Positions 1 through 64,000 of a DNA stretch of 64,000 nt are shown here, piece by piece (the stretch's first letter is position 1; every line of letters begins with the position of its first letter). The notes under the pieces were generated by a model. The model was not told where the DNA came from. It made no database searches and worked only from the letters and a program-made list of their open reading frames with translations. Made by a program: the position numbers and the translations under genes. Origin of the DNA: Arthrinium phaeospermum (Eukaryota > Ascomycota > Sordariomycetes > Amphisphaeriales > Apiosporaceae); assembly GCA_006503535.1 (NCBI GenBank), contig QYRS01000010.1, positions 2,046,001 through 2,110,000 of the forward strand, in the 5' to 3' direction.

Positions 1-1115
1 TTGTACTTTTCCATCATCGCCTCATACGGGCCCCCACCGGCCCCACGGCCAGCTTCCTGGGGATTTGAGGGTCGACATATACCCCGGGAGAGCTGGGGCC
101 CCGGATTTGGATGCCCACGAATGCGGAGATTTGGTGGGTCGTCAGCTGATCCGAGGTCGACATGGGTGCAGGTGTGGACTCATGAAGTACCGGCCCGAGG
201 AATAGCAAGAAATTACGATGTTGGGATCATCGACTAGGTATCCTTGGCGATTGGGAGAATCATGGGAGTGACCCTGCCAAGACGGTGGAAAATCCAGGTT
301 TAGGGAAGCTCTTCCCTAAGCAATTCTTTGTTTACCCCCACTTACCGCATTAATGGGACGCCATCGCTTGGTTTGTGCATCATTCATCACCAGGACCTGT
401 TTTGACTGTGCGGAGCTGCGAGCGCTTCGGTAGAAACAAGCGGGAGCTTGCATGATCTCGTCGTTGTGACGTTTCGGTGCCGGAAGAATGCCATCTGTCT
501 CTAAAGTTGGGCAGGCCGAAAATACCAGAGTTTGGGTTTCACAGGTGTTGTTGCCCATCTCGAATGCCTCGGCTTCGGTGTGCAGGTATCTGCCTAGGTA
601 GGCAGCCTGGGAAAGTTGGGATGGCATGCGGTTTGACACGAAAAGCATGCAGCCACTTCGGATGAAAATGAAACAGCTGTGCGCGGTTCCTCTAGCAAAT
701 CGCGTTGGATGGCTTCTGGAATGAAGAGAACTTTATCAGTTCATCGGATAAGCGCACTGACGGAAACTGTGTTTGTGCCTCGTACTCGGCGGCGGTGGCG
801 CATTCCGGGGCAAGCTCACGGCCCGTTTCGGGGCCACGAGTCAAGTCATTAGGTCATCAGTTGCCCCTGAACTGCGACCGGCGATGCAGGACGACGTGCC
901 AGATGATGTAGGCTTCGTGAAGATCATCAGGAGGCTGGTATCCAAACGATACACCAGAAGCCATCTGCTGTCGAATACAAATGCTGGCTGACGCCCAAAT
1001 GCAAATACTGGCATCAGAGTGCAACTATCTCTTCACCTTCATTGCTACACAAGTTGAGAACATTTTACTGACAAAGTAGTACACACTTACCTTACTTTAC
1101 ACACACACATTCAAG
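1..1115. other. Left edge, no supportable gene
   Basis: Open frames here are at most 110 codons, overlap on both strands, and show no recognisable family or coding continuity across splice sites. The last part, near 1050-1115, is AC-rich and probably belongs to the 5' leader of the next gene. Confidence 0.5.
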
Positions 1116-1768
1116 ATGGAGAAAGTCCAAGTCAACCTCGACGCCCTCGAGCGCAAGCTGATCAAGGCCAACAAGATCGCGGCCAAGGGCGAGAAGATGA
1201 AGGTCGGCGACGCCATCAAGCTCGGCCGCAAGTCGTCGTCGATGGCCGCCACCATCAACAAGGGCATGAAGGAGTACGATGTAAGATGACTTCCTCGACC
1301 TCTAATCCTGTTTACGTATTATCGATCCCCCGTCGCTGACAAGCTCACAGGACACCGACCCTACACCTCAGGAGAGCCAGGAGATGCTCATGCAGATGAC
1401 GCGCATCGTCGAGTTGACCGAGGAGCAGGTCAACTCGCTGATCGGCTGCTCGGGCTACCTCAAGGACAAGCTTCACGTGGGCGGTATGTAGTTCTGCTTG
1501 CTCCCATCTTCACATTCGATTTGCACTAAGGGTTCTTTTGCTGACCATCACTCGACAACCAGGGTTGGTCAAGAGGAACCTCGTCAAAACTTCCGAGGCC
1601 AGCGAGGCGCTTTCCCACCTGATGGTGTCGAAGGCGCCCCCGGAGCTGAAGGCGGAGGGCCAGGCCTTGGCCAAGAGGCGCAACGTGGCTTTTGACAAGG
1701 CGTTGGCTGTGTATGGCAATGCGACTGGGGGCGACGATCTTGGGGATGGGGCCGATGACTCCGATTAG
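1116..1768 (+). CDS. Small lysine-rich hypothetical protein, 3 exons
   Basis: Exons 1116-1280, 1351-1483 and 1563-1768 give a 167-residue protein. Both introns have clean GT..AG ends (GTAAGA..CACAG and GTATGT..ACCAG) and the phases (0, then 1) close exactly. The start MEKVQVNLDALERKL is the first ATG after an AC-rich leader. The protein has no signal peptide or membrane segment. It is mostly charged helix (K/E-rich first 55 residues, then a helix with LTEEQVNSL) and ends in an acidic, Gly-rich tail (GDDLGDGADDSD). Its size and helical pattern recall small fungal helical surface-binding proteins, but without a secretion signal I would not assign that. No function is recognised; the gene structure is well supported. 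Confidence 0.8.
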
Positions 1769-2172
1769 GAAGATGGGTTGGGTAATTTCAGTCTGCTTTT
1801 CAAGTCTCTTAGGACCGGAACTACGTATCGGAGCTGAATTACACGTACGCTCTCCTTTCTTGGTAGCGCTAGTTGGCAAATACTCTAACCCGCTTCAAGG
1901 GGAAGTTGGCAGATACATACATATTGATGAACACATTCGCTTCGCCTGCATTTTCAAACAGGACTCTTAGCAAAGCACACAAACCAAATATATTACTGTA
2001 ATGTATATTCTCATTTTATATTGATTACACGAAGGTGCACTCTAAGATTTGAATTTGCATAACGGTGTATAACCCTTGAAAAGGGGGCAAAAAGCTTTCC
2101 ACACAAAGCAGAGCCAAAAAACGGACAATGAATCGAAAACGCACCTTTTCTGGACCAGGCACACCATCCCCA
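1769..2172. other. Convergent intergenic spacer
   Basis: This lies between two converging genes. It is AT-richer than the flanking exons, especially around 1980-2040, and probably holds both 3' UTRs. No coding signal is seen. Confidence 0.5.
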
Positions 2173-3157
2173 TCATAATTCCTCATCAAGCCACGGCTGT
2201 GCCTGCACAAAATGCCACTCGATGGTGCCAGCATGGCAATCAATCAACCACTTGAGCTCCGCAGCCAAGCACGCCCGTTCCGACCCGTCGCTGCACGCGC
2301 GTATCTCGGCCGCATACCCGGCCGCCTCCTCCACGTGCCAGAGAATCCCGTCGGCGTGTCGCACCAGCCGCACCCACTCCCTCTCTCGCTGGATAATCGC
2401 GGCTTCGATGCCGCCCGGCTGGCCCCGCATCGTTCTCACCTGCTGCGCGAGGTGTCGAAGCTGCGCGGCGACCAGGTCGGGCTCCTGGGCGAAGACGTCG
2501 AGGGATCGCTGGTAGTAGTGGCGGTCCTTTTCCTGTTCTTTACTCAATTCCTTTGCAAGTCTGTCCTCTTCTTCTTTGATGGTGGTCCAGTGAAGTGGAT
2601 TCGTGAAGAGCCCCGTAAGGCTCCAGTCCTCGCGTGCAGGGAAGACGACGTGGCTGCTAATAAGTTTCCGCAGCTTCTGCATCCGAGGGTCAAGGCATTC
2701 CACCCTTTGCATTTCGATGGTGATCCTGGATAGCAACATGTCAAAATACCGTTCCCACTTGGCCTGGGGGATTACCTTGACGGCAACAGAGGTTGTCGCG
2801 GGTGAAGCCTCCAGGGGCAGACGAGACTTTCCGTGGTTACGTGCCTGTTTTGACTGGTATCTCGTAGATGGATGCCAGCTGGATGGTCTCGACTTGGATC
2901 GCGATATGGGTGATCCCTGTTCTCAACAAGTAAGCAGGTGTGTCTCTCAGGGCTTATTAGTGCTGCCCATCGGCTAGATAAACATCTAGCAGAAGGGATC
3001 GAAGCCTGCTGTTCAGGAGTGCATTGCATACCTTTTCCAAGTGCATCATAGCACCCTTATCGTCAATGTCGGTTCGTACAAGAGGGTTTAACAACCCTGC
3101 AGAAGCTACCTTGACAGGATAGCTTGAACCTGATTTGTTTGATGAGGAGGAGAACAT
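2173..3157 (-). CDS. Hypothetical protein, 2 exons (model uncertain)
   Basis: Model: exons 3157-3032 and 2916-2173, 289 residues. The intron GTATGC..AACAG is phase 0 and the frame closes. The first exon starts MFSSSSNKSGSSYPV. The C-terminal 190 residues are rich in Trp, Arg and Glu, with a helical segment of E/K/R repeats (KEEEDRLAKELSKEQEKD) that may form a coiled coil. No signal peptide or catalytic motif is recognised. The stretch after the intron has two competing readings: the frame used here is Ser/Arg/Pro-rich, while a neighbouring frame reads ITHIAIQVETIQLASIYE, which looks more like folded protein and would need another intron at about 2760-2840. The downstream exon from 2739 is the firm part. 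Confidence 0.55.
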
Positions 3158-3581
3158 TTTGATTGATGGTAAATAAGATTGTGATGATGTCTGTGATCTG
3201 CTAAGCAAGTGACGGCACTGATTGTTCGAAATCTGCGCAAGGATTTAATAGTGCTTGATTGGATAAAGGCCACGACTATAGCATTGTGTCAGTGCCACCA
3301 GGACAACAATGGACATGACAAGCGACAAAGCCACGTGCCTAGACTGATCTAGACCGTGCGATGTCTGTCCCCTCAAGTTTCGAGCCCCTTTTCCATTTGA
3401 CAAACTAGTACCAAAGTTCAAGCATGCGATGCAGGCATCTCCAAATACCCCAAAGTTCCAGATTGATCTCCCATCATCCAACCCGTATCCCAACATTGTT
3501 TCGAAAGTTCATAGATCCCATTCCATATAAAACAAACATAACGCCATGAAAAAGTAAATCAGCCCCCGGTCACAACATCCC
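3158..3581. other. Intergenic, no gene seen
   Basis: This is the upstream region of the preceding minus-strand gene and the downstream flank of the next one. Short frames on both strands have no recognisable content. Confidence 0.45.
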
Positions 3582-4424
3582 TCAAATCCCCAAATCGTCC
3601 GCGCCCGGCGAACCCAGCCGATCCTGAACGACCTCGTGCTGCGCCGGCAACTCGATCTCCCCGTCCGATGCCAGCGACGCACGACCCGCGTGACTCGTGT
3701 CCATCTCCCCGTACGTATCCAGCGCCCCAGCTTCACCGGCATCTCGCCCCAGGGTGCGGCCCTTCGACGCACCACCACCAGTCATGCCCCGGAGCCGAGC
3801 ATCGGACGAAGACAAGGGGTTGTTCCCCGTCCCGTACGGATCCAGCAGCCACGCCTCCCCGTTGAAGACCTTACCCGGCATCGCCGCGGCGGTGATGTGA
3901 GGCGCGGCATGATGGTGACCGGCGGTCTGAGTCTGCTGCTGCTTCTCCTTTTCCTTCTGTTTCCCCTTTCCCTTCATCCTCGGCTGCTTCATCTCCGTCT
4001 TAGCAGCAAACGGATGCAAATCCCCCTCCGCCTGGCTATCATCCGACACCGTCGGCGCCTCGCTCCCCATCGGCGTCGACCCGACGCTGCTACCGATGCC
4101 GGCCGCGAGCGGGTAGGGGCGCAGGAGGCCGTTGTCGCTGAGATCCTTGCGGATCTTGTGGGCGATGGACAGCGGCACGCCCTCGGCGGCCAGGGGCCCG
4201 GACGCCAGACCCTCCATGGGGTCGCCGGCGGCGCCGCCGTACTGTCTTCCGTGGAGGGCGAAGTGCAGGGGGTCGTGCTGGCTGTCCTGCGGCTTCGGGA
4301 CGTCGTCGGACATCTGCATGCCCGAGGTGGATCGGGGCACGGCCGGGTCCACGGCGGCCCCTTTCTGTCGTGGCGCCTTCTGGCGCTGGCCAGAGCTGGT
4401 GGCTTCAATCTTTGGGTTGTTCAT
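3582..4424 (-). CDS. Hypothetical disordered protein, single exon
   Basis: A 280-codon uninterrupted frame starts at an ATG (MNNPKIEATSSGQRQK) and stops at 3582. Composition suggests a largely disordered protein. It has Gln/Lys-rich low complexity (KGKGKQKEKEKQQQTQT, about residues 150-167), a short His run (GHHHAAPH), Gly-rich parts and an acidic C-terminus. A possibly ordered segment lies near residues 78-108 (GPLAAEGVPLSIAHKIRKDL). No signal peptide or membrane segment is present. Strong third-position GC and one long ATG-started frame support a real gene; the opposite frame (3636-4541) is its antisense shadow. No family is recognised. Confidence 0.7.
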   Translation of the reverse strand: MNNPKIEATSSGQRQKAPRQKGAAVDPAVPRSTSGMQMSDDVPKPQDSQHDPLHFALHGRQYGGAAGDPMEGLASGPLAAEGVPLSIAHKIRKDLSDNGLLRPYPLAAGIGSSVGSTPMGSEAPTVSDDSQAEGDLHPFAAKTEMKQPRMKGKGKQKEKEKQQQTQTAGHHHAAPHITAAAMPGKVFNGEAWLLDPYGTGNNPLSSSDARLRGMTGGGASKGRTLGRDAGEAGALDTYGEMDTSHAGRASLASDGEIELPAQHEVVQDRLGSPGADDLGI

Positions 4425-5021
4425 CTTTTCTATTTCTTTCTTTGTATCGCTTGGTGGTTCGGTATGTATTGCAAGAAGGATGAGGGGAGGGGAAGAATGG
4501 AGGGGCCATATCGTGAAACAGCTGCCAGTGCGGATGGTTAATACTTGTAGTATCGTCAGCTGTTAAGGTTCTGACGACATCCAAAGCCTATTGGCGGTTG
4601 ACGGGAAGTGACGTTTGGAGCCCGTCACTGCGTTGTAACGAGTGGGCTATAAGTTTGGACTCGTCCCAACTAGGCACGTCTAGTCGTCGCATAGAGTTTG
4701 CGTGAAGCTGCGTTCCCCAATCCGGATGGACTGTGTCTCTTCCCCGCCCGCCGTTGGAGGGCAGTTTTGCGGATACTGCGGATGTTGCCGGGTGCCTCTT
4801 TATTCGTTCGACTGAGTCCATACTGTAAGCCGTTCCCATAAAATACGAGGAAACGAGGGGAACCGGCAGCATTGAGGTGTAGAAGGGATGGGTATCAATT
4901 ATTAATTAGGAGAGGTATTGTTGGCAATTAGCCCATTTATAGTATGTCTATCGTGTATCCAACTGTTCATCTTCACATATGAACAGACAGCCAGGGGCAA
5001 TTTCACGGCTCAGATCGCCTT
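4425..5021. other. Intergenic, no gene seen
   Basis: This lies between two same-strand genes. A pyrimidine/purine-skewed stretch precedes the upstream start (4425-4500). A 94-codon minus-strand frame (4588-4872) shows no family resemblance and was not called. Confidence 0.45.
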
Positions 5022-6098
5022 TCAAACGATCTCCAGGTCTTCTCTGTGCTTAGCTCGACCCCCCTCTTCTGTCGGGCTCACCATGGCGCCACCGTCCTCA
5101 CCCTTGGCTTCCTTCTCGGCCTGCCTCTCCCAATTCTCCTGACTGCGCGTGGCACGAATCGTTTCGGTGCTGCTGGCGGGACCGAACGCCTCCTCCTCGG
5201 TCGCGATCTGCAGACCGCCGCGCTTATGCTGCTGCTGCTGGTAGTCGCCGGGGCCCTTGGCACCGTCAGGGACGTGGAAGCGGCGGTCGAAGCGCACGGC
5301 GGCGTAGAGGGCCGACACGATGATCTCGATGCCGTAGTTGAGGGTGTAGTAGCAGGCCTTGTGGTGGAACCAAGCCGGCGCGTTGGCGGGCCGCAGGTCG
5401 AAGTTCACACCGATGCGGAACCCGGCGCCCAGGGTCAGCAGCAGCGAGGTGAAGACCAGCAGCCGCACCTTGGAGCGGAAGCGCCCCGCACCGAACTTCT
5501 CGATGGGCCGGCTGTCGCGACGCGGGGTTAGGGAGGCGATCAGGACGGCAGGGGCAGGAATGAAGGCGAGAAGTGCGAAGAAGGTGCCCGCGACCAGCTG
5601 GACGTCGCGGTCCATGCGTCGCGCGTTCATGTCCAAGGTGTAGAATGAGTGCACCGTGCAGATGATGACCATGATCAAGCAGGCGACGACGCTGGAGACG
5701 AGGAAGCGGAAGACGAGGCGCGTGGCCCCATGCCAGCCAAAGTTCGGGTGGTAGGCGCGGACCATGCGTTGGGCGAAGAAGAGGTTGGCGATGAACAGGA
5801 TGATGACACCGGCCTGTGTCAAGATGTTGGCAGCGATAGCTATCTGCACATTGGTAGGACGACAAGCCCAAACAATTCTCATTGTTAATGCTGCGGTGCG
5901 CGCCATACTCAAACCAAAGAGCATCGCCGAGAAAACGAACTTGTGGTCGCGCTTGCGGTTCTTTTGGAAGATGGTCATGTGCACAGCGGCGAGGCAGAGG
6001 AAGATGGCCAGCAGCACGGCCGAGACGGGGACATCGAGATCAACAGTCGGACGACCACCGAGTGACGCATTGTTAGGAAGATACGGCGGACCGGACAT
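5022..6098 (-). CDS. Seven-TM fungal membrane protein (DUF3112-like)
   Basis: A 358-residue single-exon protein starts MSGPPYLPNNASLGG. About seven hydrophobic segments are visible: residues about 24-44 (VSAVLLAIFLCLAAVHMTIF), 55-75, 85-108 (ITQAGVIILFIANLFFAQRM region), 128-150, 170-192, 212-232 and 250-275. They are followed by a charged cytosolic tail rich in Gln, Glu and Lys. The short polar head, even TM spacing and RxxRxxxRxF-like loops fit the uncharacterised ascomycete membrane family annotated as DUF3112. That assignment is from memory of the family pattern, not a search. No transport or enzyme motif is visible. A receptor-like or membrane-remodelling role would be speculation. Confidence 0.75.
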   Translation of the reverse strand: MSGPPYLPNNASLGGRPTVDLDVPVSAVLLAIFLCLAAVHMTIFQKNRKRDHKFVFSAMLFGLSMARTAALTMRIVWACRPTNVQIAIAANILTQAGVIILFIANLFFAQRMVRAYHPNFGWHGATRLVFRFLVSSVVACLIMVIICTVHSFYTLDMNARRMDRDVQLVAGTFFALLAFIPAPAVLIASLTPRRDSRPIEKFGAGRFRSKVRLLVFTSLLLTLGAGFRIGVNFDLRPANAPAWFHHKACYYTLNYGIEIIVSALYAAVRFDRRFHVPDGAKGPGDYQQQQHKRGGLQIATEEEAFGPASSTETIRATRSQENWERQAEKEAKGEDGGAMVSPTEEGGRAKHREDLEIV

Positions 6099-7752
6099 CT
6101 AAGACATATGAGTTAGTTGAGCTCCACGGAAGATATAAAGTTTCGGGGTGGGCTGCTCTGCCGAGACATGGAAGCTGTGCAAGATATCCGTGCCAAGCCG
6201 GCAAGTGATGGGGATATGTCAACGTACTTGAGGCGGTCCGCCCGCTGGCTGGGAGGCTCCGGAAGACATGTTCGCCAAGTGTTGGTAAGGATGCGCCACC
6301 AAACAGGGGATGCGATATGGGCGATGGGGCGTTCTGGTCTTTCTCCTTTGGTGAAAAGGCCAAGACCTATTCGTCTTGCCCTCACTGTCCGTCTCTCTCT
6401 CTTGTTTGCCTAGAGGGGTGTGTGGTGACGGCCTGCTGTCGCAAACAATGAACGACAGGAATGTTTAAACAAGGGAAATCGTTTCCCAATGTAGGTAGAG
6501 TTCCACAGTATTCTTTGATCGACGCAGGTCAATGATCTAAGGATACCAAGAGATGGGATGAGGCAAGGCGGGATGGGATGAGATGCAAGATTCAGTTGAT
6601 AGAGTTACAGTTTCCGGGAACCAAAGAGCTGGGCCCCGAACGCGCACTGCAGCCGCTATATACATATCCAAAAGAACCCCCCATTGTCCATCCTGCAAGA
6701 CGAACCAGGCTCGGGACTTAGACAGATCCAGGTTATCAGATCTGGTCATTAGCGCCGCCCGATCTGATGGTCAAGCGAGGAATGTCGGAGGTTCTCGTAC
6801 CAGAATCACCGGTCGATGGGGCAAGGAATGGGGTGGATGGCAGGGGTGAAGCGGGCTGATTGTTCCTCCAGTGCTGTCAGTTGCTGCTGTAAGCAGTGTT
6901 CTGGGCGTGTCAGATCCCAAAGCCAGCAGGCCAGCCGGGCCAGCCACATCGGTGGTCGGAGCTTAACTGGTTATCCGTAGGCGCGAAATACTGGGTCTCG
7001 CTAGCGAGGAGATCTAGTGGCCTGGAAGTGCCCTGTCCGGCTCTAAGCTAAACCCCATAGTCGCTTTGATCTCGGGGTCGGTCATGACGAAAGTGGCCCC
7101 TTCGAATGATCTTTGAAATCTGGATTCCAAGTCGGCAATGCAATGCATTCATCAGTCGGTCATTTGGCAAGTGTCAACATGACTCGCTACCAATTAGCTG
7201 AGAATTCGGCCGATGCTAAATCCCGTGCAGCAGAGCTTTAAGACGTGCCCGTATGTAACCTGACAATTGCTCGATTGCTTACTACAGTTTTTGCTGCAAA
7301 TCTGCTTATATCCGAGGCCGAGCCCGACTCCGATCGGGCGGCCGCCATGACTCTGCCCTGCAATTCTTGTCGAAAGGAGGTAACGTAACAGCATGGACGG
7401 GGCATTAAAAAATCAATGTGGTACGGATGCAACTAGAAACCCCCCTTTGTTTTGTGGTGGGCGAAAATGATGAGTACTTTGACCGGTCAGCATCGGTCCC
7501 GGGCGTCGCACACTCCGGGAGATTCCTCAGCGTGGACATGGGTTCCTGCTTTGTATTACTTCGAACCGTGGTCAATCTTCATTTGTTCTTTCTAATATTA
7601 GCAAGCCTTGCGTATGAGCTCTGTGTCACGATACACAACATGTGCAGGTCGGTCCAAACCTCTCCCCGCGCCGCCGTCCTCCCACAACTCCGATTGCCCC
7701 CAAGAATGAATGACTGCCTTGCTTCCCTTCTCATGTCGAATCGAAAAAAGCA
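6099..7752. other. 1.65-kb stretch with no supportable gene
   Basis: Only short overlapping frames up to 122 codons occur, on both strands, with no recognisable domain or splice-linked continuity. The first part is the promoter and leader of the DUF3112-like gene. The rest is ordinary mixed-composition intergenic DNA. No tRNA or repeat was recognised. Confidence 0.45.
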
Positions 7753-9007
7753 TCAAGCCGCCAGGCACCCCTTCTTATACGGGTAGACCGACTTAAAGTG
7801 GTCCGCGATCTCGGACCGCGTCGCCACCCAAACCCCTTCCTTGCCGGCGACGTACTCGGCGAACTGCTGGAGGGCGGCGAACCGCCCCGGGCGCCCCGCG
7901 ATGCGGCAGTGCAGGCCCACGGTCATCATCTTGCCCGTGCCCTCCGTCGCGCCCTCCTCGTACAACACGTCGAAGGCGTTCTTGAGGTGCGTGAAGAAGC
8001 CCGGTGGGTCCCGGAACCCGGACCCGGCCACGTGGAACTTGAAGTCGTTGCAGTCGTACGAGTAGGGCACCATCAGGCAGCCCTTGGGGTCTGGGGAGTC
8101 GCGCTCGTGGGCGAGGTCGATCCACTGCGCGCGCAGTGCTGAGGTAAGTGGCTATCCCTTTGAGGGTACAAACAGGAAACGGGCTCTCCCGTTCAATGGC
8201 GGCAAGCTCCTGGGGCGGTGCCGGATGGGAAGAAAAAGAAAAGACTCACGTAGGGCACGTCATCGGCGTAAGTGTCGCTCATCCACTCGAGCTTCTCGCC
8301 CATCTCCTCGTAGACCTGCGGCACCAGGGTCCGCGAGTGAGGGCTGCTGCGCCCGTAGTACCACCCCCTCGGCGCATAGCCCGTCAGGGACTTGAGCGAC
8401 GTGATGCCCTTCCGGATATACTCCTTCTCCTTCTCAATGGGCATATCGTGGTACTCAATCCACCGGTATGCGCTGCGTGCAAGTCAGCGAGACGCGCCAT
8501 GACGCCCAACAAGGAGTAACGCCCGCCCGAATACGACGACTTACTGAGACGCCACATCATGCCCCTCCTCGACGCATCGCGTCGCGACCTCGGGCTGCTC
8601 CTCGACGGCCTGCGCGACGGCGTAGAGGGTGAACTTCATCCGCAGCCTGTTGAACATGCGGAACATGCGCCAGAACCCGGCGCGGCTGCCGTACTCGTAC
8701 TCGGACTCGGCGTTGTAGTTGCGCTCGTTGACGCGGTACTGGCCCGGCTGCTCCTTGAGCATGGGCTCGCTCATGCCGTCGCCGTGCAGCACGCTGCGCT
8801 CGGCGCCCTTGTTTGATGGCTCAATGTAAGTGCATGCGCATAATACGGGTAAGTTGTTCATTCGGGACGTACCTCCTCGTAGTTTATTACGAAAGAAACG
8901 GCGATCTTCGCGTTGTTGGGCCATTGGAGAGGCAGTCCCTTCTCGCCGTAGCCCTTGAAGTCGCGGGGGTAGCCGTAATCCGGGTGTGAGTAGTAGGCTT
9001 CTGGCAT
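7753..9007 (-). pseudogene. PuuE-type allantoinase / polysaccharide deacetylase, frame broken by 1 nt
   Basis: Exons, reading leftward: 9007-8873, 8807-8545, 8473-8250, 8124-7753. All three introns have good GT..AG ends and the protein aligns well by eye with the cofactor-light allantoinase/NodB-fold family (ring opening of allantoin in purine breakdown). It has an N-terminal YGYPRDFKGYGEKG block, VSFVINYEEGAE, GFWRMFRMF, then EEGHDVASHAYRW, GYAPRGWYYGRSSPHSR, SDTYADDVPYW and the C-terminal KMMTVGLHCRIAGRPGR. The summed exon length is 994 nt, one more than a multiple of three. The extra base sits in a GGG run at about 8460-8463, in the codons for the family's RW-I-[DE]-Y motif. Either the gene carries a real 1-nt insertion or the assembly has a homopolymer error. 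Everything after the insertion is still open in the expected frame, favouring a recent or technical change. Confidence 0.8.
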
Positions 9008-9702
9008 CGTATTGTCGTGCTCTTGAACTCAGATATGAAGTCTCAGATTGTGCAGTCAAGGTGGTTAAGTCAAGTTGCAAGAAAGAAGCTTTTCGCGTGT
9101 AATATGATGTGCTGCCCTTTCATCTTGACCATCATGGACCGAGCCTCAACAGGGTGACTGGCTTTATAACCGGAGTCTCGTCAATCTTACTGATTGGGTT
9201 ACTCCGCCTTATCGTGCATATGCCTCCATTCATTGCCCCATTGCCGCGCCAAGGAATCTATCTGCGATCTGTGAGAGTTGGAGCAATCTGGGGCGATATC
9301 TTGGAGTAACGACACACTGTCGGAGATCACCCGACGAGCGATCGGCAAGAATACTGCACTCTTATATGCAATTGGAGATAATTCGTATTTGTGGTGGATC
9401 TACACGTGTAGGAACCGCCAGCTCGCCGGTGTTGTTCGGCACTCTAGGACCGCCGCATCTTTCGGATGTGCTCCGAGATCGCGGTTCCCTACGCATAGCA
9501 ACACGAGGCGACACGACGAATGTCATCTTTCTAGCAGCTGGTTCAATTGGCCAAAAGCAGCCACCTCTGATATGGTCTCAATACTTCATGTTCCATGGTG
9601 CTCAGATATCCAATTTCCACTCACTGTTTCATGTAAAGAAGCCAGTCCTGTTTTCTTATCAACCTGAACGTACGCAATGTAATCAATACACCAGTTCCAT
9701 GC
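9008..9702. other. Intergenic, no gene seen
   Basis: This separates the deacetylase start from the 3' end of the GMC oxidoreductase. Two frames of about 120-130 codons occur on the plus strand but look random and share no family pattern. Confidence 0.45.
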
Positions 9703-11981
9703 TCAAAGCCGTCTTCGCTTCGACCTGATGGCCTTGGGAAAAGGCAACTTCAGGATCCGCTCGGCCGCGTGCTCCGACGCCGCGACAATCATGGCCGACG
9801 GATTGCCCGTCATCATGCCCGGGAAGATGGACGCATCCACCACAAACAGGTTCGCCGTGCCGTACACCTTGGTATCGGCATCCACTACTGCCGTGCCGTT
9901 GGGCTGCCGCCCATCATCGAGGCCGATCTTGGCCGACCCGATCCAGTGATTGGATCCACGCGAGTCCGGTGTGGCGGGGATCTTTAGGGTTGATCGTGAC
10001 AGTCAGTGGACTTCATCGTTTTAAGCATTATCGAGGTGAAGCACAAGACATTCGTAAATGGTGGGAGAGAATTGTATTGATAAAACCAGTTATCACTCAC
10101 TGAGTTCACATAGTGCGTCGCTGTCTCATTCGGAGCGGGGCGAATCCAGGTCAGATTGGAGATCGACTTGAAGTAGCCCTGCACCTTCTCGAGGCCGGCG
10201 ATGACGGCAGCCTTGTCCGCATCGTTATGCAAGTATGGCGCGGTCGTGGCTTGCATATTGAGCAGCTTGTTGATGGACAAGCGGCCTCGCGACTGCGCTC
10301 CAGTACCAAGATATTGAGTGATGGTCATTGATGCTTTTCAACAATACGGGATGATCAGTTGAGCTGTTTCCGCGTACGATTCCATTTCACCATGCAGCAT
10401 TGACTCACTATTCTTCGCCCCTTCGACGCGCGACTGCCAATGCAGATGCCGGTCGATGCCATCGGTACCGTGGATGATTTCCCAGAACTGCGTGTGCGTG
10501 AGCTTCATCTACTACGAAACGCTTTTGGCATGGGCTTATACTTACGATTGGCCCGAGATTGGGCGCAGCCTGGGTTAAGATACCGGTTCGGTTTTCTTGG
10601 GATGTTAGCCAAGACTCCAAAAACACCTATCACTGTCGCTCAGGTCTCACCTAGGTACTGCGCCTTGTCGTCTGCGTTGGGCGTATCCCAAGCAGCGTAA
10701 AAGTCATAGAATACAACCTCAGGATGGGCAATCTCGATATCAGTCTAGACCATTCGTTAGAAAGGAGCGACAACCATGGATTGCGCACTGCGCTTGGCAC
10801 ACCCACTCCGACGTGGTCATCCAAATTGTGTCCCACAGGTAGACTAATCCATTCGTCCGACGCGATCATGGTGTCGCCATCTGTCGAGTTCTTGACCACG
10901 TTCAATTGGTCTGTTGGGCCAATGCCACCTGTTGGTCCTTGTCAGACATGACCCTTTTCCAAGAGGCAAGTCAAATACAGTAGCGATTTTCAAGGGTTCT
11001 TACTTCTGAAAAGGACCTTTGCGGATCCATAGGTGCCGGCCGATACGATGACGCGACCTGTCTTACTCTTCACGTTGATAGTGCCAACATTGGCAGAAGG
11101 GCCTCCACATTCAATCTGTACTCCGGTAACGTAGTCACCGGTACGCGTCACCCGGCGCACAGTGGTGTTCATCCACAGCGTGAACTCTTTCCGGCGACTC
11201 GCGGTGACCAGGTACGTGGCCAGGGGCCCACCGCGCTCGGCATGTTCGAACATGTTAGTAGCGTGGCCGAAGGTCCAGTTCTTACGATCCGGGTGATCGT
11301 TGGGCACGATCGAGGTCCATCCGTTCGCCGTCAGCCCCTTGCTCAGTACATCGAAGCCTTGTTGCAGGTAGAGCTTCCCGTCTAGACTCGGGACCGTGGT
11401 GCCGGGGATGCGGGCGAATACCCTGTCGGTGGCGCCGGCAAGATCGGGCGACTTCCATCCCGCCGGCCACGCATAGTCCCAGTCGTCGGGGTGTGGCTTC
11501 CACCACAACCCGGAGTTTACGGCAGTTCCCCCTCCCAATAAGCACCCGCTCATGTAGGGGAAGTCGGCGCATGTGATGTTGGTAGGGTCATGCCAGATCT
11601 GGTTGCTGAGACCTGGAACATCAAAGCGCGTGAGGTTCGTCCCTTCGAGCCATGGCGCCTTCATCGTACCACCCCATAACCCGGTGGATGGTGGACCTTT
11701 CTCCAGCATGAGGACAGTATGGCCTGCTTCGGTCAGTCGGTCGGCCATTGGGATACCCCCTGCACCGGAGCCGATGATGATATAGTCATAAGTCTGGTTC
11801 CATACGGTAACGTCCGAGCACACCTCGGCGGGATGAGAGAAGGCAACCCCGGCCAAGGTCGCCCATGGGTGGACAACTATAGTAGGTCAGCAGAAGGCTA
11901 TCATACAAGGTTGGGCGGATAGGTGTTGATCATACAGAGCACCGCGGCGCATAGAAGCCGGCATGTTGATGCGACGCCCAT
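9703..11981 (-). CDS. Secreted GMC oxidoreductase, cellobiose dehydrogenase-like flavodomain
   Basis: Eight exons: 11981-11936, 11876-11004, 10928-10807, 10744-10651, 10595-10546, 10487-10409, 10333-10101, 9981-9703. All phases close, giving 591 residues. It opens with a signal peptide (hydrophobic about residues 8-25), then the FAD-binding dinucleotide motif GSGAGG (51-56) after TYDYIII, the GMC signature around LLGGGTAVNSGLWW (about 128-140), PVGHNLDDHVG, and a C-terminal block with GSNHWIGSAKIG and VVDASIFPGMMTGNP. The catalytic pair typical of GMC enzymes is visible as His511 and Asn559. The GHNLDDHVG and NRTGILTQAAPNLGP blocks resemble the flavin domain of cellobiose dehydrogenase (AA3_1). 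No cytochrome or cellulose-binding module is present, so it is probably a stand-alone extracellular sugar/alcohol oxidoreductase. The exact substrate is not predictable here. Confidence 0.9.
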
Positions 11982-13738
11982 AGTGAAGTGTAGGATCCGA
12001 TGATATCAAAGTATGCTTTGTAAACAAGTCGACTTAGCTCTTTCACATACGCCAGTCTCGCGTGACAGTGGATGAGCCACGCTGACCATACTCTAAGCTC
12101 ATCAGATATATGTAGTTAACTGTCGAGCCGGGAGCGGCAATATTTGTATAGCCTACTTCGACAATGCCCCCTCAACGTCGATGTCTGAGACGCAGTGTAT
12201 ATTACCTCGGCGGTCGCCAGTCTGGGTTCATGGTGCATGCAGCAAGGGCTGTATGCAGTTTACCACGTGCCATAGGAGACGAGAGCTTTGATTAGTCCAA
12301 AGGGGTATGAATTGAGGCATGAGGTAATATGCAATACGTTGGCCTGATATATTTAATCTGGGTCGACCCAATGAACAGGGAACGGACGCATCCGCATCCC
12401 CGGACCCAGTGGCTCCTCACTTATTAGCCGACATGCTCAAGATCCTGGGGTGCAGCAAAGGCACGGCTGATCCAGAAGGTCGGCTTGCTGATGTCCAACA
12501 GAAGTGCCGACGAGGCACTTTGGTTGGTGATGCTGTAATGGGCACAGCTGTGCTTGGCTCTACCGGCTGCCAAAGGTCAAATTTCATGACTGCATTGTGC
12601 CGCACTTGGTGAAGCGAAGAAGCGCACGACCGATCCCATCGTAGGCTGGTAGCGAGGAAGTCACTAGTGATTGAGATACTTGCTTCCAGAACTGACCCAA
12701 CACCCACAGCGAGTTCAGCAGTCAATTCGACATGTTGTGCCGCAAGCGCACATTTTGCCTTGCGAACCTTGCGCAAAGGGCGGGCAAAGCGCCTCGTAGA
12801 ACGAAAGAGTTGATCAACGTGCGACGAAACAAGCAATGCACGTCGGCATCATGCATCGTCGATTGCCCAGCATAGGCGTTGGCGCGCATGTACGAGGAAG
12901 CAAAAAGCGGGAATCCAAGGACCGTGGTTTCTTTTTACAGCTGGCGTAGAGGAGACTCGACTGGAATGGCTCGTTTGATTGGCCTAACCCATTGCAATGT
13001 CGCCTGTGTGCCCAAGACATTCAGAAGTGCGTCGCCGGCTTCAAATCCATTGCTTGTTTGGTACTCCGTAGTCTCACGCAATCGAGCGATTCGGGATGAA
13101 CTTCGATGTCCACTGACTGGTAACGTACGGTACATTAGAGGAGCCCGAATGGTCCATCCAATGCCATGCGGCTCTTGTGACGATTGACGCGAGATGGAGT
13201 GGCCTGGAAGCAAAATAGCGGGACGGGTGTCAGGTACTAAGCCTTGAATATAAGGGGACGTCCCGGTAGCCGCGGTGGCAGCGGTGAGCCCCTAAAAAGA
13301 CAAGGCCCCTTAGCAGCATGCTAACCTAAGCAGCCGCTCTTCAGAATCTTTCCCAATGGCCGACGGGAGGCCCACTGTTTCATTCACCGAAACTTTCGAC
13401 CTCGAGCACTCAGTCTGAGACACGTTAAACTTGAACTTCATACAAGGGGGACAGCATTGTTTCTGTTCGACCGGGGAGAAAAGACAGGGCAAGCGAAGTG
13501 CAAGAGAGAAAAAGGTGGCTTCTAAACATCAATCAATTCCTCCTAGACTTTTTTGTGTGCTACACACCAGTCCATTCGTCAATTGCGTTTTACCCGACCC
13601 CTCCCCAATCTGATCGCCGGAGCCAGAAAGCCTTGTCACTCATTACTTGGCCCCCCGAAAAAAAGCTTGTGGTCACTGACGGTTGTTGCATCCGAACTAG
13701 CGGTCATCTCATCCCTACATAGACTCTCTCACGCTCCA
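11982..13738. other. 1.75-kb divergent intergenic region, no gene seen
   Basis: This lies between the GMC gene start (minus) and the HIT-type gene start (plus). Frames up to 139 codons (minus strand, 12417-12836) show no family resemblance. Both promoters must lie here; no clear TATA or operator was identified. Confidence 0.45.
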
Positions 13739-14713
13739 ATGGGATTGAGCATGACAGTGACGGCGCTGAGCGAGTTCGACGTGCTCGCCGAGTTCGACCA
13801 GCGCGTCTCCAAGGGCGTCATATTTTACGACAATGAACCCAAGATCCAGGTCCAGGAAGTTGACGGGTACAAGGTCGGTGACCCTGTCAATTGGGAGAGA
13901 CTTCTTCTCCTCCCCGAACCTTCAAACTGTTGTCGCTGACATTCTGCATAGTTTGAATTTGCCGTCACGGACGCCATAAGTAAAAAGCCGTACATCAAAA
14001 ACAACGAAGATGAGCCCAGCAAGCAGTGCCATGCGAGGCGGCCGTCGCGGCCCGGCTACTTCCCCGGGTCCGACATTGACGTCTCGGGCTACGAGATGGC
14101 CGACGTCAGCGACACGCACTGCGTCGCCTTCAACAAGTTCTGCATGTACCGGCCGCACCTGCTGCTGCTGACGCTGGACGGCTACCGCCGCCAGTACGAC
14201 CCGCTGAGCCTGTGCGACATGCAGGCGGCGCGGCAGATGCTCGAGACCATGAACTGGCACCACTTCATGTTCTTCAACTGCGGCAAGGAGGGCGGCTGCT
14301 CCCGCCTCCACAAGCACATGCAGCTGGCGCCCCTGTGCCGGAACCGCCTCAAGCCCTGGCCCGAGACGACCGCGGGCGACGTCAACGTCAAGACGCCGTA
14401 CCAGTACATCCTGCGGCGATTCGAGAACGATTTGGGCCCCAAGCAGATCCACGACCTGTACGACCAGATGATGGTCGAAGCGCGAAAGATCTTGCGGATC
14501 GACCCAGCCTCGTCTGAGCACGTCCCTCACAACGTCGCCCTGGGCCGCAACTGGATATTGGTGATCCCCCGGCGGAAGGCCGGCGTCAACGGTGCTTACG
14601 CCAACACCCTGGGCTTACTAGGCATGGTCTCGGTGGCCAACGATGCAGAGCTGCGGTGCTGGCTCGACCAGGGCCCCATCGAGGTTCTGAAACAGCTGGG
14701 CGTGCCCAGATAG
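13739..14713 (+). CDS. Ap4A phosphorylase (ATP adenylyltransferase, HIT-like)
   Basis: Exons 13739-13873 and 13952-14713 encode 298 residues. The intron GTCGGT..GCATAG is phase 0 with a CTGAC branch site. The protein carries the family's nucleotide-binding core: NKFCMYRPHLLLLT (about residues 106-119), MNWHHFMFFNCGKEGGCSRLHKHMQL with the HxHxQ triad at His165-His167-Gln169, and the C-terminal VPHNVALGRNWILVIPRR block. In yeast, Apa1/Apa2 enzymes cleave diadenosine tetraphosphate phosphorolytically to ATP and ADP in the cytosol. At 298 residues it is slightly shorter than those proteins. A second ATG (MTVTALSEF, four codons on) is an alternative start. Confidence in family is high; in vivo substrate range is inferred. 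Confidence 0.88.
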
Positions 14714-15128
14714 ACCGGATTGGGCGCTAAGCGGAGGGGAAAATAGAGGATGCGCGTCTTTCTTGTAGATGAATTGCTGTGTATGTACTTACTTTGGCGG
14801 GTGCTGGCTCATGATATCCCATAGACAAGAATGTGTAATAGATCTGGTTCTTCATGGCGATATGCGATTTCGGGGCGGTTTGCGGTTTTCGCGGGATGCT
14901 GATTGTTGATGTCTCAGTTTAGTTCGGGGGTTGTGAATGGATCGGCAAGTGGTTTAATGGGGGATGCAAATGAGTGTTTGGCTGGGCCTGGAATGCGTCA
15001 GATGAAATGTTTATCAGCGTCAAGGTGTATATAGATGCTGGTCACGATCGAAAGCAAGATGGTTGGAGTGGATCAATCGACGCAGTCTATTCGGTTTTAA
15101 GGGAAGTCGTTGACCGAGAGTCATCAGC
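14714..15128. other. Intergenic, no gene seen
   Basis: This holds the 3' flank of the Ap4A phosphorylase gene and the promoter of the Ser/Thr-rich protein gene. GT/TG-rich stretches around 14860-14960 have no coding signal. Confidence 0.4.
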
Positions 15129-18100
15129 ATGCACCGCCATGGAGCGCTCGCGACCCTGCTCTCGAGCCTTGCCGGCACCTTCGCAGTATCGTGCTATCCT
15201 GATCGATGCCTGAACAGTATGTATCCAGCCGCTCATGAGTATTTGGTTACTAGCAACTGATCTTCTCACGTCAGGGGTCGATTGCGGAGAGGGTTGCATC
15301 GCCGATTGCGCCCGGCATATTGCGGTCACAGTCACACCCCCAGCAGTGTACGGTCTTCTACCATACTCTCTACTATATTACCCAATACCGGTTCATATTG
15401 ACATGCCCGATATAGAACTCTCACCAGCACCACGACCATTTACTCCCAGCTCGGCGCAAACGCTTCCCTAATTGGCCCCGAGAGCACCGCGGTGAACGCT
15501 GCACCAGACTGTCAACAGGTAGCTGGTTTTCCGTTTTGGGCCGCCGTTTGCGATTCCAGGGAGCGGTTTAGGAGTGCATGCTTATGCATAGGGGCTTCTA
15601 TCACGACATCCACAACTTCCACACCCACAATTACCGTGATTGAGACCATCGTGCCGTCGTCACCAATAAGCGGTCCCTCCAAGACCTCCTCCTCGATTGT
15701 CCTGACAAGCAGCGGTCTCAGTCTTCCCACAGAGACAGACTCTTCCGAAATCAGCCCAACAAGTGTAGTTCCGTCTTCGGTTTTGCTTTCGGACCCAACT
15801 GGCGGGGCGAGTAGCACCACTGGCCAGACTACCGCATCCACGACGACAGACAGCGTACCCGTGCTCCTGACCGTCGTGCCCGCCATCCCCGGACCCCCGA
15901 CCAGAAGGAAAAGGCGCTTCTTCGGTGGAAGAAAAGGAGTTAAAAGACAAGATGCGGCGACCGGAGGGTTCATCGATGTCGTGGGCACCGTCGAGACCTG
16001 TAGCGACGGCACCCCCTTCAACATTACCACCGAGGGGCAGCTGACCAGCGACGGGCGAGCTGTCGGCACGCGCTTTGGTGACATCTTCATCCCGTTGGCA
16101 CCGAGGGATGATGGGGTAGATATCTCCACGGAATTCGTAGTCGTTGACTCGGTCCTCCATTGGCAGAACGCGGCATTTTCTGGCGGCGAGGCGGGGTTCT
16201 GCCAGGTCGGCGGCGGCTCTGGTCAGGTCTATGCTACTTTTGCTGAGCGGGACACATGGCCGCCAGGTTGCGACTCGATATCGATCATTGTCTACAAGGG
16301 TGAGCTGCCGTATATAACTTGTCCGTATCATCTGCTGGGCTGGGCTAACACCATTGCAATAGCTCGACAGTGCCGCAGTGGAGTAATTGTCCCAGACGAG
16401 CAAGGGGATGCCATTTCCTCCCCGCGATTATCTTCGGCCATAGCTACTGTGCCTTCGACAACTGAGAATGGCAATACTCTCACAACTTCTACATCGACTA
16501 TAAGCGTCGATACTGATTCCGCGACCTCTTTGGAAGGGGCAACCTCTACGATTGACGCCGGGCAACCGATTGAGACATCGGTTCCCGCAATATCTACTGC
16601 TGGGACGATGTCAACCGAGTCTCCCCCTTTTACTCAGATTTCAGACATGGCACCGACGACATCAACCGGTCAGGTTCTATCAACAGTGATGCAGTCTTCT
16701 TCTGCGGATACCGGGCCTCCTGAGACAACTTCAAGCGGCCTTTTCCCAACTACTACCCCCGGATCTCCTGAGCTTTCATCCTCTTCGATGGACACATCTC
16801 TCTTCCCCGCTTCGACTGAGTCGTCCGTTACGTCTTCAATTTCAGTGTTAAGTGAAGCAACCAATGAATCGGGATCCCCAACATCGGTGGACATGTCCGG
16901 ATCTCCATCTTCAACTACTACATCTCAATCTCCTGTCTCGACCGAGTCATTCATGGCACCTTCGGCTTCAACGATTGGAGATGAGACTAGTGTGACGGTA
17001 TCTCCATCGTCAGTAGAGACGTCCGGATCTTCGTCTTCAACAGATACACCTCCTTCTCCTGGTTCGACCGAATCGCCGATTACATCTTCGCGGTCCACAT
17101 CGAACGAAGGAATCAGTGCTACAGAGCCATCAGTGTCATTAGAGACGTATGCATCTTCATCTTCAGTGTTGAGTATTCCAGCCACACTGGATTCTCCCAC
17201 ATCTACGGTGTCGTCCGGAACTATGGCCAGTTCTCCGTCTTCGGACTTCTCTGAGGATATGCCGACGCAGGCAAGTACCACAAGCTCAGCTTTAAGTCCA
17301 TCCAGCTCTCCAGGACCAACTTCATCTACCGATTACACCGACACATATACCGGCCCGACGCAGTCTTTAGACTTTGTATCGACATCTTCGAGTGCCATTT
17401 CCCCATCAACGTCGATCGAATCATCGTCAAAAGGCTCCTCGACGTTGATTTCTTCCGAACCCATGTCCACGACCAGTGGACCCATGGTAGAAACGAGCAC
17501 AAGCTCGTCGGCGTCTGACACCATAGCTACTTCCACCGCATCACCATCCACTTCTGTAACTATTTCTACATCATCTTACACTTCTGTAATCGCTTCTACG
17601 GCATCATTTACTTCTATTGATGATGTTACAATATCATCCACGACCGAGTCCGAAATAAGCAGTGCCAGTGAGAGTCAAATTCCCACCAGTACGAGCACCT
17701 CCGAAACATCTGAGCCAGTATCTTCACTCTCGATGTCATCAGCGTCACTTCTATCCGCAACAATGACAACATCATCGTCCACCGACTCGGAGACATCTAT
17801 CAGTATCAGTTCTTCAACCGAATCTCCATCATCCTCTTCAGACACCTTCTCCGCCTCTTCCACATCATCCATCTCCTCCGATCTCCCATCCACGACCGAA
17901 AGCACCACAGCTTCCTCCTTCACCTCCTCTTCCACCTCATCCTCCGCCTCCGCCTCCGCCTCCGCAGACCCCCCGCCGCCACCAGGACCGCCGGCCAGCG
18001 GCCACGACTTCTGCCTCATCATCGACGCCCCCGGCGAAGACTTCGACGGCGCCATCGTCATCACCACCGGTTCCACTCTACCCCAATCCCTCACTTTCAA

Positions 18101-18530
18101 ATCCTACGACGACAGCTACACGCCCGCCGCCTACTTCGACCTCGACGGCCCCACGGGCCGGCTAATCCTGTCCTCGTCGCGATCCGCGCCGCCGCCGCAG
18201 GCGCTGGTCCCCTTTCTGCCGCCGCCGCACAGCGACCAGAACGCCGTTCTGCTCGACGCGGCCTCCACCATTGACGCGCAGCCTGATGTGAACATTGAGA
18301 TGACGTGCGTGGCGCCTGCCGGCGACAGCGCTACGAATCCGGCGACGGGCAATCTGGTCAGCGGGGCCGCCATCGAGTGTATGGCGACGGCGCCAACTGA
18401 AGGACGGTATTACGGTGGCGTCTCGTATGGTGATAATACAGAGCTGCTGATGATCGACGATAGCTCCGGGCTCACCCAATACCGGTTCAAAGTGGGGTAT
18501 GAGGATGGCGCCTGCAATCCACCTAGCTAG
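15129..18530 (+). CDS. Large secreted Ser/Thr-rich protein, 4 exons
   Basis: Exons 15129-15216, 15275-15347, 15428-16299 and 16363-18530 give 1066 residues; all phases close. The first exon supplies a signal peptide (MHRHGALATLLSSLAGTFAV) followed by a Cys-rich N-terminal module (CYPDRCLNRVDCGEGCIADC, then CQQ..VCDSRERFRSACLC) whose even cysteine number suggests disulfides. Next come a Thr-rich linker, a KRR/RR basic segment (RRKRRFFGGRKGVKR, a possible proteolytic site), and a folded-looking domain (GTVETCSDGTPFNITTEG to GCDSISIIVYK). A Ser/Thr/Pro-rich stalk of over 500 residues follows, then a C-terminal domain (HDFCLIIDAPGEDFDGAI to GACNPPS). The third intron (63 nt, 16300-16362) is a multiple of three and could be retained. 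The stalk should be heavily O-glycosylated. No GPI-anchor-like hydrophobic tail is seen. Likely a wall-associated or extracellular adhesive protein; function not recognised. Confidence 0.82.
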
Positions 18531-18820
18531 ATGCTGGGTGCATGCGGAAAGTTGTGTCCTGGAGGTTGGAGCCCCTTTTCCGCATATATAGTTGCAGGTT
18601 GAGTACTGTATATACATATGAGTCACAATCAAAAACCGGGGTACGCACATGATTGTGACCAAATCATAGCAGTTCTTAATCTGATTGGATCTTAAGGGCA
18701 ACTTTGATTTACCGAGAATTGAACCACGGTGTGAGCGATTTGATTTTTCATGACAGTTTTAGAAAGTGGTATCTCATCAAACATCGATACATCGTGAAAG
18801 TCCATCGCAATCTCCTCTGC

Positions 18821-21348
18821 TCATCGATTGAGGAACTGATCGACGCCCGCGTTCCCACCACCCAGGCTGTTTAGAATCGTCCCGCCATAGTCGTTATTGT
18901 CATAGAAGAAGTTCTGGTCCAGACCCAGCTCGTCGAACAGGTTGTTCGCCAGCATATTGCTATCGTACATCCAGGCCTCGGTGTGGATCAGTCCAGGGGT
19001 GTGAGGCTGCTGCGGCCATGCGCCCGTACCGACACTAGCACCATGATGACCACCGCCCATCTCGACCCCCTCCATCGCAGCAGGGCCGTCTACAGTCGCA
19101 GTGGCAGCAGCGGCCGGCAGCGGTCCTCTCGGTGCCGAATCGAGTTCCTCTTCTTTGCTTTGCCCTTCCCCGCCCTCCACCTCCTCATCAGACGCTGACC
19201 CATCGTGCTCATGCCTCCGCGTCAGTAGCCCCTCCATGCCCATAGTAGAAACAATTTCGGCCCAGCGCTCGAGCTTGAGGCGGGTGATGCCGATCTTCTT
19301 GGCCGCGAGGTCCCAGATGTTGTGATCCGCGCCGCCCTGGGTCTCGTCCAGCGCGCTCCGGGCATCCTCAAGGCGGGCAACAAGCGCACGCAGGATCCCG
19401 ACGATGTCAAGGTTCAGCTCTGGCTGGGCAAGGATGTGCGACTTGATGGTCAGTGCGGCGGCGGGCACGCCGGGGCGATCCGCGTCCTCCCTGTCAATCA
19501 TCTCGCTTAGGTCGCGACGATCTTGCGGCGACGGCTGCTGCGGCGGGTTTGGAGGGCACGCGTTAGGTGGGTCCATGCTGGAGAGTTTGAACCAACGGGA
19601 TAGTAGCATGACGGCGTTGATGAGCTGTCCACAGAGCGGCATGGTGAGATAGAAGTACTCGAAGACATCGATGGATAGCCAGCACTCGAACCAAGCCTTG
19701 AGGGCGGCGTTGGAGCGATAGAGGAAATCCAGGGTCGAAGGAGCACCAAGGGATAGCGACGTCAGCGAGTTAGAGAGGTCTTCCAATACGGCGGCATCCA
19801 TCTTGGGTGGCTCCCAGAGGCGTAGGGCCGCAGAACACACGTGGATGGATAGTACTCCTGTAAGTCTCGGATTAGCTCATAGTTTCCACGTAGTGCCCAG
19901 ATGCATGGCACGACTCACGATTGCTCCTCAAGTGCCGCGGAATGTGAGCTTTGAACTTGTCTAGTTCCGCCTGGAAAGCACCCAGGTATGCGCTGGTGGG
20001 GGCCCTTGGAATGGCGGGCAGCTCGATCTCGTCCTCCGTTTTGTTGTGTAGGCATGATATCTTATCCGAAAGGCGCTGGATGCGCATCAATTGCACAAGC
20101 AGCAAGTCGGTTTCATACTCGTTGGCGGCCTCCAGCTCCTTTACGCATCGCTCAATGTAGCTGGTATACTTGCCTTGCTCGACTCTCTGGTAAGACAGAG
20201 CGATGCACGAGTTGACGTACCAGGCGCCACAAAGAGCCCTCCGCTCGTCATTCGTTCGTGCTTTGGGCTGTTCCGGGTTCAGCACGAGCAGTCTTGTACG
20301 TTCGTGCAGCCCAGGCGGCCTATTGATACCCAGGTCGGCGCATAAGCTCGTGGCCAGATGGGAAAGGTTGCTCATCTGGCTGTGCATCATGCAATGATAG
20401 TGGTACCACCCGAGGACGAGCAGGATTGCCTGGAGCATCTCGAGTGATCTCTCGGAACGCACAAGCATGTAGTCGGCAATGTGCTTCATGATGCGGAAGC
20501 TCTGCGCTCTCATGGACCTCAAGTGGCGGACCGAGGCCACCATGCGAATCACGATGAATAGGAACGGCTTGGTGGCTTTGAGCTCCTGGGCTGAGATGCC
20601 CGGCGGTAATACCACAAAGGGATAGCTCTGGCTAAGCTTGGTCACGAAGATGGACAGCAAGACGTCGTCATCCTCGACGCTTTCAACGCTCTCGCCGACG
20701 GGGGCGCGACATATGCAGCGCGGTGGGGCATACTGGTTGTAATAGGAAGGGACTGTTTGGTAGGTCTCAGTGAAGTCGGTGCCGGCCGGGGTAGAGCTGG
20801 AGCTGGGTGAGACGGTAGCTCTCTGGGGTTCCGATGGCCGGGGAAAGGTCTCGGAAGGGATGCAGTGGGGATCATCAGCAGGGTTAGGGGGGTTCTTGAA
20901 GGAGGCGGGCACTTCGCCGGCGTTGGTGGCCCGAAGTATCTCAACCAGGCTGTTGAGCCTTTCTTCCAATTGGGCGGTTCTTCTAGAAACAGAACTTGGT
21001 TAGGTAAGAATGGGGAAGGCGTGCAGGTGGCCTCCAGGGTCCTTCTTCTTCCTCCACTGGATGTGTGCACTTACGAGGGCTTGCTTTGCCTCTTTTTTCT
21101 GGGGCGATGAACCTGGTCCAGACAGTCTTTTTCTAGACGTTCACATCTACGATAGAGATCAGCACTCGCCTGCAGGGTTCAACATATATTGTGTAGCAAG
21201 TCTACATGTCTTTCTCTCAGGCCGTGTCTTACCTGTCGCATTTGGAGCCCGATCGTTCATTCGAACGCAAGCATTTGGCTTTGGCAGTGGCACACGGGGA
21301 GCAGGCGGCGCCCCACTTTGCGACTGCCGCACTTTTGGGCCTGTCCAT
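18821..21348 (-). CDS. Zn2Cys6 transcription factor
   Basis: Exons 21348-21233, 21146-21075, 20982-19919 and 19857-18821 encode 762 residues with all phases closing. The N-terminus holds a canonical binuclear zinc cluster, C16-x2-C19-x6-C26-x10-C37-x2-C40-x6-C47, split by an intron just before Cys40. A basic linker (HRPRKKRQSKP) and a short leucine-heptad helix (TAQLEERLNSLVEIL) follow, probably for dimerisation. The middle region (DDVLLSIFVTKLSQSYPFVVLPP; MLQAILLVLGWYHYHCM; LCADLGINRPP) matches the fungal-specific regulatory domain seen in these factors. The C-terminus is Gly/Asp-rich and may activate transcription. It is divergently arranged with the MFS exporter gene across an 895-bp shared upstream region, so control of the exporter and the oxygenase beyond it is plausible but inferred. 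Confidence 0.92.
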
Positions 21349-22243
21349 GCTGGGATGCTGGGACGCTGGGCCGCCTTAGTTTCTAGGTAGCCCAGTATTA
21401 GGTAACGTAGGGCAAGGTACGACGCCCAAGATCCGGCGGTATGGAATGATGATGGTGATGGAAACAGCAGGTGGTGTAAAGGCAGGAACGGGGAATACAG
21501 ATGAGGTCCGTTTCTTGTCAAAGAGGGACTGCAGAATAACTCGGATGCTTCGAAGGGGCATCGGGTTGATGCAGGAGCTGACCGGACTTTGAAGAAATTC
21601 TCCGCTGCTGACGCCAGACTTACGATTGAACCCCTGAACGGGCAAGGGCCTCAGCTAGCCCAGAGACTTGCAACCACAAATGGGTCCGATCCCAATTGCA
21701 GTATTTAAGTACTCCGTACGACGTTGCAAATACTTCATGCCTACCGTGAGGTTTACAATAACTACAGTCAATCCTCATTCCCAAGTTCTGTAGGATCTAA
21801 TACGATTGTCAATTGTATAATCTTATTTCGAGAGGCAGGCTCGTGACGCTACATGCACTCCAGTAGTGTTCGTTCTCCCTGACGTTTTGGGTAGCGCAGA
21901 ATTATCAAAGAGCTGGGTCGGCGAGACGGACTTTACCCAAATCTCCGGTCCCCGTTAATCTAAACGAGCACCTAAACGAGATGCATAATCGCTTCCTATT
22001 GGCCAACGCAGCATGATGTGTGTAGTGGTGTCGGTGTTAGTTGTAGAACCTGAGATTCAAAACAGCATTGTGTTACTTGAAAAGCGCAAATCCCCATCGC
22101 GTTCGCGTTCTTCGTCTCAAGAAAATGGCCATGTTGTGTCCTCCCTCACTTGTGCTCGCACGATCAAGTGCACGAAACCGCAAGCTACTGGTCTCAGCCC
22201 AAGTCTTGCTTGGAGAAAACGGAAATCCTTCCGGGGCAGCGGA
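21349..22243. promoter_or_regulatory. Shared divergent upstream region of regulator and exporter genes
   Basis: An 895-bp non-coding region separates the starts of the Zn2Cys6 regulator gene (minus) and the MFS gene (plus), and should hold both promoters. The plus-strand frame that precedes the MFS start in phase (from 22013) has no convincing protein content, so the MFS start is placed at 22244. A search for paired CGG triplets, the usual Zn2Cys6 target, would be worthwhile; I saw no striking palindrome by eye. Confidence 0.4.
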
Positions 22244-24350
22244 ATGTCCCAAGACGAAATCGCTGCCAAGTCAGCACCGCCCGCCGCAACGGCTCGGCCG
22301 CACAATATGGAGGAGGGATCTGGCGATGTGGAGAAGCAAGACCCAGCGACCACTCGTACGGTCGACGACAGCCCAACCGTGACGTCTAGCAGCACGCAAC
22401 AACCTAGTCTCACCGGCTTACCTTTCATACTGCTGTTAGTTTCCGTCTTCCTGGCAATTCTGCAGATTGCCTTGAATGCTACCATAACTTCCACGGTGTG
22501 TAACCCATGCTATGACCGTGTTCGCTCATCTAACGCCGCTTCCTCCAAGGTGATACCCATCATCACAGATGAGTTCCACAGCGCCGCCGACGTGGGCTGG
22601 TATGCCTCGTCCTATTTCGTCACGACGTACGTAGACCCGAGTGACCCCTATACGATGCTTAACAATCGCCCTAGTGTAAGTACTTGCTGACGAAGCGAAA
22701 AGATGCGCCGTATCGCCTCTTACGGGGAAGCTCTTCCGGTTCTTCAATGCCAAAGCGACATTCATCGCCTTCCTGGCCATCTACTTCATCGGCTCCCTCC
22801 TGGCCGGCCTCGCGCGCTCCTCGGCCATGTTCATCGGCGCCCGCGCGATCGCGGGCGTGGGCGGCTCGGGCCTCCTGACCGGCAGCATGACCTTGATCGC
22901 CATGTCAGTCCCGATCGGGAAGCGGTCCGTCGTCAACGGCATTCTCATGGGCCTTTTCGCCACGTTCCAGGCGGTCGGTCCCGTCATCGGCGGCGCTCTG
23001 ACGGCCGGTGCTTCCTGGCGGTGGTGCTTTTACATGTTCGTCCGAGTTTCGCCCATTTGCCTTCATGCAAGGAATAACCCCTGAACTGACAAGAGCGTAG
23101 CAACCTGCCACTGGGCGGTGCCGTCATGATCTTCGTTGGTCTGTTCGTAAAGATCCCTGGCATTAGGACCCCAGCAAAGCCAACTCCTGAAAAGGCAGTC
23201 ATCCCCTTAACCCTCTACGAGAAGCTGCTCCAGATCGACCTAGTGGGCCTGCTCACCTTCGCGCTCGCCACGGCGCTGTTCCTTGTCGGCCTGCAGTGGG
23301 GCGGTACCACATACGCCTGGGACTCGGGCATGGTGCTTGGCTTCATGATCAGCGGGGTCGCCTGCTTCGGCCTGTTGAGTGTCTGGTTCTGGCACAAAGG
23401 CGAGGCCGCGTTGATCCCCACCAAGTTCTTCAAGGTGCGCGTCCTCAACATGATCAGCCTCACGGCCGTCGTCCAGGCCGGCGGCACCTTCACCGCGCTC
23501 TACTGGTACCCCATCTGGTTCCAGGCCGTCAAGGGAGCCAGCGCCCTGCAGAGCGGCACCATGCTGCTGCCCATGATCCTCTCGCAGCTCGTCTTTTCTG
23601 TCATCAGCGGTGGTCTCGTGCAGAAGACCGGCTACTATCTGCCCGAGGTCGTCGCAGGCAACGTCTTCATCGCCCTCGGTTCTGGCCTCACGACCATGTT
23701 TGAACCTTCCACCAAGGCGGGCGAGTGGATAGGGTACCAGATCCTAGTGGGTGCGGGCAGAGGAATGGCGCTTCAAGTGGTAAGTCAAGAGATGGGCCCA
23801 AGTGCTATTGACTGGCCGTAATATACTCACTCGTGCGACTGATGTTGTAGCTGATTACTGCCATGCAAGCGAATGTTCCCAGCGAGGACGCATCCATCGC
23901 CTCGGCTTACGGCATGTTTGCCCAGTTCTTTGGCGGAGCACTGTTCAATTGCGTAGCTAAGACCATCATGACCTCGTCGCTTCCCCCGGCCCTTGCCAGA
24001 TATGCGCCTGACGTCGACCCGAGAGTATTTGCCAACATCGGAATCACCGAGGCGCGCGAGGTCGTGCCGGCTGCTCAGCTTCCCGGGGTGTTACTCGCAT
24101 ACAACAAAGCGATCGTCAACGTATTTGTGAGTTTGTTCGCGTACCCTTAAGATAAGGGGCGAAATAACGGTTACTAAATACAACTTGACTACAGTATCTG
24201 CAGCTAGCAGCATCGTGTGTCTCGTTTCTAACAGGCTTTGGCGTGGGCTGGAAGAATCTCAAGAAGGTGGACAAGGAGAGGGCCAATGAGGAAGCAAGTG
24301 CGGTTCCAGTCGGCGAACCCTACCAAAGCAAGGACTCGCTGAAAGAATAG
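22244..24350 (+). CDS. MFS multidrug/metabolite exporter (DHA2-type, about 14 TM)
   Basis: Exons 22244-22495, 22550-22626, 22703-23035, 23101-23779, 23851-24126 and 24195-24350 give 590 residues, and all five introns close in phase. After a 60-residue polar N-terminus come the first TM (FILLLVSVFLAILQIALNATI), the motif-C-like stretch AVGPVIGGAL (intact GPxxGG) and the family block ITDEFHSAADVGWYASSYFVT. TPLTGK-like text (VSPLTGKLFRFFNAK), GARAIAGVGGSGLLTG, WRWCFYINLPLGG and about 14 hydrophobic segments also fit. The last exon ends in a charged cytosolic tail. These traits mark the proton-antiport drug/toxin efflux branch of the major facilitator superfamily, at the plasma membrane. It faces the regulator gene and converges with the monooxygenase gene, ending 99 bp from it. 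Substrate unknown. Confidence 0.92.
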
Positions 24351-24449
24351 GCCAACCATTGTTAAAACTTCCATATCCAGGGACAATGTGCGACGCGTTC
24401 GGGTATTCAGAAAAGCAAGACCCCCTCATAGCAGAACACTTACTGCCAA

Positions 24450-26007
24450 TCAGACGTCCTTCTTTGACGAAGGGATGGTATACTTCATACCCTTCGTGAT
24501 GCTCCCGAACCACAACTGCCAAGTATCGAACACGGGGCTGATGCGTCCATACCACGGCGAGTCGCCGGTGATCAACGGAAGACGATCCTTCGCATTCTGA
24601 AAGTACGTCGAGCTGTGAGATACGACCGGTTTCGCGCGCGCCTTGTCGGCCTCGTCGTACACGGGCACTACCGACGTCGCCCCGATGCGCTTCATGTGCT
24701 TGTATACGCGCAGAATGAGCCGCACGGTCGCGTCGGCGCCGAGCGTCCATGATGACGTCGTGTAGCCCGTCACGGACCCGGCGTTGGGAAGGTTTGTCAG
24801 CATGGCCCCCTTCCAGACGTATTGTTCCGAGATCTTGACCGGGACGCCGTCCACGACTGGCGTCCTCCCACCCAGGAGTTCCACATGGAGTCCTATGTCA
24901 CCAATATCAACTTAGCGATCCGAGATACTTATATCTGTAACATTAGAATGGCAAATTCATGAAGTACTTACCCGTAGCTGTGACGATAATATCCGCCTCA
25001 ATCTTCTGTCCCGACTTGGTCACGATGCCATCCTCCACCACAGTCTCGATCCTGTCCGTCACGATATCGCAATTGTCCCGATGTAGCGCCTTGAAGAACT
25101 CGTTGTCGGGCGTCAGGCAGAGCCGCTGGTCGAACGGCGGGTAGCTAGGGTTGAAGTGGACATCGGCCGGCACGGACGTGGGCAGCTGCCGCCGCATCAT
25201 GGCCCGGATGAGCGCCCGGCTCGCGTTGGGGAAGGTAAGACTAAAAACGACGAAGAGCTGCTCCATGACGAAGGCGCGCCACCAGTTGACCGGGTGCGCC
25301 AGCCAGGCGGGTAGGTGCCGCTTGATGAAGGAGCCCGTGGGGCTGACCGAGTCGAGGCTCAGCACGTACGACGGGCTGCGCTGCAGCATGGTGACGTGCG
25401 CCGCCGTCTTGGCCAGCACCGGCACGATGGTGATGGTGGTGGCGCCGGACCCGACGACGACGACGCGTTTACGCGCGTAGTCGAGGGCCTCGGGCCAGAA
25501 CTGGGGGTGGGCGACGACGCCCTGGAACCGGTCGAGGCCCGGGATCTCCGTCTGCAGCGGCTTCTCGTAGTTGTAGTAACCCGTGCAGTTGAGCAGGAAC
25601 TTGGCCTTGAGCGTCTTGCGCTGCGGCTGCTGGCCCGCTAAAACCTCGACTCCCAGCGTCCAGAGCTGCTCCTCGGACGACCAGTCGATGGTGGTGACCC
25701 GGTGCTGGAACTGGATCTTCTGGTCGATCCCCTCGTCGCGCGCGGCGGACTCGATGTACTCCAAGATCAGGGACGCGCTGGCCATGTCCTTCTCGTTCAG
25801 CCACGGGCGCCAGGGGAACCCGAAGAGCGTGAGCTGCGAGTCGGAGCGGATGCCGGGGAACTTGAAGAAGGACCAGGTGCCCCCGATCTTATCGCGCCCC
25901 TCGAGGATAGTCCATGATGCCTCCGGAACCTCTGTCTTCAGGCGATACCCCGTATTGATCCCGGAGAGCCCAGCTCCCACTACAATGAAGTCATAAATCT
26001 CCGGCAT
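24450..26007 (-). CDS. Flavin monooxygenase, Baeyer-Villiger type
   Basis: Exons 26007-24972 and 24892-24450 encode 492 residues; the phase-1 intron (GTAAGT..CATAG) closes exactly. It is a class B flavoprotein monooxygenase. The FAD Rossmann motif GAGLSG lies at residues 11-16. The Baeyer-Villiger fingerprint F-x-G-x3-H-x3-W-P is intact (Phe161, Gly163, His167, Trp171, Pro172). A second, NADPH-binding motif GSGATT follows at about 186-191, and an ATG motif (VTATG) closes the second fold. The length is typical of short fungal and bacterial family members. Reactions of the family insert oxygen next to a ketone or oxidise a heteroatom. Its place between an exporter gene and a SnoaL-like gene suggests tailoring or detoxification of a small molecule; the substrate is not predictable. 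Confidence 0.92.
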
Positions 26008-26565
26008 TTTGCTCCGCTCTTAGCAATACCACCTGAGAAACCGGTGTGAGTGGAAGGAAAATTGGCCATGAAAAGTGAAATTTTGACACAAAAGCAATAA
26101 GTATCAGAAGGAACTCATCCCAACATATCTCGGTTTCGCAATCGTTCAAGGTCCAAACGAGCGGTCTGTACCCACACCTACGAGATGGCCCCTGATTCGC
26201 AAACTCTTTTCTATTGTATTCACAAATTGCCCGTGCTTATTAATAGTAGCACGTCTCAAGTCTTTACTTGAAGATGTGAAGACTAAAGATCTGCAGGCCT
26301 GGAGCGTTGGCAGCATAGGATGGCGGGGTGGATGACGCCAGAGAACGAGCGGGACCTGAGCTAGTGTGCCAGTACTACAGTAACCAGACGCGGAGAGAGA
26401 TGTCCGACAGACATTGACTGAACTGCCACCTGAACTGCAGTCCAAGCGCAGTGTATAAACTGCCCCGAGAAAGTGGCCAGGTTTATCTCGGGCTGCGACG
26501 TTTTTAAACACATGTAACCTTGACACGGCAAATACTCAATTCGAGGAGATTGTCGACGTAGGCCA
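26008..26565. other. Intergenic, promoter side of the monooxygenase gene
   Basis: No supportable gene. A 126-codon minus-strand frame (26146-26526) has no family pattern. AT-richer blocks near 26080-26260 fit upstream DNA. Confidence 0.4.
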
Positions 26566-27138
26566 TTAGGCATGGATTTCCACCTTGTAGAAGATGAATT
26601 GAACCCGATCAGCATCCTCCTTCACTCTGGCATGTGCCGTCCAGCGCGCCGCCTTCGTCTCGCCCGTTTTCAACCCATATTTCACCTGTCCAGTAAGCAT
26701 GAAATGCCGCTCTCCTTTCTCATCGGGTTTGCTCTTCGTGTCCTCAGAGAAGCTGTACAGAGTATGTTTTCTCGAAACCACTTTGTCCCACATTCGGCCG
26801 CGAAGTTGACGAATCTCTGGCGGCGCGCCGAAGCAGTTAGCCGGCAGGTCTCGTTCGGGTTCGTAATACAACCCCGTGAGCATCAGGCGTAGTTATTCCG
26901 ACAGAGCAGAAACTGTAAGAAGAAAGACTCTTCCGTGGCATGTCTACTCACTCTCCGTTCCCTGTGCTTCGTCGTCACCCATGATGAGCGTGGCTTCTGG
27001 GCAAAAGCACTGAACCCATTCCTCGTTCCTGGCTGCATCGTCAGAGAGCCGGAAGAAGCCGGGTATGAAGTCGCGGAGTTTATCAGTTGCTGGAACAGTC
27101 GATGGGAACTCCAGCTCGTATTCGGATGATGCAGCCAT
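26566..27138 (-). CDS. SnoaL/NTF2-like small protein
   Basis: Exons 27138-26952 and 26816-26566 give 145 residues, with a 135-nt intron (GTGAGT..GCCAG) that closes in phase. The protein starts MAASSEYELEFPSTV and reads as a cone-shaped NTF2-like fold: a helix (KLRDFIPGFFRLSDD), WVQCFCPEATLIMGDDEAQG, then IRQLRGRMWDKVVSRKHTLY, HFMLTGQVKYGLKTGE and ARWTAHARV, ending VQFIFYKVEIHA. This pattern is common in fungal SnoaL-like proteins that act as small cyclases, isomerases or ligand-binding partners. The alternative of starting the last exon at 26883 fails because the frame upstream is blocked by a stop, so the longer intron is preferred. It lies on the same strand as the monooxygenase gene, 560 bp upstream of it. 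Confidence 0.78.
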
Positions 27139-27358
27139 GATTGAAGGCTTAATATATTGACAGCTGGGTTGGTGGATGTCATTGAGGAGGGGCAATAAAT
27201 CTTTGGGGGCAGTTCAGTAGATGCACTGAGTAACGACAGTGCCCCACCAGCGTGGTGAAGTAGCGAACGCACTGGAGGGATCATCAAACCGATCATGGAA
27301 GTTTTCGGAAACTCGAACAATTGTCGATTAACATGAGCAACGCATAAATTGTCCGTTA

Positions 27359-27991
27359 TTATTCACTGCCTGGCCCGTTGGCCATCAAGGCACGATCAAG
27401 AATCTCACTAATCACCGGCTCTTTACGCGCATTGTACTCCCCCATCGTCTCCCCCGCACCGCAACAGGCCGCCATCGCCTCGCGCTTGGCCCGCGCATAC
27501 AGCTCCCGATCCCGCCCGTGGGCGCGCAGCCAGTCCCGAAAGAGGCAATGGCGCGCGACCTCCGGGCAGCCGGGCCCGTAGACGTGCAGGTTGGCCCAGA
27601 CGGGCGGGCCGTCGCGGCCGAAGAAGCGGTGCTGGTGCGACCCGGGCGACAGGTCGCGGAAGTAGAAGACGAACCCGGCCGCTTTCTCGAGACGTTCCAC
27701 GTACGCTGCCTCGTCGCTCGGGTCCGCCACCGTCAGGTCGATGTCGATGACGTCCTTGGCCGGCAGGCCGGGGACGCTGGTCGAGCCCACGTGCTCAACC
27801 GCCAGGGCGCGGTCGTCGCCGAGGGCGTCGCGGATCTGCTGTGCCAGGGCGGCGAAGGTCGAGGCCCAGTCCGGACTAGAATCGACGATTTGGAGGGGCT
27901 TCTTGTTCCGTGGGCCCGCTACCATTTGGACCCCGCTCATGTCGGCGTTGTGGAGGGGCTTTGTCGCTTCGGATGTTAATGGCATCATCAT
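27359..27991 (-). CDS. GrpB/UPF0157 nucleotidyltransferase-like protein
   Basis: Single exon of 210 residues from the first ATG of an MMMPLTSEATK start. The open frame continues upstream only without an ATG. The family core is plain: ALAVEHVGSTSVPGLPAKDVIDIDL (GSTSVPGL plus the DIDL acidic pair), followed by AAYVERLEKAAGFVFYFRD, HQHRFFGR, and the C-terminal LFRDWLRAHGRDRELYARAKREA helix. GrpB proteins have a minimal nucleotidyltransferase fold of unclear cellular role. In bacteria, related domains can be fused to dephospho-CoA kinase. About 40 residues before the core are poorly conserved and may be linker. Confidence 0.88.
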   Translation of the reverse strand: MMMPLTSEATKPLHNADMSGVQMVAGPRNKKPLQIVDSSPDWASTFAALAQQIRDALGDDRALAVEHVGSTSVPGLPAKDVIDIDLTVADPSDEAAYVERLEKAAGFVFYFRDLSPGSHQHRFFGRDGPPVWANLHVYGPGCPEVARHCLFRDWLRAHGRDRELYARAKREAMAACCGAGETMGEYNARKEPVISEILDRALMANGPGSE

Positions 27992-28581
27992 ACGATCGAC
28001 AGCTCCACGATGTAGGTTGTATGCGGGCTGGATATAGACGTCTTTTAGGCGGTTCTGCAAGAAGTTGCCAGCTTTATGTAAGGACCTACCTGAACATCAT
28101 ATTTTGGTACGTCCGACCGGTGTAAGTGAACCAGGTACGGAGTTAACCCCTTGAAATTGGTGTCGGAGTACTGAAGGCGATCCTGCTTGCTGAATGGCAG
28201 TTACTACCGAATTCCGATTGGGATTCCGAGCTAACGTCCACTGAAACCCCGCCATTTGGGGGAGTACAAGCAACAACACCATACCCTCGATTCTGTTACG
28301 ATGCCGATGCGACTGACCCGTAGTATTCTTCGGGAAGTTCATGTTACAGCTTCTCATTAACGCCTTCAAGATCTGTCTATTGAATTTAGCAGAATGACTG
28401 CGGCGAGTCTGCGTTACGGTGATGTGCTGCTACCTGGCACGTTTTGCGGTGAGACTGTGGGGGAACTCCCAGGGCCTAGAACAAGCGGGCGGATCCGGGC
28501 CAGAACCTCCGTGGTATAAGTAGACGATGGCTCAGCACCTCTTCGCCCCATCTTCCAGCTACGTCTCTGTGTCTTTTCGAA
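27992..28581. other. Divergent intergenic region, no gene seen
   Basis: This lies between the GrpB-like gene (minus) and the SET-domain gene (plus), and probably holds both promoters. Short frames have no recognisable content. Confidence 0.4.
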
Positions 28582-29800
28582 ATGGGTGAAATTGAGGCAT
28601 TCGTTCATTTGTCCGAACGCCAAGGCGTCCAGTTGAATGGAATCGAACCGGCCAGGATTCCCGGGAGGGGGATTGGCGTCGTGGCCACGCGCTCATTAAA
28701 GGTACCGACGAAAGCCATTAGATCCGGCCTCTTCCCATTCTTCACCGACCATTCCCTTTAGTAATTGGAATGGTATACTGAAACTCGCTCTTCATCAGGA
28801 GGGAGAGGCCATCCTCGAGATCCCCATGGAAGCCGTCCGCAGTCTGCACTCTATATCAGAAACGGTATCGAGTCAGCTGCCCGCCGGACTACCCTTCCAC
28901 GGCGTCTTGGCTGCCGATTTAGCCCTGGACAAGAGCGCCGGCTTCGCATCTTGGAAAAAGCTTCTCCCCACCAGGACCGACTTCGCGGCCTCCATGCCCT
29001 TTACATGGCCGGAAGAACTTCAGAAACTTCTTCCCAAAGGCGCGGGCGAGATCGTACAGAAGCAGCACGCCAAATTCAAGCGCCAGTGGGGCGCCGTCGC
29101 CAAGGCTTTCCCGTCCCTGACTAGGGACGAGTACCTGTACTTCTGGCTGCTGGTCAACACCCGGACATTTTACCTCGAAACCCCGGAGCTGGAGGCGTTC
29201 CCGTGGGAAGACAGGCTGGCCCTGCTCCCTATCGCGGACCTGTTCAACCACGCCGACCAGGGCTGCCATGTCGCCTACTCGGCCGAGGAGGGCTACACGA
29301 TCACGGCCAGTCGCCGGTACGAAGCCGGGGAGGAGGTGTTCGCTTCGTACGGCGACCATTCCAACGACCTGTTGCTGGCCGAGTACGGCTTCGTGATGGC
29401 TGAGAACAAGTGGGACGCTGTCTGCCTAGACGAGGTGATCATGCCACGATTGAAGCAGGCCCAAAGGAAGGAACTGGAGAGCAACGGGCACGGAGGCCCT
29501 TACATGTTGGCTTCCGGATCAGAGCCTTCTCGCCCTTTGGTGGCAGTATTACAAATGCTCGCCTCTTCAGGTGAATCCTCGCCTGCTTCATACGATGACA
29601 CAGATGAGGTGCCGATACTGGACGCCGGGGCTGAAAACCTTCTGAAAGTGCTGCTCAACGAAGCTTCGGAGACAGCTCAACGGGTAATGCACAAAGTGCA
29701 TGATTTGCGGGTTGGGGAGCCGATGCAGCGAGACATGCTCTACCATCGCTGGCAACAAATAGAAAGCATCCTCTCACAGGCGATAGGTCGCTTCAATTGA
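28582..29800 (+). CDS. SET-domain lysine methyltransferase, RKM/SETD-type
   Basis: Exons 28582-28701 and 28799-29800 encode 373 residues; the 97-nt intron is phase 0. The N-terminal SET segment is GIEPARIPGRGIGVVATR, continued in exon 2 by EGEAILEIPMEAV. A long inserted helical region (iSET) follows. The SET-C region holds the hallmark DLFNHADQGCHVAYS (NH motif) and GEEVFASYGDHSNDLLLAEYGF (the GExxxxSYG pseudoknot and catalytic Tyr). A helical Rubisco-LSMT-like substrate domain follows to the end. This class usually methylates non-histone targets such as ribosomal proteins or elongation factors in the cytosol or nucleus. Specific target unknown. Confidence 0.9.
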
Positions 29801-30536
29801 TCGATGCACCACTGTTTTCCATGCCTAGTTCCATGTTAGACTAGAGAGACTGTCCGGCATGACCCGTATGTGGCATCTTCGCCTGCGAAAATAGGCTTAT
29901 ATCACAGACGGTGGTTGGTTACCCACCCGTTGGGTAACATCGATAGCAAGCAAGTACTTAGTATATGGCCCTTTTGGGTAGTGTGACCTGATCGGCGGGA
30001 GGGGGTTTGACTTTGGTATCCTACCTCAACCAACAGACAAGCGATACTGATCAAAACCTAGCAACACTGATGTGGAGATGCCGAAGACCCCGATGCTGTC
30101 ATTGCAGCATATGCAAGACAGTTTTGGTTTTGCATTACCTCCTCCCGGATCAAGCTTCGGTGGTCGGTATAGGCTCACTGCGCAGCTTGAAAGAGGTGAC
30201 CATCCACGAGGGTACGACTGGGTCAGTTGAGGGGTCTTGTAAGAATGTGGACTGGTTGATGCGAACTATCTTAAATCATCCCATTGACAGACAAGAAGTT
30301 CTATAATTTGATTCAAGCTTATCACAGGAGCATGGTTCTTATCAGATATTCAGGCGTAGAGGTCGCTACGGGACTGGCTTTCCAATTGTTGGCTTCATGG
30401 CGTACAACATGTCGACGGGAAAAGCCTCTTGGAATAAGCTCCGAGGGGCCATCGTTGTGTGGCCATCCGGGTTATTTGCAAATTGGCTTGCCTTGGTTGA
30501 TTTCTGGAACTGTCTGTCGGCCATATATTGATGATA
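29801..30536. other. Intergenic, no gene seen
   Basis: Downstream of the SET gene, with mixed composition and only short frames. The stretch may belong to the decayed locus that follows. Confidence 0.35.
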
Positions 30537-31010
30537 TCAGAAATTGAACACGATAGGGTTAGATCCCGAAACTCCGCCCAATCGGCTAGCGAACTGGCCC
30601 ACGAACCTTGTGACACTGCCGCCCACCGGGTCAGTATCGCCTTCAGCAGCAGAAGAGCTGAAGCTCTCCTTCAAAACGATAACGCCACCGTCTGGCTTTG
30701 CGGCAAGGAACCGGTCCATGCTATTGTGTTCGCCGAAATTGTATCAGTCAAAGAAATTCATATAAATTGCTCTCTCGGATTCGTGAGTCTATGGGAAGCT
30801 AAACCAACATCGCCTGTGAGGACCGTGTTGAGAGTCCGGCGGTTGTTCGTGAAGGATCGATTGGATACCAAGTTCTGGCCAGGAAACCACGGTAACCCTG
30901 CAAATCAATCTTGCAGGTGTCGGCAAGCCCAGCAACGGACGGAACACCGACTAGCATACTGTTTGCAGCAGGTTCAGTCATAAATGAAACTGTCCCCAGA
31001 ATTCGGTTTA
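30537..31010 (-). pseudogene. Relic of an alpha-N-terminal protein methyltransferase (NTM1-like)
   Basis: Two minus-strand pieces in different frames resemble the NTM1/METTL11 family in the correct order. The upstream piece (about 31002-30876) reads NSMLVGVPSVAG then CKIDLQGYRGFLA, like the family's GMLGG..DLQGSRxFL block. The downstream piece (about 30719-30620) reads FLAAKPDGGVIVLKESF then GGSVTRFVGQF, like the family's late GxIVVKEN and DSSVTRxDxxF blocks. The S-adenosylmethionine-binding core expected between them (GxGxGR and the WxxWxxGHL segment, over 100 residues) is missing, and the frames do not join. This reads as a decayed, internally deleted copy. Active family members methylate X-Pro-Lys N-termini. 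The assignment rests on short motifs seen by eye. Confidence 0.45.
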
Positions 31011-31609
31011 CTTCTTGCTCTTCTTGGGGAGATTGCCATCGATCGTCAGGATAGGGTTGAATATTGCAACAATTGCTGATCTTCTGGCGTCGATAAGCTC
31101 CCCGCCCTGAGCACATTAGCTTCAGCAGCAGGTGCCAAACCTACAAGCTCTGGTCAAAATGGCAACACGAAGCGCGAACACGGGGACACTCACTGCTTGA
31201 ACACGAGCAATTGCCCTATCAAAATGCAGCTCTCGAAATTCAACATCCAACCGTTTGAAGCTAATTTAGATGCCCTGGGACTTTGACACGCATTCGTGAC
31301 CGAGCGCAATCATGGGTGGCTCTCACAGTCAAGTGCAATACAGCTGAGTGGAGCACAAGGGCATTCAGCTCGGCCTAAACCGCACCGCCGGCAATTATTT
31401 CAGCCCTATGCCTTCATGCAGGGCATCGCGCTTCGTGCATCCACGTGAAGAGCGGCGGGCACGCTTTCCAGCCCAACGTTTCGCTAGGGCGCCATTCCCA
31501 CTCCAGAAGCAAGTGCGGGGCAGGCATTAGGTGCCATTACCGAGCCGACATACTATCATCTCGGGGTGTCAAGGACGAGTTCTCGTCGCCAACGCCGTCG
31601 TCTCTCATC
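31011..31609. other. Upstream region of the HET-domain gene
   Basis: The frame of the HET gene stays open upstream to 31445 but reads as non-conserved Arg/His-rich text, so it is treated as leader. No other gene is seen. Confidence 0.4.
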
Positions 31610-33370
31610 ATGTGGCTGATTGATACGCGGACCGGCGTGCTGGTTTCCACCATAAACCCGGTCCCGGGTACGTATGTGATACTGTCGCACACGTGGGGCG
31701 CCGCCGAGGAAGAGATCACCTTCCAGGACTTCCAGCGCCATGGAATGGCAAGCCTCACTCCACCCGAAGGGGCCAAGGCCAAAGGGTTCGCCAAGATCGA
31801 GCACACGTGTTCCATTGCCCGCCGCCGTGGCCTCGACTTTGCCTGGATCGATACGTGCTGCATCGACAAGACGAGCAGCGCCGAGCTTTCCGAGGCCATC
31901 AACTCCATGTTCCAGTGGTACAAGGATGCCGCGTTCTGCATTGCGTATCTGCAGGACTTGCCGCCCGAAACGGACTCGTCTCCGCTCGAGACGGAACTTC
32001 CGAAGTGCCGGTGGGTGACCCGGGGTTGGACTCTGCAGGAACTGATTGCGCCCCGAGAAGTCGAGTTTTACGACGAGTCCTGGGAGTTCCGCGGGCTGAA
32101 GTCCACGCCGGCCACGACGCGGCTTCTGGCCGAGGTGACCGGCATCGATGCCGACATCCTCCTCGACAGCACGGACCTGGAAAAAGTACCCATCGCCCGG
32201 CGCATGTCGTGGGCGTCGACCCGCGAGACAACGAGAGTCGAGGACGAAGCGTACTGTCTGCTGGGAATCTTCAACGTGCACATGCCCATGATTTATGGCG
32301 AGGGGCGCAAAGCTTTCCAAAGGCTGCAGGAGGAGATTGCCAAGGACAGCGGCGACCTCTCGCTCTTGGCATGGACGACCTCCCCCTACGACGAAAACGA
32401 CGTCAACCGCGAAGTGTGCCCCCAAGGCCAAAGGTACCATGGGGTTTTCGCCACCTCGCCGATCTATTTCCGGTCGGCCCGCAACATAAAGCATCGCATC
32501 AAGAACTTCTGCGTCGAAAAGGAGTATATGGTGACGAACCGTGGCCTCAAGATCGAGACCGCCCTGGTCATGGACGAGTCCGGCAACGTGGTCTTGAACC
32601 TGGGCGTGTCGCATAGGGACAACTGGAGCCCGACCAATTCGGACGGGTGGAAGGGCATATATCTCTCCAAAACAGCCGACGGCTACGTCCGTTCAAGGCC
32701 ATGGTCACTCTACACTGCGCGGCACCGCCGGTACCTCGCAGACGCGCCCCCCACCGTCCATATCCGCAAACACGTCAGCCCGGCGGAGTCGCAACGGCTC
32801 GAGCAGCGGTTTGCCGGTGGCATACGCGTACGTACGCAGTCCCAGATCCTGAAAGTCGCACCGGTGCACCTCTGGGACCAGACTCGTCGGACCTTCATGC
32901 ACCAGGGCCGGGGCATCAACGCCTGGGTTGTCATCCAGCTCCCGAACCTAGTGCCCGAAAGCAGTAACGGCAGCGGCGCGCCAAAGGGAAAGGGGGCCCA
33001 GCCGAGGCCAACCCGGGCCATCGTCGCTTGCTCAACGATGGGCTACGAGGTCGATCAGGCCGGTCGGCCGGTGTGCACCATTTGGATCGAGGGCCAGGGG
33101 CCATGGCGCAATGCGCTGGGGTTCCTCGAAACGCGCAAGGAGATAGCGGACTACGTCATGGCTGATTACCTTGCCAATCTTATCGCGGCCACGAGCTCGG
33201 ATTTCTCGACCCGTTCGATGAGTGTGCCGTTTTTCGTTGACGGGGCGGGCAACGAGCAGGTTGTCGAAGCGATGCTGAGCGACTGCGAGATTGAGGGCAC
33301 TCGCAGGTACTTTCTCGATATAGCTGTAGAGCTTCGTCCCAAACAGATACCGAAAGAAGAGGAGTCATGA
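31610..33370 (+). CDS. HET-domain protein (heterokaryon incompatibility type)
   Basis: Single exon of 586 residues from MWLIDTRTGVLVSTI, the usual start of HET proteins; an in-frame upstream extension lacks the family pattern. The three HET blocks are clear: YVILSHTWGAAEEEITFQDF (about 22-41), KIEHTCSIARRRGLDFAWID followed by TCCIDKTSSAELSEAINSMF, and WVTRGWTLQELIAPREVEFY. The downstream MSWASTRETTRVEDEAYCLLG and MIYGEGRKAFQRLQEEI are the family's post-HET signature. The C-terminal 300 residues look like the ligand-like half seen in HET-E/HET-D relatives but carry no NACHT or WD repeats. The product is a cytosolic allorecognition/cell-death-type factor by family. Low repeat content and an intact frame suggest it is functional. 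Confidence 0.93.
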   Translation: MWLIDTRTGVLVSTINPVPGTYVILSHTWGAAEEEITFQDFQRHGMASLTPPEGAKAKGFAKIEHTCSIARRRGLDFAWIDTCCIDKTSSAELSEAINSMFQWYKDAAFCIAYLQDLPPETDSSPLETELPKCRWVTRGWTLQELIAPREVEFYDESWEFRGLKSTPATTRLLAEVTGIDADILLDSTDLEKVPIARRMSWASTRETTRVEDEAYCLLGIFNVHMPMIYGEGRKAFQRLQEEIAKDSGDLSLLAWTTSPYDENDVNREVCPQGQRYHGVFATSPIYFRSARNIKHRIKNFCVEKEYMVTNRGLKIETALVMDESGNVVLNLGVSHRDNWSPTNSDGWKGIYLSKTADGYVRSRPWSLYTARHRRYLADAPPTVHIRKHVSPAESQRLEQRFAGGIRVRTQSQILKVAPVHLWDQTRRTFMHQGRGINAWVVIQLPNLVPESSNGSGAPKGKGAQPRPTRAIVACSTMGYEVDQAGRPVCTIWIEGQGPWRNALGFLETRKEIADYVMADYLANLIAATSSDFSTRSMSVPFFVDGAGNEQVVEAMLSDCEIEGTRRYFLDIAVELRPKQIPKEEES

Positions 33371-35242
33371 GTCGAAATGGTCGGTCTAGACCACCATGAA
33401 CCTGACCGCTCTCCCAACGTTGGTGCACTGCAACCGGCAACGGGTCACAAGGGCTTGCTCAACCCCAATACCATATGACCTTCCTTCCGTTACCACGATC
33501 TCCATGAAATTGATTTTTTTCCTGAGTTGCCGGAAATCGCAACCGCAGGACGTGAATTTCAAGCTAAGAGCTATCGGCCTCAATCTTGGGTTTTAGGCGC
33601 AACGTCGTGAAAGCCTACACTTTAGCGTGGCTCATCATTTTCCTCATTCGGTTCAGGGCCAATGCACATTAATACTTGTAGGATATCATATGTCTTGAAA
33701 GCGATATTCTTGCTGTATGGTAACCCATTTCGCCCCGTTGCCGGTTGTTAAGGACGAATGGCCAGTGTCAGGTGAGGTAGAAACAATGAACAGGATATAC
33801 AACACAGGATTGTGGGATTTTCGATTGGATTAACCCCCCAAACACACGACCGAGGCCTAGCAAGCATCTATCAGGTGACCTATTTCCCATGTCAGCATCA
33901 TACAGTAGGCAAGGTAAAGTGCGGACCAATGTCTAGCGTCGGGATTCCTCAAAGCCGGGTCCGGCACGGCTTTCCATCCGGACAACTACCTACCATCTCA
34001 TCTCCTCAGACCGCTAAAGCCTAAGTTCACACCTACATCTGCGGCTCTGGTTAGGCCATCGGGCTCGCGGGGACTGAATCATGGATACTTATATCAGAGC
34101 ACCAAGAGCACTTTGCTTGGTATCCAATCTGTCTCCCAAGCCCACAGCCAAGCTCGACAGATCGGCCGCCGTCAGCTCAATTGCGCACTGATTCTTTGTA
34201 TCATATCTCTGCCTGCGCCATCAGATCATATACAATGTGCTTCACCCTCTCCCTCGAGTTGCTCTCTTCGCGGATGAGTCTGTACCGTAACTCGATAGTG
34301 TCGGTTCGCTGTAGCCATCGCAGCCCCTGGCGTCAGCTGCGGTAATGCGAGCCGCCCGTTTTGACCTCGAGAAGACAGCTGGTTGTTGCGACAGTGAGTC
34401 TCGCTCTTGCTCTTAACTTTACGCGGCGTCCTTCTGCTAATTGAGAAGCCGAGAAACCAGTGCATCAAACGAAGGGATCGCATCATCGAAATGCTTGCGT
34501 TCCGTCTCCCGTTTCCCCCAGCGATGATTTTGAAAAGGAGTACGGGTTGCTTAGAAGAGATATGGATTGCGGGAGCCGATTTCAACAAGTGATCAATTAC
34601 TGAGCTGTTGGTCCCTTAAAGCGGAGTGGGTTTTAGCGCTGCTAGCCGTCTTAGACTGAGCCAGCCCACTAAAGCTTCCATCCAATCCGACCCAAGCTGC
34701 TAAACCTGTACACTTTACAAGTTGCCATCATATCTCATCATTAGTCTCCGGCCATGTGACAATGGTGCTAGTAGGTAGAAGCTAGTGTCCTTGTTTGTCT
34801 CTGTTACAGTATTATTGAATTGGTGTGCAATGGGAAATGACAGTGTTGCATCTCATCATGTCCACTGCATGCAGGCAAGTCTGAAAAGGCGAAGGTGTAT
34901 GGTATCCAATTGACCAGTTCAGGGAAGCATACGCACTCAAAGTATATCGCATTACCAAAAAGAAATACGGACAAAACCACCCCAGAAGTTGCCTACAAAT
35001 AGTAATTGAAATACTGTAATGACTGAAATAGGGTATCTATCATATATGCCGGGTCCAGTTAGCCATGTGCTGTTGGTCCCTTACCCAGGTTCTCGATCAT
35101 GATCTCATTAGTAACGCTCATATCGCGGTTCACGCTTGGTCGCTCTTCCTAAGTCGCAAACTAAATCCAGGTGGGCTAGCAATTTGGGTAGAAAAGGATA
35201 GACAGGGGCGCCTTTTACTTCGTCCCCTGTATAGCTGGTTAG
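33371..35242. other. 1.9-kb gene-poor stretch before the nuclease cluster
   Basis: Mixed to AT-rich DNA. Frames up to 120 codons on either strand have no recognisable content. No inverted repeats or tRNA were recognised. It separates the HET gene from the first XPG-like gene. Confidence 0.4.
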
Positions 35243-37477
35243 TCACCACTCGAGGCATCTGAGGGGTGAGGGGGATGAACTTGCCTTCTTTCCTGTAGGA
35301 GTGATCGGACGTCTATTCAGATTGGACTGGCTTGTCGCTTGGAGAGGAGCAGGAAGGCCGCTGGCGCTAGCGCTACGTAGTTTTCTGCCACAATTCCTCC
35401 CAACTTCATTTGACATATTCATTGGGAGCTTCAATTGACTTTTAGCCTCCTCTGATACTCGTTGTCCATCCTCGAAGACTTTTGTGAAGGACTCGAGGTG
35501 CCCTTTAAGTTTTGCATTCTCCCTTTCCAATTTGATTCTCTCCGCCCTGCCCGCTTTCTTGTCGTTCTTCAGTTTTGCGATTTTCTTTTTCTGCTTCGTG
35601 CGCTCCGCCAGTAATATCGTAATGAACACTTCTGGGTTCGAATTCGGTAGGCCATCAAGATTGGAAGTCGAAGACAAGGCGGAGTCGGAAGATATGAGAC
35701 TCGAAGGCGAGGCAGGGAGATCCGGGGGTTCGGAAGTGGAAATCGCTGCTGTGCTGGTTGTGATTCCCAAAGGGCATGGGGAACTTCGTGGCGCGGAACT
35801 CGCGGGACACACGGACTGCGTCCTCGGAGATGCCGCGACCGGAGAGGAGGTAATGGTCCCTGGTTCAACCGATGACGACCCGCCTAGTGGTTGCGTTCTT
35901 GTCTGGGGTGTTTTGGTGACGAAGAAGTCCATTGGTCCCGGCTCCCTCTGTTCTCCGAACCGTGTGCGTTTCCCACTCGGCTCACCCTTTGCTTTTTTAC
36001 TAGAAGGATTTCGTTTTCGCCCTTTATTGGTGGGTCCCTGTTCGCCGTTCAACAATCTGTGGTATGCCAAAGGGCAAGCTTGTCGCACCAGCCACTCTGG
36101 GACCGGCACAGGGTCAGTTATCGCATAGTTCCTGGCAGCAGATAGGTTATCCGCGATATGGTTGAGCTTGAACCTGACAAGTAGACAAGGCCCTCTATCA
36201 TCGGGTTCGGGCTTTTCCAGCGCGTGTATGATACCTGAGGCGTCCATTCCCGAGGATAAGTAGGAGGGGAGAAGAGCAGGCGCCAACAGCCTAAGGAACG
36301 AAGTATTATCCCAGAGCTTCCTATCAAGGTGTTTTCGAGTGAAGTCTCTAAGGACTAACACGTCTACCTCGCCTCCCCACTCATCTTGCCATTTCTTCAA
36401 GTTTTGATCCTTCTCTGGAATTTCCGTACGGATCCCTTCCATGCACCAACGGATAGTCTCAGGGTAGGAAGATGTTGTTGTTTTGGAAAGCAGTTTAGCG
36501 GCGGCGGCGGACTCGTCTATGGCAACCTTACCCTTGACGTTCGTCATGGGAACAGTAGCGACACACGCTTTCCATTCACTCAATAGGGAGCCCAGATTGT
36601 GACCTGTGTGCGCCGTAGATATATCCCAGAGCTTATCACCGTGATGGGACTGGCCGATTCGGATGGCGAAATTGGTCCCACGCTTATCGACGCCTTTCCG
36701 TCCATGCCCAACATTAGTAAGTAGAGCCACTGTGAGGAGAACCTTCTGATCCAAGTGCTTATCGGGTGCTGACGCTTCGAGGTCGCCCGGAATGAATTCG
36801 TTGACTAGAATGACCTTATCGTCGGTCTTTTCATATTTCAATATAACCTTCGCGCCGAATAAGAAGGCATTGCTGTCGGTTGACAATACCGCGTCCACGA
36901 GACCGGCCTTGTTCATGGCGGAGCATTCTGCAATGGCGTCGGCTTGGGCGACATAATAAGGGATGCATAACTTCGGGAGTGCTTCTTTGAATACATCGAC
37001 TACGTCGTGGTAATCAATCCCGTCGCTATTCCCAATGTTTCTCTCCACACCCTTTCCCTTAACATCTGGCTTCTGCCCCGCCGCATTCGGTCCGGCTGGG
37101 GCCTGGGGAGGTAGGTCCTGGGACAGTTGTTGGGCCACAGGCCTTGTGGGGTTATCGAACACGTATAAGGCATCTATCCCAGCCCGCTTGAGGTGCAAAG
37201 CTTGATAATACAGGTTTGTCGCCACCACCTGGTTCATATCCTTGATCTTCTTGATGGCAGCTATGTGCCTGTCAATGAGTGGTGGTGCGTCAACAGCAAC
37301 TCTCAGGCGTTGCTTATTGTTCGATATGTGTCGGCTGCCGAGATGCCACAGAGCGGTCGGTTCCTTGTCGCGTTTATTATATGTCTTATAAATGTGTTCC
37401 CACACCCTAGGAGCATTAGTAACACGCTTCTGCGACTTATAAGTGAGGTGGGGAAGAGGGGAGCACGAACTCATCAT
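35243..37477 (-). CDS. XPG/GEN1-like protein, copy 1, active-site degenerate (probable pseudoenzyme)
   Basis: Single exon of 744 residues from MMSSCSPLPH; the open frame continues upstream but as non-conserved text. It has a GEN1/Yen1-type plan: XPG-N (RVAVDAP, Asp63; YVFDNP, Asp108), XPG-I (ECSAMNKAGLVDAVLSTD, FLFGAKVIL), a GEN1-like C-terminal domain ending PVPEWLVRQACPLAYHRL, then a long disordered Ser/Pro-rich tail with a coiled coil (RTKQKKKIAKLKNDKKAG). Compared with active relatives, the catalytic PGEAEAEC block reads AQADAIAEC (second Glu is Ile182), the DxD pair reads D201-S-N203, and the GGDY helix-hairpin motif reads NVGHGRKG. Metal-dependent cleavage is therefore unlikely, while DNA binding may remain. 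It is a paralogue of the genes at 40143 and 44809. The frame is long and intact, so it is not a simple pseudogene. Confidence 0.85.
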   Translation of the reverse strand: MMSSCSPLPHLTYKSQKRVTNAPRVWEHIYKTYNKRDKEPTALWHLGSRHISNNKQRLRVAVDAPPLIDRHIAAIKKIKDMNQVVATNLYYQALHLKRAGIDALYVFDNPTRPVAQQLSQDLPPQAPAGPNAAGQKPDVKGKGVERNIGNSDGIDYHDVVDVFKEALPKLCIPYYVAQADAIAECSAMNKAGLVDAVLSTDSNAFLFGAKVILKYEKTDDKVILVNEFIPGDLEASAPDKHLDQKVLLTVALLTNVGHGRKGVDKRGTNFAIRIGQSHHGDKLWDISTAHTGHNLGSLLSEWKACVATVPMTNVKGKVAIDESAAAAKLLSKTTTSSYPETIRWCMEGIRTEIPEKDQNLKKWQDEWGGEVDVLVLRDFTRKHLDRKLWDNTSFLRLLAPALLPSYLSSGMDASGIIHALEKPEPDDRGPCLLVRFKLNHIADNLSAARNYAITDPVPVPEWLVRQACPLAYHRLLNGEQGPTNKGRKRNPSSKKAKGEPSGKRTRFGEQREPGPMDFFVTKTPQTRTQPLGGSSSVEPGTITSSPVAASPRTQSVCPASSAPRSSPCPLGITTSTAAISTSEPPDLPASPSSLISSDSALSSTSNLDGLPNSNPEVFITILLAERTKQKKKIAKLKNDKKAGRAERIKLERENAKLKGHLESFTKVFEDGQRVSEEAKSQLKLPMNMSNEVGRNCGRKLRSASASGLPAPLQATSQSNLNRRPITPTGKKASSSPSPLRCLEW

Positions 37478-37845
37478 TAGTGCCCATTGTAACAGATGGA
37501 AAGCCCGCACAGGAAGCTTGGTAATTAGATATCGTGAAATAATGTGATGATGAGGTGAATTGAAAGACGAGTAATAGGGGATGCAGAGGAAGAAAAGACA
37601 CAGCCCAAGACGACCGCGGGGTAACAACATTAGGCAACAAGGGTAGGTAAGAAACAGCCCAAGCAACAGTATTATTGTGACCATAACCGCGCCCTGGGTC
37701 GCGTCGCGCAGTCACATGACCTTGCGACCGCCGCCAGCCCTAATAGCAGGTTCCAACTATTACCAGTCGTTTTGGTATAGCTGGTCTTGGCGTTAGCAGC
37801 GCGTTAGCAGCTGACATAGTCTATACTTAAAGAATAGCTACTCTA
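37478..37845. other. 5' flank of XPG-like copy 1
   Basis: This is the leader and promoter side of copy 1, running up to the TA that borders the transposon. An ATG at 37487 (MGTNDEFVLPSSPP) resembles the start of copy 2 (MNAKEFVPSRFPA) but is one frame away from the main copy 1 frame. Confidence 0.45.
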
Positions 37846-37876
37846 ACCGTGCGCACCCTTTAACTAAATATACCCC
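37846..37876 (+). repeat. Left terminal inverted repeat of the transposon
   Basis: 31-bp left end, beginning ACCGTGCGCACCCTTTAA, next to a TA target duplication. It pairs with 39676-39706. Confidence 0.85.
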
Positions 37877-39675
37877 CTGTAAAACAGTTATTTTAAGCCG
37901 TTTTAAAGTAGTATCGTATTAATATATATATTTAATTAATTAATTTAATAATAATAACGTAGTATATTTAATTAATTAAAGTTGGAATTCGTATTATATA
38001 TTTTCGAGAATAATATTTTTTATTTTTAACGTTATTTTATGTATAAAAGTGCTTATTTTATTCTCTTACGCCTTTTTTATTTTTATAAACTCTTTTTAAG
38101 CCTTTTTAATATTTAGTAAGTCGTAAAATACCTTATTAGGGTTAAGTTTAATTTATTTTTTTATATTAAGCTTTAAAGATTTTAATTAATATTTTATTTA
38201 GCATTATTTTTATTTTAAATCGGTTATTTTCGTAGTGTTTTAGTCGATTACGCGATCGGCTTTAGTAAATAAGTTATAAACCGATTTGTTGAATTGAACG
38301 TTATCTTATTGTTAAATTAATAATACTTATTTCTTTAAATTTGTAAATTTTTTTAATATTTTTTATATTTATAATAACTTTTTATCCTTTAGTTTAAGCT
38401 TTTTTTTAATTATAGTAGCTTTAAAAGTTTCGATTCGTTGTCTAGTACGGTCCCTGGGTTAAAGGGGTAAATATTAGTTATAAATTAGTTAATTTCGATA
38501 TTATATTAATAAAAAGCTTTTTAAAAAGCTTTATCGTAATATTTTAAGAATATCCTTTTATATATTGGTATTGATATTGATATATTTATAATATTTTTAA
38601 TTTTTTTTAAATAATAAGTTTTAAAAGGGTTAAAAGGGTTAATATTGCAGGGTTAGAGCTTATTCGAAGTATGGGCCGATAGGTATAAAAATTATATGTT
38701 ATTAATATAAACTTTTTATATAAATTTCGGATTAATATAAATTTTATAGTTATTTAATATAAATAATCGTTATTTATTTTTTTTATTCGGTTTAATTTTT
38801 AATAAATATACTTTTTTTAATTATTATTAAATAATCGTAGTATTGTTTTAATTAGAATTAATATTAATATATTTTTATTTTATTATATGTTAATTAAATT
38901 ATTAAATTTAAAAATTTTTATCGATGTATATAATTATTAGTATAAACTTTTTATTAAGAGTTATAATAAATTTTAATATCGTTATTTAATTAATTAAATA
39001 GCCGGTTTTTTAATATATTTTTTTAATTTTAAAGGTTTTTAAAACGTATAAAATCCTCTTTTCCCTTTTTTAAATGCCTACTTTGTTTATATTAGTAATA
39101 TTAATCGGTTTAATATTTTTTTTTTTTTTATTGCTTTATATTATTAGTAGAATTTAGTAATATTGTCGAATTTAATTAAATCGGTTTTAATAAAATGAAC
39201 GGCTTGATTAATTTTATTGTAAATTATTAGATAGCGGCGTATGAAGGTGTTAATTTAGTTTTTTTAATAATTTTTAAAGGGGCTTTAATTTAAAGGATAG
39301 ATTTAACGAATTTAAAGGCGTATTTTTTAATAAGAGCTTTATTGTTAACCTTTTTTTTAATATTTAAATAATTAAAAACTTTTTTTTTTTTTTATAAACT
39401 TTTATCGGTTTATTTTTATTTCCGATTTATTTAAAGCGCCGTCGGCGCGTTAACGAAGCGTTAAAAGTATTATATTATATTCGCGGGCGACTTTATAAAG
39501 TCCGGCGTTTTTATTAAATATGAAAATTATATTATTAACGTGGCTTTTATATTTAATTTCGAAATTATTAATTTCGAATTATATCGATATTATTATTAAT
39601 TTATTATAAATTTATAAAGTATTTTCGCGATATTATTATTTATTTTTAAAAGTAGTTTAATTTGGTGTTTTAATA

Positions 39676-39706
39676 GGGATGTATTCGTTTAAAGGGTGCG
39701 TACGGT
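39676..39706 (-). repeat. Right terminal inverted repeat of the transposon
   Basis: 31-bp right end, reading ACCGTACGCACCCTTTAA on the minus strand, followed by TA at 39707-39708. It matches the left end at 25 of 31 positions. Confidence 0.85.
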
Positions 39707-39708
39707 TA

Positions 39709-40142
39709 TTTGCTTAATAAAGCTTTAGCGTTGGCACCCATTTAGGCCAGCCTACTAAGCGTAGCTACCTTAAGCTTATATTCCGATCGCACTCTACCAA
39801 TTGTGCTGCCACACGAGATGCAGAACAATACTTCGGGGCAACCTTGAGCAAAAGTTTATTCCGTATTTGACCCTGAACTCGCGCCAACCAGATGGAAGAT
39901 ATAGAGTTGACTAATTAAAATTTCCGTAACGCCTGACCCTGGGTATATACATGCCATGATATCGTGCCAATCCCAACCCGACCAGATACCCGTTCCCGTC
40001 AAAGCAGTGCTCACTCTCGCTCACATTAATTCCATCTTCGCCAATCGTGATGTACCCAAATTCGAATCCAATCCATATCCTTTCCAAAAGCTTCCATATC
40101 AACCAGTGCTCAAAGCATTAGCGGTTTGTTTCTGAAAGACGT
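39709..40142. other. Spacer between transposon and XPG-like copy 2
   Basis: Normal-composition DNA resumes right after the TA. It is the 3' flank of copy 2. No gene is seen. Confidence 0.4.
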
Positions 40143-41468
40143 TTACGTATGTTTTCCTTTTTTGTCCAGCCAATCATTGATGCTTGTCTTTTCACTTTTA
40201 GCAGGTCCCGGCCGGGTCGGCTTCGGAACTGAGCTTGACTTGGCCGGGTTGGCCGAGTTAGCCAAGTTGGCTGAGTTGGCCGAGGTTTCGCCCAGAGCGG
40301 GCCGCATATAGTCGCTGATTCGACGATTCTGGTCTGTCTTGCCTTGGCATCTCTGCCTTTTCCCTCCCTTAGGGTTGGCTGGGCTTGCCAAGCTTGCTCG
40401 TTTGACTGGCTTGGCTGGCCTAACTGAGTTGGATGGGTTGACTGGGTTCCCCGAGGTTTCGTCCAGAACAGGCCGTGACTGGTCGCTGGTTTGACGTCCG
40501 TGGCCCGTCTTGTCTTGGCCTCTCCGCTTTCTCTCTTCCTTGTATAATTGGATGGCCGCCTGCTTGGGGAGTGTTTCTGTGGTAGGAAGAGACTGAGCGA
40601 TGTTAGGATATTTAGCCTCGAAGGCCTGAAGGAGACGTTTCTTCCAATCGTCGATACAGTCCCACTGGTTGCTGTTTACTATCGCCGCCAGCTCGTGGCC
40701 ATAGCGAGATGCGCCAATGTCGAAGGCGATGGCCGGGCCACAAGACTCGACGCCAATGGAGAGAATATTAATTGCAAGAAAGCAGTTTGGAATGGAGAAT
40801 TTATCGGGCCTTGCCGACCTCAGGCCCTCCTCCTTAAGTTCCTTGACCATAACGACACCGTCCAGGGTCTTCTCGTGGTACAAGACATGTTTTCCTCCGA
40901 ATAAGAAGACATCACTGTTGTTGGACATCACCGCATCCACACGACCAGCCGAGTGCAAGGCGGCACATTCCGCCACAGCTTTGCCTGGAGCGTCGCAGAA
41001 AGAGAAACCCTCCTTCTCGAGGCGTTCTTTAGTGAGGTCGGCTATACGTTGATGGTCGATCCTCTCATCCCCGTCTCCTGTCTCGTCGCCCGTTCCGTCG
41101 GTATCAGCAGCAGAAGATGGTGCCGACGAATCGAATATGAACATAGGCTGTTTCCCGGCTTTTCGAATATTCATCGCGTGATCGAGCAGGTCTTTTGCCA
41201 CCACAACATTCTTCTGACCGATTTCAATCTTATTTTTCATTATTCTTATGATCCCTTCGATGAATGATGGGACATCAACGGCGACTCGCATACGTTGATG
41301 GCTCTTGCCATCGATATGTTCGGTGCCGATTCGAGATAAAGGAACGGACTCCACGATGTTGGATATCTTAAACAGATGGCTCCATAGACCGGGAACCCTT
41401 GAATAACCGTTAGCTTGTGGCTTTGACCTAGCGGGGAAGCGGGACGGCACGAACTCCTTGGCGTTCAT
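40143..41468 (-). CDS. XPG/GEN1-like protein, copy 2, active-site degenerate and truncated
   Basis: Single exon of 441 residues from MNAKEFVPSRFPARSK; the frame upstream has only a TTG. It keeps the XPG plan (VPGLWSHLF; RMRVAVDVP with Asp65; MFIFDSS with Asp113; AVAECAALHSAGRVDAVMS; VFLFGGKHVL). In the catalytic block the two Glu are Lys163 and Val165 (APGKAVAEC), the first DxD aspartate is Asn184 (SNNSD, with Asp186 kept), and the GGDY loop is shortened to LSIGVESCGP. The GEN1-type C-terminal domain is absent. Instead there is a Pro/Ser/Asn-rich tail made of two imperfect repeats (TSDQSRPVLDETSG and ISDYMRPALGETSA units), with a 9-bp tandem repeat in the DNA. Probable non-catalytic DNA-binding paralogue; paralogous to the genes at 35243 and 44809. 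Confidence 0.83.
   Translation of the reverse strand: MNAKEFVPSRFPARSKPQANGYSRVPGLWSHLFKISNIVESVPLSRIGTEHIDGKSHQRMRVAVDVPSFIEGIIRIMKNKIEIGQKNVVVAKDLLDHAMNIRKAGKQPMFIFDSSAPSSAADTDGTGDETGDGDERIDHQRIADLTKERLEKEGFSFCDAPGKAVAECAALHSAGRVDAVMSNNSDVFLFGGKHVLYHEKTLDGVVMVKELKEEGLRSARPDKFSIPNCFLAINILSIGVESCGPAIAFDIGASRYGHELAAIVNSNQWDCIDDWKKRLLQAFEAKYPNIAQSLPTTETLPKQAAIQLYKEERKRRGQDKTGHGRQTSDQSRPVLDETSGNPVNPSNSVRPAKPVKRASLASPANPKGGKRQRCQGKTDQNRRISDYMRPALGETSANSANLANSANPAKSSSVPKPTRPGPAKSEKTSINDWLDKKGKHT
40208..40290. repeat. 9-bp tandem repeat coding the copy 2 tail
   Basis: Imperfect 9-bp units of the type ttggccgag follow each other in frame and encode an (N/P)-(S/L)-A periodic tract in the tail of XPG-like copy 2. 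Because the period is a multiple of three, unit gain or loss does not shift the frame. Confidence 0.75.
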
Positions 41469-42188
41469 TGTGGTGGAAGGCAATTTGTACGCCAACGTGT
41501 ATGCTATCAGCTTGAAAAGATGGCTTGGAACTACATGTGTGTAGCTAGGAGAGGGCCAGTAAGCGGAAGAGAACTGATTCCTGGATAGATTATATAGAAA
41601 TTATTTAATGTGCACGAGAAAGTAGACGGAAAATTCAGGCAGCGAGTGTTAGAAACGCGGTCGAGTTCTTGCAACGCGTTAAGTGTACCCCCACGCCCCG
41701 CGCCCTGCGCCCATGATGATACAGCTATTAGTAAGCTAGCATGTACGATGCCCAGGCATCTGGACTCGCCCATCGCCCGAAGACGCAGCAGTGTGTCATT
41801 CTTGTGGGTATTACATCGTATTACTCATACAAACACGCCATCGGAGAGGTCCCTCGTGCCAAAGCAGGTTTTAGATCTTTCTCCAAGATCCGTATCTTGA
41901 CGGTCGCGGCCGACGATCGAACCACTCTGTCCCGTGCTCCGGTCAACTGGAACGTGAAGTGCAATCGGCATACAGAATCAATCCCTGTTGTTCCGCTTCC
42001 CCTCCCGCTGCCTAGCTCTGGGAATCTGCCTTGCTCTGGTTCGCACCCCACTTACAGGGCTGTCTCTGCGCATCGGAGCTCACGCGGGCAGATACCGCTT
42101 CTTAGGTGGTTACAGTTTTAATTGCAGGAGCTCAAAAGGTGCATGGCCTAGGTACCAATACGAGGCTTAGCATCAGGCCAGGTACATC

Positions 42189-42220
<32 letters not shown>

Positions 42221-43740
42221 GGTGTGGCCTCGTTCATCATGACACAGCCCTGGGCGGTGCATGTGACAAGAGTAAGTAGTTCATTCTATCGTCTTTTGGG
42301 GCCCGCTATCTGCCCTACTCGTTGCGTTAAGACATTTCAACAACAATTGTTCATATGGTAGAGAAATATGGAGAACGTCCTTGTTCGATCAGCCGCTGTG
42401 AAAGCTTCTCTCGTTGCAGTGTCCTGATGCGGATGGACTAGCAGGCGGCCGCAGGAACAAACCGTCTTACCTAGGAGACTTGACCGGTTTATTCCCGTTG
42501 AGGCTTGGCTAGCTGTTCGTCTCCCAAGGTGACATTCGAAGATCGACAGGAGCAACGCAGCTGCCAGCTGCCGTTTCAGCAAGGTTGATCCCGTTCTTCC
42601 CCGCCCTTTCACCAATGGTTTCGACATGTTGAGCTTCTGACAGTGGGTGCAAGTGACCTCTGTGGTCGCGGCAAACAGGAACTGATGCCGTGAACCGCGG
42701 CGAAGGTGGGTTCTGTTAAGGATGTAGAGTTGAGAAGAACTACTTCCTCTACACTCCTTCACTTGCCGCTGTGTACTCAAGTATGTACAGATATGTACAT
42801 CTATGTACCTAGCTAAGCCCTGCCGCAAAATTTATCCTTCAGTCGCCTCACCACATTGTACCAAAGGCCTGACAGAAATATGGGTATCAAATGGAGAACA
42901 GGGTAAAGCAGCCGCTCTTGGTGCTATGGTAATACTGACAGGAGGCCCTTGCCTTAGCTGGCAAACATGGTTGATTTCAGTTACTTGCTGGATCTTGCAT
43001 GACACAATAAATCTGCAGGGTAATTTGGCAGGAGGCGTGGGATTTGACAGTCTGTTGATGTCAGTCAGTCCCAAATGCCGGTGTATTTGGGCCGTCAAAT
43101 CACATGGGGAGTGGCATGCTTTCTTCATGCTCCTACGAACAAATATTTTCAGCATCAGGAATGGCTAGGTAATCAGAAAATCTGGAATGCTCCAAGCATG
43201 TCGGTTTAGTAGCTTTCGGTAAAAAGTCATCCGTTTGTTGCCCATCCATTTACTGGCACGCTGTTTGCTCTCTAGCCATTTGGCCGTCAAGCCCATCCTG
43301 GCTGCAGTCGACCGTATTTCTGCTGAACGGCACGGAAAGAACGATCAGTCAATCAGGCGACCCACCACATTACGAGATGATGAAGAGGAAAGAGCAAAAT
43401 CAGCAGGAAACCTTCCAGATGGACTGGAGTTCTTTCCGTTTGTTAGGCAGTCACATGGCTCCTTCCCCAATGGCGACTTCCAAAACAGCTACCTCTCCCA
43501 CAACAGCACCCACAACCGGCCAGAGTCACGAGGTTATCGAATCTCCAAAGCTTAGGTATTTTCCCGGTATGACAATTGAATAAGCTCGTTCATGAACAGT
43601 CCTTGTATATTGTCCACCGTCTACCAATCCTCGTCAGTTCGGCTGTCTTTTGTCACGATTGAGTACATCAAACCCTCGAACATCACATCGTTTCGCGATC
43701 ACCACGCAGCGCATCCTGACCCGAACCAATACCTTTCACG
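41469..43740. other. 2.3-kb gene-poor stretch with a GA microsatellite
   Basis: No supportable gene. Frames up to 163 codons (minus strand, 42337-42828) show no family pattern. The only clear structure is the (GA)n tract at 42191-42219. Confidence 0.45.
42191..42219. repeat. (AG)n microsatellite
   Basis: A near-perfect AG dinucleotide tract of about 29 bp in non-coding DNA. Confidence 0.95.
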
Positions 43741-44304
43741 ATGGCCAACGGAAAACACGTTCCCTTCGACGCCGCAGTTGAGACGCGAACATCCTTCATG
43801 TTCCCTTGGCTGCACAAGCGAGTCGTCGATGCTATCCATGGCCAGATCGACGAGGTCACTTTCCACAAGGAGGGACGGGACAGCGAGGCCCACGAGAAGT
43901 ATGAAACATTCATCATGGGCAAGTTCACCTGCACCAACACTCTCTGTTCCAAATCAGCATGGAGTAGCAAGAAAGTGAACATCATCATCCGGCGCTTCAC
44001 CGATGGAGAGCAAAAGCTAGCCTACAACGCGACTGTTTTCAACCAACGGTGCAAGTCGTGCAACGCCTTGGGCACCTTCTCGATAGACCAGAGATGCTAC
44101 GTGAGCCGGGTTGCCTATCGCATCCGAAGCTGGGCAGGAGTAAACCAAGAGCGAGCACCGTACAACTTCACCGAGACCAGCCGACCTCACGAGGAGGACC
44201 TGTGCGAGGGTTGCAAGAGAGGCCATTGCCAGCGAGGTGACTCTCAGAGAAGCCGAACAGTAGTAGTTCGTGGCGGCGAAGTGTTGTTTATCAATTGTGT
44301 ATGA
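43741..44304 (+). CDS. 3CxxC-type zinc finger protein
   Basis: Single exon of 187 residues from MANGKHVPFDAAVE. It matches the fungal/animal 3CxxC zinc-binding domain: FTCTNTLCSKSAWSSKKVNI, IIRRFTDGEQKLAYNATVF, NQRCKSCNALGTF, CYVSRVAYRIRSWAGV, and the closing HEEDLCEGCKRGHC. The Cys-x2-Cys pairs at CKSC and CEGC, plus the CTNTLC motif, supply the metal ligands. The family includes receptor-transporting proteins in animals, but fungal members are uncharacterised. The gene lies between XPG-like copies 2 and 3 on the opposite strand. A functional link is unproven. Confidence 0.9.
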   Translation: MANGKHVPFDAAVETRTSFMFPWLHKRVVDAIHGQIDEVTFHKEGRDSEAHEKYETFIMGKFTCTNTLCSKSAWSSKKVNIIIRRFTDGEQKLAYNATVFNQRCKSCNALGTFSIDQRCYVSRVAYRIRSWAGVNQERAPYNFTETSRPHEEDLCEGCKRGHCQRGDSQRSRTVVVRGGEVLFINCV

Positions 44305-44808
44305 AAATTGGCAGGGTCATACAGGAAGCGTTGATGTCGTGGTGTCAAGACTGCTGTCCGGAGACTTGAGGACTCGGTACAATCATGTTCACCAACTCTA
44401 GAGCACGGATTTGGGAGGTCAGGTTGGTGGTTTGTGGACTCGATATAATGGTGGCTCATTGGCTGGGTGCAGCTTCGACTCTTCAGTCTGCAATCCCTAT
44501 TTTAGCTTGATCTAGTAATGGTCTTTGATCCCAGGTAGATCGGACCTAGACAGTGACGTACCGCAATACATCGCAGCGTGGTTCTATGCATGCTCTGGAA
44601 CTTATGTACCATGAAATTGTGACTTGTTGTTGAAACCGCACCGATGACAATTTGTATATTCAACTCGTTCGTGTACTCATTAGAAATTGTTCGCATATAT
44701 CTCGTTCCTAATTTGCCAACGGCAGCATACTATATCAAAACATTCCGCGAGACCCCTGCCTAATCTCGGGACAACTGTACAGAATTATTATCCTGCAACT
44801 ACCTAGTC
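44305..44808. other. Convergent spacer, no gene seen
   Basis: Between the 3CxxC gene and the 3' end of XPG-like copy 3. AT-richer than the exons, with no coding signal. Confidence 0.4.
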
Positions 44809-46682
44809 TTAATCGGTAAGATCTATGATCTCTCTAGCAACTGAAGTATTGCGTGTCGCTAGCCCCAAAGGCGACTCCGCCGCCAATGCCTTCTTTGCCC
44901 TGGTTATATCTGGGGTGGTAGAACCCGCAGTTGGGGCAGCAGTCTGCGGCTTAGCAGCCGTTACGCCCCGATTCGGGGTGATGGATTGCAAGGGCGCTCG
45001 TCCCGCAGGGTGTTTAGGTGTCACCACGCATCGACTGCTGTCGGCAGCCGAGGGCTTGGGCTTGGGTGGCCGGCCTGGGCCGCGCTTGGGGATGGTCGTA
45101 TTACCCGCGTCAGCTGCGGCTCGGTCCTTGGGTGGACGGCCTCGACCGCGCTTGGGGGGTGCACCCTCGGATTGGTCCCCTTCTGTCGCCTTCCTCTTGG
45201 GGTCACTGACGGGGGCCTCGGTTGGCGGCTGAAAGAGGGCAGGACAGGCTTTCTCCACGAGCCAGCACGGAAGCCACTCCAGGTCCTCCTCCATCTCCTC
45301 CTTCTTGAGGTTCCCCTTGTAGTCGTCCACGATCGGCTCGGCCATCACGTCCACGGGGACGACGACGGCATGGTTGGGCTTGACCCGGATCTCTTTCGCT
45401 GCCCCTTCTCCCTTGGTCTTGATCTTCTGGACGGTGACCCATTTCGACCCGTCCGTCCCCGACGCTATGCAGCGGAGAAGCCTGCGGACCAGGAGGCAGA
45501 GGACGGTCGTCCTCACAAACTTCACCGCAAAGTGCCGGTATTTCCAGTCGAAATAGACCCGGGTGAACTGTCTCAGACCGGGGACATCGACGTCCTTGCT
45601 CCAATCGATTGCTGGTGTCGTCGTGCTCTTCTGCATCTCCCTCATGTAGTATCCGACGACGGCCAGGTCGGGAAAGTGGTCGCCCAGAGCGGTGGCAAGT
45701 GCGAGTTCCTTCCTTCCGAACTTGCCCTCCTTCAAGTTCTTGGCGAGACCACTTCTCCAAACCGGGAACTTCTCCTCCCACAGCCCTTCGTTTGTGGCCA
45801 CGGTCCAGAGCAGACCGGCATGATTAGATGTGCCAATCCTGAGGGCGAGCTCCGGGCCGCAGCCCGGGAGGCCGGTGCTGTAGTCGCCGCCGGCGAGGAT
45901 AGCCATGGCGAAGATGACCCTCTGCGTCAGGGGAGGCTTCGCCCTCTTTAGGTCCTCCATCTTGAAAACCTCCACCATGCAAACCTGGTTCTTCGCATTC
46001 AGCCCCCGCAGCACGGTCTGGGCCCCGAACAAGAACGCGTCCCCGTCGGTCGACATGACCGCGTCCACGAGCCCGGCCCTCTCCAACGCCGCGCACTCCG
46101 CCTCGGCCTCCCCGGGCGCCTCCAGGGTCGGGACGCCCAGGTAGCCGAGGAACTGCTTCGATAGAAACTCGATGTGCCGGAAGTCGCCCTCGCGCTGCTG
46201 CTCGGCCTCGGATCGCAGCTGGCACGCGGCCGACGGCGTGTAGGGCTTGTAGGGTCCCGCCGCGCTCTGCTTCTGGCGCTTCATCGGCGGCTTGCCCGGC
46301 CCGTCGTACACGTACACGGGCTCGACCCCCGCGGCGAGCAGGTGGCAGACGTGGTAGAAGAGCGTGCGGGTCGGATGGTTCATGCCGCCGTACTTGTCGG
46401 CGCGGGTGACGTGGTCGGTGGCCGTCTTGTACTTGTAGACGTCGATCGGGGCGTCGACGGCGATCCGCATCGGCTGGCCCGTCTTCGCGATGTGCTCGGC
46501 GTTGAGCTCCCACAGGCGCACCGTCCGGCCGGGATAGTCCGCGGTCACGGCTTCCCAGAATCTGGGGGTTTGGACCGGTTAGCCATCATCGGCATCCTCG
46601 CGGTCAGTAGATCGACTACGTAGTGTGACGGGGGATGATAGAGAGCGCGCTAGGATATATATACTCACCCTTTAACCCCCAT
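44809..46682 (-). CDS. XPG/GEN1 (Yen1)-type structure-specific nuclease, copy 3, with AT-hooks
   Basis: Two exons: a 14-nt first exon at 46682-46669 (ATG GGG GTT AAA GG) and 46561-44809, which together give 588 residues. Phase 2 closes and restores the canonical XPG start MGVKGFWEAV. All seven acidic metal-binding residues are present: Asp41 (RIAVDAP), Asp91 (VYVYDGPGKPP), Glu156 and Glu158 (APGEAEAEC), Asp177 and Asp179 (STDGDAFLFG), and Asp231 (AGGDYSTGLPGCGP). A GEN1-type C-terminal domain ends LPCWLVEKACPALFQP. The tail has two AT-hook motifs (KRGRGRPPK and KRGPGRPPK). By family this should cut flaps, bubbles or Holliday junctions in the nucleus. It is the only one of the three copies with an intact active site. 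Confidence 0.92.
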
Positions 46683-47608
46683 GGCACAAGAGACGGGCGC
46701 AAGGGTCCGTAAATCACGTGGTTGAAGGGCTCGTGTGTTAGGAATCCTAGTTCACAAAAGGAAGAAGAAGGAAAGACGGAGCAGGCAGAGCACCTCCAGG
46801 CAGCAAGAAATTGGAAGAAATGCAATCCGTAGACAGAAGGTCGTACAAAGCTAGCACATGCGACACCGTACAAAGCTGGCGCATGCGACATACATAGTTC
46901 ACTCAGTGTCTTCCAGGTATGTAGGTGCTCAACGTCGTACGACCGTATCCCCACCCTCTCTGCTAGAGTTTCCAGGTAAAAAGCTACAAGTCACTTCACG
47001 AGCAAGCCGAGGCACAACACCTCGAGATTGACGCACAAGATCTCATGTGTTGCAAGTGAAACATTCATGGAGGTGTACTCGCACTCTATTTTTACTTCCG
47101 ACATTTCAACTTCAAATATAAGCAGCAAACATGACTATATAAACTTGACATTCACTCTTCAACCATGAGTGGCATCTCGGCAATGCCATCCCACCCTTGG
47201 CCGGCGTAAGACGCGATCGAGAAATGCCAAGCATCTAGCGCGTCGCACCCCAGATCTCAATCTCTGTAGGGAAGCGGTTCCCTGTACTGTCACCCAACTT
47301 GACCCTGCATAAGCGGGAACCACTTATATGCGATGCTCGTAATCGAACATGATACGGAGTACATTTCGGTGCTGATGAACCGATTCCCTGATGAGCTCAG
47401 CCCTACCAATTTTACCATGTATATAAAGACGTTATAACGCTTAAAGTACTGTTTCCCTAAAGAAAATATCACTCTCAGCAGACGAGGCTTCTAATTTGGG
47501 TTGGTACAAGGGACAAAAGGAGTAGACACGATACAATATATTCACTCCCCTATTCTATACACGAACGTCGCTAAATTAACAAATTCTGTATGTGCCGTAT
47601 CCGGCCCG
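46683..47608. other. Intergenic, no gene seen
   Basis: Upstream of XPG-like copy 3 and downstream of the zinc transporter gene. It is AT-rich around 47060-47160 and 47290-47600. No tRNA could be folded by eye. Short frames only. Confidence 0.4.
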
Positions 47609-49147
47609 CTACGCAAAAGCACCCACCGCCGCCATGAGGGTCGCCCCCGCAATGACCGCCCAGAAGGCGTGCATCCGGTTCGTGCCCTTGAGCGTCTGAT
47701 AGCTCTTCTCCGTCAGGAAGTCCTCGGCCAGCAGCTGCACCAGCCCCGCGAACAGCAGCAAGCCGCTCGAGATGGCGTTCATGAACCCCACCATCAGCAG
47801 GCCCGTCTGGCTCATCGGGTCGTACATCCGGTGCACCACGAGGCCGATGGCCTGCCCGAACGGCGTCGTGGTCCCGTACGCCAGCACCATCAGCCACGGC
47901 CGGAGCGAGTGCTTCGGGAAGTGGATGGCGGCGATGCGGGACCCTAACGCGAGCCCCTCAAAGGTCTGGTGGAACGCGATGGCCACCAGGAATACGACAA
48001 AAGGGGGTCCCGTCGCGACCGAAACGGCCATGCCTATGAAGACACTGTGGAAGAGGATGCCGGCTTCCAACAGTAAACACTGGATCATCAGGCGTTTCTG
48101 CTCCTCAGGATTAGGAACATGGGGCACGCCCGTCTCCGAAGTCTGGCGCTTGTGCCCGTGGCGGCGACCGCCAGCAAGTGGCCGAGAATCGTCGCCGTTC
48201 ACCGGGTCGAGCTCGTCAAGATTCAGGTCCAGGTCATCATCTTCGTCGTCGTCATCCTTGCGGTGGTTCGCGGCCCCCGGTCTCGCGCTGTTGGGGGGCA
48301 CCGAAGTAGGAGTTGCCTCGGGCAGCGGCGACGCACCGGCCATGAGTCCCTCTCGGTCCCCCAAGTCGTTGAGACTCAGCTCTGCCGGTCGATGGTTCGA
48401 AGCTCGCTTTGCTGCCAGGCTTCCGTTGGGTGGCGCATGGGCTACCCCGTTGCTGAGGTCTTGCAGCTCCTCCTCTTCCTCCGACTCCCACCCGTGTCCG
48501 TGGGAATGTGAATGGCCAGCACCTCGGGTGGTGAGGTACGACTCAATCGACACAACAATGAGCACCGACACCATCGCAATCAAACCTGCCATGGGCCGGT
48601 ACCCCTTGCTGAATATATGCGGAAGACACGGGTCGGTCAAGGACATGAAGGCGGTCGGTAAGAGGTGCACGAAAGCAGTTGCTAGGAGAACGCCCGTGCC
48701 GAAGTGTTGGCAGAGGAAGATGATCCGGTGCGATCGGCGGCTCGACGAGGCTCGGCGCGAGAATAGAGGGAAACCGCATGCTGCCATACGTAGATATATC
48801 AGCACAATATCCAGCAAGCATATATCCACGCGTGTGTTTATAGCTCTTGCATACCTAAAGTGGACAACACCAATATCAGGACGAGGGCGAAGACGTGTAA
48901 GGGCGTGTCGTAGGAGCCCTTTTCGCCCGAACCGCAGGCCGGCTTTTTATCCTCGGCGGGACCGGCATCTTGTCGTCTGGATATTTCGGCGAGGAGCAGG
49001 TCTGTCGGTATCGTCGACCAAGATATATCTGGCAAGCCTCGAGGTTAGCGCGTGGGGTTCCCATGCATGCACGGCTTCCAGGGTCGTAGTGATCAAGTAG
49101 CACTTACCTCGGCCGTTGAGGCCCGAGAGATCTATAGTGGTGTTCAT
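47609..49147 (-). CDS. ZIP-family zinc transporter
   Basis: Exons 49147-49108, 49037-48855 and 48780-47609 encode 464 residues, all phases closing. The N-terminal region includes a CGSGEKGSYDTPLHV block followed by TM1 (ALVLILVLSTLACGFPLF). HFGTGVLLATAFVHLLPTAF is the TM2-3 segment with the conserved His. The large loop between TM3 and TM4 contains a His-rich stretch (GHSHSHGHGW) and an acidic DDDDEDDDLDL run, both typical metal sensors. TM4-5 carry EAGILFHSVFIGMAVSV and VAIAFHQTFEGLALGSRI, with the H-x3-G and HQxxEG metal-site residues intact. The C-terminal segments close the eight-TM fold. By family it imports Zn(II), less often Fe or Mn, at the plasma membrane. Confidence 0.93.
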
Positions 49148-52100
49148 GCCGATTCGAAGTTTTTATTTGAGAGTAGTTGGCATGATGGCTGCTTCTACAA
49201 TTGGTCGATGCGTTGAGGAATCCCCCCTGGAACAAAGGGAGTCGGGAAATGATGTCCTTGATGTCAAAGGCCAGCTCAATCCCATTGTGCCGTTTGTTGG
49301 TTGTTGTAGGTTCTAGGCGCGCACACCCCGGTAGCTGGGGCCAGCTCTCAGGGACGTTGCTAAAAACGGGGTACAGGGGGGGGAAGCTCGGGGAGCGCTG
49401 ATCAGAACGCTGATGGCATCGGCTTTGGGGGCTTCTAGCTTGAGCTACGCTGCATCTGCATTAGCCGAATCGTTAGCTACCCCTGTCAACGGTGCGTCAC
49501 CTTGCCATTTCCCGACAACGACCATCATTGTCAGATCGATTTGAGACCCGGTGGGAACTGGCATCGTGAGATTCTCGTTACACGGGGCTAAACATGATTT
49601 TTATCATCGCCAGATACTTGATAGCCTATGGCCATGCACCGAAACTTCAAACCCAGCCTTGCATGTTTGCCGCCTGTTTGCAAGCGGGGGCTGCGACAGT
49701 CTGACCCGCCAAAGTTTGACACATTGACAGATGTCACGAAACTTACCCTCGCAATGGGATTAGATGACCGTCAACCGTTCAGCACCAGACAACAGGACTG
49801 AATGCATTGTTGTGTGTATCATATCCGCTGTCGCCCACGCTTTCACATCGTTCTGATCTACCTGAGCCCATGCAGTCATGGAAACCCGTGACCTATCAAC
49901 ATAGAGAGTATATGGAAGCCACTTACCAAACTTATAAGCTTCAAGGTATGCTTCAAGGTATGCGACAAACCTCGCCCTGCCGTTTCATCGTGTCGCCGAA
50001 CTCCCAGAGATCAGTCCGACGCCCCAATGAGAAAGCATGAGAAATTGGTCAATGAAGCAGGTCCCTCTATAGTCCTATTATCAGTGGTAACCAATCGAGC
50101 ATCCTGATGGAGGACATGACGAGTGCATGTTCGAGGTGGCAGGCTAAGGGTAGAATCCCTCCATATCTATACATTCAATATGATGACGGCATCAGATACT
50201 TCAGTGCCATGTGCCTCATACCACGGTCAAGACCGCCGAGAACCACTGCCAGCTCTTGTGGTTCCTGCATGTCGGATAGGTACAGTGAGCACTGAGGCCA
50301 TGAAAGCGGGCTGCCAGGCTGGATAAGCATCTGTCATGAACGTATCGTCACCTCTCATGTCCTTTGTGAGAGGGCTATGAGAGGTGGGTGCCGATTTGTA
50401 GCATGACGTCGGAGAGGGCAGAAGAGGTCGGGGATTCAGCAGGTGATAAGTTGGCATTTACATCGATGGCCTGACAACTGACGGCGATTTCTGGGCTGTG
50501 TATAGACCGCGAGTGGTCGATGTGATGCGTTGCTGCTTGGTGTGAAGGAGAGATGGGAACAGCTCCCTCGCAAACCCCCTTTTTCAGACGCCCTCAATTG
50601 GCAATGCATCGTATCCCGACCCCAAGAGACACAATTGACTAGCATCGGCCCCAAAGATGCCATTGAACTTCGTAAACGACGGTGCAGTGAAATATTCACA
50701 TGTTGATGGTTAAGAACCCAACTTGCATGGAAAAGCAGCCGCGTGTCGCCGACTTTGATCCAGGACCGTTATGCCCGACTAGGCAGGCCGAGATCGCAAC
50801 CGTGCGTCCAAAACCGATAGGCCTTATATGCCAAGTCTTCAGCAAGCATTACCTGCCAAATGCAGGCAATCAAATTCATGCCGAGAGGAACGGAACGTGG
50901 CTAAGCTCATTGATTTGTTGGAATCGACAACTGATGGGTCATTTTCAACAAGCGCAAGTAGGTATGCCGAAGGGGTGGTATATAGCTGTACTTATTTGTG
51001 GGATTGATAGCGGCGGGCCCCAAAATACAGTACATGACGAAACCCTGCGAGAACAAGCCTGTCAAGTCTCTGCTGGGATGAGAACTTCAACAGAATATTA
51101 TCACGGTAGTACTCGTATATTTCACTCTCGCAATCTGGAGGGTAAGTGGAATAATCAAGACAGGTGCTGTCGGTGGAGGTCTATTCCTGTGGTCGCTTGA
51201 TGCGCATTTGAAGGCTTACTTCGACCTGGTTATGACGCCCCAATGCAACAGAGGGGGGCTGACTGATAACAGCGTGGTAGGCGTCGTGCTGTACCAAAGC
51301 TTGTTAGAAACCTCCAGGGCCGTTGCAAACCCCCAGTGGCCCGAAAATTGGGGGGCCAAGCCTGCCGCCGAGCCGCCAAAACTTTTAGGCATGGACACAA
51401 TGCAACAGAACGCCCGGGGTCATTCTTCACAGCTTCCCGTTTCGTCCCTCTGCCCCGTGCTTGGTCGTCGCGCCTAATCGTGCGCCGGCAACATCGCAAG
51501 CCCCTCGCCGGATGAGGTGCTCGATCATGTGCCCTAAGTGGTCCGTCTGCCCTTGAGTACCGTCGGAGATCCAGCCATGCACCTCGATCTTTGCAGGTAC
51601 GAAAAACAAAGCAAAAATAAAGCCGACGGAGATGGAGACAGTTCGTTGCTGTAACGCGCCCTCCGACGAGGGGCTATGATGCGATCTCGGCGCTACTCCG
51701 AATTCAACCCAACCTGAGATCGGTCGATTGAGCTTCGCCATGGCGGTGCTTCTTCCATTATTGAGAGCGCGGCCCTCTCTCGCCCAAGAAGTACGACCGG
51801 CGGGCCATCGCCTGCTACAGCCCCGTCCCAGCGCGGCTCAGCACTGATATAACTGAGTCATGAGTTCGCCAACCTCATCCCATCTCATCTTGTCCCCTAC
51901 CTGTAAAAGCCGAAGATCACCGTAACCATTACTAAGGCTTGTGGGGAAAGCTCTGCGTTCCCGCTGAGCCTGCCGAAGCGCCGAGAGATCCTCTACCAGG
52001 CCCTACGGTGATAAGCATCATCTCACCTCTCCAATGTACTTATCGTAATGGCACTATGTAATCAAGCACCCCTGCCGCCCAGGTGCTAGCCATTGCTGGC

Positions 52101-53009
52101 TTACCCCAGAATGCACGATAGGCACTTCTTCTGCTCGCGTGCGGCCGTGCTCCTCTTCCAATGGCAGCATGAGCGGGCATGGCTCGGACACATCGCGGCA
52201 TATGGAAGGACACCATACTTGCATGTGCGCATGTGATCCATCACGGAGCCATGGCGATGGGCGAACAAGACTTTTTCTTCTTGCGTGCTGCGGCTGTCAG
52301 GGACATTGTGCGAGACGTTGGGAGCCCACCCAAAGACATCTCCCCCGATGCACATTCCTTTTCCGGCGGCGCAAGATGCTTGGCTGCTTCCGGCTCTCCT
52401 GTCGGTAAGCGGAAGGTATGGCTGCCGATCTCTGACTGGCCTCGCCAACTATTACTGTCCCGTCGGTTCGAGCCTTGCTTTTTTCAGCAGCAGCCTGCAC
52501 AACACGAGCAACGGCTATCGACTGCCATCCCAGCTAGTCGCCCTCGTCCGGTCCTAGTCATGCTGGATGCGACCTGTCGATCTCCACTGTCCCTCCCATG
52601 GAATCAGAGCTCCCCTGACACACACAGTTTGTCGACTCACCAAGCTCACCTTAGAAGCAAAGTATGGCGCTGGTCCAAGTAGTTGCATTGCCAAGTCTCC
52701 GTCCTCCGAATCTCTTTCCGGAATCTTCATGCCACGGCCACAATGGAGCAACCAGTATCCGCCCTACTGCCATGAGCACGAGCGCTTGCGTGCCTGGGCG
52801 CGTATGAATGAAACGTCAGGTCTCTCCTGCCATTTCGGACGGCGCTATGGAATTGGCAGGCAGTTCAGACGGGCTCCGATTCCGCGTCTAAGGCTGATTC
52901 GGAAGCTGGCAACATCGCCTTGTGGAGAGCGGCGGTGACAATGGACACGATGGAGCCATAGTCTTCTCACTACTGGAAACTTGGCCTTGAGATATCGAAG
53001 TCGTTTGCC
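49148..53009. other. 3.9-kb gene-poor stretch
   Basis: The longest gene-free stretch in the window. Many overlapping frames of 60-170 codons occur on both strands without any recognisable domain, consistent codon bias or splice-linked continuity. Candidates examined at 50700-51200, 51427-51741, 52101-52448 and 52179-52682 were not called. No inverted-repeat ends or transposase remnants were recognised. It could hold non-coding RNA or decayed sequence. Confidence 0.45.
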
Positions 53010-53016
53010 TATATAA
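53010..53016 (+). promoter_or_regulatory. TATA box of the subtilisin-like protease gene
   Basis: TATATAA lies about 120 bp before the start codon, followed by a pyrimidine-rich leader typical of strongly expressed fungal secreted enzymes. Confidence 0.65.
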
Positions 53017-53134
53017 GGCCAGAAGATATCTCCAGTTCAACGATATCTTCATCTGCTCATCAGTCCTTCGTTCTCTGACAACCAGCCCTCGCTCGCACTT
53101 CAGTCAATCTTTGCATCTTCCCAACATCATCAAA

Positions 53135-54456
<1,322 letters not shown>

Positions 54457-55073
54457 ATTGGCAAGATCCATTGCTGATATCCGCGGTTTGTACAAAGTCG
54501 GAGGAGCAGGATCGCACGTGTTGGGAAGGCTCTCTCTTATGTCTCAATTCTTTTCTGATGTTGTTACGATGGTCGATGTAAATAGATGATGATGATGTTC
54601 GATGAGCTTCTTTGAATATACATTCTTCATTTGACGAGACTGTAATTCCGTACTCCCACGTGGCTCGACTACCTGGTCAATCAGTTGACGGCGCTTCAGG
54701 ATATTGACAAGACACCAGACTAACCAAACAGCTAAGCGTCATGTGATTATGCCACTGATTATTCCGTTTGAGTGCTTTAAACATCGGCAATTGGCCTAGC
54801 TATCCCGGTGTTTATTCCATGTCACTTCTGGCTAGAGAGGTGTATTTCTTCACTTAGTGCCCCATCGGCTTGGACCGGGGGACAGATTAGCGCGGCGATC
54901 CGTCTAGGCTCCCGATCCTCTTTAGGCAGAACAGCGCCATGGTGACGGCACGAGCCTTGGCACGCGGCAGGAACCTGATCATATAACAGAACGTCCCCTT
55001 CAAGTACCTCGATTACTCAAGGTAGATGCATCTGCCCTTCAACTGACAGCGACTGACGAAATAAACCGCCACC
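54457..55073. other. Intergenic, no gene seen
   Basis: 3' flank of the protease gene and promoter of the next gene. No features recognised beyond a good Kozak context (gccaccATG) at the downstream start. Confidence 0.4.
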
Positions 55074-56294
55074 ATGAAAACGCTTCAAATACCCCTCGAG
55101 ATCTGGGGCATCGTGTGCGAGCAGCTCGCCGACGAGCACTTCCGCCAGCCCGGCAACCCCACAAGCATGCTCACGTACAACCCGACCGGCAGACGGCACA
55201 CCCTCCTGGCCCTATGCCAAGTCTCCAAGGGCATCGCGCAGATGGCCCAGCCGGTCCTGTTCCGGACGTACGACTTCGGCGAGGGCCGGAACGACGGCAA
55301 GAAGCACCTGCGCTTCCTGTGCAGCCTCCTGGACAACGCGCGCCTGGCCGCGGCCGTCCGGGTCGTGATGCTCGACCACTGGATCTGCGACATAGAGCCA
55401 CACAGGGACGAGATGGTCGAGGTGTACGGCCGCATCGCCGCCCGGCTCGGGTTTGACGCCGCCGCCTTCCCCGTGGAATTGGATTTCGATGAAGACGAGC
55501 ACGGTGTCCTGACGCGCGTCCCGGCCATTATGCAGTTGCTCCTGCCGCTCCTGCCGAACCTCCGCCATCTGTCCGTCACCACGCGCCACGAGGACGACGC
55601 GCTGAAGCTGCTGAGCGACCTCCGCGAGGCCGGCGTCCTCGAGCCCTTCGCGTCCGTCGAGCGCCTGACGCTGCGCCACGGCGACACGGAGGACGGCTTC
55701 GCCCTGCCGATCTGCGCGCCCCTGCTGGCCCTGACGCCCAACGTGACGACGCTCACCCTACACCAATGCTGCGGCGTGGGCGCCGACGACGGCAGCGGTA
55801 CCGACAGCGAAGACCAAAGAGCGGCGGTCCTCACGAATTCGCTGCGGCGGTACATGCCCGCCGGCATCAAGACCCTCAACCTGGACTACTGCAACTTCGA
55901 GCACCCGGACCTGCGGGCGTTGCTGGCCAGCTGTCCGCGCCTCGAGCGCTTCCGCTACGACTCCGGCGGAGCCATCGTCGACGAGGCGAACCGCGAGGTC
56001 AGCAACCGCGGCCTCGTCGCGTCCCTGGCCCCCGCCAAGGCCACGCTGAGACGGATAGAGCTGGATTTTGAGAACTCCTGCCGTGAAATGTTCGATGACA
56101 TCGACAACGACGAAGACGAGGACGATGAAGACGGCGATGAGCTTACCCCGGCGTCGTTCGCCGATTTCCCGGTTTTGAAGAGAGTGGTATACTCGGGGAA
56201 AGTGATATTTAGTAGCGATAAGGCTCGGCCGAGCGGTATTGGCGATGAGGACGAGGAAGATGATGAGGACGGAGAGAACGGGGAGGATGATTGA
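55074..56294 (+). CDS. F-box/LRR-like protein with acidic tail
   Basis: Single exon of 406 residues in strong Kozak context (gccaccATG). The N-terminus MKTLQIPLEIWGIVCEQLAD is an F-box-like helix pair (LPLEIWxxV pattern), followed by ALCQVSKGIAQMAQPVLFR. The middle has leucine-rich periodicity (LLPNLRHLSVT, VERLTLRHGD, NVTTLTLHQC, IKTLNLDYCNF, LERFRYD), as in fungal F-box/LRR proteins. The C-terminus is very acidic (DNDEDEDDEDGDE and DEDEEDDEDGENGEDD). Such proteins usually link substrates to SCF ubiquitin ligases through Skp1. It converges on another F-box gene (56712-58067). Confidence 0.8.
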   Translation: MKTLQIPLEIWGIVCEQLADEHFRQPGNPTSMLTYNPTGRRHTLLALCQVSKGIAQMAQPVLFRTYDFGEGRNDGKKHLRFLCSLLDNARLAAAVRVVMLDHWICDIEPHRDEMVEVYGRIAARLGFDAAAFPVELDFDEDEHGVLTRVPAIMQLLLPLLPNLRHLSVTTRHEDDALKLLSDLREAGVLEPFASVERLTLRHGDTEDGFALPICAPLLALTPNVTTLTLHQCCGVGADDGSGTDSEDQRAAVLTNSLRRYMPAGIKTLNLDYCNFEHPDLRALLASCPRLERFRYDSGGAIVDEANREVSNRGLVASLAPAKATLRRIELDFENSCREMFDDIDNDEDEDDEDGDELTPASFADFPVLKRVVYSGKVIFSSDKARPSGIGDEDEEDDEDGENGEDD

Positions 56295-56711
56295 CGAACA
56301 CTTCGCGCAGGTGCTGTATGGTAACGGATGGTAGTTGATTGGATTATCCTGTGGATGGATGTCGTGTTCAAGTAATTTGTTGTATAAACACGGTCTACAG
56401 GGTTCCGGGCGTCATCGCTGCAGACCACAAGTCATGAGATACGCCCATGACTCTCTGATAAACATGAGTTGCTTTCTTGTCCTGTCGCCAGCATGCTCGT
56501 GCTTTTTTACGCTTATCCCTACGAAGGTAAAAGATACCTCACAGACTCGGTACAATCGGCCAGTAGTTGACAAGCTGAGCGTGATACGAGTGAGAATGCA
56601 AAATTGCAAAAACTATTAGATTGAGTATTGGGATTCAAGCTGCTGATCACCGACCCCCTATTGCAATTTTTGTCTAATAATCGAATTACCATGGTGAAAT
56701 CTGAAGTCCAC
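56295..56711. other. Convergent spacer between the F-box-like genes
   Basis: Non-coding by eye and AT-rich at 56580-56690. It probably holds both 3' UTRs. Confidence 0.4.
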
Positions 56712-58067
56712 TCAGCTCCTGGACCGACAAACCTCCAGCAGGTTGTCGAAGGATTTTTGGTCCTCCTCGAGGTGGTCTTTGTGGAAGTTGGGAACCTCTT
56801 CCGGCCAATATATGGACCCCTGCTTGTCGGCCTCGGGCCAATGCGTGGGGAGGATGCCGTTGTCGAACACGACGTAGCGCTCCGGGAACATGCTGGACCG
56901 CATGCTGTGACGGCTCTCCACGCTGTACTCTCGCTCTTGGCCCCCGTCCCATGTGGGGCGCGGGTAGTCGAACGCGAACGCCTGCAGATTCGGCAGCCTG
57001 GCGGCCAGCGCGTCAAACAGGACGCTCCAGCGTTGGTCGTAGCCATAAGCGACACACCATTCTCCATCGTCATCCTTCAGCAGCTTCCAGTCTCGCGTGC
57101 TGGTGTTCCACTCTTCCATGTTCTCCCGAGCGATACGGATCCGGCGCAAGACCATGCACCTGTGCATGACGAGCTTCTTGAGGGACTTGATGGACATCAC
57201 CCAGTCCAGCTGGTCGTCGTATGCAATCGTATAGTAGCCGAGCGAAAGTGTCTCCAGTTTCGGGAAAGAGATGGCCGACAGTTCAAAATAGCCCGGAAAT
57301 GGGCCCCAGTTGTCGGTTCTCGAGTACAACGACAGCTCCCGGAGGTTGGCAGCGATGGGAGACAGCCAGGCGGAACAGAGATGTTTGGGGAACGTTCTCA
57401 GCTCGATCTTGGTGTAGTCGTGGTCCGGACCATGCTCGTTGGACTCCTGGACCATCTGGATATGCAGCTCATCGAGCTGGCCCATGACGTCGCCGAACAG
57501 CTCGCTTTCCGTGAACTCGGGGATGGGTTGATTTTGCAGATTGACCAGGGTCAAGTTGTGCAGCCTGGAGCTGCCGGCATCCTGTCGGGCTTTGATGGCC
57601 TTGAAGATAAGCTGCAGTCGTTCCACTCGGACCTCGACCGGTTCCATAACGTCGTCCCAGTAATTGTTCTCTCCGTTGCCAAGGCATTGGGCGCTGAAGC
57701 CCACCAGCAGCGAGTCCAGATTGGGGAACTTGGCAAGTGCAGACACGGCTTGCTGGAAACTCTCCTCGACCTCCTCCTCCACATCTTGTTCCGCGTAGCG
57801 ATCGTCGTCAGTGATATCTTCTACCGTATGGATCACGGCACGGCGGGCCAGTTGGGCAAGGGGTGCGTTGCCGGCGAAAGCGTTCCAATGATTGACTGCG
57901 TCCTCCGTTGGGCGGATGAAGGCCTCCCTGAACAGCTCGCGGACGGCTTGGTTGTTCAGATCCCTGCTTGCGAGGCGAATGTTCTTGATATCATTGATGT
58001 CGCTTGCATGGCTGATGATGTTGGCGACGATCTCGGGAGCGAGGTCCCCGAATGTGGTAGGTGCCAT
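56712..58067 (-). CDS. F-box domain protein
   Basis: Single exon of 451 residues from MAPTTFGDLAPEIVANI. The F-box motif is residues about 5-45 (FGDLAPEIVANIISHASDI, DIKNIRLASRDLNNQAV). The rest shows LRR-like leucine spacing (LDELHIQMVQ, NLRELSLYSR, KLETLSLGYYTI, SLKKLVMHRCMVLRR). The family acts as substrate adaptor of SCF ubiquitin ligases. The long plus-strand frame over it (56628-58085) is the antisense shadow. The F-box is clearer here than in the neighbouring gene. Confidence 0.85.
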   Translation of the reverse strand: MAPTTFGDLAPEIVANIISHASDINDIKNIRLASRDLNNQAVRELFREAFIRPTEDAVNHWNAFAGNAPLAQLARRAVIHTVEDITDDDRYAEQDVEEEVEESFQQAVSALAKFPNLDSLLVGFSAQCLGNGENNYWDDVMEPVEVRVERLQLIFKAIKARQDAGSSRLHNLTLVNLQNQPIPEFTESELFGDVMGQLDELHIQMVQESNEHGPDHDYTKIELRTFPKHLCSAWLSPIAANLRELSLYSRTDNWGPFPGYFELSAISFPKLETLSLGYYTIAYDDQLDWVMSIKSLKKLVMHRCMVLRRIRIARENMEEWNTSTRDWKLLKDDDGEWCVAYGYDQRWSVLFDALAARLPNLQAFAFDYPRPTWDGGQEREYSVESRHSMRSSMFPERYVVFDNGILPTHWPEADKQGSIYWPEEVPNFHKDHLEEDQKSFDNLLEVCRSRS

Positions 58068-59009
58068 TGTGGAGGGACAGGCTGAGTACGGGATGAGATG
58101 GTGTGCACTGCCTGTGATAGGGAAGTAGATGCTGGGAATGAATCAAGACAAACAACTCGGAGGATTTGTGTGGCTTTTTATTAGACAGGAAGGATGGACT
58201 GTGAGGTGCTGTGTAGTTGAAAACTAGTGCAATGCTGCCTGCGCCGGGCCCTGCCTAAAGCTGCTAGCAAGAGGACCCACCAAGATCGAGGATGCCTAGT
58301 GTCACACCAGCACCTTCCAGCATATTGATGTAAATCAGTATGGCAAAAGTTAAGGTTGTGTTCCACAAAATATCTGGTGGGCAGCAGCTGTAGTACATAC
58401 GACTACATCTCTAACAGGTACCTCGTAATTACCTCATCAGATTAGGTAGGTAGGTACAGTCTAAGATCCCGGCAACCTACCGTGGGCAACAAGCTTGGTG
58501 ATAGCCTCACTCCCATGGCAAGCCACCCAAATTACGTCAATCAAATACATGCGTTGTGATTCCCATCCATCAAGGAGGGCTACAGGGCAATGATACAAGT
58601 GAGAAGACTACAGGATTACAAGATGATGTTTAAACTACGGCTACGAGGAAATGTACAAGGTGAGACATGGCACTTTACACAGTAGCAATCACAATCACAA
58701 TCACAATCAAGAAGGTTGGCAAGAGAGCAGGTGAAGAGGGAAGAAGGATTTCATTCAAAAGTATAAAAAAAGAAAAAAAAAGTTGAGTATCAAGCGCTGT
58801 TGTGAGAGAAGCAACGCTGATGTTTGTTTGTGAACTGGTTTGAGCCTTGGCTCCTCCATTGACGAGTGTAGTGTTTTGTCGCTGGAGGAGATTTGTCCAA
58901 GGTCAAAAGTCGAATTCGCTGTCTGAGTGGCGAGAAACTGGATTGAAAGACTTGTAGTGCTGTCTTGTCGACTTGGCATCGAAGCCCTCTTTGTCTGGAA
59001 ACTGGAGGT
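58068..59009. other. Intergenic, includes a short hexanucleotide repeat
   Basis: No gene supported. Simple (CAATCA)n DNA occurs at 58686-58709, and A-rich DNA around 58760. Confidence 0.4.
58686..58709. repeat. (CAATCA)n hexanucleotide repeat
   Basis: About four tandem copies of CAATCA in non-coding DNA. Confidence 0.85.
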
Positions 59010-59068
59010 TGAGAACCCCGTCCCTGACTGCCCCCGCGATACGCAGGTTGGCCAGTACACGAGGAACT

Positions 59069-59105
<37 letters not shown>

Positions 59106-59445
59106 TTGTTTGAGAACCCCATCGCCGACTGCCCCCGCGATACGCAGGTTTGTACGGTACATGAGGACTCGAGAGAAGCACCCACACACACACGTGAGTT
59201 GAGAACTTCGTCGCCGACTGCCCCCGCGATACGCAGGTTTGTACAGTACACGAAGAACTCGAGAGAGAGAGAGAGAAAGGAGTTTTTGGAGAACCCGTCG
59301 CCAACTGCCCCCGCGATACGCAGGTTTGAAGGAACACGGAGAACTCGGAAGAGAGAGAGAGAAGAAGAAGTAGAGGTGGGCGGAAATCTGTGAACACTTC
59401 TCGTCGCCGACTGCCCCCGCAATACGCAGGTTTGTACGGTACACG
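59010..59445. repeat. Minisatellite of five irregular units with GA expansions
   Basis: Five units share the core gactgcccccgcgatacg (positions 59026, 59127, 59216, 59303, 59409; the fourth starts aact and the fifth has one a/g change). The spacing is 101, 89, 87 and 106 bp. Each core is followed by a gtacagtacacgaggaac-like segment and, in most units, a (GA)n run of different length. The minus-strand open frames (KPAYRGGS-type repeats) shift between units, so this is not supported as coding. No CRISPR logic applies in a fungal genome. Confidence 0.9.
59071..59102. repeat. (GA)n microsatellite inside the minisatellite
   Basis: A 32-bp GA tract within unit 1 of the array. Confidence 0.95.
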
Positions 59446-59630
59446 TGGATTTCGCTCCTGGGAAGTCTCGAAATATCTTATGCATCCGCTATCGTATCAA
59501 CGGAATACATCTTGGTCGCCATCGGTGTGTTTTATGTAACGTCTAGTCGATGGGTGTATTATGGGATGGAGATCCTTTTTCAATTGGGAAACCAGAGCCC
59601 TTTTCACCAAAGACTGCCATGATGATTTGA

Positions 59631-59679
59631 AAGCTCGCCCCGTGACTGCGACTTTCTGAAGAGCCAGGATTGTGCTAAC
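59631..59679. repeat. 49-bp direct repeat, copy A
   Basis: Starts aagctcgccccgtgactg. It matches 59718-59766 at 44 of 49 positions; four of the five mismatches are transitions. The spacing of the two copies is 87 bp. Confidence 0.9.
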
Positions 59680-59717
59680 AAATCCTCATCACCTTCGACC
59701 TACACCGACCTTTATGG

Positions 59718-59766
59718 AAGCTCGCCTCGTAACTGCGACTTTCTGAAGAGCCAGAATTGAGCCAAC
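59718..59766. repeat. 49-bp direct repeat, copy B
   Basis: Starts aagctcgcctcgtaactg. Partner of 59631-59679. Confidence 0.9.
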
Positions 59767-59962
59767 CATAAAGGGACGACATAGGCAAAAGGGTCTGAGT
59801 TCATGACCTGGGTCGACGTAAGGTCCCAGAGGTTTTTTTTGTTGATGATCATCCAAGGTTTTTCGATATTCCAAGAGTTCCCGCGTCTGATGCGCCAGCG
59901 TATATTTGCATTTCAACGGATCAGAACAGAGCATTGTGGTTAAGGTTGTTCGAAGTGACACA

Positions 59963-59998
59963 GGAGAGAGAGAGAGAGAGAGAGTAGGTAGAGGTTGT

Positions 59999-60031
<33 letters not shown>

Positions 60032-60066
60032 TGTGTGTGTGAGAGTGTGTGAGAGTGTGTGAGAGA
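59963..60066. repeat. Compound (GA)n/(GT)n microsatellite
   Basis: About 100 bp of alternating GA and GT runs. The short frames over it encode only simple Ser/His/Leu/Thr repeats and are not genes. Confidence 0.95.
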
Positions 60067-60401
60067 TTCCAGTTCCAGAAAAGAGGGTCCGATACCAAGT
60101 CGAGTCCACGTTGACGTTGAATCGACTGAAGTTGAACCCAAGTTCGTGTGTAGTTGTTTGGTGAGTTTAGAGTCATCCCAGGACGAAGCAGTGGATGATA
60201 AACGAAGCAGCGCTGAATAGACGAAATCAAACAAAACTATACTGATGAAAGCTCGCTGATTGTTGTCTCGCTGGGTCGAAAATCATGGTTGTCCACTTGA
60301 GGTGTAGAAAAAACCAAAAAACATAAAAACCTCCCAGTAGATTGTTGGGAGGAAAAAAAAATGTTGGAAAAACACCTGTGACAAGCAAGAGACCGGAGCG
60401 T
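60067..60401. other. 3' flank of the NPFL-repeat gene
   Basis: Non-coding spacer, with an A-rich run at 60350-60362. Nothing else supported. Confidence 0.4.
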
Positions 60402-61103
60402 TCACTGACGCTGGCTACGGTTCTTGTTGCCGTTGTTGGATCGTCGACGCGAGGAGTTGTTGTTGTTTCCTCCACGTCGAGTCTCCGAGTTGGAGTTGTC
60501 GTTGTTTTGACGACGACCTCCAGTAGGCTTGGTAACCTTATAGTTGCCAAGGCAGCCAGCATCACTTCCCTTGTGTTTGTGGGAAGTGTTGTTGGAACCA
60601 CCCTTGTTAGATTTGGTGGCATTGCCGCGGCCCTTGCTCTGACGCTGGTTGTTGCGTTTGTTGTTGCGAGCAGGTCGGGCTTTGGCTTGGTCATTGATGG
60701 ACCATTCGTCAATATCCATTTCCACTGGCAGGCTAGAAGCTGCGGGCTGGGAAAGAAAAGGATTGACGGGTGTCGACACAGCAGGGGCATCCAAGAAAGG
60801 ATTGACCTTAGCAGTGACGACAGGTTTGATAGGTTGGGACGCTGCCGCGGCACCCAAGAATGGATTGACCTTGGCAGGGATGATGGGAACGTCGTATGTA
60901 GAAGTCAGTTCCCAGTCCATTGCATCCGAAGAGCGACTGGCGACTTGCTCCTCGCGGAGCTCATCGAAAGCATCCTGAGAATCAGCGATGCTCATACCGG
61001 TCAACTCTTTGTTGAGGAAGGGGACACAACGGTCCGCAGCCCCGACGGCAACTCCTTGGAGACCCATAGAAATGGACTCGATGTTTGCTGAGGAGAAAGC
61101 CAT
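60402..61103 (-). CDS. Disordered protein with NPFL repeats and Asn/Arg/Gly-rich tail
   Basis: Single exon of 233 residues from MAFSSANIESISMGLQG. The N-terminal 65 residues look helical (NKELTGMSIADSQDAFDELR). Then come three NPFL motifs in related segments (AKVNPFLGAAAASQP, AKVNPFLDAPAVSTP, VNPFLSQPAASS), followed by VEMDIDEWSI. The C-terminal half is basic and low complexity: RNNKRNNQRQSKGRGN, SNKGGSNN, RRGGNNNNSSRRR. NPF motifs are known ligands of EH domains (endocytosis), while the Arg/Gly/Asn-rich tail suggests RNA or nucleic-acid binding. Either is an inference from composition. The 5' leader contains a near-perfect 85-bp tandem duplication. I do not recognise the family. Confidence 0.7.
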   Translation of the reverse strand: MAFSSANIESISMGLQGVAVGAADRCVPFLNKELTGMSIADSQDAFDELREEQVASRSSDAMDWELTSTYDVPIIPAKVNPFLGAAAASQPIKPVVTAKVNPFLDAPAVSTPVNPFLSQPAASSLPVEMDIDEWSINDQAKARPARNNKRNNQRQSKGRGNATKSNKGGSNNTSHKHKGSDAGCLGNYKVTKPTGGRRQNNDNSNSETRRGGNNNNSSRRRSNNGNKNRSQRQ

Positions 61104-61210
61104 GTTGTTTGTAGATGATTGATGTAGAGAGTATCAATTGAAGACTGAAAGACTATACTTGCAAGACCGAAAGGTGATGAAGTATGAGTGGTTGATCTGA
61201 CAGCCGAAGA

Positions 61211-61380
61211 GTAGAGTGTGAAGAGTAGTGTCAAAAGACTTGAGTGTTTGAAGTTGAGTATAGGCTTGAGGATCAAGAGTATCAATAGCTTCAGAGTAGA
61301 GTGTGAAGAGTAGTGTCAAAAGACTTGAGTGTTTGAAGTTGAGTATAGACTTGAGGATCAAGAGTATCAATAGCTTCAGA
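61211..61380. repeat. 85-bp tandem duplication in the 5' flank of the NPFL-repeat gene
   Basis: Two adjacent 85-bp copies (61211-61295 and 61296-61380) that appear to differ at one position (61263 G, 61348 A). A fragment of a third copy follows at 61381. Confidence 0.92.
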
Positions 61381-64000
61381 GTAGAAGGGATAATTTCAAG
61401 AGAAGAAATCGAATTATTTGCTGGGGGGAAGGGGGCCTTTTATACCCCCAGGAAAATAAGGTTTTTCTCCCATCTCGGGCTGGGTTATCTCGAGAAAAGT
61501 ATTTACTTTGGACTGTTTCTGGTACAGATTTGTATTATGAGTCGAAGGGGGGCCCGATATTGATTGTTCCTGTCAAAAAGGGCCCGAAGAGTGGTTGACT
61601 GAAAGCTTGTTGATCAAATGATCAAAGCACGGCTCCCCTGTGAGGCAGCAGCAATCTATACTCCTAGAATAACTTGGTACTGCAGCAGGAAATTGAAGAT
61701 ATGATCAGGTTGAAGGGATTGTTCTTCGTTTGCCTTGGACAAACTGACTCATCCTCGAGATCCAAAAATGAGAGGATGATAGGGGTAATTGGAGAACAGC
61801 ATGGCGGTTTGAACACGAACTTGGTCCAATGGAGGACCTGTTTTTTTGAGAGCATGACTGAATATATCCTCCAGTCTCCTGGGCATAAGCGCAACATCTA
61901 TTGGTCAAGATTATTATCAAAGGATTCGAGGCCGTATAGAGGATGCCATACTCAATCCTGAATCAAATATGCCACCGGGCCATATACGACATCAACAACA
62001 ACGTTGGTATTTTTGGCCGGCTCAGCTTTGGCTCACAGCTCAAAAGGTGCCAAGACCGTGGAGTCGGGTCAGGGGGAAAGTTTAATATCTGAGCAAGTTA
62101 ATGTTGGCCCGAAGCTGGACGGATAGCCAGCTGCTCAAACGGTGAGCCCGTATGCCTTTACCACGCAATACCGTTATCTTCCAATATGGTCCCTCTGTTT
62201 GTTTGCCTCATGGTTGTATAGGCTGTCCCTATCCCTATCAGAAGATCGTATATGGTGACAAGCCGAGGTGAGAAAAACACTTGGTTATTTCCCAGCAGGT
62301 ATAGAGGCTGGCGGCTCTGTTCCATCGGCTGGCGTACCTCTGCGTGTTTTCTGATACACAATTTCGACTTGGCTACTCGTCCGTTTGTTGCTACCTCCAG
62401 CAGAGCAAGCTTTTTCGAAGAGTGGCCCGATAGTGAGAGAATGAGTCAGTTTGATTATTCCCAGCCCCCTTCAAAAGAAAATACGAGCATAGGGTGCCTC
62501 CAGAAAACTTTGATGTATGGCCCTTATCTAGAGTTTGCAATGCGGAAGAAGTCGACCAAATATTCCAACAAAAGGTGAAAAGTCTGGTACGAGGCAGCAG
62601 CGTAAGGCAGTAGCCATGGTGTCTCGGGGTGCAGAGGGAGAATGTCACGGCTCGAAGAATGCGTCTGCGTTTTGCACGGTGTAGGGTCGGCCGTAAATTA
62701 CTGTCAGCCGTGACTGGCTGTGTGGCTCCAGAGACTGGGGTGGTTGGCTGGCGAATCGCCATTTCAATTTGTTGTTCTGTTACTCGAGCGTCTCCTGCTA
62801 GAGCTGTTTACTCGCATACAGTTCAGGGTCGGGTGGTTCCGGGCCTTGGTTGCAGGGAGGATCAGGGGATTCCATTGCCAATCTGTATCGCGTGCAAGGT
62901 TGGCCAGAAAGAGCCGTCAGAATACGGATGTCGTCGTGGGCGTTCGTCGATGATGCTGGGAGCCACCAGCCCACCTGGTGTCAACATTGCCGTCGCTGTG
63001 TCTTGGCTTGCAAAAGTGGCTGCAGAAGTCATGGTTACTTCCCGGAAACAGGGATCGGTGCCATTGGTCGACCCCGCACTATGCCGCCGAGATGGATGCA
63101 TGCGTGTACAGCGCATGTGGGTGTGACGGGAAGCAGACGAGATTCCGAGAAACGGGCGAATAGCAGGCCCCTGCCAGAAGCCATGTGCGGCGTTGGCAGC
63201 CGTGCGATACGGTTATATCGCCGTAGTACCATCAAGGGAAGTCTAACCGGGGCCATGATTGACAGGGACTTCTCTAGGCATTCGGCTCGAGGCGGGAGGC
63301 TTTCCGATGGCGGGTGGTGGCCGAGCTATATCTTAGCTAGTCGCGTGGCTGCAGGGCTTCGGGGTGCCATGTGTCTCGTCTCAAGTGCTTGTTTTGCCCT
63401 TGCCAGGATTCATTGATCTCATGTTGTCAGGCGGCGCTATTTCGTCTCGTCCAAGGCTAAGGGCTTGGGGGCCTGCGTAAGTCGATTGTGGGGAACGTTG
63501 GAGGCAGGGGGGGCCTGGAACCGTTGTCATCTCATCGAGTCAAGGCCGCATACATAGATCCGAGCCGCTGTCAACTGGTTTTTCCCCGCTAGACTCTCAT
63601 CTGAATCAACGGTGCCCCATTACTTGTAGTCTCACGCAACGGATCTCGTCGTTAGGCTGGAAACGCCAACCAACTGGAAGGCCAGCCTGCCCGCACACCA
63701 GAGCAAGGCGTGCACTTAGATGGAGTCTAGCAAATAGGCAAAGTACGCATCTACACTAGGGCCGGATGGCCACGCAAGCAACCCCCGTATATGCTGTTTT
63801 CAATTGATTAAATCCCTATTTGCTCATGTTGTACAGCTTGCTCTGACAGCCGAATTGACTTTTGCTGATCTTTTAAGCGAGTACTGCTCGGCATCAGCCT
63901 CAGGGTTGTACTGTAGCGGGGAGCTCTCAAAGTGCCCCGCGTGAATTATTAGTGTGTGTTCTTGGGGGGTTCGTTCTAGTGCTCCGGCGCCCCAGCCAAC
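61381..64000. other. Right edge, no supportable gene
   Basis: 2.6 kb with frames up to 188 codons on the plus strand (62850-63416), all without recognisable content or consistent codon use. Composition is normal. No repeats or tRNA were recognised. Confidence 0.45.

What the first reader, a model, noticed from the sequence alone, without database searches (positions are those of the whole stretch)
35243..46682. Cluster of three divergent XPG/GEN1-like paralogues, only one with an intact active site
Three same-strand genes within 11.4 kb share the GEN1/Yen1 plan but are highly divergent. Copy 3 keeps all seven acidic residues, while copies 1 and 2 lost different subsets yet retain long open frames (744 and 441 residues). 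Yen1 is normally a single-copy resolvase, so a local family of one enzyme plus two apparent pseudoenzymes is unusual. It could be a regulated or antagonistic set (non-cutting binders with a cutter), or a defence against mobile DNA given the adjoining transposon. The system idea is inference.
Basis: partly seen in the sequence, partly recalled or inferred. Interest (0 to 1): 0.88.

Follow-up and report, generated by a model that had tools for sequence, protein, structure and literature searches.

The report
Dead and live resolvase gene trio
In an Apiospora-like fungus, three neighbouring genes are relatives of the enzyme that cuts crossed DNA strands; one keeps all its cutting residues and carries a motif of the kind that grips AT-rich DNA, while the other two have lost the cutting site and yet are kept in related fungi, which suggests that a non-cutting protein of this kind has a job.

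The parts
35243..37406 (-). Copy 1, exon 2: nuclease-dead GEN1-like protein with GEN1-type core and a predicted chromodomain-like C-terminal part
37471..37487 (-). Copy 1, proposed exon 1 (MGTNDE), with a 64-nt intron at 37407-37470
   Evidence: branch-point-like TACTAAT in the intron; donor GTTCGT is unusual, so the model is tentative; orthologue P0121 starts MDTNGLWEH
37844..39708 (.). AT-rich DNA transposon with imperfect 64-nt inverted ends, RIP-scarred, between copies 1 and 2 (context, not part of the system)
40143..41468 (-). Copy 2: nuclease-dead GEN1-like core (441 aa) without the chromodomain part
44809..46561 (-). Copy 3, exon 2: GEN1-like nuclease with all seven active-site acids
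46669..46682 (-). Copy 3, exon 1 (14 nt; protein start MGVKG), intron 46562-46668
   Evidence: GTGAGT donor, CCCCAG acceptor; annotated relatives P0001-P0003 start MGVKGFWD
45118..45156 (-). Copy 3 AT-hook 1 (PKRGRGRPPKDRA)
   Evidence: motif by sequence only
45052..45090 (-). Copy 3 AT-hook 2 (PKRGPGRPPKPKP)
   Evidence: motif by sequence only
44815..44829 (-). Copy 3 C-terminal SUMO-interacting-type motif IIDLT
   Evidence: motif by sequence only

Best explanation
The trio is a tandem family of an auxiliary GEN1-like nuclease clade that is distinct from the fungus's own YEN1. Shown: copy 3 has a complete active site, two AT-hook sequences and a C-terminal SUMO-interacting-type sequence; copies 1 and 2 have a predicted GEN1 fold but lack metal-binding acids, and the orthologues found in other Apiospora-type genomes have the same key losses. 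Inferred: copy 3 is brought to AT-rich DNA by its AT-hooks and cuts branched DNA there; copies 1 and 2 bind the same kind of junctions without cutting and so shield them, or pair with copy 3 and turn a two-strand cut into a nick. In a genome with RIP-mutated AT-rich repeats, such DNA would be a natural place for an AT-hook nuclease.
For: Separate YEN1 with GEN1_C on C3; it groups with other YEN1s, whereas the copies lie in another clade (93/98), copies 1 and 2 together 100/99; each dead clade, placed without the other, joins the Apiospora copy-3 group (SH-aLRT 98 and 94; four long or outlying rows also left out). Key losses shared by both orthologues found for each dead copy. Unselected-mutation simulation: copy 1 since its split from P0121 should carry 9.1 stops on average, 0 of 200 runs had none; copy 2 since its split from P0126 4.7, 1 of 200. 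Copy 2's fold is 92.2% and 68.0% identical where copy 3 is 89.1% and 53.4% in the same two genomes. Fold models. AT-hooks in 20 of 23 clade proteins against 6 of 97 YEN1-type. Chaetomium GEN1 with single active-site carboxylates removed binds DNA almost normally but cuts poorly, and forms a dimer in the crystal (PMC4695337, passages).
Against: No binding, expression or dN/dS data. Copy 1 evolves faster than copy 3 (68.2% against 80.2%), and its fold is no more conserved than its tail (p = 1 and 0.71). The union of the dead clade with the Apiospora copy-3 group is weak in the full tree (86/50). Copies 1 and 2 lack the AT-hooks and the C-terminal motif, so they need not sit where copy 3 sits. 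Copy 2 lacks the chromodomain part and the loop with the seventh acid beside the H2TH motif, which may weaken DNA binding; Yen1 without its chromodomain fails in yeast (PMC5039027, passages). The search showed all three copies in no other genome, within its limits.
Confidence: 0.42

Rival explanations
1. Copies 1 and 2 left DNA behind: like MKT1, an XPG/PIN-fold protein known for work in translation control, they became protein- or RNA-binding scaffolds; copy 3 is an independent nuclease.
For: Loss of catalytic acids, no AT-hooks, and (copy 2) no chromodomain part; an MKT1-like gene exists in this genome (L032; label mine, from its translation); the Mkt1-Pbp1 complex regulates translation of an mRNA in yeast (PMC6811503, start of abstract).
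Against: The copy 1 model matches GEN1 through to the chromodomain end; a dead and an active-type copy appear to share a contig in three other genomes, which a fully independent function would not require.
Confidence: 0.3
2. Copies 1 and 2 are slowly decaying duplicates with no present function.
For: Active-site losses; long stem branches (0.9 and 1.37 changes per site); copy 1 shows no fold-versus-tail contrast; the C-terminus of copy 2 differs from its orthologues'; since the A. marii split the stop test has no power (294 of 1000 runs with none).
Against: Open frames against the longer-term simulations; substitutions clustered as in copy 3 (block variance ratio 1.60 and 2.65 for copy 1, 2.34 for copy 2 against P0126, against 1.55 and 2.44 for copy 3; copy 2 against P0125 not significant, 0.83); copy 2 at least as conserved as copy 3 in two genomes.
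Confidence: 0.15
3. The locus is a fast-turning conflict locus (allorecognition, or defence against mobile DNA).
For: Clade found in few genera; fast divergence; HET-domain frame about 1.9 kb from copy 1; transposon between copies 1 and 2.
Against: HET genes are common in such fungi (recalled); the transposon is RIP-scarred and has a close copy elsewhere; in the 20 neighbouring frames scanned, of the 59 frames of 150 aa or more, no family found ties these genes to defence.
Confidence: 0.08
4. Copy 3 is simply the genome's ordinary Yen1.
For: Its best PDB sequence match is Chaetomium GEN1 (5cnq, 146.8 bits).
Against: A separate YEN1 with GEN1_C at C3:2500255-2501622, placed among YEN1s.
Confidence: 0.02

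Closest known systems
GEN1/Yen1 (XPG/Rad2 family Holliday-junction resolvases)
   Same: Fold, active-site layout in copy 3, C-terminal SUMO-interacting-type motif in copy 3, chromodomain-like part in the copy 1 model
   Different: Separate clade beside the genome's YEN1; D-G-D instead of D-V/A/I-D signature; AT-hooks; two members without the active site
MKT1-type XPG/PIN-fold proteins
   Same: XPG-related fold with a role other than DNA cutting (recalled, and PMC6811503 abstract start)
   Different: An MKT1-like gene is separate here (C11, label mine); copies 1 and 2 fall in the GEN1-like clade and lie beside an intact paralogue
FEN1, EXO1, RAD2/XPG
   Same: Same fold family

Membership tests
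[quoted passage not shown]
   24.1 and 74.2 bits over the cut-offs 22 and 24.9
GEN1/Yen1 orthologue (copy 3) | Seven active-site acids | tested here: met
   All seven in register; list of residues from PMC5039027 and PMC4695337 (passages)
GEN1/Yen1 orthologue (copy 3) | GEN1_C domain (PF18380) | tested here: not met
   Not listed for copy 3 at E <= 1; genome hits are the C3 YEN1 (90.5 bits) and a sub-threshold one on C2 (15.7 bits). 4 of 23 clade members carry it in the precomputed column
GEN1/Yen1 orthologue (copy 3) | Groups with YEN1s in a tree | tested here: not met
   Own YEN1 groups with YEN1s; copy 3 lies in the other clade (93/98)
GEN1-like nuclease fold (copies 1 and 2) | GEN1 fold | tested here: met
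Active GEN1-like nuclease (copies 1 and 2) | Active-site acids | tested here: not met
   Copy 1: three lost and one E to D; copy 2: four lost
AT-hook protein (copy 3) | GRP core flanked by K/R | tested here: met
   Two cores; none in copies 1 and 2, own YEN1, RAD2 or EXO1
Holliday-junction resolvase activity | Cuts four-way junctions | not testable with these tools
   Needs purified protein
Neutral pseudogene (copies 1 and 2) | Stops or frameshifts, uniform substitution, dN/dS near 1 | tested here: inconclusive
   No stops in the frames; uneven substitution in 3 of 4 comparisons; fold-versus-tail contrast in copy 2 only; dN/dS not possible without orthologue DNA

The most novel reading that the evidence does not exclude
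A dedicated three-part junction-processing module: an AT-hook-guided GEN1-like resolvase specialised for AT-rich (RIP-mutated, heterochromatic) DNA, kept in check by two purpose-made dead resolvases that occupy junctions or form half-dead dimers, so that cutting becomes shielding or nicking. It would be a eukaryotic resolvase controlled by its own catalytically dead paralogues.
Probability: 0.22. Interest if true: 0.82.

Novelty: new variant of a known kind. Interest (0 to 1): 0.6.

Why it matters
Known control of Yen1/GEN1 works through phosphorylation and nuclear import (PMC4172962, start of abstract) and SUMO contacts (PMC8986097, passages). A retained set of dead paralogues beside a live one would add control by competition, and the AT-hook clade raises a testable question: do fungi with RIP keep a special resolvase for AT-rich repeats? 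Among the rows listed by five searches of the paper library (20 of 593, 20 of 33, 12 of 34, 10 of 67 and 0 of 0 papers) I saw no title or abstract start that describes this clade or dead GEN1 paralogues; the unlisted rows and most subscription papers were not seen.

Tried and rejected
Copy 3 as the ordinary Yen1: rejected. RIP as the direct cause of the dead sites: copy 2's E120 to K and D141 to N and copy 1's D143 to N are G-to-A type changes, but each of these codons is preceded by C, not T (read by eye), and the three coding regions have negative RIP index, so I do not claim it. Against that, the 1-kb windows at 46001 (start of copy 3, GC 0.617, index +0.24) and 37001 (edge of the transposon, +0.09), and 8001 (+0.06), are positive. 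More copies: none found in the genome beyond the three and the YEN1, RAD2 and EXO1 loci, apart from three matches at E over 0.1, nor in the window (one 32-residue match at E 0.34). Fold-versus-tail contrast for copy 1: negative. A first domain-versus-tail comparison overstated the contrast because orthologue tails were not collinear; one search replaces it. Joint-conservation counts share the query and the tree, so I give them no weight. PIP-like motif (PMDFFVTK in copy 1, RISDYM in copy 2, LDRYVRVTK in own YEN1): a regex hit only, not used. FEN1 was not found by PF00752, PF00867 or one DNA pattern, so the family census may be short. Protein searches scored only the candidates sharing most words (7995, 7993 and 7996) and one search lists 120 of 166, so absence of a copy from a species means little. 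In structure searches, families not listed are not excluded.
Full report
What is there. Three minus-strand genes between 35243 and 46682 each carry an XPG_I domain above the Pfam cut-off. Copy 3 needs a 14-nt first exon and a 107-nt intron, which gives the family start MGVKGFWEAV and 588 residues; copy 2 is an uninterrupted 441-residue frame; copy 1 most likely has a short first exon and a 64-nt intron with an unusual donor, giving 726 residues. Annotated relatives of copy 3 start in the same way (P0001-P0003). The three are 27-33% identical to each other where they align.

Whose genome. For copy 3 the five best matches are named Apiospora (77, 78, 59, 91 and 51% identity; the 91% one covers 55%), for copy 2 the best is A. 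marii (90%), for copy 1 Apiospora sp. TS-2023a (65%). I take the genome as Apiospora-like, nearest A. marii among those found. No tool names it.

Not the genome's Yen1. A whole-genome search finds six XPG_I places: the three copies, RAD2 (C4), a YEN1 (C3) and EXO1 (C13) (the RAD2 and EXO1 labels are mine from the translations). Only the C3 gene has a clear GEN1_C domain (90.5 bits). FEN1 was not found. In a 56-row tree (26 of 27 clade and dead-copy proteins, P0009 left out because it lacks the catalytic region; 24 of 97 YEN1-type rows; own YEN1, RAD2, EXO1; the three copies) own YEN1 lies among Xylariales YEN1s (order recalled), and the copies lie in another clade of 29 rows (93/98) with proteins named Seiridium, Pestalotiopsis, Coniochaeta, Echria, Podospora, Diplodia, Lasiodiplodia and Lecanosticta. 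Copies 1 and 2 form one group with their orthologues (100/99); its union with the Apiospora copy-3 group is weak there (86/50). Because both dead branches are long, I placed each without the other, also leaving out own EXO1, P0022, P0024 and P0100: each then joins the Apiospora copy-3 group (SH-aLRT 98 and 94, quick trees).

Active sites. Of 97 YEN1-type proteins, 95 show all seven acids, one is gapped at one column (P0071) and one has P at the first (P0061). Of the 23 clade members not counted as dead, 13 show all seven, 9 are gapped or truncated at one to six of them with no substitution, and one fragment (P0024) has D199 to G. Copy 1 reads D, D, D, I, D, N, G. Its orthologues P0121 and P0122 share I, N and G and have also changed the second acid to N; P0121 has N at the third. 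Copy 2 reads D, D, K, V, N, D, gap, exactly as P0125 and P0126. The shared losses therefore predate the split of these lineages.

Are the dead copies maintained? With unselected mutation to the tree's protein distance, copy 1 since its split from P0121 gains 9.1 stops on average (0 of 200 runs with none), copy 2 since its split from P0126 4.7 (1 of 200 with none); since the A. marii split the test has no power (294 of 1000 with none). The simulation uses one assumed transition bias and ignores insertions and deletions. In matched genomes the fold of copy 2 is 92.2% identical against 89.1% for copy 3 (A. marii, where P0004 is a partial protein, so only part of the fold is compared) and 68.0% against 53.4% (contig of 172,699 bases, if P0006 is the copy 3 orthologue); copy 1 is 68.2% against 80.2% (TS-2023a). 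Fold against tail: copy 2 differs (p = 0.0074 and 0.0091), copy 1 does not (p = 1 and 0.71). Substitutions are clumped along copy 1 (ratios 1.60 and 2.65) and along copy 2 against P0126 (2.34), as in copy 3 (1.55 and 2.44); copy 2 against P0125 shows none (0.83). I conclude that copy 2 is under clear protein-level constraint and copy 1 under weaker constraint that at least keeps its frame open.

Linkage. In no other genome did I see all three copies.

What marks the clade. The middle residue of the D-x-D pair is G in 22 of 23 members (one gapped) and V, A or I in 97 of 97 YEN1-type rows. AT-hook cores occur in 20 of 23 (misses P0021 and P0024, both short, and P0022) against 6 of 97 YEN1-type, one of which lies in the nuclease domain. 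A VIDLT-type sequence near the C-terminus is in 12 of 23 and 63 of 97, so it is shared with YEN1; [quoted passage not shown] Copies 1 and 2 and their four orthologues have neither.

Mechanism. Shown: anatomy, losses, conservation; predicted: fold. From the literature: removing each active-site carboxylate of Chaetomium GEN1 singly leaves DNA binding almost unaffected but impairs cleavage (PMC4695337, passages; those were single changes, here three or four at once); human GEN1 D30N loses cleavage, and deleting the Yen1 chromodomain is about as severe as an active-site mutation (PMC5039027, passages). Inferred: dead copies bind junctions without cutting and compete with, or pair with, copy 3. 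Copy 1 is the better candidate because its model keeps the chromodomain part; copy 2, which lacks it, may instead be a partner protein. The AT-hooks suggest AT-rich targets; this genome has some (the element at 37844-39708: GC 0.19, RIP index 0.88).

The transposon. It has imperfect 64-nt inverted ends and a close copy in two pieces (84% and 87%) on C2. It looks like an ordinary RIP-scarred insertion.

Verdict. Real, more than chance, and more interesting than an odd duplicate: a dead-and-live set in a GEN1-like side branch, kept in related fungi. The regulatory mechanism is untested.

Noticed in passing
G000 whole genome: FEN1 was not detected by XPG_N, XPG_I or an EAEAQCA-coding DNA pattern; it may be split by introns, withheld or missing from the assembly.
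   Followed up: partly
31445-33370 (+): HET-domain (heterokaryon incompatibility) frame about 1.9 kb from copy 1.
   Followed up: no
43741-44304 (+): 3CxxC zinc-ribbon frame on the opposite strand between copies 2 and 3.
   Followed up: no
37844-39708: AT-rich DNA transposon with inverted ends and strong RIP scars; close copy in two pieces at C2:4625909-4628972.
   Followed up: yes
P0024 (contig of 3,468 bases): A further clade member with D199 to G, perhaps another loss of the active site; a short fragment.
   Followed up: no
P0014 and P0016 (Coniochaeta sp. 2T2.1): Two closely related members of the AT-hook clade under one species name, so copy number may vary outside Apiospora too.
   Followed up: no
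copy 1 residue 498, copy 2 residue 384: PIP-box-like or YEN1-like motif present in the dead copies and their orthologues but not seen in copy 3.
   Followed up: partly
28826-29800 (+): SET-domain frame beyond the HET frame.
   Followed up: no
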